From Candidatus Planktophila lacus (lineage in GTDB: Bacteria; Actinomycetota; Actinomycetes; Nanopelagicales; Nanopelagicaceae), in the NCBI RefSeq assembly GCF_002288325.1, contig NZ_CP016780.1:868001-932000 (forward strand): a stretch of DNA of 64,000 nucleotides. The letters run 5' to 3'. The notes beneath the pieces were generated by a model, which made no database searches, had not been told where the DNA came from, and saw only the letters and a program-made list of their open reading frames with translations. Of the stretch, positions 1 through 64,000 are shown piece after piece. Within the stretch, counting starts at the first letter, position 1, and each line of letters begins with the position of its first letter. Made by a program: the position numbers and the translations under genes.

Positions 1-977
1 ATTCCGGCCTCTGGAGATAGCGCTCTGATCTGAGCAATCAAATGCAAGAATTTTTCAGAATCTCCAAAGCGGCGCATGCGGCGTAAGACCGTAGGGCTGG
101 TGTGCTGGAATGAGAGATCGAAATATGGAGCAACCTTTTCATTCTCGATCATCGCTTGCAGCAGTGATGGGCGCATCTCTGCTGGCTGTAGATAGGAAAG
201 GCGAACTCTCTCGATACCCTCGATCGCAGCGAAGTCAGGAAGTATCTTCTCCATCAATTTTAAATCACCGAGATCTTTGCCATATGAAGTTGTATTTTCA
301 CTAACCAAGAAGAGCTCAGTGACCCCATTCTTGGCTAGCCATTTTCCTTCTTCGATGATCTCGGTTGGCTTGCGTGAGATAAATGAACCGCGGAAATATG
401 GAATCGCACAGAACGAACAACGGCGGTCACAACCGGAGGCAATCTTTAGCGGTGCCCAAGGTGCATCACCTAAACGTTTGCGAAAGAGCGAACCGCCTGC
501 GCCAAGTGAAGATGCAAACGATTCATCAATAGCCTCTTGGCGCGCGGCCGGGCGATCAGCAGGTGCATTTGGCAATAACGATCTGCGATCTCGTGGAACA
601 TGTGGCGTATGAGCATTTCCAGAAACAATTGATTGCAAGCGGGCTGATATATCTTGGTAATCATCGAAGCCCAAAATGCCATCGGCTTCAGGTAGCGCCT
701 TTGCTAACTCTTGTCCGTACCGCTCGGCCATACATCCAACGGCGACAACCGCGCGCGTGGTTCCGTGGCCTTTTAGCGAATTAGCCTCAAGCAGTGCATC
801 AATTGAATCCTTCTTTGCAGATTCAATAAAGCCACAGGTGTTAACAACAGCAACTTCGGCATCTTCAACTTCGCTAACCAGAGTCCAGCCATCGGCTGCT
901 AGACGGCCGGCAAGTTCTTCGGAGTCGACTTCATTACGGGCGCAGCCCATGGTGACTATTGCAACTGTCCGACTCAT
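1..977 (-). CDS. rimO: Ribosomal protein S12 methylthiotransferase RimO (C-terminus cut by window edge)
   Basis: This is the N-terminal 325 residues of a radical-SAM methylthiotransferase; the gene runs off the left edge, so the C-terminal TRAM domain is not seen. RimO adds a methylthio group to a conserved aspartate of ribosomal protein S12, using two 4Fe-4S clusters. Visible support: the N-terminal UPF0004 domain has cysteines at about residues 12, 48 and 82, and the radical-SAM signature CDRRCSFC lies at about 183-190. The start is ATG at 977. The neighbouring RodZ-like and ftsK genes give the usual actinobacterial rimO context. MiaB is the main alternative, but the N-terminal sequence ([11 protein letters not shown]) and the context favour RimO. 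Confidence 0.92.
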
Positions 978-1003
978 TTGTCAGATGGTACAGCGTGCAG
1001 AGA

Positions 1004-1747
1004 TTACTTGGATCTAAAAGTCTTACGAATCTCCTGATTACGCGCACCGAGCGGCGCTAATTTCTCTCCATTTAGCGTTAAATCAAGATCTCCCGCATTG
1101 CTTAGATAAACACTGATCGATGTTTCTGCGCTAAAGCTCTTGGTATCGCCTTGAAAGATCGGGTCTTGAAAAAGTGTTTTGCCACCGGCAACAACATGAA
1201 TATTTGAACTTCCTCGCGTTGCCGAAATTGTTAACTTCATTTCTCCATCGGCTGCGGCAGGCACACTTTCAGTTGTGGCAGGTTCTGTAGCCGCTACTGA
1301 GGCAGAGGCCGAAGGTGTTGGCGTTGCAGATGGAGTTGTTGTAACAACTGGCGTTACCGTCGTTTCAGAATTCGAAATAATGATTTGACCTACTGCGATT
1401 GCAGATAAGAGAACCACTGAAGCGATTACAAGTGACTTAGGCTTAATTGATTTACGTTCCGTCGGTATTCGGGACACATTATTTTCAACCAACATATCGT
1501 GAATCTTCCGCGATTCACTGGAGTGCTCCTCGTTGTAAAGATCAATTAGCGTCTGTGGCTCCACGAAAATATGAGCGGCAATGTTGCGAAGATGTCCGCG
1601 CGCATATGTATCGCCACCACAATTAACGAACTTATTTTTTTCCATCTCAATAAGCAATCCAGGGCGAATGCTTAACCGTGATGCGAGTTCGTCAATGCTT
1701 AGGCCAGCGCTTTCGCGCGCGCCTTGCATAAATTGACCAAGTGACAT
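1004..1747 (-). CDS. RodZ-like HTH membrane protein (HTH_25 / DUF4115)
   Basis: A 247-residue protein with three parts. An N-terminal helix-turn-helix of the RodZ/Cro type lies at about residues 1-70 (SLGQFMQGARESAGLSIDEL and following). One membrane span lies near residues 106-126. After an Ala/Thr/Pro-rich linker comes a C-terminal beta domain of DUF4115 type that ends in RKTFRSK. Family knowledge: RodZ links MreB to the membrane, but in actinobacteria this ftsK-adjacent homologue is poorly characterised and its role in envelope or cell shape is inferred. The chosen start is ATG at 1747; a TTG at 1759 would add four residues. It lies 26 bp upstream of rimO in the same direction. Confidence 0.8.
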   Translation of the reverse strand: MSLGQFMQGARESAGLSIDELASRLSIRPGLLIEMEKNKFVNCGGDTYARGHLRNIAAHIFVEPQTLIDLYNEEHSSESRKIHDMLVENNVSRIPTERKSIKPKSLVIASVVLLSAIAVGQIIISNSETTVTPVVTTTPSATPTPSASASVAATEPATTESVPAAADGEMKLTISATRGSSNIHVVAGGKTLFQDPIFQGDTKSFSAETSISVYLSNAGDLDLTLNGEKLAPLGARNQEIRKTFRSK

Positions 1748-1759
1748 TTCTGCTCGCAA

Positions 1760-1887
1760 TGCTAAGTATCGGGATTACTGATGAGTAAAGTCTAGAACCG
1801 CAATCACCCCAGCGATAGCCATATACGTGAATCCTGAGTGAAATCACCCCCAGAGGTAGTCCCCTATTTGGTTACTGTCACCGCTCT
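1760..1887 (-). promoter_or_regulatory. ftsK to rodZ-like intergenic region with a 40-bp spaced direct repeat
   Basis: A 128-bp gap between ftsK and the RodZ-like gene. It holds the direct repeat AATCACCCC at 1802-1810 and 1842-1850, exactly 40 bp apart, each followed by an AG after one or two more Cs. The spacing equals nearly four helical turns and could place two protein sites on one DNA face. A promoter for the RodZ-like gene is likely here, but I cannot assign -35/-10 boxes with confidence. Confidence 0.3.
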
Positions 1888-4245
1888 TTAGTAATCGCGG
1901 AGCGTGGCGAGAACCGAATCGAGTTCATCAGGCTTAACCATCACAACTCGTGCCTTGGAACCTTCGGATGGACCAACGATTCCGCGAGATTCCATCAAAT
2001 CCATCAAGCGGCCTGCCTTTGCAAAACCGACTCTAAGTTTACGTTGCAGCATTGAAGTAGAACCAAATTGCGTTCCAACAACTAACTCAATCGCTTGAAG
2101 AAGTAGATCTAGATCATCGCCAATTTCTTTATCAACCATCTTTGAAGATTGCGGAGCCACTGTTACATCTTCACGATAGCGAGGCGATAGTTGCTTCTTA
2201 ACGTGGTTTGTAACCGCTTCAATTTCGCGCTCTGAAACGTAAGCTCCCTGAATACGAATAGCGCGGGAAGCGCCCATTGGAATAAATAAACCATCACCTT
2301 GGCCAACCAACTTTTCCGCGCCAGGGCTATCTAAGATAACGCGGCTATCGGCTAGAGAGCTTGTTGCAAAGGAAAGACGTGATGGAACGTTTGCCTTGAT
2401 GAGGCCGGTAACAACATCTACTGAAGGTCGCTGTGTGGCGAGCACTAAGTGGATACCTGCAGAACGCGCCAACTGCGTAATACGTACAACCGATTCTTCA
2501 ACTTCACGGGCTGCAACCATCATCAAGTCTGCGAGCTCATCGATGATTACAAGTAGATAAGGGTATGGCTCTACTACGCGATCGCTTCCTGGAGGTGGGA
2601 TAACTTTTCCAGCACGAACCGCCTTGTTGAAGTCATCTATGTGTCTAAATCCAAAAGTTGAAAGATCTTCATAGCGAAGATCCATCTCGCGAACCACCCA
2701 AGTAAGAGCATCTGCTGCTTTCTTTGGGTTGGTAATAATTGGAGTAATCAGATGAGGAATACCTTCATATGCGGTTAACTCAACTCGCTTTGGATCGATT
2801 AGGACTAAGCGAACTTCATCAGGGGTCGCGCGCATCAAAATCGATGTAATCATCGCGTTAATCATCGATGACTTACCAGCGCCTGTTGCTCCTGCAACCA
2901 ACAGGTGCGGCATTTTTGCCAAGTTGGCACAGACAAAGTTTCCTTCTACATCTTTGCCGAGCGCCACCAGCATTGGGTGGTGATCCTGGCCTGCAACAGT
3001 TGAGCGCATAACATCGCCCAATGCCACGATTTCGCGGTCGGTATTTGGAATCTCGATACCAACTGCAGATTTACCTGGGATCGGCGAGAGGATGCGCACA
3101 TCGCTAGATGCAACAGCATATGAAATATTTTTGGCTAACGCGGTAATTCTTTCGACCTTTACCGCGTTTCCAAGCTCTACTTCATAGCGCGTAACAGTTG
3201 GGCCACGCATAAAACCTGTTACCTGTGCATCGATTTCAAACTGAAGAAAGACTTCGGTGAGCGCTCCAACAACGGTGTCATTCGCCTTTGATTTCGCCTT
3301 TGCAGCAGGGCCGGTGCGCAGTAAATCTTGTGGTGGAAGTGAATAGTTAGAGTCGGCGGTTAACAGGAGTTGTTCAGGACGTTTTCCAGTTGCTGGCGGC
3401 GCAGTTGTAGTAGCAGTCGGAGCCTGAACTACGCGAGGAACCTCAACTGTAAATTCTTCATCGAATGACTCTTCATCAATATCTTCTTCAGTTTCATCCG
3501 CATGCTGGTTCCAGGCAACCACGGGAGTTTCAAATGGAGGGGTGTCAGTAATTTCAAAGTCGGATTCTTCACGTTGCGGACGCTTTGACCAGAGCCAAAT
3601 TCCAGTGTTCTTAAGGCGGATACCAACTGAAGAAAGCGGAGTCGCGGTTGTAACTAACAAACCGAAGCAGAACAGCGCGATCAAAAATGGATAGGCCAAG
3701 AGCGATGTCATCAAAGCTTCAAGTGGCATAGCTACCGCGTAGCCCAACCAACCCCCACCATGGCGTATTGCTGTTGCACCGGTTGGATTAACCGCACCTA
3801 GCGAACCATTTAACAAGTGTGCCAAACCAGATGCGCTAACAACAAGAGTGATTACGCCGACGATGATCCGTGAAGTTGCTTTGTGGCTATCTGGGGATCG
3901 GAATAAACGCATTGCAAAATAGAGAATTAAGATCGGTGCAAAGAAACCAATTCGGCCGAAGGCGCCATAGATAACTGCGTAAAGGTTTCGACCTACGAAG
4001 TTATCGGCTGCAAACCAAGTTCCAGCAAATGCAGCAAGAGCAAGAATTAAAAGTAGGAAAGCTAGGCCGTCGCGATGATGGGCCGGATCTAAGTCGCGGG
4101 CACCTCTAGCCAAGAAGCGCACTGTTGAACCCAGCGCCTTGGCGATAGTTCTCCAAAGGGCGCTAATTGAACGCCCAACAAATGAGAGCGCGGATTGCCC
4201 TGCGCCACCTGATTTGCGAGTAGTTGTGCGTTTTTTCTTAGCCAC
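1888..4245 (-). CDS. ftsK: DNA translocase FtsK/SpoIIIE
   Basis: A 785-residue membrane-anchored ATPase that pumps chromosomal DNA through the closing septum and aids dimer resolution. About residues 60-210 hold several hydrophobic spans (roughly four). A Glu/Asp- and Pro/Thr-rich linker follows. The motor has Walker A GATGAGKS near residue 450 and Walker B LLVIIDEL near 566, and a C-terminal winged-helix gamma domain (about 720-785) should read KOPS-like polar sequences. The start is GTG at 4245, preceded by AAAGGT. It lies 17 bp downstream of the RNase J gene. The recombinase XerC, a possible functional partner, is encoded at 40753-41670. Confidence 0.95.
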   Translation of the reverse strand: MAKKKRTTTRKSGGAGQSALSFVGRSISALWRTIAKALGSTVRFLARGARDLDPAHHRDGLAFLLLILALAAFAGTWFAADNFVGRNLYAVIYGAFGRIGFFAPILILYFAMRLFRSPDSHKATSRIIVGVITLVVSASGLAHLLNGSLGAVNPTGATAIRHGGGWLGYAVAMPLEALMTSLLAYPFLIALFCFGLLVTTATPLSSVGIRLKNTGIWLWSKRPQREESDFEITDTPPFETPVVAWNQHADETEEDIDEESFDEEFTVEVPRVVQAPTATTTAPPATGKRPEQLLLTADSNYSLPPQDLLRTGPAAKAKSKANDTVVGALTEVFLQFEIDAQVTGFMRGPTVTRYEVELGNAVKVERITALAKNISYAVASSDVRILSPIPGKSAVGIEIPNTDREIVALGDVMRSTVAGQDHHPMLVALGKDVEGNFVCANLAKMPHLLVAGATGAGKSSMINAMITSILMRATPDEVRLVLIDPKRVELTAYEGIPHLITPIITNPKKAADALTWVVREMDLRYEDLSTFGFRHIDDFNKAVRAGKVIPPPGSDRVVEPYPYLLVIIDELADLMMVAAREVEESVVRITQLARSAGIHLVLATQRPSVDVVTGLIKANVPSRLSFATSSLADSRVILDSPGAEKLVGQGDGLFIPMGASRAIRIQGAYVSEREIEAVTNHVKKQLSPRYREDVTVAPQSSKMVDKEIGDDLDLLLQAIELVVGTQFGSTSMLQRKLRVGFAKAGRLMDLMESRGIVGPSEGSKARVVMVKPDELDSVLATLRDY

Positions 4246-4262
4246 ACCTTTAATCTTAGCGG

Positions 4263-5945
4263 TCAGACCTCAATAACTACGGGAACGATCATCGGACGGC
4301 GGCGATGTTTTCCGCCGACCCAACTGCCGATAGTGCGTCGAACTACTTGAGAAAGTTGATGAGTTCCATTTACACCTTCAGAAACCGCGTGCTTTAAGGC
4401 TTTTTCGATCTGCCCCTTAACTTCGTCAAAGAGCGCTTCATCTTCATTAAATCCACGTGCATGGATATCAGGGCCAGCGATGATCTTTCCGCTCTGTGAC
4501 TCAATTACGACTACAACCGAGATAAATCCTTCTTCTCCCAAAATGCGACGATCTTTCAAAGATGATTCGGTGATATCCCCGATGCTCTGTCCATCGACGT
4601 AAACGAAACCGCAAGGAACTGCGCCAGCAACTTCGGCAACATGGTCTACCAAATCAACCACGATTCCGTTTTCGATAATAAAGGTATTTTCGCGAGGGAC
4701 TCCAGATTGAATCGCTAGCTCGGCGTTGGCCTTTAAGTGGCGCCATTCACCATGCACCGGCAGGGCGTACTTTGGTTTCACAATGTTGTAGCAGTAGAGC
4801 AACTCCCCTGCGGCGGCATGTCCAGAAACGTGGACCATGGCGTTGGCTTTATGGACAACCTTGGCACCGAAGCGAGTTAATTCGTTGATAACTCTAAATA
4901 CTGAATTTTCATTGCCGGGAATGAGTGAAGAAGCCAAGATAACTGTGTCGCCTTCACCAACGCGTATTTGATGATCGCCATTGGCCATTCGAGATAGCGC
5001 AGCCATTGGCTCGCCTTGTGAACCAGTACAAATCAGAACTACGCGATCATCGTAGTTATCAAGTTCTTTAGCATCGATAACAATTCCAGCTGGCACATTT
5101 AGATAGCCCATATCTTCGGCGATCTTCATATTGCGAACCATGGAGCGCCCGATGAAAACGACTTTCCGGTCATTCATCGCTGCCGTGTCAATTACTTGCT
5201 GTACGCGGTGAACATGCGATGAGAATGAGGCCACGATTACGCGCTTCTTGGTTGCGGCAATTACGCGATTTAGCGCCGGCATGATCTCGCGCTCAGCAGG
5301 TGTAAAACCAGGTACATCTGCGTTAGTTGAATCAACTAAAAAGAGATCGACGCCTTCATCACCTAAGCGCGCGAATGTACGCAGATCGGTAATGCGCCCA
5401 TCAAGTGGCAATTGATCCATCTTAAAATCGCCAGTGTGAAGAACCGTGCCAGCTTTTGTATGAATGGCAACGGCTAAAGCATCAGGAATTGAATGGTTAA
5501 CCGCGACGAATTCAACTTCGAATGGCCCGATATCTTCGCGCATTCCCTCTTTAACTTCGCGAGTTAGAGGTGAGATGCGGTGCTCTTTTAGTTTGGCAGT
5601 GACTAAAGCCAAGGTGAGTGCTGAACCATAGATCGCGATATCGCCGCGTTCTCGAAGTAGGTACGGAGTTGCTCCGATGTGGTCTTCATGGCCATGCGTT
5701 AAGACCAGTCCAACAACGTCATCTAAACGATCGCGGATGTAGCTAAAGTCCGGCAGAATCAAATCAATACCTGGTTGATTCTCTTCCGGAAATAGCACTC
5801 CACAATCAACAATCAATAACTTTCCATTTGTTTCAAAGACGGTCATGTTACGACCGATTTCGGCTAATCCGCCGAGTGCGACTATACGAAGCCCACCAGC
5901 AACTAACTTGCTAGGAGTACCGAGTTCGGGATGGGGATGCGTCAT
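4263..5945 (-). CDS. rnj: Ribonuclease J
   Basis: A 560-residue metallo-beta-lactamase/beta-CASP nuclease of normal length for RNase J. It combines endonuclease and 5'-3' exonuclease activity in RNA decay and rRNA maturation. The zinc motif HGHEDH lies at residues 84-89; a second ligand region is the HTGDF segment, and the beta-CASP domain and C-terminal tail follow. Start ATG 5945. It sits between dapA (16 bp) and ftsK (17 bp), the standard actinobacterial dapA-rnj-ftsK order. RNase E/G (61611-63809) and PNPase (10953-13154) complete the RNA-decay set in this window. Confidence 0.95.
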   Translation of the reverse strand: MTHPHPELGTPSKLVAGGLRIVALGGLAEIGRNMTVFETNGKLLIVDCGVLFPEENQPGIDLILPDFSYIRDRLDDVVGLVLTHGHEDHIGATPYLLRERGDIAIYGSALTLALVTAKLKEHRISPLTREVKEGMREDIGPFEVEFVAVNHSIPDALAVAIHTKAGTVLHTGDFKMDQLPLDGRITDLRTFARLGDEGVDLFLVDSTNADVPGFTPAEREIMPALNRVIAATKKRVIVASFSSHVHRVQQVIDTAAMNDRKVVFIGRSMVRNMKIAEDMGYLNVPAGIVIDAKELDNYDDRVVLICTGSQGEPMAALSRMANGDHQIRVGEGDTVILASSLIPGNENSVFRVINELTRFGAKVVHKANAMVHVSGHAAAGELLYCYNIVKPKYALPVHGEWRHLKANAELAIQSGVPRENTFIIENGIVVDLVDHVAEVAGAVPCGFVYVDGQSIGDITESSLKDRRILGEEGFISVVVVIESQSGKIIAGPDIHARGFNEDEALFDEVKGQIEKALKHAVSEGVNGTHQLSQVVRRTIGSWVGGKHRRRPMIVPVVIEV

Positions 5946-5961
5946 TGAGTGTTAATCAAAG

Positions 5962-6849
5962 CTATAAAGAGATACCGCCGGCGATGAGATCTTTGCGCAG
6001 TTGCGCGATCTGATCTTCGGTTGCATCTACGAGCGGAAGACGAGTATGGCCACCAGGTAGGCCCATCATATTTAGCGCGGCCTTGGTTAGGATCGCACCT
6101 TGAGTGCGGAATGTGCCAGTAAAGACTGGAAGTAACTTTTGGTGAATCTCTAGCGCTTTAGCTGCATTACCAGCGAACCAAGCATCGAGCATCGCCTTTA
6201 AATCTTTTCCAACGGTGTGGCCACAAACTGAAACCATTCCGACTGCGCCTACTGAGAGCAGAGGCAAGTTAAGAATGTCATCACCTGAGTAAACAGGGAT
6301 TCCACAACGCTTAATTACCCAAGAAGTTGAAGCAACATTTCCCTTAGCATCCTTGAGCGCAACAATCTGTGGATGCTCGTAAAGGCTAACAATTGTGTCT
6401 GGTTCGATCTCAATTCCGCAGCGACCAGGGATGTCGTACATCATTACTGGTAAATCAGTTGAGCTAGCAATTGCTTTAAAGTGCGCGGCAACGCCTGCTT
6501 GTGGTGGTTTGTTGTAATACGGAGCAACAATTAGCAAACCGTCAGCGCCAGCTTTCTCGGTGCGCTTTGCTTGGTTGATTGAATAATCTGTTTCGTTATC
6601 GCCTGCACCAGAAACCACAAAAATCTTTGGCCCCACAACGTCTTTTACGACGCGGATGATCTCTTCCTTTTCAGAAGATTTAGTCGTTGGAGCCTCACCG
6701 GTTGTGCCATTGACTGCGATTCCATCGTGGCCATTTGCAACAAGATGTGCAGCCAGTTTTTCAACGCCCGGCCAATCGATCTTGCCGTTCTTATCGAACG
6801 GGGTCACCATCGCGGTGAGCATACGTCCGAATGGCGCCTCGATTGTCAT
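5962..6849 (-). CDS. dapA: 4-hydroxy-tetrahydrodipicolinate synthase
   Basis: A 295-residue TIM-barrel aldolase that condenses pyruvate with aspartate semialdehyde, the first committed step to diaminopimelate and lysine. The family motif GTTGE is at residues 48-52, the catalytic Tyr at 138 (MMYDIPGR) and the Schiff-base Lys at 166 (ALKDAKG). Start ATG 6849. It is co-oriented with thyX upstream (short gap) and rnj downstream. The next enzyme of the pathway, DapB, is encoded about 2 kb away at 8911-9648, split from dapA here by thyX, azlCD and a small redox protein. Confidence 0.96.
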   Translation of the reverse strand: MTIEAPFGRMLTAMVTPFDKNGKIDWPGVEKLAAHLVANGHDGIAVNGTTGEAPTTKSSEKEEIIRVVKDVVGPKIFVVSGAGDNETDYSINQAKRTEKAGADGLLIVAPYYNKPPQAGVAAHFKAIASSTDLPVMMYDIPGRCGIEIEPDTIVSLYEHPQIVALKDAKGNVASTSWVIKRCGIPVYSGDDILNLPLLSVGAVGMVSVCGHTVGKDLKAMLDAWFAGNAAKALEIHQKLLPVFTGTFRTQGAILTKAALNMMGLPGGHTRLPLVDATEDQIAQLRKDLIAGGISL

Positions 6850-6866
6850 GGGTGAAACCTACCGTT

Positions 6867-7586
6867 TTACGGTGCGATCCGTCCAGATTTCTCAAAGGCT
6901 CCGTATGTAAGCGGCATTAATTTTGCGAATTCGGCTTCCATTTTTTCGGCAACCATCTCGATTTCACGTTGTGGGTAGCTTGGAAAATGTGAACCTTCAC
7001 GAGCGGTGCGAAGTGAGAGAAAGTTCATTAAGGCGCGCGCATTCATAGATACATACATCGATGAATATGTAGCAACTGGCAGAACAACGCGTGCAACTTC
7101 GCGTGCAACGCCAGCATCAAGCATCTTCTTATAACTGTCATAGGCAACTAAATATGCATCTTTCATTGCTTTAACAGAAATGTCGAATTGCTCTTTCGTG
7201 CCATCTTCAAATGTATACGCCCCAGTTTTACCAACCTGAATAAGTTTGCGCTCTTTAGATGGGATATAGAAGACCGGTTTCAATTCACGATAACGGCCAG
7301 ACTCTTCGTTGTAAGAGGCGATGCGGTGGCGCATGAATTCGCGGAATACAAATATTGGTGCACTAACAAAGAAAGTCATTGAAGTATGTTCGAATGGTGA
7401 GCCGTGGCGTTCGCGAGCCAAGTAATTAATCAGCCCTGCAGAGCGCGCAGGATCCTCCCCGATCTCGTCCATTGATTGCTCACCAGCGGTAGAAACACGT
7501 GCTGCCCAAATTACATCGGCATCACTGGCGCTGGCTTTGACTAGTTCAACGGTTACATCGTCGCGGAAAATGACTTCATTACTCAT
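6867..7586 (-). CDS. thyX: Flavin-dependent thymidylate synthase ThyX
   Basis: A 239-residue FAD enzyme that makes dTMP from dUMP with methylene-tetrahydrofolate and NADPH, independent of ThyA. The defining RHRx7S motif is intact: RHR at residues 86-88 and Ser at 96 (RHRIASYNEES). The start is ATG 7586 because AAGG lies 8 nt upstream; an in-frame GTG at 7595 lies within the ribosome-binding region. It is transcribed toward dapA and diverges from azlC, so it probably needs its own promoter in the 60 bp between them. Confidence 0.95.
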   Translation of the reverse strand: MSNEVIFRDDVTVELVKASASDADVIWAARVSTAGEQSMDEIGEDPARSAGLINYLARERHGSPFEHTSMTFFVSAPIFVFREFMRHRIASYNEESGRYRELKPVFYIPSKERKLIQVGKTGAYTFEDGTKEQFDISVKAMKDAYLVAYDSYKKMLDAGVAREVARVVLPVATYSSMYVSMNARALMNFLSLRTAREGSHFPSYPQREIEMVAEKMEAEFAKLMPLTYGAFEKSGRIAP

Positions 7587-7646
7587 GGGCGTCACCTTAT
7601 ATATATGCCGCTACCTCACCGAGGATATCTAGGGCAGAATGCACCC
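7587..7646. promoter_or_regulatory. Short divergent promoter region between thyX and azlC
   Basis: The two divergent genes are separated by only 18-60 bp, depending on the azlC start. The segment contains TATATATA at about 7598-7605, which could serve as a -10 box on the plus strand. It also holds the thyX ribosome-binding site on the minus strand. No clear -35 box is visible on either strand, so the promoter assignment rests on the need for divergent transcription. Confidence 0.35.
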
Positions 7647-8321
7647 GTGTCTAGAGTGAACCGCGCCACCGCTGCGCAATCTTTGAGCGTTTCGCTCACT
7701 GTAGGCGCCTACGGGATCGCATTCGGTGCAGCCTCGGTAGCCGCGGGTTTCACGGTTCTTCAATCTTGCTTGCTTTCTCTCCTCACATTTACCGGCGCAT
7801 CTCAGTTTGCGGTTGTTGGAGTTCTCGGTGCCGGTGGTAGCGCACTGAGTGGAATCGCAACTGCAACGTTGCTCGGAGTCCGAAACACTTTATATGGGCT
7901 AAGAATGGCGCCAGTTTTAAACGTCCGTGGTTTGAAGCGGGTATTCGCCGCGCAGTTAACTATTGATGAGTCAACAGGCGTTGCACTTTCACAAGAAAAT
8001 TTAGGAGTTCGTGAGGCTCGCCAAGGTTTCTGGTTAACCGGAATCGGCGTCTACGTTTTTTGGAATCTCTTTACTTTAGCGGGAGCGCTCGGTGCGCAAG
8101 CAATGGGAAATCCCGCTGCGTGGGGACTGGATGCGGCAGTTCCTGCAGCATTCCTGGGCCTTCTTTGGCCACGGTTAACAAATAAGAGCGAACGTTTATT
8201 GGCCGTTGCTGCTTGCACACTGGCACTGGCGATGACGCCTTACTTTGTTCCTGGTTTTCCAATTATCGCGACGGCAGTTCTTGCTGTGATTTTCGGATTG
8301 CGAGCCAAGATATGGAAATAA
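7647..8321 (+). CDS. azlC: AzlC family branched-chain amino acid exporter, large subunit
   Basis: A hydrophobic permease of about 224 residues with several transmembrane helices, matching the AzlC family (GAYGIAFG and TGASQFA segments are typical). AzlC works with the small membrane protein AzlD, encoded next, to export branched-chain amino acids or their analogues. I chose GTG at 7647 because AGGG lies upstream and because an ATG at 7605 would leave almost no room for a divergent thyX promoter; the 7605 start (238 residues) remains possible. It lies on the plus strand inside a minus-strand lysine/DNA-metabolism cluster, which suggests a separately regulated insertion. Confidence 0.85.
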   Translation: MSRVNRATAAQSLSVSLTVGAYGIAFGAASVAAGFTVLQSCLLSLLTFTGASQFAVVGVLGAGGSALSGIATATLLGVRNTLYGLRMAPVLNVRGLKRVFAAQLTIDESTGVALSQENLGVREARQGFWLTGIGVYVFWNLFTLAGALGAQAMGNPAAWGLDAAVPAAFLGLLWPRLTNKSERLLAVAACTLALAMTPYFVPGFPIIATAVLAVIFGLRAKIWK

Positions 8322-8635
8322 ATTTGATTGAACCGTTCTGGCTCGCCGTTATCGGCACCAGCCTTCTGGCTTTTCTACTGAAAATTCTGGGCTACAGCGT
8401 TCCAAAAAAGTGGCTCTCAAATCCAAGAGCTCTAAAGATTAATTCGCTGATACCGATTGCGCTACTTAGCGCACTGGTTGCCGTGCAGTCATTCACACAA
8501 GATTCACGAATCGTTGCTGATCAGCGAATGGCAGGAGTTGGCGTGGCTGTGCTCGCGCTAATTCTGCGAGCACCGTTTCCGGTTGTGGTTATTTCAGCAG
8601 CTGCGACATCGGCTGCGCTATTCCACTTAAATTAA
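8312..8635 (+). CDS. azlD: AzlD family small subunit of branched-chain amino acid exporter
   Basis: A 107-residue, very hydrophobic protein with about three or four membrane spans, matching AzlD in size and position. It begins with ATG at 8312 and overlaps the end of azlC by 10 bp, so translation is probably coupled and subunit ratios matched. An upstream ATG at 8213 in the same frame lies deep inside azlC and is unlikely to be the start. It converges with the mycoredoxin-like gene, whose stop is 6 bp away. Confidence 0.85.
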   Translation: MEINLIEPFWLAVIGTSLLAFLLKILGYSVPKKWLSNPRALKINSLIPIALLSALVAVQSFTQDSRIVADQRMAGVGVAVLALILRAPFPVVVISAAATSAALFHLN

Positions 8636-8641
8636 AATTTA

Positions 8642-8899
8642 TTAGATAATTTTTAGCGCTTGTAACTTTGCCTTGAGATCATTATCTGAAGGCTCAGTTA
8701 GATGTGTTCCATCTGAAAATACGATTACTGGGATTGACTGGGCTCCCCCGTTGATCTCAATTACCTTGGCAGCAGCTGATTTATCTGCTTCAACATCGAT
8801 GTGATTTACCTGAACATCAAGTTCTTCAAGGAGGCGCTTCGAACGACGGCAATCTCCGCACCAGTCAGCACCGTACATAGTGATATCTGCTTTAGCCAT
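8642..8899 (-). CDS. Mycoredoxin / glutaredoxin-like protein
   Basis: An 85-residue thioredoxin-fold protein with the active site WCGDC (Cys14, Cys17) followed by RR, and the cis-Pro segment SIPVIVF. Actinobacterial mycoredoxins use mycothiol to reduce mixed disulfides; family assignment here is from length and motif. A clear ribosome-binding site (AGGAG, 8 nt before ATG 8899) is present. It lies 11 bp downstream of dapB and probably shares its transcript. Its specific substrate is unknown. A plain glutaredoxin or NrdH-like redoxin is the alternative. Confidence 0.82.
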   Translation of the reverse strand: MAKADITMYGADWCGDCRRSKRLLEELDVQVNHIDVEADKSAAAKVIEINGGAQSIPVIVFSDGTHLTEPSDNDLKAKLQALKII

Positions 8900-8910
8900 T
8901 TGATTGCTCC

Positions 8911-10934
<2,024 letters not shown>

Positions 10935-10952
10935 TTAGAGTCTGTTCTCTAC

Positions 10953-13154
10953 TTACTCAGCGCTCGGGGTTGATCCATCTTCGAGAACTGGAACAAGTGA
11001 GAGCTTGCCCTTGGGATCGATTTCACCGATCTCAACCTGAATCTTGTCGCCAACCTTCATAACTTCTTCAAGGTTTTCAATGCGCTTTCCACCATGCATC
11101 TTGCGAATCTGAGATACGTGGAGCAAGCCATCTTTACCTGGCATAAGAGAAATGAATGCACCAAATGCAGCAAGCTTTACAACGGTACCGAGGTAGCGCT
11201 CTCCAACTTCTGGCATTTGTGGGTTAGCGATCGCATTGATCTGTGCACGTGCAGCTTCTGCTGACGGACCATCGACTGCGCCGATGTAGATCGTGCCATC
11301 ATCTTCGATTGAGATATCAGCGCCAGTTTCATCTTGGATCTGGTTGATGATCTTGCCCTTAGGCCCGATTACCGCACCGATCTGATCTACTGGAATCTTT
11401 ACAGAGATGATGCGAGGAGCAAATGGACTCATCTCATCAGGAGTATCGATCGCTTCATTCATGACATCAAGGATCGCAAGACGCGCTTCCTTTGCTTGGT
11501 GAAGTGCTCCGGCAAGAACTGATGCAGGAATACCATCAAGCTTGGTATCTAGTTGAAGGGCTGTAACGAAATCTTTTGTTCCGGCAACCTTGAAGTCCAT
11601 ATCTCCGAATGCATCTTCTGCACCCAAGATATCTGTCAAAGCAACGTATTCAACCTTGCCATCGACGGTATCTGAGATAAGACCCATTGCAATACCTGCA
11701 ACTGGAGCCTTTAGTGGAACACCAGCGTTAAGCATCGCAAGTGTTGATGCACAAACAGAACCCATTGAAGTTGAACCGTTTGAACCAAGTGCTTCAGAGA
11801 CCTGACGGATTGCGTAAGGGAACTCTTCGCGAGTTGGAAGAACTGGAACAAGTGCACGTTCAGCAAGGGCTCCGTGTCCTATTTCGCGGCGCTTTGGTGT
11901 GCCAACACGACCAGTTTCACCAGTTGAATAAGGTGGGAAGTTGTAGTTGTGCATGTAACGCTTGTGGTTTTCTGGGTTCAAAGTATCGAGCTGTTGCTCC
12001 ATCTTGAGCATGTTAAGAGTTGTGATTCCGAGAATCTGAGTCTCGCCACGTTCGAAGATCGCTGATCCGTGAACGCGAGGAATAACTTCAACTTCTGCAG
12101 ATAGCGCACGGATATCGCGAAGACCGCGACCATCGATACGGATCTTGTCGCGCAATACGCGCTGGCGAACCAACTTCTTAGTGAGTGAGCGGAATGCGGC
12201 AGGAACTTCTTTTTCGCGACCTTCGAAGGCAGCAGAAACTGATTCCTTAGTTGCAGCAGAGATCTCATCGATCTTTGTCTCGCGCTCTTGCTTGCCAACA
12301 ATTGTTAGCGCCTTTGCAAGATCATCCTTGGCAGCCTTTTCAACTGCTGCGAATACATCGTCTTGGTAATCCAAGAAGACAGGGAATTCAGCAGTTGGCT
12401 TTGCAGCAACCTTGGCTAACTTCGACTGTGCTTCGCAGAGAATTTTGATAAATGGCTTAGCTGCATCAAGTCCTTGTGCCACAACTTCTTCAGTAGGAGT
12501 TGGTTGACCGCTCTTGATTAGCTCGATTGTCTTAGCTGTTGCTTCTGCTTCAACCATCATGATTGCAACATCGCCATCGCTGATGCGACCGGCAACGACC
12601 ATATCGAATACAGCGTTTTCAACCTGTGAGTGGTTAGGGAAGGCAACCCATTGTCCGTCGATCAAAGCAACGCGAACGCCACCGATTGGACCTGAGAATG
12701 GAAGACCAGCAAGTTGTGTAGACATTGATGCTGCGTTGATCGCGATCACGTCGTACATGTGGTCTGGATCAAGGGCCATAACTGTTACAACGATTTGCAC
12801 TTCGTTACGAAGTCCCTTTACGAATGATGGACGCAATGGGCGGTCGATCAAACGACAAGTAAGAATTGCATCTTCTGAAGGACGGCCTTCGCGACGGAAG
12901 AATGATCCTGGGATGCGACCAACTGCGTACATCTTCTCTTCAACATCTACTGTCAAAGGAAAGAAATCGAATTGATCCTTTGGAGTCTTTGACGCTGTTG
13001 TTGCTGAGAAGATCATTGTCTGATCGTCTAAGTAAACAGCTGCTGCTCCTGCTGCTTGACGCGCTAGGCGTCCGGTTTCAAAGCGGATTTCACGCTTTCC
13101 GAATTTGCCGTTATCGATAACGGCTACTGATGACTGAACTTCTTGACCCTCCAT
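10953..13154 (-). CDS. pnp: Polyribonucleotide nucleotidyltransferase (PNPase)
   Basis: A 733-residue 3'-5' phosphorolytic exoribonuclease. It contains two RNase PH-like cores separated by a helical linker, then a KH domain (about 570-630; [12 protein letters not shown]) and an S1 domain (about 640-710). It degrades mRNA, and in actinobacteria it can also add 3' tails. ATG 13154 is preceded by a strong AGGAGG. The 5' region to rpsO is structured (separate entry), which fits the known leader-based control of pnp. Lengths and domain order are normal. Confidence 0.97.
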
Positions 13155-13311
13155 AGGTCCTCCTTTTTATATGAACTTGCTTATGTACCCGAACCAGGTT
13201 CGCAAGGAGTTCTCGATTAAAAGTTAAGTAATGAATCGTCGATCGAAGTTCACGCACAGGGATAAACCTTGCGGAAACCACTACCGAGGACCATTAGCTT
13301 TAAAGATTAAT
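13155..13311 (-). ncRNA. Structured pnp leader, candidate Actino-pnp RNA element
   Basis: The pnp leader on the minus strand can form a long stem-loop. CGCAAGG (complement of 13267-13273) pairs perfectly with CCTTGCG (complement of 13201-13207). It is extended outward by a GGTT/AACC pairing across a small internal loop and inward by a weaker helix. Established knowledge: an Actino-pnp motif is described upstream of pnp in actinomycetes, and pnp leaders elsewhere are RNase III targets for autoregulation. The match to that motif is by position and general shape; I did not run a covariance search. Confidence 0.5.
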
Positions 13312-13341
13312 GAAAAAGCCAAACTCCCCTGGCGGGTAGTT
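13312..13341 (-). terminator. Probable rho-independent terminator after rpsO
   Basis: Just past the rpsO stop the minus strand reads AACT-a-CCC, loop, GGG-g-AGTT (13322-13341), followed by TTGGCTTTTT. The stem has one mismatch and the U-tract starts after four non-U bases, so termination may be partial. It separates rpsO from the pnp leader. Confidence 0.5.
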
Positions 13342-13347
13342 ATTTAA

Positions 13348-13617
13348 TTAGCGGCGAATACCGAGCTTTTCGATAATCGCGCGATAACGATTGATATCTG
13401 TCTTAGACAAGTACTGAAGGATGCGACGACGCTGACCTACGAGCAACAACAGACCGCGACGGTTGTGGTGATCGTGTGGGTTGGTCTTCAAATGTGTAGT
13501 GATGTCTTCAATACGACGTGAGAGCAAAGCAACCTGTGCTTCTGGGCTTCCGGTGTCGGTAGCTGATGAGCCGTACTTTGCGATGATTTCTTTCTTTACT
13601 TCTGGTGTTAACGCCAT
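13348..13617 (-). CDS. rpsO: 30S ribosomal protein S15
   Basis: An 89-residue protein of exactly the usual S15 length, beginning [12 protein letters not shown] and ending LGIRR. S15 binds 16S rRNA early in assembly of the central domain. The ATG at 13617 is chosen because AGGAG lies a few bases upstream; an in-frame ATG at 13644 would include that ribosome-binding site in the coding sequence. It lies between ribF and pnp, the conserved order. Confidence 0.97.
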
Positions 13618-13648
13618 TTCTGGACTCCTTTTAGTTACCGCCACGACG

Positions 13649-13672
13649 GTGACCGGTTTGATACACGGTCAC
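13649..13672 (-). promoter_or_regulatory. Perfect 7-bp stem-loop in the rpsO leader
   Basis: GTGACCG (13649-13655) and CGGTCAC (13666-13672) form a perfect inverted repeat with a 10-nt loop. It lies about 32 nt upstream of the rpsO start and upstream of its Shine-Dalgarno. S15 autoregulates through leader structures in several bacteria, and this hairpin could serve that role; no T-run follows on either strand, so it is not a typical terminator. Confidence 0.4.
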
Positions 13673-13737
13673 TCACTTTGATCGTTGGACAGGGGCAAGG
13701 TTACCAGCGGGGCTGTGGGTAAAGGAAATCGAGGGAT

Positions 13738-14628
13738 TTAGCCCTCAGTTAACGCTCGTGCGCGATCGCAATCTAACTTCATCTGCGCCAATAGCGGCTC
13801 AAGGCCATCGAATTTCAAGGTATCGCGCAGGCGCCAGCCAAATTCAATTGAAGCGTTCTTGTCATAGAGATCTAATCCCTCTTGATCAAGTGCATATGCC
13901 TCTACTTGGCGACCACGTACGCCTTCAAATGTTGGATTGGTGCCGATTGAAATTGCTGCAGGCCAGAAGTTAATTCCGACCGTTAGCCATCCTGCATATA
14001 CGCCATCGGCAGGAATTGTTTGGCCATCAATATTTCCTAAGTTGGCGGTTGGATATCCAATTTCGCGACCACGTTTTTCACCGTGCACAACAACGCCATC
14101 TAGGCGGTGTGGGCGAGAAAGTAAGGTGCGCGCTTCTTCAACCTTTCCTTCAACAACTAATTTGCGGATGCGCGAAGAAGAAATAACATCACTTTCTTCA
14201 GACTTTAACTCTTGGACATCTACGGTGAAGTTAAAGTTCAAACTATCCTTGATTAGCGACTCGATATTACCTGCTGCTTTATGGCCATAAGTGAAGTTCT
14301 TGCCCACGATAACTGTAGAAACGCTCAACTGGCTGACTAGAACATCCTTCACAAAATCTTCCGGAGACATAGCCGCAAATTTCTCGTTGAACTTAAGCAC
14401 CGCCACTTGATCGGCGTTGTGGATCTTTAACAACTCCACGCGATCAGCCAAGGTGGTCAGCATCGTCGGAGCGCGATCTGGAGCAAATACCTGCATCGGA
14501 TGTGGATCGAAAGTTAACGCGATTATTGAACGGCCATCGGCGATCTCTTTGGCGCGGTTAAGCAATAACTGGTGGCCTTTATGTACGCCATCGAAGACGC
14601 CTATTACGACGACGCTTCCAGAACTCAT
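13738..14628 (-). CDS. ribF: Bifunctional riboflavin kinase / FAD synthetase
   Basis: A 296-residue enzyme that makes FMN and then FAD. The N-terminal nucleotidyltransferase domain has GVFDGVHKGHQ at about residues 11-21 and a TFDPHPM segment. The C-terminal flavokinase domain begins near residue 180, with GREIGYPTANL. FAD produced here would serve ThyX and the FAD oxidase encoded at 27862-29274. ATG 14628, 18 bp downstream of truB; this ribF-truB-rbfA-infB order is common in bacteria. Confidence 0.95.
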   Translation of the reverse strand: MSSGSVVVIGVFDGVHKGHQLLLNRAKEIADGRSIIALTFDPHPMQVFAPDRAPTMLTTLADRVELLKIHNADQVAVLKFNEKFAAMSPEDFVKDVLVSQLSVSTVIVGKNFTYGHKAAGNIESLIKDSLNFNFTVDVQELKSEESDVISSSRIRKLVVEGKVEEARTLLSRPHRLDGVVVHGEKRGREIGYPTANLGNIDGQTIPADGVYAGWLTVGINFWPAAISIGTNPTFEGVRGRQVEAYALDQEGLDLYDKNASIEFGWRLRDTLKFDGLEPLLAQMKLDCDRARALTEG

Positions 14629-14646
14629 CTGCCTATTATCTCTGAA

Positions 14647-15519
14647 TTAATTCGCCGCTGCAAAAACCGCTATCGGTTTTGCCTTGCCGGATTCGTTCTG
14701 TAAAAGTGCAATTAGGCGGTTATCTGGTGAGAGCGCAGCAAAGATATCTTCACCTGAATTTGAAGGAAGTGGTCTTCCGAATGAGAGTTCGGCAACCTCA
14801 TCAAGCGCTAACTCGCGGACCGAGAATGTGGCACGCGCAACATCTGCTAGATCTAAAGTTTTAAAATCTTGCGCCTTGAGCGCATCGAAGGTAATCGCCT
14901 GATCAATTGCGAATCCCGCAACTCGCGTACGGCGCAACGCTGATAAGTGACCACCAACGGCTAATTCACTGCCTAGATCGCGTGCGATTGCGCGAATGAA
15001 AGTGCCAGCCGAACAAGTGACATCGATATCTATTTCGATTCGTGAACCGGTACGGCGAATATCTAGTACATCTAAAGATGAAATTGTGATCGTACGAGCG
15101 GCCAGCTCAAATACTTCGCCGGCGCGCACTCGGTCATAGGCGCGCTCTCCTGCAACCTTTACAGCAGATACCGAACTTGGGCGTTGCTGAATCTCCCCCA
15201 CCATTCTGGAAAGGTCTACTCTAATTTCTTCGTCGGTAATCTTTGAAGCATCAGCTTCAGAAATGACTTCACCTTCTTGATCATCGGTAACTGTTGCCGC
15301 ACCTAATACAACAGTTGCCAGATAAGACTTGTCGCCATCGGTGATGTACTGCAGTAAACGTGTACCGTTACCAAAACCGAGTACGAGTACACCGGTGGCC
15401 ATTGGATCTAGCGTGCCAGCATGGCCAACTTTGCGCGTACCAAGGGCTTTGCGCGCAACTGCCACAACATCATGGCTGGTCATGGCAGGTGCTTTATCTA
15501 CGACTAAGAAGCCATCCAT
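14647..15519 (-). CDS. truB: tRNA pseudouridine-55 synthase
   Basis: A 290-residue TruB that forms pseudouridine 55 in the T-loop of tRNAs. The catalytic aspartate is Asp38 in the GTLDPMATG motif. A C-terminal PUA-like segment completes the usual length. Start ATG 15519, 10 bp after rbfA. It is part of the ribosome and tRNA maturation run rimP-nusA-ylxR-infB-rbfA-truB-ribF. Confidence 0.95.
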   Translation of the reverse strand: MDGFLVVDKAPAMTSHDVVAVARKALGTRKVGHAGTLDPMATGVLVLGFGNGTRLLQYITDGDKSYLATVVLGAATVTDDQEGEVISEADASKITDEEIRVDLSRMVGEIQQRPSSVSAVKVAGERAYDRVRAGEVFELAARTITISSLDVLDIRRTGSRIEIDIDVTCSAGTFIRAIARDLGSELAVGGHLSALRRTRVAGFAIDQAITFDALKAQDFKTLDLADVARATFSVRELALDEVAELSFGRPLPSNSGEDIFAALSPDNRLIALLQNESGKAKPIAVFAAAN

Positions 15520-15529
15520 TATTTAGGAG

Positions 15530-15961
15530 TTAATCTTCAATAACTTTTGGAGCTTTATAGGGATCTGCTCCCCCAGCAAATGTTGCATTCTTACGCAGTT
15601 GAGCAACCTCAGCATCTAGAACATGGACCTTATCCAAGAGCGAATCAAGCGCTTTCGCAGATTCAGGAAGTCCATCTTCAAAGAATTCGATAGTCGGAGT
15701 AATGCGAGTCTGAAGATCGCGACCTACAGCGCTGCGAATGACTCCTTTTGCGCTCTCAAGTGCAGCGGCAGTTGCAGCGCGTTGTTCTTCATCACCTAAT
15801 ACGGTGTAGAAGATCGACGCGTTTTGCAGATCGCCAGTTACGCGCGCATCTGTGACAGTGACGAAACCGAGACGAGGATCTTTAATCTTCGTCTCAAGCA
15901 GCTGCGCCACTACCACTTTGATGCGATCGGCAACTTTCTGAGTGCGATGTGATTGGCCCAT
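15530..15961 (-). CDS. rbfA: Ribosome-binding factor A
   Basis: A 143-residue KH-like protein that binds the 30S precursor and helps mature the 5' end of 16S rRNA. Family features include the DPRLGFVTVTDARVTGDL segment and the FFED motif, and the usual length. Start ATG 15961, just 2 bp after the infB stop, so the two are co-translated. Confidence 0.93.
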   Translation of the reverse strand: MGQSHRTQKVADRIKVVVAQLLETKIKDPRLGFVTVTDARVTGDLQNASIFYTVLGDEEQRAATAAALESAKGVIRSAVGRDLQTRITPTIEFFEDGLPESAKALDSLLDKVHVLDAEVAQLRKNATFAGGADPYKAPKVIED

Positions 15962-15963
15962 GG

Positions 15964-18723
15964 TTATGCGCGCTTCTTCTCGCGCATCTCAAAGACCTGA
16001 ATAGTGTCTCCGATTTGCAGATCCTTCATATTGCCAAGGCCAATACCGCACTCGAAGCCTTCTTTAACTTCGGTGGCATCGTCCTTGAAGCGCTTGAGCG
16101 AATCAATGGTGAGGTCATCGGCGATGATTTCAGTGCCGCGCATGATGCGCGCCTTGGCATTTCGCTTGATAGAACCATCGCGAACGATTGAACCTGCGAT
16201 ATTGCCGGCCTTTGAAGATTTGAAGATCTCACGGACTTCAGCGTTACCGAGAACGATTTCTTCGTACTCTGGCTTGAGCAAGCCCTTAAGAGATAGTTCG
16301 ATCTCTTCAATTGCATTGTAGATAACTGAATAGAAGCGAACTTCTACGCCTTCTTGATCAGCATAGATCGCTGTCTGTGGTTCTGGCTTAACGTTAAAGC
16401 CAATAACTACAGCAGTTGATGCTGATGCCAAAGTTATATCTGACTTGGTGATTGCACCAACGCCACGGTGGATAACGCGTAGATCAACTTCTGCTCCGAC
16501 ATCGAGTTGCATAAGTGCATCTTCGAGCGCTTCGACAGAACCTGAAACGTCACCCTTAAGGATGAGGTTAAGTGTTGAGACCTTGGACTGCTCCATAAAG
16601 TCTTCAAGTGAAACCTTCTTACGCGCCTTAGCAAGTTGCGCGTTACGTTCTGCAGCCTGACGCTTTTCAGCGATCTGACGCGCAGTACGGTCTTCATCTG
16701 CAACCAAGAAGGTATCGCCCGCACTTGGAACCGATGTGAAACCGAGAACCTGTACTGGACGAGATGGTCCGGCGCTTTCTACGCTCTCACCGTGCTCATC
16801 GAGCATCGCACGAACGCGACCAAATGAACCGCCGGCAACAATTGCATCACCGATTTTGAGCGTTCCGCGTTGCACAAGAACTGTGGCAACTGGTCCGCGA
16901 CCGCGATCGAGGTGAGCTTCAATTGCAACACCGCGCGCTGAATCTTCGGCAACTGCGCGAAGATCGATTGCAGCATCTGCTGTAAGAAGAATTGCATCAA
17001 TGAGTTCGTTGACGCCAACGCCTGATTTAGCAGAGACGTTTACGAAGAGAGTTTCTCCGCCGTACTCTTCTGCGATCAAGTTGTACTCAGTCAATTGCTG
17101 GCGGACCTTATCTGGGTTCGCGCCTTCTTTATCAACCTTGTTAACGGCAACCACGATTGGGACATCTGCAGCTTGAGCATGGTTTAACGCTTCAATTGTC
17201 TGCGGCATGATTCCGTCATCTGCTGCAACAACGAGTACTGCGATATCTGTGACCTTGGCACCACGAGCACGCATAGCGGTGAAGGCTTCGTGGCCAGGTG
17301 TATCGATAAAGGTAATCGCACGGTTTACGCCGTCGTGATCATGGTGAATTTGGTAGGCACCGATGTGCTGTGTGATTCCACCGGCTTCGGTCTTTAGGAC
17401 CTCAGATTTACGTATGGCATCGAGCAAACTGGTCTTACCGTGATCGACGTGTCCCATAACAGTTACAACTGGGGGACGTGCAACCAGTAGATCTGCATCC
17501 AGATCGGCAAGTTCTTGCGCAAGATCGATATCGAAATCTTGCAAGAGTTCACGGTCTTCATCTTCTGGGCTAACAATTTGGATTACATATCCAAGTTGTG
17601 CACCAAGAATTTCAAATGTGTCAGCATCAACTGATTGAGTTGCAGTAACCATTTCACCTAGGTGGAATAGCGCAGCAACCAACGCTGCTGCATCTGCACC
17701 GATCTTTTCAGCGAAATCTGCAAGAGTTGAACCGCGACGCATACGGATCTGAGTCTTTCCATCACCGTGCGGAATAACTGCGCCACCCAATTGTGGAGCT
17801 TGCATATTGTCGAATTCATCGCGCAGCGCTTTTCTTGATTTTGGTTTGCGCTTGCTGCTCTTACTTGCATTCTTTCCAAATGCACCTGCAGCGCCGCCGC
17901 GACCTGGACCGCGATTAGGACCGCCGCCGGGACGTTGTGGGCCACCAGTCGTTGGTGCACCAGTTGAAGGACCACTTGAACGATATGGACCAGAAGATGC
18001 ACCTGGTGCACCTGCACCTGCAGGACGTGACTGATAATTTCCAGGACCGCCAGTACCTGCAGGACGTGGAGTATTTGGACGCGCTGCAAAACCTGGGCGA
18101 ACAGAACCAGGACGCGGTCCTGACATTCCGGGACGTGCACCTGGTGCACCTGCAGGTCGTTGTGGTGGACGTGGAACCGCACCACCAGTTGAGAATGGAT
18201 TATTTCCGGGACGTGGTGGGCGTGGAACCACAGGTGTTGTTCCACCCGCAGTTGAAAATGGATTGTTGCCTGGGCGCGGTGTAGTTGGTTTGCTTTCTGG
18301 CGCAGGAGTTTCCGCATCTGCAGTTGGTGCAGTTGGTGCAGTTGGTGCAGTTGGTGCAGTTGGTGCAGTTGGTGCAGTTGGTGCAGTTGGCGTTGCCGCT
18401 GCTTGCGCAGCGCTTTCAGCGCGCGATGCTTTTAGCGCCTCTAAATCAACGCCGAGTTCGGCGGCAAGTTCTGCGGCAAGTTCAGGGTTAACTTCTGCTG
18501 TTTTCTTAGCAGCGGTCTTCTTTGCAGCTGCTTTCTTAACTGGCTTCGCATCGGAAACTGGCTTGGCATCGGGATACATCTCGATGAGCTTGCGCACGAC
18601 TGGCGCTTCTACAGTTGATGATGCTGAGCGGACGAATTCGCCCATTTCTTGGAGTTTTGCAAGGACAACCTTGCTCTCCATACCGAGTTGTTTTGCCAAC
18701 TCATGTACGCGGACCTTTGACAC
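15964..18723 (-). CDS. infB: Translation initiation factor IF-2
   Basis: A 919-residue IF-2 that delivers fMet-tRNA to the 30S subunit and promotes 70S joining. The N-terminal IF2_N helical segment (residues 1-55) is followed by a long disordered Pro/Ala/Gly/Asn-rich region (about 70-300). In it lies a Thr-Ala-Pro run encoded by an exact 9-bp tandem repeat, and two copies of RPGNNPFS. The GTPase domain has G1 GHVDHGKT near residue 423, DTPGH and NKVDKE, then the C-terminal domains. The start is GTG 18723, preceded by AGGAGA. Confidence 0.97.
18323..18385 (-). repeat. Seven exact copies of a 9-bp tandem repeat inside infB
   Basis: On the plus strand GTTGGTGCA is repeated seven times with no substitution. 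In the reading frame of infB this encodes successive Thr-Ala-Pro units in the disordered N-terminal linker. Copy number can change by multiples of three residues without breaking the frame, so length polymorphism among strains is expected. Confidence 0.95.
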
Positions 18724-18855
18724 ATTTCTCCTGTCTTGGCCCGCAATCTTTATTCTAGATATTTATCTAGGGATGCGAGCCTTAGTTGTAAGACCTCATA
18801 ATCTGAACGAGCTCATTTGAGTTTCATATCTTTCGCATCCATATCTTTAAGTTGA
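18724..18855 (-). promoter_or_regulatory. infB leader with AT-rich inverted repeat
   Basis: A 132-bp gap between ylxR and infB. CTAGATA-TT-TATCTAG at 18755-18770 is a 7+7 perfect inverted repeat about 32 nt upstream of the infB GTG. No T-tract follows on the minus strand, so it is not a terminator. It may be a protein site or an RNA hairpin in the leader. No other element is recognisable. Confidence 0.35.
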
Positions 18856-19137
18856 CTACTGGTTTTCTAACTTTAAACGCTCATCTAAGAACGCTTTAAA
18901 TTTTGAAATATCCGGCGCTTGCTCCAGCTTGAAGGCTGATTTAAACGCTTTCCGATCTATTGCGGTGTAGCCACAAGATAAGTGGAGCCAGGCTCCCCTA
19001 CCGTGAGATTTTCCAACGCTTGTTGGAGTAATAACCCCGTCAAGACAGTTGACTCGCAATAGCTGCGAAGGCTCTTGAGATTTACGACAAACGATGCAGG
19101 TGCGTATCGGTTTGATACCTCTTTGCATTGCAGCCAT
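18856..19137 (-). CDS. ylxR: YlxR family RNA-binding protein (DUF448)
   Basis: A 93-residue basic protein with the family signature PIRTCIVCRKS near the N-terminus and GRGAWLHLSCGYTAI further on, a pattern typical of YlxR. The family is almost always encoded between nusA and infB; a nucleoid- or RNA-binding role has been suggested but remains unsettled. The ATG at 19137 is chosen; an in-frame TTG at 19155 would add six residues. Confidence 0.88.
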   Translation of the reverse strand: MAAMQRGIKPIRTCIVCRKSQEPSQLLRVNCLDGVITPTSVGKSHGRGAWLHLSCGYTAIDRKAFKSAFKLEQAPDISKFKAFLDERLKLENQ

Positions 19138-19226
19138 TTCTCTAACCTTCAACAAGGGTTAAGGATAGCGAAGGGCGGCTATTTCACCTAAATCCCTGCG
19201 TAGCGGGTGCGTTTATTTGGGCCCAA

Positions 19227-20213
19227 TCACCTAGGCGCAGTTGGCGTATCTGGATGGATATCAATGCGCCAACCTGTCAGACGTGCAGCCAATCGCGCAT
19301 TCTGTCCATCTTTACCAATTGCAAGTGAGAGTTGGTAATCAGGCACTGTCACCTTTGCAGATCGCGTAGCAAGATCAACAATTTCAACCTTGGTAACTTT
19401 CGCTGGAGAGAGTGCATGTGCGACAAATTGTGCAGGATCTTCAGACCAATCGACGATATCAATCTTCTCACCGTGTAGCTCTTCCATCACTGCATTTGCG
19501 CGTGAACCCATCGGACCAATTAGAGATCCTTTAGGTGACACACCTGCGCGATGTGAGCGAACCGCCAACTTGGTGCGATGCCCTGCCTCGCGGGCAACTT
19601 CCATAATTTCAACGATGCGATCTTGGATCTCTGGAACTTCGAGTGCGAAGAGTTGTTTAACAAGCGCAGGGTGGCTGCGCGAGAGCATGATCTCTGGCCC
19701 TTTCATTCCCTGTTTAACTTCAACAACGAAGCACTTAATGCGATCGCCATGGTTGTAAACCTCACCAGGAACCTGCTCTTGTGGAGGGATTCGTCCTTCA
19801 ACTTTGCCGAGGTTGACGTTAATCATCTTGGGATCACGACCTTGTTGCACAATTCCAGAGATAACATCGCCAACTGATGCGCTGAACTCGCCAACGATTT
19901 CGGCATCGTTATTGGCGCGCATCTTTAACTTGATGACTTGTCTAACTGTAGAAGTTGCAGTGCGTGCGAAACCTTCTGGTTCATCGCGATCTTCTGAGAC
20001 TCGTTCGCCAAGCTCGTTAAAGGTTGGAACCCAGATAACGATCTCTCCAGTTTCGCGATCGATGCTGGCACGGGCTTGGCGCTTGGGCGCATCAGTCTCG
20101 TAATAAGCGGTCAAAACTCCTGCTTCAATTTCTGTAATCAAATCTTCCAGCGGCATCTGCTTATGGGTTGCCAGCGCAATTAGCGCATCGACATCGACCT
20201 GGCCTTTATTCAT
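19227..20213 (-). CDS. nusA: Transcription termination/antitermination factor NusA
   Basis: A 328-residue NusA with an N-terminal RNAP-binding domain (about 1-120), an S1 domain (about 125-195) and two KH domains up to the end ([39 protein letters not shown]). It lacks the C-terminal acidic repeats of E. coli NusA, as is usual in actinobacteria. It modulates pausing, termination and rRNA antitermination. Start ATG 20213 overlaps the rimP stop by 8 bp, indicating coupling. Confidence 0.95.
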
Positions 20214-20709
20214 CGCCAGCCTCGTCAGTTAAATTCTGTGCTTCTTCTTTTCGATTAAATTCGATTTCAACTACCGCGCGCTTAACATCTGCGAAGTTAA
20301 CGGTATGGGTTTTAATCCGACCCTTGATATTTTCAACAAGCGTGGCAGTTATTTCGTTAAATTCCGTGAGGCGACCTGTGGTAACAGTTCCATCTTGCAG
20401 AGTTACCTTTACCAAGCGAGTTAAGTTCTTGGTCCAGTGGCGAGGCAGAGTTAGCGGACGATCAACACCTGGTGAAGTTACCTCTAAGGTAAAAGGTGTT
20501 TCATCCATAAAGGTAGCGGTATCAAGCAGCTCGGAGATCAACCGTGAGACAACGGTAACTTGATCCAGGTTTAGCGGGCTTTGGCCATCAACGATGCAGG
20601 TAACTATGCGGTGGCTGCCAGCAGATGTTAATTGGACTTCTTCTAGGAAGAAACCGGCTTCAGTAACAGCGGGTTCGATCAACTGGGTAATTGATTGTGT
20701 CAGTGACAC
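20206..20709 (-). CDS. rimP: Ribosome maturation factor RimP
   Basis: A 167-residue RimP needed for 30S maturation. The N-terminal alpha/beta domain contains VTSPGVDRPLTLPRHW, a typical family segment, followed by the C-terminal SH3-like beta barrel. The start is GTG 20709 with GGAG about 9 nt upstream. This is the first gene of the rimP-nusA-ylxR-infB run; the 71 bp before it probably hold the operon promoter, though no clear boxes are visible. Confidence 0.93.
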   Translation of the reverse strand: MSLTQSITQLIEPAVTEAGFFLEEVQLTSAGSHRIVTCIVDGQSPLNLDQVTVVSRLISELLDTATFMDETPFTLEVTSPGVDRPLTLPRHWTKNLTRLVKVTLQDGTVTTGRLTEFNEITATLVENIKGRIKTHTVNFADVKRAVVEIEFNRKEEAQNLTDEAGDE

Positions 20710-20780
20710 GTGTGACTCCTTTATTTACTTGTTATTTAGTTTTTTACTACGTCCCAAGTTTAGCACCGTTTAATTTATGG

Positions 20781-21566
20781 TTAACGCAGTGCGGTAAAGG
20801 TATCGAAGGCTACTTTTAGAATCAGCGCTGCTGTTATTCCCATAAAGACTTTTCGAACTAAACCTGAGCCGCCGCGTAGGGCTATGCGAACACCAATTAG
20901 CCCGCCACAGACATTTGCGATCGCCAGAGTGAGGCCGATTTTCCAGAGAATTTCACCGTTAACTCCAAAGACCAGAATGGCACCGCCGTTGGTAGCTACA
21001 TTGACGACTTTAGCTATTGCAGAGGCTGATAGAAATGCAAATCCCATAACTGCAACCAGTAGAAGAATTAGAAAAGAACCGGTCCCTGGGCCGATGATGC
21101 CATCGTAGAAACCAATTACTAACGCCGCAACAGCCGAGATCTTCAACCGTTTGCTTTCGCTATGTCGCATGGATTCGATCTGACCTAACTGCGGACGTTT
21201 CCAGGTATAGATCAGAACTGCGATTAAGAGCGCAACAACTAGTGGTTTCAAAACTTCTGTTGGAATAAGTGAGGCAAGAGATGCTCCACCCATTGATCCG
21301 ATGAAGGCAGGTATAGCCATAACGATCAATAACTTCGAGCTCACCTTAATGTTTCGGCGATATGTGAGCGCAGAAACTGTTGTTCCAAAGATAGATGGAA
21401 CTTTATTTGTTCCGAGAACTACAACAGTTTCAGTTTTCGCAAGGCCAATCAACATTGCAGGAAGTTGAATTAGCCCTCCCCCGCCAGCGATCGCATCAAT
21501 AAGTCCAGCGCAGAAAGCAGCAGCTGCCAGAAAGGCCAGTGTGTAGAGAGTTAGATCTGCAAACAC
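20781..21566 (-). CDS. TSUP family permease (TauE/SafE-like)
   Basis: A 261-residue membrane protein with about eight hydrophobic helices in two repeats. The N-terminal motif (FCAGLIDAIAGGGGLIQLPAM) and the second-half GFYDGIIGPGTGSFLI are typical of the sulfite exporter TauE/SafE family. Members move sulfite, sulfoacetate or other organic anions; the substrate here cannot be read from sequence. The start is GTG 21566, one base after the proS stop, so translation probably depends on reinitiation after proS. Confidence 0.86.
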   Translation of the reverse strand: MFADLTLYTLAFLAAAAFCAGLIDAIAGGGGLIQLPAMLIGLAKTETVVVLGTNKVPSIFGTTVSALTYRRNIKVSSKLLIVMAIPAFIGSMGGASLASLIPTEVLKPLVVALLIAVLIYTWKRPQLGQIESMRHSESKRLKISAVAALVIGFYDGIIGPGTGSFLILLLVAVMGFAFLSASAIAKVVNVATNGGAILVFGVNGEILWKIGLTLAIANVCGGLIGVRIALRGGSGLVRKVFMGITAALILKVAFDTFTALR

Positions 21567-21567
21567 T

Positions 21568-23301
21568 TTAGGAAAGTGATGCGATTAGAGTTGTGACGGC
21601 AGATATGGCATCGCCAACTGCAACTTCTGATTTCTCTCCTGATTTACGGTTACGGAGTTCAATCTTGCCATCTGCAAGTGATTTACCAACGACGATTATT
21701 ACTGGAATACCAATTAGCTCGGCATCTTTGAATTTAACTCCAGCGCTTGGGTCGCGGCGATCATCGAGCATTACTGTGATGCCAGATGCCTCAAGCTTGG
21801 TTGCGATATCGAGTGCGGTATCGAAAGGCAGATCTTCTTTGCCAGTTGCTACGATATGTACTTTCGCAGGCGCTACTTCTAGCGGCCAAACGAGGCCAAT
21901 CTCGTCATAACTCTGCTCAGCGATTGCAGCGACCGCGCGCGATACTCCGATTCCGTAAGAACCCATTGTGACGACTTGAGATTTACCGTTTTGGTCAAGC
22001 ACGGTAAGACCAAGTGCATCTGCGTATTTGCGACCCAATTGGAAGATATGGCCAATCTCAATTGCGCGATCTATAACGACTGCAGTTGAACATTCTGGAC
22101 ATGAATCGCCTTCACGAATTTCAGCAGCTTCAACATATGCATCAGGTGTGAAGTCACGACCGTTAACTACGTTGCGGGCATGGCGATCTTTCTTATTTGC
22201 ACCAGTTACCCAAGAAGTACCAGGTGCAACGCGAGGATCGGCGTATACAGTGATTCCAAACTTTCCAGCATCTTGTGGACCGATATATCCCTTAACTAAA
22301 CCTGGGTGCTTTGCAAAATCTGCTTCTTCAAATACACGTAACTCTTCAACGCCGGGCAACCCTGCCTGCAGACGCTTAAGATCGACTTCGCGATCACCGG
22401 AAACCAAAACTGATATCGCTTTGTTATCGGCCATCAACAAAACATTTTTTAGAGTTGATGCACCGGTAAATCCACCACCGAATTTCGAATTGAGTACATC
22501 AACTAGTGAATCGATGGTTGGAGTATTTGGAGTATCGAGCTCTTCAAGCGCGGGAACTCCTGACGGATCAGCTGGTGCAACCTTGGTGATCATCGCTTCT
22601 ACGTTGGCGGCGAATCCACACTTAGGACAGAGAACATAAGTGTCTTCACCGGTTGGGCAAGGCGCCAAGAACTCTTCAGATTTAGATCCACCCATCGCGC
22701 CAGAGACTGCCTTAACGATGTTGTATTTAAGGTGGAGGCGATCGAAGGTGGTGATGTAAGCATCGCGATGCTTATCATAAGAAATTCCTAGGCCCTCATC
22801 AGTTAAATCAAATGAGTAAGAATCCTTCATAACAAATTCGCGGCCGCGGATGATTCCGCTACGTGGGCGCGCTTCATCGCGGAACTTATTTTGAATCTGA
22901 TAAATGGTCAACGGTAAGTCTTTATAGGATGAATATTCACCTTTAACCATCAAGGTAAACATCTCTTCGTGGGTTGGACCTAGTAAATAATCTCCACCTT
23001 TGCGATCTTGCAATCTAAAGAGCGATGGTCCGTACTCTTCCCAGCGATTGGTGGCCTCATATGCCTCTTTCGGCAAGAGCGCTGGAAAATGAACTTCCTG
23101 AAATCCAGCCTTATCCATTTCTTCACGGATGATATTTTCGACGTTGCGTAGAGTGATTACGCCAAGTGGCAACCATGAGTAAATTCCAGCCGCGATACGG
23201 CGGATATATCCCGCGCGCACTAAGAGCTTATGGCTTGGAACTTCTGCATCGGCAGGATCATCGCGCAGAGTGCGAAGAAATAGGCTGGACATGCGCAACA
23301 T
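21568..23301 (-). CDS. proS: Prolyl-tRNA synthetase (bacterial type)
   Basis: A 577-residue class II synthetase charging tRNA-Pro. Motif 2 lies around [16 protein letters not shown], motif 3 around [13 protein letters not shown], and between them sits the inserted editing domain of the bacterial type, followed by the anticodon-binding domain. Start ATG 23301 with a second in-frame ATG at 23292; the first fits the family N-terminus (MLRMSSLF). The order dxr-rseP-ispG-proS is conserved in actinobacteria. Confidence 0.96.
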
Positions 23302-23322
23302 GGGCGCAACCTTATCGCGTAA

Positions 23323-24474
23323 TTACTTAACTGTGACGGAAGGTTCGCCTGAACCAACGCCAGCGGCTTCCATTTCCTCGGCCAAACGCATCGCTTCTTC
23401 GATAAGAGTTTCAACGATCATCGCTTCAGGAACGGTCTTGATTACTTCACCCTTAACAAAGATCTGGCCTTTACCGTTTCCAGATGCAACTCCAAGATCT
23501 GCCTCGCGCGCTTCGCCGGGTCCATTTACGACACAACCCATAACTGCAACGCGAAGTGGAACTGTCATTCCTTCGAGTCCAGCTTGGACTTTTTCAGCCA
23601 AGGTATAGACATCTACTTGTGCGCGACCGCATGATGGGCAAGAGACAATCTCGAGCTTACGTTGGCGTAAGTTAAGTGATTCGAGAATTGAGATACCAAC
23701 TTTTACTTCCTCAACGGGAGGTGCTGACATTGACACGCGAATTGTGTCCCCGATTCCTTCTGCGAGCAAAATTCCAAATGCGGTTGCAGATTTGATTGTT
23801 GCCTGGAAGGCAGGGCCTGCTTCGGTAACACCAAGGTGTAATGGATAATCACATTTTGCCGCCAAGATGCGATAAGCATTTACCATCGTTACCGGATCAT
23901 GATGCTTAACTGAAATTTTTAAATCTGAGAAACCATGTTCTTCAAAGAGCGATGCTTCCCAGAGCGCAGATTCAGCGAGTGCCTCAGGCGTTGCTTTGCC
24001 GTACTTTGCAAGCAAACGTGGATCAAGTGAACCAGCGTTAACACCGATACGGATTGGGATACCTGCATCGCCTGCCGCTTTGGCTACCTCTTTAACCTTG
24101 TCATCAAATTGTTTGATATTTCCTGGATTTACACGGACCGCAGCACAACCAGCGTCGATTGCGGCAAAGATATATTTTGGTTGAAAGTGAATATCTGCGA
24201 TAACTGGAATCTGTGATTTCTTTGCAATCTGAGCAAGCGCATCTGCATCATCTTGGCTTGGAACTGCAACACGAACAATCTGACAACCGGCAGCGGTTAG
24301 TTCAGCGATCTGCTGCAGAGTTGAATTCACATCGGCAGTTAGCGTTGTGCACATCGATTGAACGCTCACGGGTGAATCGCTACCTACCCCGACGTTGCCA
24401 ACTCGCAACTGCTTCGTCTTACGTCGCGGATGAAGTGGAGCAGGAGGGGCGCTAGGAATTCCGAGATCAACCAT
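23323..24474 (-). CDS. ispG: 4-hydroxy-3-methylbut-2-en-1-yl diphosphate synthase
   Basis: A 383-residue 4Fe-4S enzyme converting MEcPP to HMBPP, the penultimate step of the MEP isoprenoid route. Cluster cysteines are visible in SCPSCGRAQ and in the later [11 protein letters not shown] segment. ATG 24474 gives [11 protein letters not shown], which matches the actinobacterial N-terminus; an in-frame TTG at 24492 is less likely. There is no good Shine-Dalgarno. It lies in the same run as dxr. Confidence 0.95.
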
Positions 24475-24529
24475 GGGGCTATTCTGCACCAAAAATAGGT
24501 AATCGGCGATTTAACCGCCGCAGCGCTGC

Positions 24530-25678
24530 TTAGAAGTTGAGCGAAATTGGATTGAAGATATCTGCAATCAAAAGTAGGACTGTCAGCGCAGCCAAGATCA
24601 CAAAGACCGTTGCAGTAATAGGTGTGAGCACTTGCACATCAATAGCGGCTGGTCTTGGCTTTCGGCGGATTCGTGCAAAGAGCGCACGAATTTCATCTGC
24701 AATAGCTACCGCCATATGGCCACCATCTAGTGGCAATATCGGTAAGAGATTAAAGAGACCTACAAAGATATTTAAACTAGCAACAATCAAAAGAAATGTT
24801 CCGAGACGTTCAGCCAGATCTAACTCACCGCTAGCTGCTGCTTGACCAGATACGCGGGCAACTCCGACGACTCCGACTAAACCATTTTGATCTCGTTCTT
24901 CGCCACCAAATGTCTGACCCCAAAGTGCAGGAATCTTGGTGGGAAGTTGTACAAGAGAGGTCGCTGATGCTGAAGTAAATCTCCAAGTTAACTCGGCTGC
25001 CCGAGTAACTGATGAGATTGGGCTCATCCGCTTGGTTCCGAATTCATTGATAATGCCGAGTACGTAACGTGATGTGCCATCTTCGATATCGGTCATGCGT
25101 GGTGCTGCCGAAATATCTTGAATAACACCGCCTCTTTCAATGGTGAAGGTGAGCGGGCGTCCGTCTGAGTTTCGGATCTTTAAAAGTTGATCTTGCCAAT
25201 CGGTTGAGCGATCACCGTCAATTGCAATGATCTGATCACCTTTTTGAAAACCGGCCGCTGCTGCAGCGCTATTTGCGGCAACAGAATCAATGACGGGTAG
25301 AACTTGGTTTACGCCAACGCCAGCTAAGAGGACGAAGAGTAAGAGATAGCCGAGAACAAAATGAAGAAATGAACCAGCACCTAAGACAATTAATTTACGC
25401 CCTGATGATGCGCGATAGAAAGCACGGCCTTCTTCACCTTCTGGCATCTCATCGCGTGGAGTCATTCCGTCGATGCGGCAATAACCACCGGCTGGGATGG
25501 CTTTGATTCCGAACTCAGTTTCACCACGTTGACGCGACCAGATGCGCTTGCCAAATCCAACGAAGAACTCAGAGACTCGCATTCCGTAACGGCGCGCTGT
25601 GAGGTAGTGCCCAAATTCGTGAACCATCACTGAGAAGAGCAGGGCAAAGATAAAGGCGAGGATTCCGACGAGTTGCAT
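24530..25678 (-). CDS. rseP: Site-2 protease (RseP/Rip1-type M50 metalloprotease)
   Basis: A 382-residue intramembrane zinc protease. The HEFGH active site is at residues 20-24 inside the first helix. A PDZ domain follows the second helix at about 120-215, and the LDGGH-type segment (PILPLDGGHMAV) lies in the C-terminal membrane region. The family cleaves membrane-bound anti-sigma factors and related proteins; Rip1 is the mycobacterial example. Its ATG 25678 shares one base with the dxr stop (TAATG), implying translational coupling. Confidence 0.93.
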   Translation of the reverse strand: MQLVGILAFIFALLFSVMVHEFGHYLTARRYGMRVSEFFVGFGKRIWSRQRGETEFGIKAIPAGGYCRIDGMTPRDEMPEGEEGRAFYRASSGRKLIVLGAGSFLHFVLGYLLLFVLLAGVGVNQVLPVIDSVAANSAAAAAGFQKGDQIIAIDGDRSTDWQDQLLKIRNSDGRPLTFTIERGGVIQDISAAPRMTDIEDGTSRYVLGIINEFGTKRMSPISSVTRAAELTWRFTSASATSLVQLPTKIPALWGQTFGGEERDQNGLVGVVGVARVSGQAAASGELDLAERLGTFLLIVASLNIFVGLFNLLPILPLDGGHMAVAIADEIRALFARIRRKPRPAAIDVQVLTPITATVFVILAALTVLLLIADIFNPISLNF

Positions 25679-26835
25679 TAACGGGCTGCTTTCTGAAGAA
25701 GTTCGGTGGCGATTGCTCGCGCATCCTCTTCGATGGCACTGACATCAGATAGATCACGCGGGGCGCTTGCCGATTTTCCGCCGAGCTTCTGGACGACTTC
25801 TTCAACTGTTTCCACGATCGAAGTAAAGCCAATTTTTCCTGAGATAAACGAGGCAACGCACACTTCGTTTGCCGCGTTGAAAATTGCAGGTAGTCCGCCG
25901 CCGAGCGCGCCACAACGTCGCGCCAAATCAATTGCTGGAAAGCGTTCGTTATCGATCGGTGCAAATGTCCAGGTATGAGATTGCGTCCAATCAATTGGCG
26001 CTGTTGCCGCCTTTACGCGATCTGGGTGGTTAATTGCGAAAGAGATTGGCCCCTTCATATTTGGAGGCGATGCTTGGGCAATCGTTGATCCATCTATGTA
26101 CTCGACCATTGAGTGCACAACTGATTGCGGATGAATAACTGCTTCAATTTGTGAGTAAGGAATCGCAAATAGGTAGTGGGCTTCAATTATCTCAAGGCCC
26201 TTATTTACAAGCGTTGCAGAGTTAATTGTTACGACCGGACCCATCGACCAAGTTGGGTGGTTAAGCGCTTCTGCAACAGTGATCGCCGATAAATCAGTGC
26301 GGTCGCGAAATGGGCCTCCACTTGCGGTGAGAACTAACTTGGAAACTTCAGATTTCTTTCCACCCATTAGCGATTGCCAGAGAGCCGAATGTTCAGAATC
26401 AACCGGCAATAATTGATCAGGCTTTGCCAGAGACATCACTAATTCACCGCCTGCCACGAGTGATTCTTTATTGGCTAGGGCGAGGCGATTTCCCACACGA
26501 AGAGCTGCCAGAGTTGGGCCTAATCCAATTGAGCCAGTTATGCCATTTAAAACTACATCGCAAGTTATCGCTGCTATTTCAGTGGATGCCAGCGGCCCAT
26601 CAATTACCGTTGCATTAGGTAGCGCAGCTTTAATTTGATCAGCGTTCTTAGTAACGCCAATTACGGGAACGTTGAATTTCTTTGCTTGGGAAATTAATAG
26701 TTCGGTATTACTGCCAGCTGCCGTTATAGCAACAACGCGAAATAGCGATGGATTGGCCTCAACAATTTCCAGTGCCTGAACACCAATAGATCCCGTTGAA
26801 CCAAGGATTACTAAATCTTTCACTGCTGCTACCAA
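25678..26835 (-). CDS. dxr: 1-deoxy-D-xylulose 5-phosphate reductoisomerase
   Basis: A 385-residue NADPH enzyme for the first committed MEP step and the target of fosmidomycin. Near the N-terminus is VILGSTGSIG for cofactor binding; substrate and metal residues lie around PVDSEHSALWQ and TASGGPFRD. The start is uncertain: TTG 26835, GTG 26832 and GTG 26823 are all in frame and none has a strong ribosome-binding site. It follows the ureohydrolase gene by a few bases. Confidence 0.94.
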   Translation of the reverse strand: MVAAVKDLVILGSTGSIGVQALEIVEANPSLFRVVAITAAGSNTELLISQAKKFNVPVIGVTKNADQIKAALPNATVIDGPLASTEIAAITCDVVLNGITGSIGLGPTLAALRVGNRLALANKESLVAGGELVMSLAKPDQLLPVDSEHSALWQSLMGGKKSEVSKLVLTASGGPFRDRTDLSAITVAEALNHPTWSMGPVVTINSATLVNKGLEIIEAHYLFAIPYSQIEAVIHPQSVVHSMVEYIDGSTIAQASPPNMKGPISFAINHPDRVKAATAPIDWTQSHTWTFAPIDNERFPAIDLARRCGALGGGLPAIFNAANEVCVASFISGKIGFTSIVETVEEVVQKLGGKSASAPRDLSDVSAIEEDARAIATELLQKAAR

Positions 26836-26839
26836 TTAA

Positions 26840-27838
26840 CTATCTATCGAGAAGATTTTGCGTTGGTGAATACGGAGTTCCGCTACGACGTTTTGCGATC
26901 GCAGATAAAGCTTCTAATACAACGCGGTTGGCAAGAATTGCGGTGATATCAGCGCTATCAAATGGAGGAGCAACTTCAACGACATCAATTCCGACAACGG
27001 GAAGTTCTAGACAGATACGACGCACTGCTTCAAGTAGTTCACGGCTAGTCATTCCACCTGGTTCGGGAGTTCCGGTGCCTGGAGCCATGCCTGGATCAAC
27101 CACATCTATATCCACTGAGAGAAATACGCCATCGCATCCATCGGTAAGGGTTGCAAAGGATTCATCAAGAACTTTATTGAGCCCGCGGTGATGGATTTCT
27201 GTCATCTCGTATGAGCGCATACCTTGATCGCGCATCCAATTTAAAGTCTTGTCATCTGGCCAATATCCGCGAAGCCCTAGTTGCAGGAAGCGATCGCCAC
27301 GAACCTGGCCTGATTCAATTAAGCGGCGCATAGGAGTTCCGTGGCCTATCAGCGCACCAAATTGATCTTCACCTGTATCAGCATGAGCATCGAAGTGGAT
27401 CATGGAAATTTTGCCAAGGCCGCGGTGTTTTGCAATACCTGCAACATCTGCTGAAGCGATCGAGTGGTCTCCCCCAAGAATTACTGGAATCTTTCCAGCG
27501 CGCGAAATCTTTTCAGTCGCTTCTTCTAAAACTTTTAAGGATGAAACTAGATCTCCAGGTGGCATCAGCAAATCGCCTGCGTCATAAACCTTTAACGCCT
27601 TGAGCGCATCGATGCGCAGGGCAAGGTGTGGGCGCTCAGCATCATGTGGCAGATAATCTCCACCGCGAATTGCTTGCGGACCAAACTTAGTGCCGGAGCG
27701 ATGTGAAGTTCCGGAATCAATTGGTGCGCCAACAATTATTACATCGGCATCGGCATAAGACTTTGGATCATCGAGATCGCATTGTTGGATACCGAGAAAT
27801 GTAAAACTTGGTCCATACATATTGCCGTGGTTTGCCAT
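26840..27838 (-). CDS. speB: Ureohydrolase, agmatinase-like
   Basis: A 332-residue member of the arginase/agmatinase family. Metal ligands are intact: His125 (GGDHS), Asp150/His152/Asp154 (FDAHAD) and Asp243/Asp245 (SVDIDVVDP). Members release urea from agmatine, guanidinobutyrate or other guanidino compounds; the substrate here is not certain. The RGYWP segment near residue 190 may mark a subfamily other than classical agmatinase. It follows the FAD oxidase gene by 23 bp and lies downstream of a polyamine-type importer, so a role in using imported amines is inferred. Confidence 0.85.
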   Translation of the reverse strand: MANHGNMYGPSFTFLGIQQCDLDDPKSYADADVIIVGAPIDSGTSHRSGTKFGPQAIRGGDYLPHDAERPHLALRIDALKALKVYDAGDLLMPPGDLVSSLKVLEEATEKISRAGKIPVILGGDHSIASADVAGIAKHRGLGKISMIHFDAHADTGEDQFGALIGHGTPMRRLIESGQVRGDRFLQLGLRGYWPDDKTLNWMRDQGMRSYEMTEIHHRGLNKVLDESFATLTDGCDGVFLSVDIDVVDPGMAPGTGTPEPGGMTSRELLEAVRRICLELPVVGIDVVEVAPPFDSADITAILANRVVLEALSAIAKRRSGTPYSPTQNLLDR

Positions 27839-27861
27839 TGGTTAAGGATAGTTGCTAATGA

Positions 27862-29274
27862 TTAAGAATCGAACCCAAGGCCAAGCGAATCCAGGAGTTT
27901 TAGCCAGAGGTTGCGCTTGCCCTGGTGTTTATCTGCCTGATTGATCGACCACTGTGTGAGGCGGATAAAAATGAATCTGAGAGGTTCAGGTGGAAATGGC
28001 ATCGGCTTCTTGCGAACCATCTTTAATCTGGTTCGTTCATTATCTTTACCGTCTAACAAATCGAGCATTACCTGGGCGCCAAAGCGCGTTGAACCAACAC
28101 CCAAACCTGTGTAACCCAATACATATGCCACGCGTCCTCGATAAGCCATCCCCCAGAAAGGCGAGAAGCGCGAACAAGTATCGATTGCTCCTCCCCAACC
28201 ATGGGTGAACTTAATTCCTCTAAGTTGCGGGAAGGTTTCTAAGAATGCTTCTGCCAGATGAGCATAAGTTTCGGCATCTGTTTCATACTCTTGGCGCACT
28301 TTGCCGCGGAAGTTGTAGATGGCATCGTATCCACCCCAAAGAATTTCATTATCTTTTGTCATTCGATAGTAATGGAACTGATTACCCGCATCAGATAGAC
28401 CTTCGCGCTCATCCCAACCGATAGATTCGAGTTGTTCCGCGCTCAAAGGTTCGGTAACTAGTTGGAAGTCATAGACAGGTACTACATATTTATGCGCGCG
28501 CTTAATCAGTGACTTGAAAACATTTGTAGCAAGTGCAACCTTTGTGGCATAAACGCTTCCATATGGAGTGTGAACGATCATGCCGTTCTTGGTGCGCTCT
28601 AAACGATCAACGCGTGAATTTTCAAATATCTTTACACCCAGGCTTATGCATGCTCGCTCTAGCCCCCAAACTAATCGGGCCGGATCAACTAGAGCAGTTC
28701 CGTCAGGATCCCAGAGAGCTCCTTTGTAGATTGGAGATTTAATTCGGGATTGAATTTGTTGCTGAGATAAGAGTTCAACGTTGTCTCCGAATGAATTTCG
28801 GAGATTGGCTTCTTCCTCTAAGCCCTTCATCTGCCAATCTTCAACTGCAACTCGAAGTTCACCGTTCCATTCGAAATCACATTCGATGCCGTACTTCTTT
28901 ATCGTCGCCTCGATAGCATCTAAATTCTCACGACCTAGCTTTTCAATGACAGCCATCTCATCTTTAAATCGGCCATACCCATTCATGAATCCATGGGTGA
29001 GCGAGTAACTGCAGAAACCGCCGTTACGACCGGAAGCGCCCGCGCCCGTTTCGCGTTGTTCGACAACAACAACTTCGCGCTCGGGATTTGCTTCCTTTGC
29101 TAAGAGCGCAGTCCAGAGACCGGTGTAACCGGCACCAACAATGCACAGATCAGATGTCACATCGCCGATAAGAGTTGGATGTGGAAGTGGCTCTAGTGGA
29201 TCTTCATCCAACCAATAGAGCTGGGGTTGCATCTGCGATAAATGTTTAAGAATAGAAGGATCGATGGTAGCCAT
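27862..29274 (-). CDS. FAD-dependent amine oxidoreductase (DAO family, PuuB-like)
   Basis: A 470-residue flavoprotein of the D-amino acid oxidase/glycine oxidase superfamily. The dinucleotide-binding motif GAGYTG is at residues 47-52, with EQRETGAGASGRNGG just after, typical of gamma-glutamylputrescine oxidase-like enzymes. The C-terminus is longer than in PuuB. It likely oxidises an amine to an aldehyde and ammonia, with the aldehyde dehydrogenase at 33550 as the natural next step. No PuuA glutamylputrescine synthetase is in the window. The start ATG 29274 is preceded by a hairpin that can reposition the Shine-Dalgarno (separate entry). Confidence 0.84.
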   Translation of the reverse strand: MATIDPSILKHLSQMQPQLYWLDEDPLEPLPHPTLIGDVTSDLCIVGAGYTGLWTALLAKEANPEREVVVVEQRETGAGASGRNGGFCSYSLTHGFMNGYGRFKDEMAVIEKLGRENLDAIEATIKKYGIECDFEWNGELRVAVEDWQMKGLEEEANLRNSFGDNVELLSQQQIQSRIKSPIYKGALWDPDGTALVDPARLVWGLERACISLGVKIFENSRVDRLERTKNGMIVHTPYGSVYATKVALATNVFKSLIKRAHKYVVPVYDFQLVTEPLSAEQLESIGWDEREGLSDAGNQFHYYRMTKDNEILWGGYDAIYNFRGKVRQEYETDAETYAHLAEAFLETFPQLRGIKFTHGWGGAIDTCSRFSPFWGMAYRGRVAYVLGYTGLGVGSTRFGAQVMLDLLDGKDNERTRLKMVRKKPMPFPPEPLRFIFIRLTQWSINQADKHQGKRNLWLKLLDSLGLGFDS

Positions 29275-29306
29275 CGCTTTTTCCGGGAGCGCCCGGAAAT
29301 CACCTC
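29275..29306 (-). promoter_or_regulatory. Hairpin between Shine-Dalgarno and start codon of the amine oxidase gene
   Basis: TTTCCGGG and CCCGGAAA (29280-29287 and 29292-29299) form a perfect 8-bp stem with a 4-nt loop. The best Shine-Dalgarno, GAGGTG (complement of 29301-29306), is 26 nt from ATG when linear but about 6 nt when the stem is folded out. The only closer purine run (GGAAAA) is buried in the stem. Folding could therefore help initiation, an arrangement that could respond to RNA-binding or temperature. Confidence 0.6.
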
Positions 29307-29408
29307 TTCAATTACTACTAGTAGTTGTCCCGGGTCCTCCGGAGTCCAACCCCATAACGCAGGTTTCCTGATTTACAACCTGTGGTTCGTTATAGATATC
29401 GCTTTATA
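29307..29408 (-). ncRNA. Dense dyad cluster between potC and the amine oxidase gene, candidate structured leader or operator
   Basis: Just after potC the minus strand can fold into a two-part stem: ATAACG/CGTTAT and CAGGTT/AACCTG (29354-29393), with a 5-nt one-sided bulge and an 11-nt loop. It is followed by CTCCGGAG at 29337-29344 and the 12-bp palindrome ACTACTAGTAGT at 29314-29325. No T-tract follows any of these, so they are not ordinary terminators. They match no riboswitch consensus that I recognise. The element could be a processed intercistronic RNA, a ligand-sensing leader or operator DNA. Confidence 0.5.
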
Positions 29409-30245
29409 TTAGCGGGCTTTACGGCGATTTACTATCTGACCCGCCAGAACTATCGCAAGGGCAAGGAAGAACATGCTTGAGGCAATTACATTTGCTTGGG
29501 CGGGGATACCGCGAGCGGCCGCTGTATAAACAAATTTGGGAAAAGTTATAACAGTTCCTGAGTTGAAATTGGTAATAATAAAGTCGTCAAAGGAAAGACT
29601 AAATGCCAATAGCGCAGCGCCTGCAATACCAGGTGCTACCAGCGGAAGTGTTACTCGGCGGAAAGTTTGAAATTCATTGGCATACAAATCCATCGCAGCT
29701 TGTTCAAGTCGCGGATCAAGGCTGGCGATTCGCGCCTTCACTGTAACTACAACGAAGGAGATACAGAAAACCACATGCGCAATAACAGTTGGCCAAAATC
29801 CTGGGTTGATGTGAAGTACCAGGAAGAGAGAAAGCAACGATGCGCCAAGGACAATTTCAGGGGTAGCCATCGGTAAAAAGATCAAAAGATTTGAGGTTGA
29901 TCTGCCTCTAAATTTATGGCGGCCTATTGCAAATGCAATCATTGTTCCGAGGATCGTTGAGAAGATCGTTGCCAGTAGGCCGATCTTGATCGAATTTGCT
30001 AAGGCGTTACAGACTTCAGGTGCACCACAAGGGTTCTGCCAATTATCGAGAGTAAAGCCCTTCCAGATTAGGTTGCTTTTTCCGGAATCATTAAATGAGA
30101 ATGCAAAGGTGTAGGCAACTGGAATAAAGAGATAGGTGAAGGCCAAGAACATATAAACGCGGATTAAATTACGTCCAAACCAACGTTGGAATCTAAGAAC
30201 CGGAGAAATTGTTGGCGCTTTTGCTTCAGCGATCTTCTTGCTCAT
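29409..30245 (-). CDS. potC: Polyamine-type ABC transporter permease PotC
   Basis: A 278-residue inner-membrane permease with about six helices. The EAA loop that docks the ATPase is visible (AAMDLYANEFQTFRRVTLPL, around residue 175-195). It pairs with PotB, whose gene overlaps it by 4 bp, to form the channel for putrescine, spermidine or related cations. Substrate choice depends on PotD. It is the last importer gene before the structured gap and the oxidase gene. Confidence 0.92.
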   Translation of the reverse strand: MSKKIAEAKAPTISPVLRFQRWFGRNLIRVYMFLAFTYLFIPVAYTFAFSFNDSGKSNLIWKGFTLDNWQNPCGAPEVCNALANSIKIGLLATIFSTILGTMIAFAIGRHKFRGRSTSNLLIFLPMATPEIVLGASLLSLFLVLHINPGFWPTVIAHVVFCISFVVVTVKARIASLDPRLEQAAMDLYANEFQTFRRVTLPLVAPGIAGAALLAFSLSFDDFIITNFNSGTVITFPKFVYTAAARGIPAQANVIASSMFFLALAIVLAGQIVNRRKAR

Positions 30246-31090
30246 ACCAACTCCTCCGTTCCGGCCTTGCGGATATAGAGCGTTACCAAGATCAAGATTG
30301 CGGCCATCAAGGTAAATGAAAGTGCGGCGGCAGTTGGGTAATCAACAATCTTGAAGTAGCGAGATTCAATAACGTTACCGATCATCTTGGTATTTGGGCT
30401 GCCCAAGATCGCAGCATTTACATAGTCACCGGCTGCTGGAATAAATGTCAGCAACGTTCCGGCAACTACACCTGGCATTGATAGAGGCAGAGTGACTTTA
30501 CGGAAGGTAGTAAATCCATTGGCATATAGATCACCTGATGCCTCAAGCGTGCGTGGATCAATACGATCGATCGAGGCATATAGCGGCAAGGTCATAAAGG
30601 GCAAGAAGTTATAGGTCATACCCATGACCACTGCAAAGGCGGTTGAAGTTAAAGTCGTGCTATCGCTGATAATTCCGATTGTTCGCAGAGTCGGAACTAC
30701 GAATCCTTCTTCACCAAGTATCTGCTTCCAGGCAACTGTGCGAAGAATGAAAGATGTAAAGAACGGAGCGACGACTAGAACTAAGAAGAAGTTTTTATAT
30801 TTGCCTGATTTAAAGGCGATTGCATAGGCCAGCGGATAAGAGATCGCTAGCGCTAGCAACGTTGCGATAAGTGCGTAGATAAATGAGCGGCCGAACTGTT
30901 CCTTATTCTCTATAAAGGCATCGATATAGTTTGCGAATCGGAAGGTTTGTTCGTATTGGCCGGTATCTCCCCCGCTTAAGGGCGTCTGGGTAGATGTCTG
31001 TGCCAAATTCGCGATCGGCAGGATGAAGAAGGTAAAGAGGAATGCAAAACCTGGCAAAAGAAGGAGGTAAGGCGTTCTGATCTTTTGCAT
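30242..31090 (-). CDS. potB: Polyamine-type ABC transporter permease PotB
   Basis: A 282-residue permease with about six transmembrane helices and an EAA loop (EASGDLYANGFTTFRKVTLP). It forms a heterodimer with PotC. ATG 31090 lies 12 bp after the potA stop, and the stop overlaps the potC start by 4 bp. Family length and motif spacing are normal. Confidence 0.92.
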   Translation of the reverse strand: MQKIRTPYLLLLPGFAFLFTFFILPIANLAQTSTQTPLSGGDTGQYEQTFRFANYIDAFIENKEQFGRSFIYALIATLLALAISYPLAYAIAFKSGKYKNFFLVLVVAPFFTSFILRTVAWKQILGEEGFVVPTLRTIGIISDSTTLTSTAFAVVMGMTYNFLPFMTLPLYASIDRIDPRTLEASGDLYANGFTTFRKVTLPLSMPGVVAGTLLTFIPAAGDYVNAAILGSPNTKMIGNVIESRYFKIVDYPTAAALSFTLMAAILILVTLYIRKAGTEELV

Positions 31091-31102
31091 CGAAGTTGCG
31101 AC

Positions 31103-32251
31103 TTACTCTTCGTCTAGATCTTCGGGATTTACTTCAGAGCCAGCAGTTACATCTTCATCGCCGCGAAGTGCGAATGTGAAGACTGGCGCCCAAGAAATGT
31201 TCACGGCATCGCCCTTATTAAATGGCGCGACTCCATCATCATTTTGTTCAAAGACCATTAGCTCTTGTCCCCAAGGCATTTCCACCTGGTACTGGGTTGA
31301 TACGCCGATGTAAGAAACATCTTCGATGCGTCCGCCGGTTAGAACGTTTCCGGAGACCGGTGTATCTAGCAACGAAATACGGAATTTTTCAGGGCGAATA
31401 CCCGCATACATTGAGTTATCTACTGCATGCGAACGGTTCTTAGGAAGTGAAATCTTCTGTCCATAAAGATCGGCGATGATTGAATCGCCATCGTTTCCGG
31501 TGATTGTTCCCTTAATTAGATTTGATTGACCGAGGAAGTTCGCAACAAAAGCGGTCTCTGGATTGTCATAGAGATCTGCAGGAGATCCCATCTGCTCGAT
31601 CTTTCCTTCATTCATAACCGCAATCGTGTCGGCCATAGTCATGGCTTCTTCTTGATCGTGAGTTACGTGAACGAAAGTAAGACCAACTTCTTTCTGAATC
31701 CATTTAAGTTCGATCTGCATTTGGCGACGCAATTTAAGATCGAGCGCGCCAAGTGGTTCATCGAGAAGTAGAAGTGCTGGACGGTTAACGATCGCACGAG
31801 CAAGTGCGATGCGTTGTTGCTGTCCACCAGATAGCTGAGTCGGTTTGCGACCTGCCAGATGCGGAAGCTCGACGAGGTTAAGAACTTTATTGACTTCGGC
31901 ATCAACATCTTTAATGCCGCGACGGCGCAGGCCGAAGGCGATATTTTCAAAGATCGTTAAATGTGGGAAGAGCGCGTAGTTCTGAAAAACGGTATTGATT
32001 GGACGCTGATACGGCTTTGTAGTCGTGATATCCGTTTCACCTAAGTGAATGCTGCCAATCGTTGGTTCTTCAAGTCCTGCGATCATGCGCAAGGTTGTTG
32101 TCTTACCGCACCCTGAAGGTCCAAGTAGTGCAAAGAATGAACCTTTAGGGATGGTAAGTGAAAGATCATCTACCGCCTTGAAATCACCATACTCTTTAGT
32201 GATTCGAGTAAGTATTAAATCCCCTCGCGCCGAACTAGCGTCAAAAGACAC
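31103..32251 (-). CDS. potA: Polyamine-type ABC transporter ATP-binding protein PotA
   Basis: A 382-residue ATPase. Walker A GPSGCGKTT is at residues 44-52, the signature LSGGQQQR and Walker B LLLDEP follow, and a C-terminal TOBE domain begins near residue 290. It drives uptake through PotB/PotC. Start ATG 32251 directly abuts the potD stop with no gap, so coupled translation with the binding protein is likely. Confidence 0.94.
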   Translation of the reverse strand: MSFDASSARGDLILTRITKEYGDFKAVDDLSLTIPKGSFFALLGPSGCGKTTTLRMIAGLEEPTIGSIHLGETDITTTKPYQRPINTVFQNYALFPHLTIFENIAFGLRRRGIKDVDAEVNKVLNLVELPHLAGRKPTQLSGGQQQRIALARAIVNRPALLLLDEPLGALDLKLRRQMQIELKWIQKEVGLTFVHVTHDQEEAMTMADTIAVMNEGKIEQMGSPADLYDNPETAFVANFLGQSNLIKGTITGNDGDSIIADLYGQKISLPKNRSHAVDNSMYAGIRPEKFRISLLDTPVSGNVLTGGRIEDVSYIGVSTQYQVEMPWGQELMVFEQNDDGVAPFNKGDAVNISWAPVFTFALRGDEDVTAGSEVNPEDLDEE

Positions 32252-33427
32252 TTAGTTGCCGGCGGCCTTCTGGAACGCTTCGGTCCAAGCAGTCTCTTCT
32301 GTTGGTGTTAGCGAACGGAAGACGCTGAGGTTCTTCATAGTTGCTTCAGTTGGGAAGATGTATTCGCTCTTAGCTAGATCTGGATCGATTTTTTCCATCT
32401 CAGCTTGAGCGCCCTTAACTGGAGTTACATAGTTAACGTAGGCAGCAACCTCTGCTGCAATCGCTGGGTCGTAGTACCAGTTGATCAACTTTTCAGCACT
32501 TGCCTTAGCTTCTGGAGTTGCAGTTGATGGGATCAAGAGGTTGTCACCTGAAATAGTTCCGCCTGATTCAGGAATTGCGAAGTCGAACTTGCCTTCATTC
32601 TCTGATGCCAAGATAAACATATCTCCTGACCAACCGATGACTGCTGTTGCATCGCCTGAAGTCAGATCTTCTGCGTATTCGTTGCCCTTTACGCCGCGAA
32701 TCCAACCATCTGAAATCTTTCCAGCCATGAAATCAACAGCATTCATGTACTGATCTTCAGTAACAGTTGCAGGATCTGCACCTTGCGCTAGCAAGATAAT
32801 GCCGATTGTGTCGCGAAGCTCAGAGAGCACAACGATCTTTCCCTTATTTGCTGGAGCAAAGAGATCATCGAGAGTGCGAATACCTTTTGGGTTCTTCTCA
32901 GTATTCCAACCGAAACCACCCATGATGCCTTGCCAGGTAAGTGTTGATTCGCGGTTTGGGTCGTAAGAAGGTGATGCAAGAGTGTCGAGAATATTTGTCT
33001 TATTTGGAATATTTGCAGCATCAAACTTCTGCGCATAACCAAGGCGAATCCAACGAGCCGCCATCCAGTCAGTTGGGCTGACTAGGTCATAACCAATATC
33101 TTCGTTGAGCTTTAACTGCGCTTGAACTTTTCCGTAGAACTCGTCGTTGTCGTTGTAATCTTCAAAGTATTTAGTTGCAATACCAGTTGCTTCAGTGAAC
33201 TTATCGAGTGTTGGATAAGTCTTATTTTCTTCATCGAAATCTAAGTAGAGAGGCCAGTTGCCCCAACGAACTAATTCACCTGATGCAGCAGAATCTCCGC
33301 CTGAACCACATGCGGCGAGCGCACCAGCAGCGCCAACGCCACCGATACCTGCGAGAACTGCGCGACGTGAAACACGTGCGTTGATGATTGAACGTGCTTC
33401 TGGTGATAGAGGTGACTTCTTAGCCAT
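32252..33427 (-). CDS. potD: Polyamine-binding periplasmic lipoprotein PotD-like
   Basis: A 391-residue extracellular solute-binding protein. The N-terminus has a twin-arginine pair (Arg21-Arg22, SRRAVL), a hydrophobic run and the lipobox LAAC with Cys40, indicating a Tat-dependent lipoprotein. The mature part (RWGNWPLYLDFDEENKTYPT and following) matches spermidine/putrescine-binding proteins. ATG 33427 has GGAG about 9 nt upstream; an in-frame TTG at 33460 is inferior. Such binding proteins are often the most highly expressed part of the operon. Confidence 0.9.
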   Translation of the reverse strand: MAKKSPLSPEARSIINARVSRRAVLAGIGGVGAAGALAACGSGGDSAASGELVRWGNWPLYLDFDEENKTYPTLDKFTEATGIATKYFEDYNDNDEFYGKVQAQLKLNEDIGYDLVSPTDWMAARWIRLGYAQKFDAANIPNKTNILDTLASPSYDPNRESTLTWQGIMGGFGWNTEKNPKGIRTLDDLFAPANKGKIVVLSELRDTIGIILLAQGADPATVTEDQYMNAVDFMAGKISDGWIRGVKGNEYAEDLTSGDATAVIGWSGDMFILASENEGKFDFAIPESGGTISGDNLLIPSTATPEAKASAEKLINWYYDPAIAAEVAAYVNYVTPVKGAQAEMEKIDPDLAKSEYIFPTEATMKNLSVFRSLTPTEETAWTEAFQKAAGN

Positions 33428-33469
33428 GTTGATGGGCTCCTTTTTGATTTTCCGGAACAAGGGACGGTT

Positions 33470-33505
33470 GTGCAGGGCTCATTATGTAACCGATTTGCCC
33501 TGCAC
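33470..33505 (-). promoter_or_regulatory. Perfect 9+9 inverted repeat bracketing a -10-like hexamer upstream of potD
   Basis: GTGCAGGGC at 33470-33478 and GCCCTGCAC at 33497-33505 are perfect inverted repeats with an 18-bp spacer. The spacer contains CATAAT on the minus strand (complement of 33481-33486), five of six matches to TATAAT. A -35 box is not clear. No U-tract follows the stem on either strand. The arrangement suggests an operator over an internal promoter for potDABC, or an RNA hairpin protecting the potD message. Confidence 0.45.
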
Positions 33506-33514
33506 GCCAAACAA

Positions 33515-33535
33515 TTTCGCTGTGATTTAGCGAAA
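33515..33535 (-). terminator. Weak terminator-like hairpin after the aldehyde dehydrogenase gene
   Basis: TTTCGCT and AGCGAAA (33515-33521 and 33529-33535) form a perfect 7-bp stem with a 7-nt loop, 14 nt past the stop codon. On the minus strand it is followed by TTGTTTGG, a short and interrupted U-tract, so termination would be partial. It could separate the upstream operon from potDABC. Confidence 0.4.
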
Positions 33536-33549
33536 ATTTATCTTAATTT

Positions 33550-34977
33550 TTACCCGTTTAGGTTGGTCATGACGTGCTTGATGCGGGTGTAATCCTCGAA
33601 GCCGTAGCTCGAAAGATCCTTGCCGTATCCAGAGCGCTTGAAGCCGCCGTGTGGCATCTCGGCAACGATTGGGATATGGGTATTGATCCAGACGCATCCG
33701 AAGTCAAAGGCCTTGGCCATACGCATCGCGGTGCCGTGATCCTTGGTCCAGACAGATGAAGCCAGACCGTACTCGACGCCGTTTGAAAGCGCGATCGCTT
33801 CCGCCTCATCCTTAAATTTTTGGATCGTAATGACCGGTCCGAAGATTTCAGATTGGATGTGCTCATCCTGCTGACGAAGGTCTGCGATCACAGTTGGCGC
33901 GATGAAATAACCGGCGCGATCTAGGGCTGACCCACCTGCGACCACACGCGCATGTGATGGAACGCGATCTAGGAAACCTTTAACGCGCTCGAATTGAGCG
34001 GCATTATTTACTGGACCAACGATGACATCTTCATTTGGCATACCAACTGCGATCTCGTTAGTTGCTTGGTGGGCGAGAAGTTTGACCATCTCTTCATACA
34101 CACCCTCTTGCACCAAGACGCGAGTTGCTGCGGTGCAATCTTGACCTGAGTTGAAGAATCCTGCGATCGCGATACCTGCTGCAGCTGCTTCCAGATCTGC
34201 ATCATTAAAGACTACAACTGGAGCTTTACCACCGAGTTCAAGGTGAACGCGCTTTAACTGCTTAGCGGCGCTTCCGGCAACTTCCATACCCGCGCGCACT
34301 GAACCAGTAATTGAAACCATCGCTGGCGTTGCATGCTCAACAACAGCTTTTCCAGTTTCGCGTTCACCACAAATCACATTGATTACGCCATCAGGCAAAA
34401 ATTCGCCCATGATCTCGGCCATAAATACTGTTGATGCTGGAGTTGTATCACTTGGCTTAAGTACAACCGAGTTACCGGCAGCAATTGCAGGTGCCCACTT
34501 CCAAACCGCCATCATCATTGGGTAGTTCCAAGGTGTTACTTGGCCGCAAACGCCAACTGGTTCGCGACGAATAAATGAGGTCATTCCCTTCATATATTCA
34601 CCAGCAGATTTGCCCTCTAAGTTACGAGCTGCGCCTGCGAAGAAGCGGATCTGATCAATCATTGGTGGAACTTCTTCAGATGTAGTCAGTCCAATTGGCT
34701 TTCCGCAGTTCTCGGACTCAATGGCGATGATTTCATCAGCGCGAGACTCGATCGCATCGGCAATTTTAAGGAGCGCGCGTTGGCGCTCTGAAGGAGTTGA
34801 ATCACGCCATTCGGTGAAGGCGTTAGCGGCAGCAGACATTGCCTTATCGACATCGGCCACGTTTGAATTCGGTGCAGTAGCAAATGCTTGTCCTGTTGCT
34901 GGGTTAATCAGCGTGGTTGTCTCACCCGATGATGAGTCAACGAGCTTGCCATTAACAAAGTTCTGCAACTTTTTCAT
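33550..34977 (-). CDS. Aldehyde dehydrogenase, aminobutyraldehyde dehydrogenase-like
   Basis: A 475-residue NAD-dependent aldehyde dehydrogenase. Catalytic residues are present: Asn151 (PWNYP), Lys174, Glu247 (LELGG) and Cys281 (GQDC). Sequence style and context (polyamine importer, amine oxidase, ureohydrolase) favour gamma-aminobutyraldehyde or a related aminoaldehyde as substrate, giving GABA; betaine aldehyde dehydrogenase is an alternative. Start ATG 34977 comes one base after the stop of the DinB-like gene, so the two are translated together. Confidence 0.88.
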   Translation of the reverse strand: MKKLQNFVNGKLVDSSSGETTTLINPATGQAFATAPNSNVADVDKAMSAAANAFTEWRDSTPSERQRALLKIADAIESRADEIIAIESENCGKPIGLTTSEEVPPMIDQIRFFAGAARNLEGKSAGEYMKGMTSFIRREPVGVCGQVTPWNYPMMMAVWKWAPAIAAGNSVVLKPSDTTPASTVFMAEIMGEFLPDGVINVICGERETGKAVVEHATPAMVSITGSVRAGMEVAGSAAKQLKRVHLELGGKAPVVVFNDADLEAAAAGIAIAGFFNSGQDCTAATRVLVQEGVYEEMVKLLAHQATNEIAVGMPNEDVIVGPVNNAAQFERVKGFLDRVPSHARVVAGGSALDRAGYFIAPTVIADLRQQDEHIQSEIFGPVITIQKFKDEAEAIALSNGVEYGLASSVWTKDHGTAMRMAKAFDFGCVWINTHIPIVAEMPHGGFKRSGYGKDLSSYGFEDYTRIKHVMTNLNG

Positions 34978-34978
34978 T

Positions 34979-35464
34979 TTACTTCTGCCCCTTTACCGCG
35001 CGAATTAGTTGATCACCGTGATCAACTGGATGTTTGGAATAACCTTCTAACCATTTAGCAATTGTGTAGTGACCGGATTCTGAGTGAACCCCAGACTTTT
35101 CCAGATCTGACTCTTGCAGACGCTTAACAATGTCGAGTGAACCAGCCCGTACTGCAGCAAAGATAGCAATTGAGTTTTCAACTGGTGCGCTTTCATAACC
35201 AAGTTGCGGAGCAGTTGCCCAAAGATTTTCGTCATAACCTTGAATAATCGATCCTTCAGGTTCTGCAACTAAACGACGCAAGCGCGCATAAGACTGCGCT
35301 TCTGAATCTGCTAAGTGATGAATAATCTGACGAGCAGACCAACCTTCAGCATCTTTAACATCTAACTGATCCGCGGTTACTCCGCGCGCCAAATTTAAAA
35401 AATATTGAGTAGAAGATTCGTAGACTGCGGCCAATTCTTGGATGCTCATGCCCTGTGTATTCAT
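34979..35464 (-). CDS. DinB-like four-helix protein
   Basis: A 161-residue protein of the DinB/YfiT-like superfamily, whose members are putative metal-dependent enzymes, often thiol-dependent transferases (with mycothiol or bacillithiol). The likely metal ligands are His in IIHHLADSEAQSY and His in the C-terminal KHPVDHGDQL. The ATG at 35464 is chosen because it clears the rlmN stop by 10 bp; ATG 35449 is also possible. It sits directly before the aldehyde dehydrogenase gene with a one-base gap, so a role in aldehyde handling or thiol conjugation is a reasonable but untested inference. Confidence 0.75.
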   Translation of the reverse strand: MNTQGMSIQELAAVYESSTQYFLNLARGVTADQLDVKDAEGWSARQIIHHLADSEAQSYARLRRLVAEPEGSIIQGYDENLWATAPQLGYESAPVENSIAIFAAVRAGSLDIVKRLQESDLEKSGVHSESGHYTIAKWLEGYSKHPVDHGDQLIRAVKGQK

Positions 35465-35474
35465 GTCTTGGAGT

Positions 35475-36605
35475 CTATTTACTCTTTTCGGCTGCTGCCA
35501 ACTGTCCGCAGGCGCCATCTATCTCGCGCCCGCGCGTATCGCGCACAGTCACGGGAACTCCATAGTTCTCCAGGATTCGGACAAACTCTTCCTCGTCTTC
35601 GCGGCGCGATGCGGTCCATTTCGAACCAGGCGTTGGGTTAAGCGGGATCAAGTTCACGTGGGCGTTGCGGCTCTTGAGTAAACGCCCCAATAAATCTGCG
35701 CGCCAAGATTGATCATTGATATCGCGAATTAGCGCATACTCGATTGAATAACGGCGCCCAGTCTTCTTCTCATATGCATCGGCTGCAGCCAGAACTTCGC
35801 GAACATTAAAGCGCGAGTTAATTGGCACAAGTGAATCGCGGAGTTCATCATCTGGCGTATGCAGAGAAACCGCCAAGGTGCAGTTGATGCCCTCATCCAT
35901 TAACTTCTCAATCCCATTTACCAAACCAACTGTGGAAACTGTTACTGAACGAGCGGAAATTCCTAAACCATCTGGGTTTGGATCTGTGATGTTGCGAAGC
36001 GTGCGTACAACTGCGTTGTAATTTGCAAGTGGCTCGCCCATTCCCATAAACACGATATTAGAAAGACGCGCTTCTCCCCCAGGGAGTTCGCCATTTGCAC
36101 AAGCTCGCGCTGCAGCCACAATCTGTTCGGTGATTTCACCAGCAGTTAGATTTCGAGTTAGACCAGCTTGACCGGTCGCACAGAACGGACAGTTCATTCC
36201 GCATCCTGCTTGAGATGAGATGCAAACGGTTACACGATCTGTATAACGCATTAATACAGATTCAACTAAAACACCATCATGCAATTTCCAGAGATCTTTC
36301 CGGGTCATGCCGTTGTCAGTAGTTCGTGATGTAACAAGTTGAATTAACTTTGGTGTTAGCGCATCAGCAATTGATTGACGTTCAGCCGTTGGGATATCGG
36401 TCCACTCTTCAGGGTTATTAGATAAGTGAGAGAAATAGTGAGTTGCAACCTGCGAGGCACGAAAAGGTTGCAGGCCAAGTTCCTTCGCCCAGATCTTGCG
36501 ATCAGCAGGAGATAGGTCCGCTAAATGTTTTGGCGCCTTCTTGCGTTGCGGTGGCTCATCGAAAACTAATTTGAGTTCAGGATTTGCATCAGGTCTGGTG
36601 CTCAT
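35475..36605 (-). CDS. rlmN: Dual-specificity 23S rRNA A2503 / tRNA A37 methyltransferase RlmN
   Basis: A 376-residue radical-SAM methylase that methylates C2 of A2503 in 23S rRNA and A37 in some tRNAs. The cluster motif CGMNCPFC is at residues 135-142. A C-terminal cysteine near residue 366 (IDGACGQL) corresponds to the resolving cysteine of the family. Start ATG 36605 overlaps the cdsA stop by 4 bp. No Cfr-specific features are evident. Confidence 0.95.
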
Positions 36606-37462
36606 AAAATCCCTGAATCTTGTGCGCGATGCACAATTTCAAGGGCAAGCCATAGCGCAGGAGCGGCAAACAAAACTGAATCTAGGCGATCCATAATTCC
36701 GCCATGGCCGGGCAAGAGATTTCCCATATCTTTTATCGCCATATCGCGCTTTAGAGCAGATTCAATTAGATCTCCTGATGTTGCGGTGAAAACAGTTAAT
36801 AGTCCAGCGAGTGCGCCTAACCACCACTCGGCGCCCATAATGTAATGAAATGCGATAGCGCCACCTGCAATAGTAAATACAAGTGAGCCAAGTAAGCCTT
36901 CTATGGTTTTCTTGGGACTGATCTTTGGCGCAAGTGGATGCTTGCCGAAAAGTACGCCAGTTAAATAAGCGAAGGTGTCATTACATCCAACCAAGACTAC
37001 AAAAGTCATGACGCGCTCTAGCCCATTGCTCGGGCGAGCCAACAAGATTAAGAAGCCTGCTAAAAATGGTAGATAGACAAGTGCAAGTGCGGATGCGGAT
37101 GCGGTTTTAACAAAGTTAACCGTTCCTCGTGGAAGTAGTAGAACCAAGAGGCAAGGAAAGGCAATTGCAGTAGCTACGGCTAGACCTGAGATTCCGCCGA
37201 ACCAGGTAGCGGCACATAGGCCAACTGCAGCCGTAGTAAGTGACCAAAGTGGAATATGAATATCAATTGCAGTGAATGCTTTATTTAGCTCGCGAATTCC
37301 GAGTACTACCGCAATCGTAACCACTAGGGCAAAAATTGCGCGCTGATAAGCAAGTGCAAACCAAACAAGTGCGATTAGCGATAGCGAGACAGCGATAGAA
37401 GGAAGGAGTTTTCTTCCCGCACGCTTATTAATCGCCTCGTTTATCGAATGTAAATCAGACAC
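36602..37462 (-). CDS. cdsA: Phosphatidate cytidylyltransferase
   Basis: A 286-residue integral membrane enzyme making CDP-diacylglycerol, precursor of phosphatidylglycerol, cardiolipin and phosphatidylinositol. It has multiple hydrophobic helices and the C-terminal CDP-alcohol signature ([19 protein letters not shown] and DRLDS). The start is GTG 37462. It follows frr by 19 bp and overlaps rlmN by 4 bp, the standard frr-cdsA-rlmN order. Confidence 0.94.
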
Positions 37463-37481
37463 TTGTTTGTATTAAGAACTT

Positions 37482-38045
37482 CTAGACCTCTAGAAGTTCA
37501 GCCTCCTTATGCTTTAAGAGTTCATCGATCTTGGTGACGTGCTCTGATGTAACTTTTTCAAGTTCTTTCTCGCCACGCGCTAAATCATCTTTTCCAATGT
37601 CGCCATCTTTTTCGAGTTTTTCCATAAGTTCTTTGGCGGCACGGCGAATATTGCGGATTGAAACCTTTGAATCTTCCGCCTTACCTTTGGCTACTTTGAT
37701 GTAATCCTTACGACGTTCCTCAGAAAGTTGTGGCAGTGCAACGCGAATAACCACGCCATCATTGCCGGGATTTACACCGAGATCTGATTCGCGGATCGCC
37801 TTTTCAATGCTCGCCATCGCTCCTTTATCAAAAGGGGCAACGATTGCCATGCGCGCTTCGGGTACTTGAATTGAAGCTAGTTGCGAAAGAGGTGTGTAGG
37901 TACCGTAATAATCAACCATGATCTTATTGAAGAGCGCAGGGTGAGCACGACCGGTGCGGATCGTTGCAAAGTCATCCTTGGCAACTTCTACAGCCTTATC
38001 CATCTTGCTCTGAGCATCGGCTAGAGCACTTGCTACATCTGCCAT
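37482..38045 (-). CDS. frr: Ribosome recycling factor
   Basis: A 187-residue two-domain factor that, with EF-G, splits post-termination ribosomes. The sequence contains the typical TIRTGRAHPALF and VRIALPQLSEERRKDYIK-like segments. ATG 38045 has GAG-rich Shine-Dalgarno sequence upstream. The 59-bp leader contains the direct repeat TTTGGTAAA twice (separate finding). It lies between pyrH and cdsA as usual. Confidence 0.96.
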   Translation of the reverse strand: MADVASALADAQSKMDKAVEVAKDDFATIRTGRAHPALFNKIMVDYYGTYTPLSQLASIQVPEARMAIVAPFDKGAMASIEKAIRESDLGVNPGNDGVVIRVALPQLSEERRKDYIKVAKGKAEDSKVSIRNIRRAAKELMEKLEKDGDIGKDDLARGEKELEKVTSEHVTKIDELLKHKEAELLEV

Positions 38046-38061
38046 TTTCTAACTCCTCTAA

Positions 38062-38081
38062 TTTGGTAAAGCTTTGGTAAA
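38062..38081 (-). repeat. TTTGGTAAA direct repeat in the frr leader
   Basis: The 9-bp sequence TTTGGTAAA occurs at 38062-38070 and again at 38073-38081, separated by GC. The junction makes the palindrome AAAGCTTT. It lies 17-36 bp upstream of the frr start. Function is unknown; it may be a small protein-binding site or chance in an AT-rich gap. Confidence 0.6.
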
Positions 38082-38104
38082 TCTCTGGGAAAACTTTTTT
38101 AAAA

Positions 38105-38827
38105 TTAAGAAACTAACGTGCCAATCTTTTCGCCACGAACTGCGCGTGCGATATTGCCGCTTGCCATCAAATCGAAAACGATGATCGGTAGCTTATTTTC
38201 ACGGCAGAGGCTAAACGCTGCGGCATCTGCGACAGCGAGTGATTTGGAGAGAACTTCGTTATAGGAAATCTCATCGAACTTTGTAGCTGATGCATCCTTC
38301 TTTGGATCTGCGCTATAAACGCCATCAACGCCGCTCTTGGCCAGAAGCAAAGCTTCAGAACCGATTTCAAGTGCGCGCTGTGCGGCAACTGTGTCGGTTG
38401 TAAAGAATGGCATTCCAGCGCCTGCGCCGAAAATTACTACGCGACCTTTTTCAAGGTGGCGAATTGCCCGACGCGGAATGTAAGGCTCTGCAACTTGACC
38501 CATGGTGATCGCGGTTTGTACGCGAGTGTCAACGCCTTCTTTTTCTAGAAAATCTTGGAGCGCAAGACAGTTCATAACTGTTCCGAGCATTCCCATGTAG
38601 TCAGCGCGGGCGCGATCCATACCAACTTGCTGAAGTTCGGCGCCGCGGAAGTAATTACCGCCACCAACTACAACTGCCATTTGCACGCCAGTTTTTACAA
38701 CATCTTTAATTTGCTTTGCGACATCGCGCATCACATCGATATCTACGCCGATGCCTTTTTCTCCCCCGAAAACTTCTCCGGAAAGTTTAAGGAGCACCCG
38801 CCGATACGTTCCTCTTGTACCGGGCAT
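38105..38827 (-). CDS. pyrH: Uridylate kinase
   Basis: A 240-residue amino-acid-kinase-fold UMP kinase, feeding UDP/UTP pools. The glycine-rich [11 protein letters not shown] segment (around residue 53-63) and the C-terminal [14 protein letters not shown] are typical. ATG 38827 follows AGGAG by a few bases. Order tsf-pyrH-frr is conserved across bacteria. Confidence 0.96.
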
Positions 38828-38862
38828 GGGTGCTCCTTTTCTAAAACGTTGTTCTGGCTAGT

Positions 38863-39690
38863 TTACTGACCTACGCGGAAACGGTGGAATGCCTTGACGG
38901 CGGTTCCTGCCTCATCGAGGATCTGCTTGACGGTCTTCTTCGCATCTTTAGCGAAAGCCTGCTCGATCAAGGAAACTTCCTTGACGAAGCCGGTTACGCG
39001 ACCTTCGATGATCTTTGAAAGTGAAGCCTCTGGCTTACCTTCTTCGCGAGCTGTTTCTTCAGCGATGCGTCGCTCATTTTCGATGAGATCTGCAGGAACA
39101 TCTTCGCGATTCACAAACTTAGGTGCGAATGCGGCGATGTGCTGGGCAATATCTTTACCAACTTCAGCTGCTTCTTTAGCAAGTGAAACTAGTACGCCAA
39201 CTTGTGGTGGAAGATCTGGTGAAGTCTTGTGTAGGTAAAGTCCAACTGGACCATCTACAACAGCGACGTTACGAATTTCGATCTTCTCACCGAGTGTTGC
39301 GTTGCCTTCATCTATAACTGATTGAACGCTCTTGCCATTAGACATTGTTGAAGCAAGGAATGCCTCAACGGTTGCTGTCTTTGAAGCAAGTAGGTGATCA
39401 ACTAGTTCATCACCAAGTGCGATAAAACGCTCGCCCTTTGCAACGAAGTCTGTTTCGCAGTTGAGCTCGAGCATTACGCCGAGGTCTCCTGAAACCTTTG
39501 CAACTACTAGACCATTTGAAGTTAAGCGACCTTCGCGCTTGGTAACTCCCTTAAGTCCTTTTACACGGATGAGATCGAGGGCTTTGTCATAATCGCCATC
39601 TGCTTCATCAAGTGCCTTCTTGCAATCGAGCATTCCTGCTGCAGTTGCTTCGCGAAGACGTTTTACATCATCTGCTGAATAGTTAGCCAA
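38863..39690 (-). CDS. tsf: Elongation factor Ts
   Basis: A 275-residue guanine-nucleotide exchange factor for EF-Tu. The N-terminal UBA-like segment carries LREATAAGMLDCKKAL, a family hallmark, and TDFVAKGERF lies in the core domain. The start appears to be TTG 39690: the GGAGG within the end of rpsB lies 10 nt upstream and the next in-frame methionine would lose the conserved N-terminus. It is 5 bp after rpsB. Confidence 0.95.
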   Translation of the reverse strand: MANYSADDVKRLREATAAGMLDCKKALDEADGDYDKALDLIRVKGLKGVTKREGRLTSNGLVVAKVSGDLGVMLELNCETDFVAKGERFIALGDELVDHLLASKTATVEAFLASTMSNGKSVQSVIDEGNATLGEKIEIRNVAVVDGPVGLYLHKTSPDLPPQVGVLVSLAKEAAEVGKDIAQHIAAFAPKFVNREDVPADLIENERRIAEETAREEGKPEASLSKIIEGRVTGFVKEVSLIEQAFAKDAKKTVKQILDEAGTAVKAFHRFRVGQ

Positions 39691-39695
39691 TTTAC

Positions 39696-40475
39696 TTATG
39701 CCTCCGGAGTTGTTGGTGCTGCTTCAAGTAGCTCTTTTTCAAGCGCTTCAGTTGCCGCGTTCTTTGCAGCATCTGGAGCAGGTGCAGCTGCTGTGCGAGT
39801 CTTCATGCCCTCAACAATTGCATCAGTGATAACGCGTGTCAGAAGTCCGATTGAACGGATTGCATCGTCGTTACCTGGAATCTTGTAATCAACTTCATCG
39901 GGATCGCAGTTTGTATCAAGGATCGCAATAACTGGGATTCCCAGCTTCTTTGCCTCAGCAACTGCGAGGTGCTCCTTCTTGGTATCAACAACCCAAATTG
40001 CTGAAGGCAACTTGGTCATATGACGGATACCGTCGAGGTTCTTAAATAGCTTTTCGCGCTCACGACGAAGAACAAGAAGTTCTTTCTTTGTAAGCAAAAG
40101 GTCATTTGCATTCTCAAGAGCTTCAAGCTCCTTGAGGCGCTGAATGCGCTTGTAAACAGTTGGGAAGTTAGTGAGCATTCCACCCAACCAGCGCTCGGTG
40201 ACGGTTGGCATTCCAACACGTGCAGCCTGCTGCATGATTGGTTCGTGTGCTTGCTTCTTTGTTCCAACGAATAGAACGTGTCCGCCCTTTGCGACGGTGT
40301 CCTTTACGAATTCATATGCTTGATCGATAAGTGCAAGTGATTGCTGGATATCGATGATGTAGATGCCGTTGCGCTCTGTGAAAATGAAGCGCTTCATCTT
40401 TGGGTTCCAGCGACGTGTCTGATGTCCGAAGTGGACTCCACTGTCGAGGAGTTCTCGCATTGTTACAACTGCCAT
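39696..40475 (-). CDS. rpsB: 30S ribosomal protein S2
   Basis: A 259-residue S2 with the family motif [16 protein letters not shown] at the N-terminus and a short Ala/Glu-rich tail. ATG 40475 is chosen because GGAG lies 10 nt upstream; an in-frame start at 40514 would read through this site. It heads a long co-directional run: rpsB, tsf, pyrH, frr, cdsA, rlmN, the DinB-like gene and the aldehyde dehydrogenase gene. Confidence 0.97.
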
Positions 40476-40752
40476 GGCAGCGTTCTCCTTTTTAGGTTTT
40501 TGCGCACAGCGCAATAAACCTGCTCGGTTAATGGCTTAACAATTTGTTAGGCCCGTCGCACCTACAACGCCGACCAACCTTTGAAAATAAATTTCTTAAG
40601 TCGGACCGAAGTGGCTTGTATTCCCTGACATTTCAATTACTGAATTGGTCAGTTCATACATAAGTGCTGAGATGTCACCAAAGGTTCCTTTAAAGAATGG
40701 CTCTGGTGCAGGGGAAATCTTACCTGTCGCCGAGGGGTGCTAAATCCACCTT
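40476..40752 (-). other. 277-bp non-coding region upstream of rpsB
   Basis: The gap between xerC and rpsB holds no convincing gene on either strand. It must contain the rpsB operon promoter and leader. On the minus strand TTGGTG followed 17 nt later by TATGAA (around 40640-40680) is a weak promoter candidate. A G/C-rich stretch with self-complementary parts near 40545-40580 may form a leader hairpin. In many actinobacteria a secreted M23 peptidase gene lies at this place; it is absent here. Confidence 0.4.
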
Positions 40753-41670
40753 CTATGCGCGGGGGTGGGCTTGTTTAAAGGCTTTTTGCAGTCTCTCAGT
40801 TGATACGTGCGTATAGATCTGGGTTGTTGCAAGGGATGCATGTCCCAAGATTTCTTGAACCGTGCGAAGGTCTGCGCCTCCTTCTAGGAGATGAGTTGCT
40901 GCCGAATGGCGCAGAGCATGTGGTCCTAACTTCACTGCACCTTCCAAAGCTTGTAACGCTTGATAAACAACGGTGCGAACAGTGCGTTGATCAATTCGCT
41001 TACCGCGCGCTCCAAGAAAAACGGCACGATCTGATTTATCTCCAGCCAATGATGGGCGACCTTCTTTTAACCAAGCAACGAGTGCGCGCATCGCCGGATT
41101 TCCGAGCGGAATCGTGCGCTCTTTATTTCCTTTACCGATTACGCGAATAGTGTTTCGCTCGTAATCAATATCTTGTAGATCAAGACCGCAGAGTTCAGAG
41201 ACGCGGGCACCGCTGGCATATAAGACTTCGACCATCGCGCAATCACGTTTTGATAGCGGTCCATCTTCATCTGCAACCCTGGTTGCAAGTGCATCCATAG
41301 CTAGGCCGGCATCGGCAATGTTTAATACCTCTGGCAAAGTTCGCGCACCCTTTGGGGTTGCAAGCGTTGCCCCCACATCTTTTGCTAGGTAACCCTTCTT
41401 AGTTGCCCATTTAGTAAATAAGCGAATCGAAACCGCGCGACGCGAAAGCGTGGTGCGCGCTCCCCCTTTGACTTGCTGGTTGGCGAGCCAAGAACGAATA
41501 TGTGAAAGCTCGAGTTTAGAAAAGTCAGTTATATCTAATTTTTCTAAGTGTTCGAAGAAAGAATCCAGATCGCCTAAGTAGGCGCGAATTGTGTGGGCCG
41601 AAAGGTTGCGCTCGGATTCGAGGTATTTCAGAAAGGCGTCGCGAATTTCGCTTAGTGCAACGCTTCCCAT
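40753..41670 (-). CDS. xerC: Tyrosine recombinase XerC
   Basis: A 305-residue site-specific recombinase with all catalytic residues: Arg156, Lys180, His251, Arg254, His277 and nucleophile Tyr286. An N-terminal SAM-like core-binding domain occupies about residues 1-95. Together with a second Xer protein it resolves chromosome dimers at dif, activated by FtsK (encoded at 1888-4245). Start ATG 41670, 10 bp after cimA. XerD cannot be excluded by sequence alone, but the position beside rpsB is typical of XerC. Confidence 0.92.
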   Translation of the reverse strand: MGSVALSEIRDAFLKYLESERNLSAHTIRAYLGDLDSFFEHLEKLDITDFSKLELSHIRSWLANQQVKGGARTTLSRRAVSIRLFTKWATKKGYLAKDVGATLATPKGARTLPEVLNIADAGLAMDALATRVADEDGPLSKRDCAMVEVLYASGARVSELCGLDLQDIDYERNTIRVIGKGNKERTIPLGNPAMRALVAWLKEGRPSLAGDKSDRAVFLGARGKRIDQRTVRTVVYQALQALEGAVKLGPHALRHSAATHLLEGGADLRTVQEILGHASLATTQIYTHVSTERLQKAFKQAHPRA

Positions 41671-41680
41671 GCGTTAAAGG

Positions 41681-43270
41681 TTACTCGGGTTTGCGACCTT
41701 GGCGCAGTAAGCCGAAGGTGACCGCATCTTCAAGTGCCATCGCAGATGCCGCAATAACGTTTTCGTGAACACCAACAGTGTTCCATTCGCCTTTGCCATC
41801 TGAAGTTTCTACAAGTACGCGGGTGATCGCACCTGTGCCAAGGCGTCCTTCGAGGATACGTACTTTGTAATCTGTAAGTTCCAGAACTTCTAGTTCTGGA
41901 TACAACTGCTTTAAGCCAGAACGAAGCGCGTTATCGAATGCGTTAACTGGGCCGTTTCCTGAGCCTGAGCAAGAGATCTCTTTACCTTGCGCGGTCACAG
42001 TTACTTCCGCTTTCGTAACGATGCTCTGATCTTCAGCGCGCTCTACAGTTGTGAGCCAGTGATCAATTGTGAAAAATGAAGGACGCTTGCCAGAGATTTC
42101 TTCTAGCAAGAGTAGTTCGAATGACGCATCTGCTGCTTCAAAGGTAAAGCCGCGAGATTCCATCTCCTTTACGCGATCAACTACGCGTCCAACTAATTCG
42201 CGATCGCCGCCAAGATCTACGCCGAGTTCTTGTGATTTAAGTTCGATCGAAGCGCGACCGGCCATATCTGAAACCAGCATTCGCATATCGTTTCCGACTG
42301 ATGCAGGATCTTCATGTTGGTATAAGAACGGATCGACTTTAATTGCAGAGGCATGAAGACCCGCCTTGTGTGCAAATGCGGAGACACCAACGTACGGTTG
42401 ACGCGCCGATGGTGAAATATTGGTTACTTCTGCGACTGCATGAGAAATTCGGAAAGATTCGCGAAGCGCGTTTGGAGGCAAGACCAATTGCTTCTTCTTT
42501 AATTCTAAGTTAGCGATAATTGTTACGAGATCAGCATTTCCGGTTCGTTCGCCATAACCGTTAAGTGTTCCCTGTACGTGTGTGGCACCTGCAGCAACCG
42601 CGGCCATTGAGTTTGCAACAGCACACCCAGTGTCGTTGTGGCAGTGGATGCCGATACGGGCAGAAGTCGCAGTTAAAACATCATGAACAACATCGGCAAT
42701 TTCATCAGGCAGCATTCCGCCATTGGTATCGCAGAGCGCAGCAACATCGGCGCCTGCTTCCATCGCAACGCGGATTACTTCAAGTGCGTAATCGCGGTTG
42801 GCGCGATAGCCATCGAAGAAGTGCTCAGCGTCAAGAAATACTCGTTGTCCTTCTTGGCGAAGGTGGGTTACTGAATCGCGAATCATCGCGAGGTTCTCTT
42901 CGAGCGTTGTCTTAAGTGCAAGATCAACGTGGCGATCAAATGCCTTTGCAACCAAGGTAACTGCAGGAGCGCCGCTATCGCGAAGCGCACCAAGTAATAC
43001 ATCATCAGCAGCTTTAACGTTTGGGCGACGAGTTGCACCGAATGCCACAAAGATGGCGTTCTTAAGCTTTAACTCTTTCTTAGCAAGGGCAAAGAATTCG
43101 GTGTCCTTTGGATTAGCTCCTGGCCAACCGCCTTCGATAAAACCAACGCCGAGATCATCAAGGTGACGAGCGATAGTTAGTTTGTCGTGAACGGAAAGAT
43201 TTAAACCCTCTTGCTGTGCGCCATCGCGCAGAGTGGTGTCATAGATATGGAAAGCATCAGAGATGGTCAT
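41681..43270 (-). CDS. cimA: (R)-citramalate synthase
   Basis: A 529-residue enzyme of the LeuA/HCS family that condenses pyruvate with acetyl-CoA to citramalate, the threonine-independent entry to 2-oxobutyrate and isoleucine. The catalytic DTTLRDGAQQEG motif is at residues 10-21, metal-binding HCHND lies further on, and a C-terminal LeuA dimer/allosteric domain follows. The length and the RDGAQQEG variant fit CimA rather than LeuA or homocitrate synthase. Start ATG 43270 shares a base with the ilvE stop. Confidence 0.92.
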   Translation of the reverse strand: MTISDAFHIYDTTLRDGAQQEGLNLSVHDKLTIARHLDDLGVGFIEGGWPGANPKDTEFFALAKKELKLKNAIFVAFGATRRPNVKAADDVLLGALRDSGAPAVTLVAKAFDRHVDLALKTTLEENLAMIRDSVTHLRQEGQRVFLDAEHFFDGYRANRDYALEVIRVAMEAGADVAALCDTNGGMLPDEIADVVHDVLTATSARIGIHCHNDTGCAVANSMAAVAAGATHVQGTLNGYGERTGNADLVTIIANLELKKKQLVLPPNALRESFRISHAVAEVTNISPSARQPYVGVSAFAHKAGLHASAIKVDPFLYQHEDPASVGNDMRMLVSDMAGRASIELKSQELGVDLGGDRELVGRVVDRVKEMESRGFTFEAADASFELLLLEEISGKRPSFFTIDHWLTTVERAEDQSIVTKAEVTVTAQGKEISCSGSGNGPVNAFDNALRSGLKQLYPELEVLELTDYKVRILEGRLGTGAITRVLVETSDGKGEWNTVGVHENVIAASAMALEDAVTFGLLRQGRKPE

Positions 43271-44349
43271 TAGATAACTCGTTTAACCCAGCCGTGCTTA
43301 TCTGCAGTTGTACCGTGCTGAATTGCGAGCAAATGATTGCGGATTTGCATAGTGATCGCACCAGGCTGTCCATCACCTGTTACCCAAGTACCCATTGCGC
43401 TCTTAGCTTGGCCAACTGGTGAAACAACAGCGGCAGTACCGCAAGCAAAGATTTCGGTGATCTCACCGGATGAAACACCGATGCGCCAGTCGTCGATAGA
43501 GAGCATCACTTCATCGGTCTTGTAACCAAGATCTTTTGCAGCGGACAAAATTGAATCGCGAGTAATACCTGGCAATAAAGTGCCGGTTAACTTTGGAGTA
43601 ATAACAGTTGCATCGGCGCCTTCGCCCTTTACGAAGTAAAGGTTCATGCCGCCCATTTCTTCAATCCACTTGCGCTCTTTGGCATCGATCCAAACAACTT
43701 GATCGCAGCCTTCTTTTGCGGCTGCCTTCTGTGCAACAAGGGAAGCCGCATAGTTTCCGCCGCACTTTGCTTCACCAGTTCCGCCTTGTGCTGCGCGGAC
43801 ATATTCAGTTGAGATCCAAACAGATACTGCCTTAGATGGATCAAAGTAAGCACCCGCTGGCGTTGCAATAAGAATGTAAGTTGCTTTATTTGATGGGCGA
43901 ACGCCTAAACCAACTTCGGTAGCGATCATAAATGGGCGTATATATAGAGATTCGCCGACTTTATTTGGAACCCATCCTGCATCTTGCTTTACAAGAGTTT
44001 CAACTGTTTCGAGGAAAAGTGCTTCGGGCATTTCTGGAAGTGCTAGACGCGCTGCCGATTTTGCAAAGCGTCGCGCATTTGCTTCAGGACGAAATAGTGC
44101 GATTCCGCCATCTGGTTGGCGATAAGCCTTCATACCTTCGAAGATCTCTTGTCCATAATGGAAAACTGCTGTTGCTGGATCAAGTGAGAGCGGCCCGTAA
44201 GGAATTAACTCTGGTTCAGCCCAGCCACCATCTTGCGTCCATTCGCAGATAACCATGTGGTCTGTGTAGTACTTACCAAATCCGCCTTCGGCAACCAAAG
44301 CATCGCGAGTCGCGGCATCTTTAGCGTTGGGATTTAGTTTGATCTTCAT
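43270..44349 (-). CDS. ilvE: Branched-chain amino acid aminotransferase
   Basis: A 359-residue fold-type IV PLP transaminase that makes Leu, Ile and Val from their oxo acids. The EAKCGGNYAAS segment carries the expected catalytic lysine, and the PLP-phosphate site lies near SSGEITEIFACGTAA. ATG 44349 is chosen since it lies one base beyond the leuB stop; an in-frame upstream start at 44373 would overlap leuB. It is coupled to cimA downstream (TAATG). Confidence 0.94.
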   Translation of the reverse strand: MKIKLNPNAKDAATRDALVAEGGFGKYYTDHMVICEWTQDGGWAEPELIPYGPLSLDPATAVFHYGQEIFEGMKAYRQPDGGIALFRPEANARRFAKSAARLALPEMPEALFLETVETLVKQDAGWVPNKVGESLYIRPFMIATEVGLGVRPSNKATYILIATPAGAYFDPSKAVSVWISTEYVRAAQGGTGEAKCGGNYAASLVAQKAAAKEGCDQVVWIDAKERKWIEEMGGMNLYFVKGEGADATVITPKLTGTLLPGITRDSILSAAKDLGYKTDEVMLSIDDWRIGVSSGEITEIFACGTAAVVSPVGQAKSAMGTWVTGDGQPGAITMQIRNHLLAIQHGTTADKHGWVKRVI

Positions 44350-44350
44350 T

Positions 44351-45385
44351 TTAAAGTTGCGCGAGTAGCGCATCTCCGATTTCTGTAGTGCTTCGCTTCT
44401 TATCAGCGCGTGCTAGTAAATCTGCATTTACGGCCGCTTCGATCTCACGAGCAGCATCTGCATAACCCAAGTGGTCCATCATCATCGCAACTGACATAAC
44501 TGTTGCAGTTGGGTCAGCTAAGTTCTTGCCCGCGATATCTGGCGCTGAGCCGTGTACTGGCTCGAACATTGATGGAAATGCTCCGGTTGGATTGATATTG
44601 CCAGAGGCTGCAAGACCAATGCCGCCGCAGATTGCTGCTGCGATATCGGTCAAGATATCTCCAAATAAGTTATCGGTTACGACAACGTCAAAGCGTTCTG
44701 GGTTGGTAACGAAGAACATTGATGCGGCATCAACGTGCAGGTAATCAGTAGTTACACCTGGGAACTCTTTGGCAACTTCATTGAAGGTGCGGGTCCAAAG
44801 GCTGCCAGCGCGAGTTAATACATTGTTCTTGTGAACAAGCGTTAACTTCTTGCGATCGCGCTTTGCGGCGCGCGCAAAGGCATCACGAATTACTCGCTCA
44901 GCACCGCGGCGGGTATTTAGAGATTCTTCAGTTGCGATTTCGGCATCGGTTCCTTCAGCAAGAACTCCGCCAGCGCCAACGTATGGGCCTTCGGTTCCTT
45001 CACGAACCACGATGAAATCGATTGGCGCCTTTGTAGCAAGCGGACCAGTTACACCAGCGCGCAAGACAGCAGGACGCAAGTTGATGTAGTGATCGAATGC
45101 GAAGCGAAGCTTAAGAAGCAATCCGCGTTCTAGAACTCCACTTGGAACTGTTGGATCTCCAACCGCTCCTAGCAAGATGACATCTGCCTTAGCGATTTCA
45201 GCAAGAACGGAATCTGGCAGAACTTCTCCAGTGCGATGCCAATAACCTGCGCCAAGATCGTATTCGGTCTTAGTGAAAGTCACGTCGTACTTTGCGGCGA
45301 CCTTATCGAGAACGCGAAGACCTTGGGCAACCACTTCTGGTCCAATTCCATCGCCTGCGATAACAGCAAGATTTATATTTTTCAT
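44351..45385 (-). CDS. leuB: 3-isopropylmalate dehydrogenase
   Basis: A 344-residue NAD-dependent beta-decarboxylating dehydrogenase. The AGDGIGPEV motif is at the N-terminus and the metal-binding [12 protein letters not shown] segment lies near residue 215-230. It acts in leucine synthesis and, with citramalate-derived 3-methylmalate, in isoleucine synthesis, which suits its place beside cimA. Start ATG 45385, 10 bp after serA. LeuC and LeuD are not in the window. Confidence 0.94.
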
Positions 45386-45395
45386 ATAGCGCCCA

Positions 45396-48346
<2,951 letters not shown>

Positions 48347-48347
<1 letters not shown>

Positions 48348-50107
48348 TAGAGCTCCTGTGAATCCCAGTCGGGCGCAGTAGCGCGAGCGATCATGATTTC
48401 ATCATTTGAAGTTCCGGCAGCAACCATCGGCCAAACCATCGCATCGCGATGTACGCGGAAATCAACAACAACTGGTTGGTCATTGATCGACATCGCTTTC
48501 TCAATTGTCTTATCCAAATCTTCCGGGCGTTCGCAAGCAAGACCAACGCAACCCATACTTTCAGCGAGCATCGGGAAGTTAGGAACACGCTTTGATTCGA
48601 GGTTGGTATTTGAGTAACGACCTTCGTAGAACAAGGTCTGCCATTGGCGAACCATGCCGAGAGATTCGTTATTGATAATCGCAACCTTGATTGGAATATT
48701 GTTAAGTGCACAGGTAACGAGTTCCTGATTTGTCATCTGGAAACATCCATCACCATCTATCGCCCAAACAGTTGCATCTGGTGCGCCAACTTTTGCACCC
48801 ATCGCAGCAGGAACGCCGTAACCCATGGTGCCTGCACCACCTGAGTTGAGCCAAGTGCGAGGATGTTCGTATGAAATAAATTGTGATGCCCACATCTGAT
48901 GTTGGCCAACGCCTGCGGTAAAGATGGTGTCGGTACCAGATATCTGACCAATTCTTTGGATTACATGTTGTGGTGACAATGAACCATCTTCAGGTTGGTC
49001 ATAACCCAATGGATATGTGGACTTAAGCGAATTCATCTGTCGCAACCATGCTGAGAGATCAGGTTGGTTCTTTGCAAGAGCCGCTTTAAGCGCAGGAATA
49101 AGAGCTGAAATGGTTTCACGTACATCTCCGACAACTGCAACATCGGCATGGCGGTTCTTACCGATTTCAGCAGGATCAATATCTGCATGAAGAATCTTTG
49201 CGTTCGGTGCAAATGTAGAAAGCTTTCCGGTAACGCGATCATCGAAACGAGCACCTAAAGTGATTAGTAGGTCGGCCTTTTGTAGCGCTGTAACAGCGGC
49301 TACAGTGCCGTGCATTCCTGGCATACCCATATGCAGCGGATGTGAATCTGGGAAAGCACCGCGTGCCATAAGAGTTGTAACAACGGGCGCTTCAAGAAGT
49401 TCAACAAGTTGACGAAGTTCTTTATGAGCGTTGGCCTTGATTACGCCGCCACCAACATAGAAGACCGGCTTTGATGATTGCGCGATTAGCGCAGCAGCAT
49501 CGGTGATCGCCTGTGCATCAGGAGTTGTCTTTGGGTTGTAACCAGCAAGCTTGATCGAAGTTGGCCAGTTAAAAGAAGTCATCTTCTGTAGCGCATCTTT
49601 AGCAACGTCTACGAGAACAGGACCTGGACGACCAGTTGTTGCGATATGGAAAGCCTCAGCGATAACGCCAGGGATTTCATCGGGGTTGGTTACCAAATAA
49701 TTGTGCTTTGTAAACGGCATGGTGATTCCGCGAATATCAGCTTCCTGGAATGCATCGGTACCGATTGCCGCAGATGGAACTTGGCCGGTGATTGCAATTA
49801 GAGGAACTGAATCCATTGCAGCATCCATTAAAGGCGTAACTAGGTTTGTCGCACCAGGACCAGATGTTGCGATACAGACACCTGCGCGCCCAGTAACTTG
49901 CGCATAGCCAGTTGCTGCGTGACCTGCGCCTTGTTCGTGGCGAACCAAGATATGGCGAATAGTTGAATCAAAGATCGGATCGTAAGCAGGAAGAATTGCG
50001 CCGCCTGGCAGTCCGAACATCACTTCTACATTTGCTGCTTCTAGGCTTTTCACCAATGAAGTAGCTCCTGTCATTGCTGTGCCGTTGGCCGTTGGTATGT
50101 GCGCCAT
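48347..50107 (-). CDS. ilvB: Acetolactate synthase catalytic subunit
   Basis: A 586-residue ThDP enzyme forming acetolactate or acetohydroxybutyrate. The N-terminus has [15 protein letters not shown], and the ThDP motif [12 protein letters not shown]...NN lies near residue 450-480. ATG 50107 is preceded by GGAG at 9 nt. It is the first structural gene after a Val/Ile leader peptide and terminator (separate entries), so transcription is probably attenuated in response to branched-chain aminoacyl-tRNA. Confidence 0.96.
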
Positions 50108-50176
50108 CTTCTTACTCCTTTCCGTACTCTCGTTTTGGTTTCTAACTTTTTATTTCTACAATTCATTTTTTAAATG

Positions 50177-50201
50177 AAAAAACCCTCAGAGGATCTGAGG
50201 G
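50177..50201 (-). terminator. Strong intrinsic terminator in the ilvB leader (attenuator)
   Basis: CCCTCAGA (50183-50190) and TCTGAGGG (50194-50201) form a perfect 8-bp stem with a 3-nt loop. On the minus strand it is followed directly by TTTTTT (complement of 50177-50182). It lies after the leader peptide and about 70 nt before the ilvB start, so it should terminate unless prevented. This is the classical position of an attenuator. Confidence 0.88.
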
Positions 50202-50225
50202 CGCGTGCGTTAAAAAGGCACGCGC
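50201..50225 (-). promoter_or_regulatory. G/C-rich hairpin between leader stop codon and terminator
   Basis: GCGCGTGC and GCACGCGC (50201-50208 and 50218-50225) form a perfect 8-bp stem. Its outer edge overlaps the leader stop codon and it shares one base with the terminator stem. GTGCGCGC within the leader coding region can pair with the first arm (with two G-U pairs), so alternative folds depending on ribosome position are possible. Which fold blocks termination is not clear from inspection. Confidence 0.6.
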
Positions 50226-50281
50226 TATCGAATGACCACCACAATTACTGATGACGAGATGAGCGCGCACTTCTTTGACAT
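50225..50281 (-). CDS. ilvL: ilv leader peptide, 18 residues
   Basis: A short open frame, ATG 50281 to TAG, encodes MSKKCALISSSVIVVVIR. Seven of its last twelve residues are Val or Ile and Leu comes earlier, as expected for control codons sensing branched-chain aminoacyl-tRNA. A GGAG lies 9 nt upstream, yet the predicted transcription start falls on or near the ATG, so it may be translated leaderless. A terminator and hairpins follow. C. glutamicum ilvBNC is a known precedent for this type of control in actinobacteria. Confidence 0.85.
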   Translation of the reverse strand: MSKKCALISSSVIVVVIR

Positions 50282-50287
50282 ACGAGT

Positions 50288-50317
50288 ATTCTCCATCGCA
50301 GATGGCAGTTGAGTCAA
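50288..50317 (-). promoter_or_regulatory. Predicted ilvB operon promoter
   Basis: On the minus strand TTGACT (complement of 50312-50317) and GAGAAT (complement of 50288-50293) are separated by 18 bp. The expected start lies about 7 nt further, at or next to position 50281, the A of the leader ATG. The -10 box is imperfect. A perfect inverted repeat TTTGAGA/TCTCAAA at 50320-50339 lies immediately upstream of the -35 box and could bind a regulator. Confidence 0.55.
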
Positions 50318-50319
50318 GG

Positions 50320-50339
50320 TTTGAGATGTAAGTCTCAAA
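50320..50339 (-). promoter_or_regulatory. Inverted repeat between ilvD stop and ilvB promoter
   Basis: TTTGAGA-(6 nt)-TCTCAAA is a perfect 7+7 inverted repeat, 9 bp after the ilvD stop and directly upstream of the predicted -35 box. No T-tract follows, so it is more likely an operator or activator site than a terminator, although a weak ilvD end hairpin is possible. Confidence 0.45.
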
Positions 50340-50347
50340 TTGTGAAA

Positions 50348-52021
50348 CTAGCCGCAGACAGCGCCCTTTGAGGCCGAGCCAACGGTCTTGGAATACTTCG
50401 CCAGAACCCCACGGGTGAATTTGTGAGGAAGCGGCTTCCATCCAACTTTGCGAGCTTCGAGTTCTGCCGGGTCAACTAAGAGATCTAAGGTGCGCGCCTT
50501 GATATCAATGCGCACTCGATCTCCATCTTTTATAAATGCAATCGGTCCACCGTCTACTGCTTCAGGTGCAACGTGCCCAACACATAGACCAGTTGATCCA
50601 CCAGAGAAGCGACCATCAGTTAAGAGCAGAGTTGATTTACCAAGTCCTGCTCCTTTAATCGCACCAGTAATCATCAACATCTCGCGCATACCTGGTCCAC
50701 CCTTTGGACCTTCGTAGCGAATCACAACTACATCGCCAGATTGGATCGTTCCATTTTCGAGCGCTTCCATCGCAGCTTGTTCGCGTTCAAAAACGCGCGC
50801 TGGTCCTTCGAAAGATTCGATACCTATACCTGCGGTCTTACAGACTGCGCCATCGGAAGCAAGTGAACCACCAAGAATTGTGATTCCGACATCTGTTGAA
50901 AGTGGTGTTGAAATTGCATGCAAAATATCGCCATCTACATCTGGAGGATTAATCCCCGCAAGGTTTTCGGCCATAGTTTTTCCGGTAACTGTCATTACAT
51001 CGCCATGCAATAAACCGGCATCGAGAAGCGCCTTAAGTACAACAGGTACTCCCCCGACTTTATCCATGTCGCTCATTACATAGCGACCGAAAGGCTTTAA
51101 ATCTCCGAGTAGTGGAACTTTTGAACCAATACGGTGGAAATCATCAAGCGATAAGTCAACTTCTGCTTCGTGTGCAATCGCTAGCAAGTGAAGAACTGCG
51201 TTTGTAGAACCACCAAGTGCCATAACGGCGGTGATGGCATTTTCAAATGCGCGCTTTGTAAGAATGTCGCGAGTTGTTAGACCCAGCTTGATCATATTTA
51301 CAACTGCAGCACCTGATGCAACCGCGAAAGCATCGCGGCGGCGATCAACTGCAGGAGGTGCGGCAGATCCTGGAAGTGAGAGGCCGATTGCTTCGCCAAC
51401 AGTTGCCATTGTGTTCGCGGTGTACATGCCACCGCAAGCGCCTTCACCCGGACAGATTGCGCGCTCAATTTGATCGACGCGTTCTTGGGTAATTAATCCG
51501 CGAGCACAAGCACCAACTGCTTCGAAGGCATCGATGATGGTTACATCTTTGCCATCTACTTGCCCTGGAAGAGTTGATCCGGCATAAACAAATACAGATG
51601 CAACATCTATACGTGCTGCCGCCATCATCATTCCAGGCAGTGATTTATCGCACCCAGCAAATGTAACCATGCCATCAAGGCGTTCGGCCTGCATAACTGT
51701 TTCAACTGAATCGGCAATTACTTCACGAGAAACAAGTGAGAAGTGCATTCCTTCGTGTCCCATAGAAATTCCATCAGAGACTGAAATAGTGCCGAATTGC
51801 ATTGGGAACCCACCGGCATCAATTACACCTTGCTTAGAAGCTTTAGCTAAGCGATCTAACGAGAGATTACATGGGGTGATTTCATTCCAAGATGAAGCAA
51901 TGCCGATCTGAGGCTTTACCCAATCTTCATCACCCATACCGACTGCGCGAAGCATTCCGCGGGCAGGTGCGCGCTCTAAGCCATCTGTGACCAAACCCGA
52001 ACGTGGCTTCATCTGCGACAT
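50348..52021 (-). CDS. ilvD: Dihydroxy-acid dehydratase
   Basis: A 557-residue Fe-S dehydratase giving the oxo acids of Val and Ile. The three cluster-region cysteines are visible in [17 protein letters not shown] and [15 protein letters not shown] 52021 is chosen, giving [13 protein letters not shown] 52012 is also possible and a GTG at 52045 is unlikely. A perfect 15-bp palindrome lies just upstream of the start. It is transcribed toward ilvB but that gene has its own leader and promoter. Confidence 0.95.
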
Positions 52022-52027
52022 GGCAAT

Positions 52028-52042
52028 GAGTCTAATAGACTC
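52028..52042. promoter_or_regulatory. Perfect 15-bp palindrome between ilvD and the MFS gene
   Basis: GAGTCTA-A-TAGACTC (7+1+7) lies 7 bp upstream of the ilvD ATG and 56 bp upstream of the MFS start. Its location in a 76-bp divergent promoter gap suggests an operator that could serve both genes. I see no clear -35/-10 boxes. Confidence 0.5.
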
Positions 52043-52097
52043 CACTCATTCACTTCAATATTTAACCAAATTGCTTAACGTTTCCGAGGAGATTTCT

Positions 52098-53570
52098 GTG
52101 TCAAAAAAGCCCGTCCAATTAGATAAAGATGGTTTAGATCCAAATCGCTGGCGCACGCTCTTTGTGGTTGCCATTTCTCAATTAATGGTCGTTCTCGACT
52201 CATCAATTGTAAATATTGCTATCCCAAGTGCAAAGGCTGATCTCGGGATTACCGATGCAAATCAGCAGTGGGTTATCACTGCCTACACCTTGGCTTTTGG
52301 TTCTTTGCTTCTAATTGGCGGGCGCATTGGTGACTTCATGGGCCGTAAGAAAATCTTTATCATCGGGCTCGCAGGTTTCGCAGCCGCTTCCGCTCTTGGC
52401 GGAGTAGCTGCAAATCAAGAGTTGCTCTTTGCTTCCCGTGCGCTACAAGGTGTTTTCGGTGCCCTTCTTGCACCTGCAGCACTGGCAATTATTTCTGTAA
52501 CTTTCACAGTACCTGCAGAGCGCGCTAAAGCATTCGGTGTCGTTGGCGCAATCTCAGGCGGAGGCGCAGCCATTGGATTAATCCTTGGCGGAACCCTTAC
52601 TGAGTACTTCTCATGGCGCTGGTGTTTAGGTGTCAACGTTCCGATCGCGGTATTCGCTGGCTTAATGGCCTTCTTCTATGTCAGAGAATCAAAAGCTGGC
52701 GGCGAACATAGCTACGACATTCCTGGTGTTATCACTGCAACTGCAGGTCTCTTCTCGCTGACTTACGGTTTTAATGAAGCAGCGACCAAGGGTTGGTCAT
52801 CACAGAGCACAATTACATTCTTAGTTGTCGCCGTACTTCTCTTGGTTTCATTTGTTGTAATCGAAGCCAAGGTTTCAAATCCAATGATGCCGCTGCGCGT
52901 TGTAACAGAGCGCAACCGCGGTGGTTCATACCTAGGTTCCCTAATCGTCGGAGCCGGTCTCTTCTCGATGTTCTTATTCCTAGGTCTTTACCTACAAGTC
53001 GTACTTGGGTACTCACCACTTAAATCAGGTTTTGCATTCCTGCCATTTACTGCAGGAATCATCGTGTTCGCGGGAATTGCTTCTCAGCTCTTGCCTAAAT
53101 TCGGTCCTCGTCCGCTGATGGTGCCAGGCTTAGTTTTCGCAGGTATTGGTCTGCTTATGTTGACCTTGATTACCCCAGAAACTTCCTACGTAACGCATGT
53201 GCTTCCATCGCTTCTCATTATGAGCTCTGGAATGGCGCTGGTCTTTATTCCACTAACTTCAACTTCACTACACGGGGTTAGCAATCAAGATACTGGCGTC
53301 GCTAGCGCGATGATCAATACCAGCCAGCAGGTTGGTGGATCACTCGGTACTGCACTACTTAATACAGTCGCGGCAACCGCTGCGACTAACTACATCGCGG
53401 CAAACCAAAGTATGGGCGAAAAGGTGCAAGCCTTTGGAATCACACATGGTTTCACAGTTGCATTTACCGTATCTGCTGGCTTGTTATTTGCTGGTGCGAT
53501 CGTGCTCTTCTTCTTTATCAACGTTGGGAAAGATTCTCTCGTTGAAACAGAAGGCGTTTCAGTTCACTAA
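52098..53570 (+). CDS. DHA2-type MFS transporter (14 TMS)
   Basis: A 490-residue major facilitator protein with about 14 hydrophobic helices, the layout of DHA2 drug:proton antiporters (EmrB/QacA type). Motif D1-like LDSSIVNIAIPS is in helix 1 and motif A GGRIGDFMGRKK follows helix 2. GTG 52098 is chosen because GAGGAG lies 6 nt upstream. It is one of only three plus-strand genes and converges with gatB at a 10-bp gap. The substrate is unknown; a link to amino acid export is possible from its position opposite ilvD but not shown. Confidence 0.88.
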   Translation: MSKKPVQLDKDGLDPNRWRTLFVVAISQLMVVLDSSIVNIAIPSAKADLGITDANQQWVITAYTLAFGSLLLIGGRIGDFMGRKKIFIIGLAGFAAASALGGVAANQELLFASRALQGVFGALLAPAALAIISVTFTVPAERAKAFGVVGAISGGGAAIGLILGGTLTEYFSWRWCLGVNVPIAVFAGLMAFFYVRESKAGGEHSYDIPGVITATAGLFSLTYGFNEAATKGWSSQSTITFLVVAVLLLVSFVVIEAKVSNPMMPLRVVTERNRGGSYLGSLIVGAGLFSMFLFLGLYLQVVLGYSPLKSGFAFLPFTAGIIVFAGIASQLLPKFGPRPLMVPGLVFAGIGLLMLTLITPETSYVTHVLPSLLIMSSGMALVFIPLTSTSLHGVSNQDTGVASAMINTSQQVGGSLGTALLNTVAATAATNYIAANQSMGEKVQAFGITHGFTVAFTVSAGLLFAGAIVLFFFINVGKDSLVETEGVSVH

Positions 53571-53580
53571 TAAATTAAAA

Positions 53581-55089
53581 TTAATTAGTTGGCTGACCTA
53601 AGTGGCCAAGTAGAAGCTCTCGTACGCGAGCAGCATCTGCTTGGCCCTTTGTCTCTTTCATGACTGCACCGATCAAAGCACCCGCTGCAGGAACATGTCC
53701 ATTACGGACTTTATCTGCAGTCTCTGCTTGCTCAGCACAAACCTTCTCAATGGCTGCCATTAGCGCGCCATCATCGTTAACAACTTTAATACCGCGCTTT
53801 GCCACAACTTCGGAAGGCTTTCCTTCGCCAGCGATTACGCCTTCTACAACTTGGCGGGCCAACTTATCTGTTAGCTCGCCTGCAGCAACTAGCGCAACGA
53901 TTTCAGCAACATCAGCAGGTGTGATTGAGAGATCTTGAATCGCAGAATCTTTTTCGTTTGCGATACGTGAGATTTCACCGAGCCACCAAGTACGCGCCTT
54001 AGTTGGTTCTGCACCAAGCAGAACGGTTGCTTCCACGATATCCAAAACGTCAGCGTTAATCATCGCGGCCATCTCTTTATCTGGAACAGACCATTCCTCT
54101 TTCAAGCGCTTACGACGTAGTGATGGGCGCTCCGGTAATTGCTTGCGAAGAGTTTCGATCCAGGCAGCATCTGGTGCAACTGGAACTAGATCTGGTTCAG
54201 GGAAGTAACGGTAATCCTCGGCTTGTTCTTTTGAGCGACCAGAACGAGTTAGCCCTGACTCTTCTTGGAAGTGACGAGTCTCTTGCTTAACTTTCTTGCC
54301 ATCATTTAGAAGTTCAGCGTGACGAATCATTTCACCGCGGATAGCGCGCTCGACAGAGCGAAGAGAGTTTACGTTCTTGGTTTCAGAGCGCGTTCCAAGA
54401 ACATCAGAACCGATTATGCGAAGCGAAACGTTGGCATCGCAACGAAGCGAGCCTTGCTCCATCTTTACATCCGAAACCTTTAAGCCGCGCAAGATGTCAC
54501 GGAGTTCGGCAACGTATGCCTTAGCAACTTCTGGCGCGTACTTGCCAGTGCCAGGAACAATCTTGGTAACGATTTCAACAAGTGGAATTCCGGCGCGGTT
54601 GTAATCAAGGAGCGAATATTCCGCGCCATGGATGCGGCCAGTTGCGCCACCAACGTGGAGCGACTTTCCGGTGTCTTCTTCCATGTGTACGCGTTCAATT
54701 TCGATGCGGAACTGCTTTGGACCTTCTTCAGTTTCGATCTCAACATCGACATATCCATCGAAACAGATTGGTTCGTCGTACTGCGAAATCTGGAAGTTCT
54801 TAGGCATATCTGGATAGAAATAATTCTTGCGGGCAAAGCGGCTATATGGCGCGATCTGGCAATTAAGTGCCAAGCCAATCTTGATCGTTGATTCGATCGC
54901 TGTGGCATTTACAACTGGTAGCGCGCCAGGTAGCGCCAAGCAGACTGGGCACGTTTGAGTGTTCGGCTCTGCACCGAAAGTGGTGCTGCAAGAGCAGAAC
55001 ATCTTGGACTCGGTATTTAGTTCAACGTGAACTTCTAGACCAAGTACTGGTTCGTACTTTGAAATTACATCGTCATAGGTAAGCGCCAT
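53581..55089 (-). CDS. gatB: Aspartyl/glutamyl-tRNA amidotransferase subunit B
   Basis: A 502-residue GatB. It phosphorylates mischarged Glu-tRNA-Gln or Asp-tRNA-Asn and transfers ammonia from GatA. The N-terminal [10 protein letters not shown] and FCSC-type segments are family features; the C-terminal YqeY-like tail binds tRNA. Start ATG 55089 overlaps gatA by one base. It is the last gene of the obg-proB-proA-gatCAB run. Confidence 0.96.
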
Positions 55090-56585
55090 TACTTGGCACC
55101 TCCCAAAACTGGAACCTGGTCAATTAAATATCCGCCCCATTTGCTCACCAAAGCTGCTTCAAGTGCGCCACCAACTTCATATAGACGTTGGTCTTGCATC
55201 GCTGGCGCCATGATCTGGAAACCAACTGGCAGACCATCTTCATCAGCTAATCCTGCTGGCAGGCTCATTCCGCAAATACCGGCAAGGTTTACCGGAATTG
55301 TTGCTACATCTGCCAAATACATCGCGATTGGATCTTCAGATTTTTCACCGATCTTAAAGGCGGTGATTGGTGATGTTGGTGAAACCAATACATCTGCCTT
55401 AGTAAATGCCTTCTTGTAATCTTCAATAATCAAGGTACGGATCTTCTGTGCACTGCCGTAGTACGCATCGTAATAACCAGATGAGAGTGCATATGTACCG
55501 AGGATGATGCGGCGCTTAACCTCGCGGCCAAATCCTGCTTCGCGGGTTGCGTTCATGACTGTTTCGGCAGATGCGCCATCGACATCGCCTGTCCGTAGTC
55601 CATAACGCATAGCGTCAAAGCGGGCTAAGTTGGAAGAGCATTCAGATGGTGCGATCAAGTAGTAAGCAGCAAGTGCATATTCGAAACTTGGGCAATCAAC
55701 TTCAACGATTTCAGCGCCAAGAGATGCAAGTAGCTCAAGTGATTCGTTAAAACGGGCAAGGACACCGTTCTGATAACCATCGCCCTGCAACTGCTTGATT
55801 ACGCCGATCTTCTTTCCCTTTACATCTGCGCTACGTGCTGCAGCAACAACGTTTGGAACAGCGGCGTTAATGCTCGTTGCATCCTTAGGATCATGTCCGG
55901 CCATGACTTCATGCAAGAGCGCCGTATCTAATACTGTGCGACCAAATGGACCTGCTTGATCAAGACTTGAGGAGTAAGCGATAAGACCGTAACGAGAAAC
56001 TGCTCCGTAAGTTGGACGAACGCCAACGATTCCAGTTAGCGCTGCAGGTTGGCGAATCGAACCGCCAGTATCAGAACCAACTGCGATGGGCGCTTCAAAT
56101 GCGCTAACCGCTGCAGCTGATCCACCACTTGAACCACCTGGAGTGCGAGTTAAATCCCATGGATTAAAAGTTGGGCCATAGCCTGAGTTTTCAGTAGAAG
56201 AACCCATTGCGAATTCATCCATATTGGTTTTACCAAGAATTACAACGCCGGCCTGCTTTAACTTTGAAACGACAGTTGAGTCATACGGCGGTTTCCAACC
56301 CTGCAAGATCTTTGATCCCGCTGTTGTCGGTACGCCTTCTTGGGCTAAGACATCTTTAAGTGCAAGTGGAACACCTGCAAGTGGGTGCAACTTCTTTCCA
56401 GCAGCGCGTTCGGCATCAACTTTGGCGGCTTGGGCAAGTGCGTTTTCGCCATCGACATGTAGAAATGCTTTTACCTTTGAATCGACCTCACTGATGCGAT
56501 CTAAATGGCTTTGGGTAAGCGCAACCGAAGTCGTCTCCCCCGATGTCAGGGATGCTGACATTTGTGCAGCAGTCTTTTTAATCAT
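55089..56585 (-). CDS. gatA: Aspartyl/glutamyl-tRNA amidotransferase subunit A
   Basis: A 498-residue amidase-signature glutaminase subunit. The Ser-cisSer-Lys triad is visible: Lys77 (ALKDVL), the cis-Ser in [10 protein letters not shown] near 152-156, and Ser176 in [10 protein letters not shown]. It releases ammonia from glutamine for GatB. ATG 56585 overlaps the gatC stop by 4 bp. Confidence 0.96.
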
Positions 56586-56881
56586 TCCGCTTCACCAAGA
56601 ATTTGTGGAACGCGAAAGCGTTGATCTTCTTGTGCAGGGGCCCCAGATAACGCTTGCTCTGGAGTAAGGCTTGGTTGCACCTGATCTTCACGGAAAATGT
56701 TTTCAATTGGCTGCGGATGAGATGTTGCCTTAACGCCTTCTAAATCCAGCTCTTGAACTCGCGCTACTGCGTCGAGGATGCTGCCAAATTGTGATGCCAG
56801 ATTTACGAGTTCATCCTCGGTCATCTCAATGCGGGCAAGCGATGCCAACTTTGCGACATCATCACGGGAAAGGCTGCTCAT
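56582..56881 (-). CDS. gatC: Aspartyl/glutamyl-tRNA amidotransferase subunit C
   Basis: A 99-residue belt subunit that stabilises the GatA-GatB contact. The [15 protein letters not shown] start is typical. ATG 56881, 28 bp after proA. Together with GatA and GatB it provides Gln-tRNA-Gln and probably Asn-tRNA-Asn in organisms lacking the direct synthetases. Confidence 0.94.
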
Positions 56882-56909
56882 AGTGTGTGAAGTTTAATGA
56901 GAAAGCGGG

Positions 56910-58178
56910 TTACGAGCGAATTTGCCCATCACCCGTGACGATCCAAGTGGTTGTGGTCATCGCTTCTAAGCCCATTGGGCCGCGGGCATGAAGTTTCTGA
57001 TTTGAGATGCCGATTTCAGCGCCAAATCCCATTTGTTCGCCATCAGTAAAGCGCGTAGAAGTATTGACCATCACGGCTGCGCAATCAGCAAGTGCGATGA
57101 AACGGTCTGCGTTCTCTTTCTTCTCAGTCACGATCGCTTCGGTGTGATTAGTGCCGTACTTTGCGATGTGATCTGCTGCAGCATCAACTGAATCAACAAC
57201 TCCGACATTCATCTCAAGGATTCCGTACTCGGTGCACCAATTTTCATCTGTTGCAGGAGTTGATGCGATCCCAAACTTTTCAGCAACCTTTTGTGCAGTT
57301 GCATCAGCGTGCAAGATAACGCCAGCATCAGATAGCGCCTTGAGCGCCATCGGCAAAAATGTTGGTGCAATGGCTCGGTGAACCAAAAGAGTTTCGGCTG
57401 CGTTGCAAACACTTGGGCGATGGGTCTTGGAGTTAATCAAGATTGGAAGAGCTTTTTCAATATCTGCAAATTCGTCAACGTAGACATGGCAAACACCAGC
57501 ACCGGTTTCGATAGTTGGAACTGTAGATTCATCGACCACCATGCGGATTAGCGCGGCGCTGCCACGTGGAATAACTAGATCAACTTTGCCACGTGCGTTT
57601 AGCAGTGCTTTAACGGTTGCACGATCTTCGGATGGAACCAATTGAATTACCTCTGGTGAAATTTTTGTTGTGGCTAGCGCATCTCGGATAACGGTTACGA
57701 GAACCTGGTTGCTCGCCGCCGCTGTAGAAGAGCCACGCAACAACGCTGCGTTGCCGGACATTAGCAAGATAACTGCAGCATCTACCGTGACATTTGGACG
57801 GGCTTCGTAAACCATTCCGATGACGCCAAATGGAACAGATACTTGTTTAAGATCTAAACCATTTGGCAGAGTTGATTGGCGCAACACTTGTCCAAGTGGA
57901 TCTGGAAGATCAGCGACCAAGCGCGCGCCATTAGCCATTCCGGCAACTCGAGATTCGGTAAGAAGTAAACGATCCTGCATCTGAGGATGCATATCCTCAG
58001 ATTTTGCTCGCGCAATATCTTCGGCATTAGCCTTTAAAATCTCGGCACTACGAGTTTCGATAGCGGCAGCAATTGCATATAAAGCAGCCTTGCGTTCGGT
58101 ACCTGTTGCAGTAGATAGCGTGCGTGCCGCAGCACGCGCCTTTAGAGCTAAATCCGAAACTATCTCGACTGCATCCAT
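56910..58178 (-). CDS. proA: Gamma-glutamyl phosphate reductase
   Basis: A 422-residue NADPH-dependent reductase giving glutamate semialdehyde for proline. The catalytic cysteine lies in SVCNAAETLL near residue 258, within an aldehyde-dehydrogenase fold. ATG 58178, 23 bp after proB. The two proline genes adjoin obg as in many actinobacteria. Confidence 0.95.
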   Translation of the reverse strand: MDAVEIVSDLALKARAAARTLSTATGTERKAALYAIAAAIETRSAEILKANAEDIARAKSEDMHPQMQDRLLLTESRVAGMANGARLVADLPDPLGQVLRQSTLPNGLDLKQVSVPFGVIGMVYEARPNVTVDAAVILLMSGNAALLRGSSTAAASNQVLVTVIRDALATTKISPEVIQLVPSEDRATVKALLNARGKVDLVIPRGSAALIRMVVDESTVPTIETGAGVCHVYVDEFADIEKALPILINSKTHRPSVCNAAETLLVHRAIAPTFLPMALKALSDAGVILHADATAQKVAEKFGIASTPATDENWCTEYGILEMNVGVVDSVDAAADHIAKYGTNHTEAIVTEKKENADRFIALADCAAVMVNTSTRFTDGEQMGFGAEIGISNQKLHARGPMGLEAMTTTTWIVTGDGQIRS

Positions 58179-58201
58179 TGGAAAAGTTTATCGGTTTCTA
58201 T

Positions 58202-59320
58202 TTATCCGAGGAGGACTAAATCATCGCGGTGAACTAGCTCGCGCTCATATTCTGCGCCCAAAGTTGCCGCAAGCTCTTTAGTGGAGCGACCCAGCATCTG
58301 TGGGATTTCATGCGAATCAAATGCCACAAGTCCTCGTGCAATAACTTTCTTATCTGCACTCATTATTTCGACAGTATCCCCGGCGATGAATTCGCCTTCA
58401 ACCGCAGTAACACCGGCAGGTAGAAGTGAAACTCCTCTTTCGAGAATCGCTGTTACTGCTCCAGCATCGAGAATTAAGCGACCGCGTGGAGTTGAGGCAT
58501 GTGCCAACCAGAGCAGACGCGATGTAGAACGTGTTCCGTGAGATGCAAAGAAGGTTCCGACTTCAGCGCCGGCTAGTGCATTTGCTGCATTAGTAAGCGA
58601 TGTAAGCAACATTGGAGTTCCCGCGCCCGTTGAGATGCGCGCAGCTTCAATTTTGGTAACCATTCCCCCGCTACCAACGCCGGCAGAACCTGCGCCACCA
58701 ATATCAAAATTCTCAATATCTGCGATGTGATCGACAAATGAGATTGCTTTTGCGCCCGCATGTGAAGGTGGGGCGTCATAGAGCGCATCAACATCTGAAA
58801 CCAGCACAAGTAAATCAGCGCCGATTAGTAGCGACACAAGCGCGGCTAAGCGATCGTTATCGCCGAAGCGGATCTCTTGCGTTCCAACTGAATCGTTCTC
58901 GTTGATGATTGGCACAACACCGAGTGAGAGCAGTTTATTTAACGTCTGTTGTGCGTTCTGATAGTGCGAACGACGAACCACATCTTCGGTTGTTAAAAGC
59001 ACCTGAGATGAGACCAAGTTATGGCGTGAAAAGTTCTCGTTGTACTTTGCAATAAGCAAGCCTTGGCCAACTGATGCTGCCGCTTGTTGCGTCGCTAAAT
59101 CCTTTGGACGGGTTGTTAAACCGAGTGGAGCAAGGCCGGCTGCGATTGCACCCGAAGAAACCAGAACAACTTCAGCACCACGTGAACGTAGTTGGGCAAC
59201 TGCATCAACGATTTGTGAAACCGCTTGGCTATCGAGGGCAGAACCTGCAGAACCGGTTAGCGAAGATGAACCAATTTTAATGACAACGCGTTTCGCACTT
59301 GTAACTGCGCTGCGGCTCAT
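58202..59320 (-). CDS. proB: Glutamate 5-kinase
   Basis: A 372-residue kinase for the first proline step. The N-terminal amino-acid-kinase domain has KIGSSSLTG and INENDSVGT segments, and a C-terminal PUA domain (about 275-370) is present as in E. coli ProB. ATG 59320 begins immediately after the obg stop with no spacer, implying coupled translation. Confidence 0.95.
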   Translation of the reverse strand: MSRSAVTSAKRVVIKIGSSSLTGSAGSALDSQAVSQIVDAVAQLRSRGAEVVLVSSGAIAAGLAPLGLTTRPKDLATQQAAASVGQGLLIAKYNENFSRHNLVSSQVLLTTEDVVRRSHYQNAQQTLNKLLSLGVVPIINENDSVGTQEIRFGDNDRLAALVSLLIGADLLVLVSDVDALYDAPPSHAGAKAISFVDHIADIENFDIGGAGSAGVGSGGMVTKIEAARISTGAGTPMLLTSLTNAANALAGAEVGTFFASHGTRSTSRLLWLAHASTPRGRLILDAGAVTAILERGVSLLPAGVTAVEGEFIAGDTVEIMSADKKVIARGLVAFDSHEIPQMLGRSTKELAATLGAEYERELVHRDDLVLLG

Positions 59321-60811
59321 TTACTTATCCTCTGCTGGTGTTGGATCCGTTAAGCGTGGAGTATGTGGGTCCTCCACGTTGTACTCCCATTGTTGCGCAA
59401 TTTCATCATCACTTAGTTGATCGACAACACGTTCTTCTACAACCCATGAGCCTTCTAGGCGTGAGTCTTCGCCGCGACGATGCAAGTGACCGGCTAATTG
59501 TTCGGCGCCAGCTTCAATAGTTGGCTCCCATTCGAAGACAACTTCATTATCGCCAGATCCGATACGTACTTCACTTCCGGCAACCGCTCCCTGCTTGAAC
59601 AACTCTTTTTCAACTCCGAGTTGTGCCAAGCGATCTGCCAAGTAACCGATTGCTTCAGCGTTCTTAAAGTTTGTCTGGCGAACCCAACGAACAACTTTCT
59701 GTCCGCGCACGCTAAATGAACCATCGGCATTGGCGCGAACAGTGAATCCTGAATCATCTACAGCTGTTGGACGCAAGATGATGCGAGTGCGTTCTTCGGT
59801 TGCAGCCTCGGCGCGCGCTTTCTGTACTAGGCGTGCCATTGCGTAGAGAAGTTCAGTTAAGCCTGCACGGCTTGCGGCAGAGACTGGGTAAACCTCATAG
59901 CCCTTATCGCGCAAAGTTTGCGCAACCATATCGGCCATTGCTTGGCCGTCAGGAAGATCAATTTTATTTAGCGCAATAATGCGCACGCGATCTTCGAGGC
60001 CGCCGTACTGTGCGAGTTCAGATTCAATGATTTCAAGATCTGTAATTGGGTTGCGATCTGTTTCTAGCGTTCCGCAATCGAGTACATGTACAAGTGCCAC
60101 ACAACGTTCGACGTGGCGCAAGAACTCAAGACCCAAACCTTTACCTTGTGAGGCTCCTGGAATGAGACCTGGAACATCGGCAACGGTAAAGCGGGTATCG
60201 CCTGCTTGAACAACACCTAAATTTGGAACCAAAGTTGTAAATGGATAGTCAGCGATCTTTGGGCGCGCAGCGGAAATTGCGGCAATTAACGAAGATTTTC
60301 CAGCGCTTGGATATCCAACAAGTGCAATGTCGGCAACTGATTTAAGTTCTAAGTAGAGAGTGCGTTCTTCACCTGGTTCGCCAAGGAGTGCAAAACCTGG
60401 CGCGCGACGCTTTGAAGATGAGAGAGCCAAGTTGCCGAGGCCACCATGTCCACCTTGTGCCGCAAGAAATGTTGTACCTACCCCAATTAAATCTGCAAGT
60501 TGATTTCCTTTATCGTCGAAAACCACTGTGCCATTTGGAACAGGAAGAATTAAATCTTCACCGTATGTACCATCTTTACGATCGCCATAGCCTTGTGAAC
60601 CAGATGTTGCTTTGCGATGAGGTGAATGGTGAAAATCAAGGAGCGTTGTAACGCTGGAATCGACGATCAAGATTATGTCGCCGCCGCGTCCACCGTTGCC
60701 GCCATCCGGGCCGCCTAGTGGTTTAAATTTTTCGCGCTTAACAGAGACGCAACCATCGCCGCCTTTTCCGGCAGCGGCATAGAGCGTTACGCGATCAACG
60801 AATGTTGTCAT
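59321..60811 (-). CDS. obg: Obg GTPase (CgtA/ObgE)
   Basis: A 496-residue ribosome-assembly and stress-linked GTPase. The glycine-rich Obg fold spans residues 1-160, the G1 motif GYPSAGKS is at 166-173, and an actinobacterial OCT domain follows the G domain, ending in an acidic tail. ATG 60811 has GGGAG upstream. It is separated from rpmA by a strong terminator, so obg-proB-proA-gatCAB probably has its own promoter in that 108-bp gap. Confidence 0.96.
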
Positions 60812-60870
60812 CTCTTAACGCTCCCTTCTGGTTTTTACTAAAATTGAAATCCATAAACCGGCCTGATAAA

Positions 60871-60903
60871 TAAAAAGAGCGAGCCACGAACGCGGCTCGC
60901 TCT
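60871..60903 (-). terminator. Strong terminator after rplU-rpmA
   Basis: AGAGCGAGCC (60876-60885) and GGCTCGCTCT (60894-60903) form a perfect 10-bp stem with an 8-nt loop. On the minus strand it is followed by TTTTTATTT. It lies 17 nt past the rpmA stop and should end the rplU-rpmA transcript. Confidence 0.92.
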
Positions 60904-60919
60904 CTTTGAGAAACCTAAA

Positions 60920-61177
60920 TTAAGCGACCGGTGCAACCACGTTCACTACACGGCGACCGCGAGCGCGACCGAATTCAACTGCTCCTGCAGCTAGTGCAAA
61001 GAGAGTGTCATCCTTACCGCGACCAACATTCTTTCCTGGGTGGAAATATGTTCCGCGTTGACGAACCAAAATTTCACCAGCGTTTACTTCTTGTCCGCCA
61101 AAGCGCTTGATACCGAGGTATTGCGGATTGGAATCGCGACCGTTACGTGTCGAGGAGACACCCTTCTTACTTGCCAT
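60920..61177 (-). CDS. rpmA: 50S ribosomal protein L27
   Basis: An 85-residue L27 located near the peptidyl transferase centre. The N-terminus [22 protein letters not shown] and the [17 protein letters not shown] segment are diagnostic. Start ATG 61177, 12 bp after rplU. A strong terminator follows. Confidence 0.97.
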
Positions 61178-61189
61178 TGTTTACGCCCT

Positions 61190-61504
61190 TTATTTCACGC
61201 CGCTAATAGCGGTGATCTTGACTCGAGTTTGCTGTGCACGGAAACCTTGACGACGACGGTAACCGGTCTTGTTCATGTAACGAAGGATGTCGATCTTTGG
61301 ACCCTTTACTTCGTCAATTACTTCACCGGTAACTTTTACACCGCTAAGAACTTTTGCATCTGTTGTAACGCTGGCACCGTCTACGACAAGTAGCGCAGGA
61401 AAAGTTACGGTTGCACCAGCAGCCTGGTCGATACGATCGACAGTGATGGTTTCACCAACGGTGACTTTCTCCTGGCGTCCGCCAGCTTTAACGATTGCGT
61501 ACAC
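61190..61504 (-). CDS. rplU: 50S ribosomal protein L21
   Basis: A 104-residue L21 with the N-terminal [13 protein letters not shown] and the C-terminal [17 protein letters not shown] segments. The start is GTG 61504, with GGAG about 10 nt upstream. A promoter with near-consensus -35 box lies in the 106 bp before it (separate entry). Confidence 0.96.
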
Positions 61505-61565
61505 GATTCTTGCTCCAGTTCAGTTCACGCTCATGAGGCCCAGGTGGGCTTCTTTCGAGCAGAGG

Positions 61566-61598
61566 CTAAGGGTACGGATTTCGTACCCCTAGGGTCAA
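61566..61598 (-). promoter_or_regulatory. Predicted rplU promoter containing an inverted repeat
   Basis: On the minus strand TTGACC (complement of 61593-61598) and TACCCT (complement of 61569-61574) are separated by 18 bp. Between and over them lies the perfect inverted repeat GGGTACG-(5)-CGTACCC (61570-61576 and 61582-61588), extended by CTA/TAG. The repeat could be an operator on the -10 side of the promoter, or coincide with a leader hairpin if transcription starts further upstream. Confidence 0.55.
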
Positions 61599-61610
61599 AT
61601 TGAGGCTTTT

Positions 61611-63809
61611 CTAGGCGGTGATGATCCCGCTGGAAGCAGCCCTGCGACGACGTCGCCCGGCTGGCTTGGCTTCTACTTCTACATCCTCATCTACCTCGGT
61701 TTTTGAAGACATTTCGGTATCTGTTTCTTCAGTATTTAGAGTTTCATGGAATTCATGTTCGGTTGCTTCAGATTCATCGGCATCGTCATGTGATGCTGAT
61801 TGTGAATTTACTTGTGGCATCGGCGCCTTCATCTTTACCGGCTCCATATGGATATGAATTCCGCGGCCCGCACATGAATCGCAAGTTGTTGAGAAGGCTT
61901 CGATCAAACCTTGGCCAACGCGCTTACGTGTCATCTGCACCAAACCGAGTGATGTTACTTCTGCAACCTGATGCTTAGTGCGATCGCGGCCGAGACATTC
62001 AACTAGGCGGCGAAGAACTGCATCACGGTTTGATTCAAGAACCATATCGATAAAGTCGATAACGATGATTCCACCAAGGTCGCGCAAGCGAAGTTGGCGT
62101 GCAATTTCTTCGGCAGCTTCCAAGTTGTTCTTGGTAACTGTCTCTTCGAGGTTTCCACCCTTACCGATGAATTTACCGGTGTTGACGTCGATAACGATCA
62201 TCGCTTCAGTGCGATCGATAACTAGCGAACCACCTGAAGGTAGATAAACCTTGCGATCAAATGCCTTAGCGAGTTGTTCTTCAACGCGGAAGTCAGCGAA
62301 TAGATCGCCAGTTCCGGTGTACTTCTCAAGCTTGGTCACAAGTTCAGGAGCAATAGATCCCAGGTAAGAACTGATTTCTTCCCATGCTTCATTGCCTTGA
62401 ATTGTTAACTTGCGGAAATCTTCGTTAAAGATATCGCGGATAACGCGCACTGCAAGATCTGGCTCTGAGAGTAGAAGTGCTGGTGCGTGGAAGTTTGGAT
62501 TTTCAGATTTCTGATAAATATCTTCCCATTGCGCCTTTAGACGTGCGACATCGTTTGTGAGTTCTTCTTCGCTAACGCCTTCTGCAGCGGTGCGAACAAT
62601 TACCCCTGCTTCTTCAGGGATTAAGTTCTTTAAGATCGCCTTTAAACGTGTGCGTTCTGATTCAGGAAGGCGCTTTGAAATACCGCTCATTCCGCCGCCA
62701 GGAACATAGACAACATAACGGCCAGGAAGTGAGATCTGGCTAGTTAAGCGCGCACCCTTTTGACCGATTGGATCTTTAGTAACTTGTACAAGAACAGGTT
62801 GACCTGTCTTCAAAACCATTTCAATTTTACGTGGTTGAGTTTCAGAGATACCTGCAGCATCCCAGTTAACTTCACCTGCATATAGAACAGCGTTGCGACC
62901 TTTGCCGATATCAACGAACGCCGCTTCCATAGATGGAAGAACGTTCTGTACGCGACCGAGATAAACGTTTCCGACATAAGAAACGTTGGCGTTACGGTTT
63001 ACGTAGTGCTCAACCATGACTTTATCTTCGATAACTGCGATCTGAATGCGATCACCAATCTGGCGAACTACCATCTCGCGATCAACGTTCTCGCGACGCG
63101 CTAGAAATTCTCCATCGGTAATGATTGTTCCGCGACGGCGATATGGCTCGCGGTAATCTCCACGATTATCGTTACGTCCGCCTCGATCGCGATCGCGATC
63201 GCGACCACGGCTACGTGTTCCACGTTCGTTACGTTCTGCGCGAGCAGGACGTTCGGTGCGTTCACGAACTTCGCGGACCTTAACAACTGTTATTACGCCA
63301 TCTTCATCAACGGTCTCGCCAGGTGTTACACCTTCGCCAGTTGCACGGCGGCGGCGACGACGACGATGAGTTGTACCTTCAGCGGAATCTTCGCTGGAAT
63401 CCTCTGAAGTATCTGTTCCTTCATCTGAAGTATTTGCATCGGCGCCATCTGCACCCGGCTTACGACGACCGCGACCACCACGACGGCGGCGGCGATTGCG
63501 TCCACCACGGCCATCTGAATCTTCTGCATCGGCAGAATCTGGTGCTGCTGCAGAAGTGCTTACCTTCTCGTCAGATCCACTTTCGACTTCAACTTTCTTT
63601 GCGCTCTTCTTTGCAACAGCCTTTGGGGCTTTTTCGACCGGAGCTGCCTGAAAAATTGGGACAGGAATCGAAGGCGCTTTCTTCTTCGACTTACTTTCAA
63701 CCGCCTCCGTTACCGGGGTTGCTTCAACATCTGCGCTTTGTTCAGCAGGTTTCTTCTTACTTGTCTTTTTCACCGCACGTTTGCGCGGTGACTTTGGCTC
63801 AATCGCCAT
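61611..63809 (-). CDS. rne: Ribonuclease E/G family endoribonuclease
   Basis: A 732-residue RNase E/G. A long low-complexity N-terminus (about 1-240), rich in Lys/Ala, acidic runs, Arg-tracts and an Arg-Asp repeat, precedes the S1 domain (about 260-345). Catalytic aspartates lie in VIDVNTGKF (near 540) and VIDFIDM (near 583); the zinc-link CDSC is near residue 643. The C-terminal tail is acidic. In actinobacteria the disordered ends recruit other degradosome parts, possibly PNPase and RNase J here. ATG 63809 lies 18 nt downstream of a 16-bp palindrome. Confidence 0.94.
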   Translation of the reverse strand: MAIEPKSPRKRAVKKTSKKKPAEQSADVEATPVTEAVESKSKKKAPSIPVPIFQAAPVEKAPKAVAKKSAKKVEVESGSDEKVSTSAAAPDSADAEDSDGRGGRNRRRRRGGRGRRKPGADGADANTSDEGTDTSEDSSEDSAEGTTHRRRRRRRATGEGVTPGETVDEDGVITVVKVREVRERTERPARAERNERGTRSRGRDRDRDRGGRNDNRGDYREPYRRRGTIITDGEFLARRENVDREMVVRQIGDRIQIAVIEDKVMVEHYVNRNANVSYVGNVYLGRVQNVLPSMEAAFVDIGKGRNAVLYAGEVNWDAAGISETQPRKIEMVLKTGQPVLVQVTKDPIGQKGARLTSQISLPGRYVVYVPGGGMSGISKRLPESERTRLKAILKNLIPEEAGVIVRTAAEGVSEEELTNDVARLKAQWEDIYQKSENPNFHAPALLLSEPDLAVRVIRDIFNEDFRKLTIQGNEAWEEISSYLGSIAPELVTKLEKYTGTGDLFADFRVEEQLAKAFDRKVYLPSGGSLVIDRTEAMIVIDVNTGKFIGKGGNLEETVTKNNLEAAEEIARQLRLRDLGGIIVIDFIDMVLESNRDAVLRRLVECLGRDRTKHQVAEVTSLGLVQMTRKRVGQGLIEAFSTTCDSCAGRGIHIHMEPVKMKAPMPQVNSQSASHDDADESEATEHEFHETLNTEETDTEMSSKTEVDEDVEVEAKPAGRRRRRAASSGIITA

Positions 63810-64000
63810 GGCACCAAATCCTCTATGCGTTTAATTAAACGCGCTCTGGCTTGTAGATACTCAACTAGCTAGCGCCCCGAACGGGATGCGCACTTGGGTC
63901 AAATCCTTCAAGCAAATCTCTGTGGGTACTTCTGTGTTAGTCCGCCGCTGGCTGTGTGCCGCGAATTGGTTCGCGAGCCGCGCTGAACTGTTGGGGTAAG
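63810..64000 (-). promoter_or_regulatory. rne upstream region with a perfect 16-bp palindrome
   Basis: The last 191 bp hold no visible gene end. GCGTTTAATTAAACGC at 63827-63842 is a perfect palindrome centred 26 bp before the rne ATG. TTGACC is present on the minus strand near 63895-63900 as a possible -35 box, but no good -10 box is paired with it. RNase E is autoregulated through its leader in other bacteria, so this palindrome is a candidate leader hairpin or operator. Confidence 0.45.

Follow-up and report, generated by a model that had tools for sequence, protein, structure and literature searches.

In 2005 the switching of the actinobacterial ilvB attenuator was called not clear (PMC1262725), and the models given since then for Corynebacterium glutamicum (2025, PMC11857589) and Mycobacterium tuberculosis (2026, PMC13236596) assume overlapping or mutually exclusive pairing. 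The ilvBNC attenuator of C. glutamicum is the ilvB-II motif (PMC10272879); in this system expression rose 7- to 8-fold when the terminator-antiterminator region was mutated (PMC11857589). In the ilvB1 leader of M. tuberculosis induction was abolished by the change of LVVI to AAAA (PMC13236596), and in Streptomyces coelicolor the replacement of candidate control codons is reported to have had no effect (PMC1262725). In this study we analyze the ilvB leader of Candidatus Planktophila lacus, a member of the Nanopelagicales, a group for which no description of an ilvB leader was found in the literature searched (mainly titles and abstract openings, with few subscription journals). The element is a conserved leader-peptide attenuator; its kind is known, and its variant feature is a junction of hairpin and terminator without common arms.

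The window is the whole stretch of DNA that was analyzed, 64,000 nucleotides from a genome that consists of a single 1.38 Mb contig. The leader region lies on the (-) strand between ilvD, which ends at 50348, and ilvB, behind which ilvN and then ilvC follow on the same strand. These four genes were named by NCBIfam matches; other (-) strand genes resemble serA, leuB, ilvE and a citramalate or isopropylmalate synthase. The IlvN encoded at 48054-48347 on the (-) strand has only 97 aa, aligns to positions 2-79 of a 158-residue small-subunit model and is without the C-terminal domain; a search of the same genome with the small-subunit model returned no second copy. The coordinates of the elements of the leader are collected in Table 1. 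The earlier note, made from the sequence alone, had described here a frame of 18 codons whose peptide ends in SVIVVVIR, then a hairpin (hairpin A in what follows) and a terminator with six Us, all upstream of ilvB; every one of these elements is present where the note had placed it, and the overlap of a single base that it had reported between hairpin and terminator is exact, since the two have only position 50201 in common. A leader stretch of 171 nt folds better than all of its 200 shuffles (z = -3.6). At the gathering score, Rfam release 15 recognizes no family in positions 44000-56000 of the window, and none in 8 loci of the class; a snoR9 match seen at a lax threshold lies on the + strand and far under its cut-off, and was discarded.

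Table 1. Elements of the ilvB leader region, in window coordinates.
Feature	Position	Strand	Remarks
Palindrome TTTGAGA-N6-TCTCAAA	50320..50339	(-)	2 nt upstream of the -35 element; probable transcription-factor site, as predicted from sequence
-35 element TTGACT	50312..50317	(-)	TTGAC nearly constant in distance to the leader ATG in 110/113 relatives
-10 element GAGAAT	50288..50293	(-)	6 nt between the -10 element and the leader ATG
Leader frame MSKKCALISSSVIVVVIR*	50225..50281	(-)	18 codons + TAG; ATG 50281-50279, stop TAG 50227-50225; promoter spacing and frame conserved in the family
H1-like helix, 5' strand (codons 3-8)	50262..50276	(-)	partner strand 50212-50229, which takes in the 5' arm of hairpin A; P 0.98 in ribosome-free RNA
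Control codons GTA ATT GTG GTG GTC ATT (V I V V V I)	50231..50248	(-)	
Hairpin A, GCGCGTGC-N9-GCACGCGC	50201..50225	(-)	-14.0 kcal/mol; GC-rich; begins with the G of the stop codon; proposed antiterminating element
Intrinsic terminator CCCTCAGATCCTCTGAGGG + U6	50177..50201	(-)	stem and loop 50201-50183, six T 50182-50177; abuts hairpin A
ilvB, acetolactate synthase large subunit	48347..50107	(-)	first gene behind the attenuator; ATG at 50107

The comparison was carried out at the level of the family and of the class. Matches to ilvB were found in 258 of 296 Nanopelagicaceae genomes, and upstream regions were taken from 124 of these. The terminator rule failed in 11 of the 124, mostly on account of a short U-tract, although a similar layout was visible by eye, and 113 were kept; 3 of the 113 failed the ATG rule, which left 110 leaders, and 1 more, with a mis-assigned hairpin A, was excluded from folding, which left 109. 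For the class, 148 genomes (13 of them in the family) were searched, yielding 70 ilvB upstream regions, 69 of which belong to other families. A further 35 loci were chosen from 80; most carry a genus name (Streptomyces, Kitasatospora, Nocardioides, Kribbella, Cellulomonas, Frankia, Blastococcus and others), and they are not fully independent of the class set, as at least one of them (L285) comes from the same genome as a member of that set (G332). Four MAG records (L252, L274, L276, L300) are titled Bifidobacterium breve; L252 apparently belongs to the genus of the window, so that at least its title looks wrong, and the other three have 71-73% IlvB identity.

Taken alone, the promoter of the window is a weak match (9/12; a scan of 701 bases would yield 0.7 sites of this quality by chance), and it is credible because it is conserved in the relatives, not from its own match score. 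The distance from the start of the -35 element to the ATG is 36 nt in 70, 35 nt in 39 and 37 nt in 1 of the 113 relatives with a recognized terminator; the three exceptions are due to a GTG start, a contig end and a second TTGAC. The -10 element of the 110 family leaders reads GAGAAT in 85, GACAAT in 8 and GATAAT in 5. With +1 taken as seven nucleotides past the end of the -10 element, this spacing predicts a transcription start on the A of the leader ATG (50281) or on a neighboring base, and hence a leaderless leader peptide. A leaderless transcript, which the earlier note had raised as a possibility, is thus predicted from a promoter-to-ATG spacing that is nearly fixed, in keeping with parallels in Streptomyces lividans, where IlvL is transcribed leaderless (PMC8079986), and in C. 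glutamicum, where 1 nt separates the transcript start from the start codon (PMC11857589). An in-frame upstream ATG (50296) was rejected as the start, because it overlaps the -10 element and the same codon is ATG in only 14 of the 110 leaders and TTG in 58. In one relative (G265, locus L147) the leader frame apparently opens with GTG, and the promoter spacing is unchanged.

The palindrome upstream of the promoter is also shared by the relatives. Among the 101 family promoters with enough upstream sequence, GAGA-N6-TCTC occurs in 87, in 82 of these at 4 nt before the -35 element, and the half-site TGAGA in 97. In the genome of the window, the only exact match to TGAGAC-N4-ATCTCA among the matches listed is the ilvB promoter palindrome itself. 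With up to 2 mismatches, a palindrome near TTGAC is found in 11 of 58 class regions vs 0 of 58 shuffled ones. It is likely, to judge from these patterns, that ilvB is under a further regulator that binds the palindrome; the NdgR motif of S. coelicolor (PMC4340878) does not match the palindrome and was rejected as the identity of the operator.

An in-frame run of at least 3 V/I/L codons was recognized in all 110 parsed relatives, while the length of the leader peptide ranges from 9 to 29 residues; spacing and frame are therefore conserved, and length is not. The earlier note had named the loss of the frame or of the control codons in close relatives as grounds to reject its reading; no such loss occurs among the 110 parsed leaders. 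Overall the runs contain 322 Val, 131 Ile and 11 Leu codons. Val is written as GTG in 278 of the 322, whereas in six genes of the window GTG makes up 5% of 218 Val codons. The tRNA-Val anticodons among the 40 tRNA genes of the same genome are TAC (two copies) and GAC (two copies); since a tRNA-Val(CAC) is absent from these 40 genes, GTG must be decoded by wobble. This unusual choice of GTG argues for selection on the run. In 109 of the 110 leaders the stop codon of the frame is located at -4 to +13 nt relative to the first base of hairpin A.

The position of hairpin A with respect to the terminator is the feature that recurs in the relatives. In an open search, in which overlaps of up to 4 nt and gaps of up to 21 nt were allowed, the end of the best hairpin was -1 to +3 nt from the first CC of the terminator for 79 of the 84 distinct sequences of the family; for the other 5 the distance was 16-18 nt. 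When the search was restricted to the range -3 to +6, the linker in the 113 sequences was 0 (40 sequences), -1 (39, as in the window), +1 (24), -2 (7), +3 (2) and -3 (1). Hairpin A and terminator therefore overlap by 1-3 nt in 47 of the 113 family sequences, and do not overlap (flush, or with a gap of 1-3 nt) in 66 of these 113 and in 45 of 56 class sequences, counts that vary with whether an outer A-U or G-U pair is assigned to the terminator. The flush hairpin of the family has a median of -15.2 kcal/mol vs -5.2 kcal/mol in dinucleotide shuffles; 46 of the 84 distinct sequences beat all 40 shuffles, with p≤0.05 in 66 and p>0.05 in 18. Across these 84 sequences the pairs of hairpin A vary on both sides, and stem, loop and closing pair are all variable; as pairs were counted from the base of the stem, this variation is partly a register shift. 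In the terminator, both arms are altered together in one relative (G295, CCCACTGA/TCAGTGGG). Within the window itself, a flush hairpin of -9 kcal/mol or lower accompanies 1 of 7 terminators, that of the ilvB leader only.

A similar arrangement is encountered outside the family. A class-wide hairpin search without length limit produced multiloops in GC-rich DNA and was replaced by single-hairpin searches reaching 24 nt and 4 nt. With the search restricted to ±4 nt, a hairpin of -9 kcal/mol or lower is found within 3 nt of the terminator in 56 of the 69 regions from other families; the other 13 comprise 7 in which no terminator was found, 5 passed over because the terminator call was wrong or weak, and 1 without a flush hairpin. 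When hairpins up to 24 nt away were admitted, only 42 of 58 regions of the class set had their best hairpin within 3 nt of the terminator. The median energy of the flush hairpin in the class is -20.6 vs -9.6 kcal/mol shuffled, with p≤0.05 in 30 of 57 regions and p>0.05 in 27, shuffling being a weaker control in GC-rich DNA. A flush hairpin together with a BCAA-rich uORF is present in 31 of the 35 chosen loci, with the stop codon of the uORF near the foot of hairpin A or inside it. From the class counts and these 31 loci it can be seen that the abutting layout is common in the actinomycetes examined. The earlier note had remarked that the usual antiterminator is not obvious and that the mechanism may be a variant: structurally this was right, with the qualification that the layout is shared by the relatives examined and is not a local oddity.

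We have studied the effect of the ribosome on the folding of the leader with a model in which the ribosome extends 13 nt beyond the first base of its A-site codon and folding is confined to the RNA 3' of the ribosome. With the A-site at the first codon of the run, 105 of the 109 leaders in this model form hairpin A (P>0.5); the number falls to 99 at the second codon, to 64 at the third and to 0 at the stop codon. For the window, the P of hairpin A is 0.91-0.93 for stalls at codons 12-15, 0.61 at codon 16 and 0.10 at codon 17. If pairing is allowed on both sides of the ribosome, the window leader is without hairpin A for stalls at codon 13 and later, because codons 3-8 capture its 5' arm; on steric grounds, with about 4 nt of slack on each side, such pairing around a stalled ribosome is unlikely. 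In ribosome-free RNA a helix on the 5' arm of hairpin A, which the earlier note had not recognized, is predicted at P>0.5 in 18 of the 109 family leaders, all of the genus of the window, and the codons involved are not always the same.

Folding predicts that hairpin A and terminator form together, each at P>0.8, in 102 of the 109 sequences of the family and in 50 of the 56 of the class, and thus mutual exclusion is not predicted by pairing. When the RNA from hairpin A onward was folded, upstream pairing of the 5' arm of the terminator exceeded P 0.5 in none of the 109 family sequences and in 1 of the 56 from the class, and P 0.3 in 3 and 2, respectively. Two other pairings were considered and set aside. 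The Val codons (GGUGGUG) can pair with the junction CGCUACC in part of the family, as judged by eye, and this pairing has the wrong sign because a stalled ribosome covers those codons; a pseudoknot between loop and terminator (GCCUU with AGGGU), also recognized by eye, is apparently limited to the near relatives of the window. In 45 of 110 leaders the run is preceded by at most 18 nt, so that a stalled ribosome covers nearly all of the upstream RNA and hardly any antiterminator other than hairpin A is possible; by elimination, hairpin A should itself hinder the terminator.

We regard it as probable that the ilvB operon is controlled by ribosome-mediated transcription attenuation, with hairpin A as the antiterminating element. 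The leader peptide with attenuator that the earlier note had proposed is borne out in the family by the conservation of the frame, of the V/I codons, of the hairpins and of their position before ilvB. In the mechanism that we envisage, transcription would begin on the A of the leader ATG or on an adjacent base, and a ribosome would load on the 5' end of the transcript. When the charging of Val- or Ile-tRNA falls short, the ribosome would stall on the Val/Ile run, hairpin A would form, and transcription would read through into ilvB; when the amino acids are plentiful, the ribosome would reach the stop codon at the foot of hairpin A, which would then be blocked, leading to termination. If there is no translation, codons 3-8 would capture the 5' arm of hairpin A and leave the terminator. 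While the elements, their conservation and the ribosome geometry rest on sequence and folding, what we infer is the transcription start, the sign of the regulation and the effect of abutment. The LVVI result of M. tuberculosis (PMC13236596) supports the proposed sign, and the codon-replacement result of S. coelicolor (PMC1262725) does not.

As for the last step, we favor, tentatively and as a possibility rather than as the expected outcome, the view that a hairpin sharing no arm with the terminator prevents termination sterically, so that the exclusive states would arise from geometry and not from base pairing. With the GC-rich base of hairpin A flush against the terminator stem, full closure of the latter would be blocked in the exit channel of RNA polymerase. 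Abutment, if it acts in this way, would account for the difficulty of finding an overlapping antiterminator in actinobacterial ilvB leaders. In the literature searched, again mainly titles and abstract openings with few subscription journals, we found no case of antitermination by non-overlapping abutting hairpins.

The last step could also be of the 'fast' type of C. glutamicum, with hairpin A and terminator competing by branch migration for a few bases at the junction, without steric exclusion. In C. glutamicum antiterminator and terminator are adjacent and have a boundary GCC in common, and mutations there alter expression (PMC11857589); the common base of the window and the overlap of 1-3 nt in 47 of the 113 family sequences are consistent with such a competition. 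Against this, the 66 of 113 family and 45 of 56 class sequences without overlap indicate that common bases cannot be the general switch, and we consider branch migration a serious but rather doubtful explanation. Hairpin A might instead be a pause hairpin that keeps the polymerase in step with the ribosome, antitermination being then due to a protein factor or to coupling. Its foot lies about 8-10 nt before the terminator loop, which would be near the place expected for a hairpin-stabilized pause, and a pause has been proposed for the top of the H1 hairpin of C. glutamicum (PMC11857589). However, a pause role alone requires neither the tight junction found in 79 of 84 sequences nor a leader frame that ends at the foot of hairpin A or within its 5' arm, and appears unlikely.

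Another reading is that hairpin A and terminator jointly terminate more strongly, and that the leader peptide plays no part in control. The two hairpins are predicted to coexist; clusters of neighboring hairpins have been proposed to cause termination, which is the opposite sign to abutment (PMC8355165); and the codon replacements in S. coelicolor were reportedly without effect (PMC1262725). This is difficult to reconcile with a V/I/L run in frame with the promoter-set ATG in 110 of 110 leaders, with a choice of GTG for 278 of 322 Val codons vs 5% in the six genes of the window, and with the loss of induction upon replacement of LVVI in M. tuberculosis (PMC13236596), and we hold it to be very improbable. 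That a chance frame and a chance hairpin precede an ordinary terminator can practically be dismissed: the promoter match by itself is at chance level, but the conservation in family and class contradicts this view, as does the median of -15.2 vs -5.2 kcal/mol shuffled for the flush hairpin (p≤0.05 in 66 of 84).

Our analysis suggests that the constant element of these leaders consists of two flush hairpins with a stop codon at the foot of the first or inside it. If abutment alone blocks an intrinsic terminator, systems of this type will escape any search based on overlapping alternative pairings, and hairpins in tandem will need a different reading. The leader also brings together a selective choice of codon (GTG) and a predicted leaderless control in freshwater bacteria with small genomes.

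These results can be set against the systems described so far. The 'fast attenuator' of ilvBNC in C. glutamicum resembles the window in having a BCAA leader near the transcript start (1 nt there), an antiterminator that adjoins the terminator, an upstream anti-antiterminator helix (H1) and a terminator before ilvB (PMC11857589). It differs in the trinucleotide GCC common to both of its hairpins, whereas the window has 1 common base and 66 of the 113 relatives have none; moreover, the upstream helix is present in the window (P 0.98) but in only 18 of 109 family leaders. The ilvB1NC leader of M. tuberculosis likewise has a BCAA uORF and an intrinsic terminator before ilvB1, and, as in our model, an upstream hairpin that is allowed by a stalled ribosome and masked by a ribosome at the stop codon; unlike that of the window, its antiterminator was published as mutually exclusive with the terminator, a comparison made by description (PMC13236596). 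In S. lividans and S. coelicolor IlvL is a leaderless leader (MRTRILVLGKRVG in S. lividans) with a terminator before ilvB (PMC8079986, PMC1262725), as predicted for the window. The Streptomyces loci among the 35 that were chosen have the abutting hairpin as well, while Streptomyces IlvL differs from the window in a longer hairpin A and in mixed I/L/V codons instead of a Val run. The polycysteine leaderless short ORFs of mycobacteria reportedly also combine a leaderless start with a run of control codons, for another amino acid and in other operons. With ribosome-mediated attenuators in the broad sense the window shares consecutive control codons, an intrinsic terminator and, as predicted by folding, a structure that depends on the position of the ribosome; from the classical trp-type attenuator it departs in that the arm common to antiterminator and terminator is reduced to one base.
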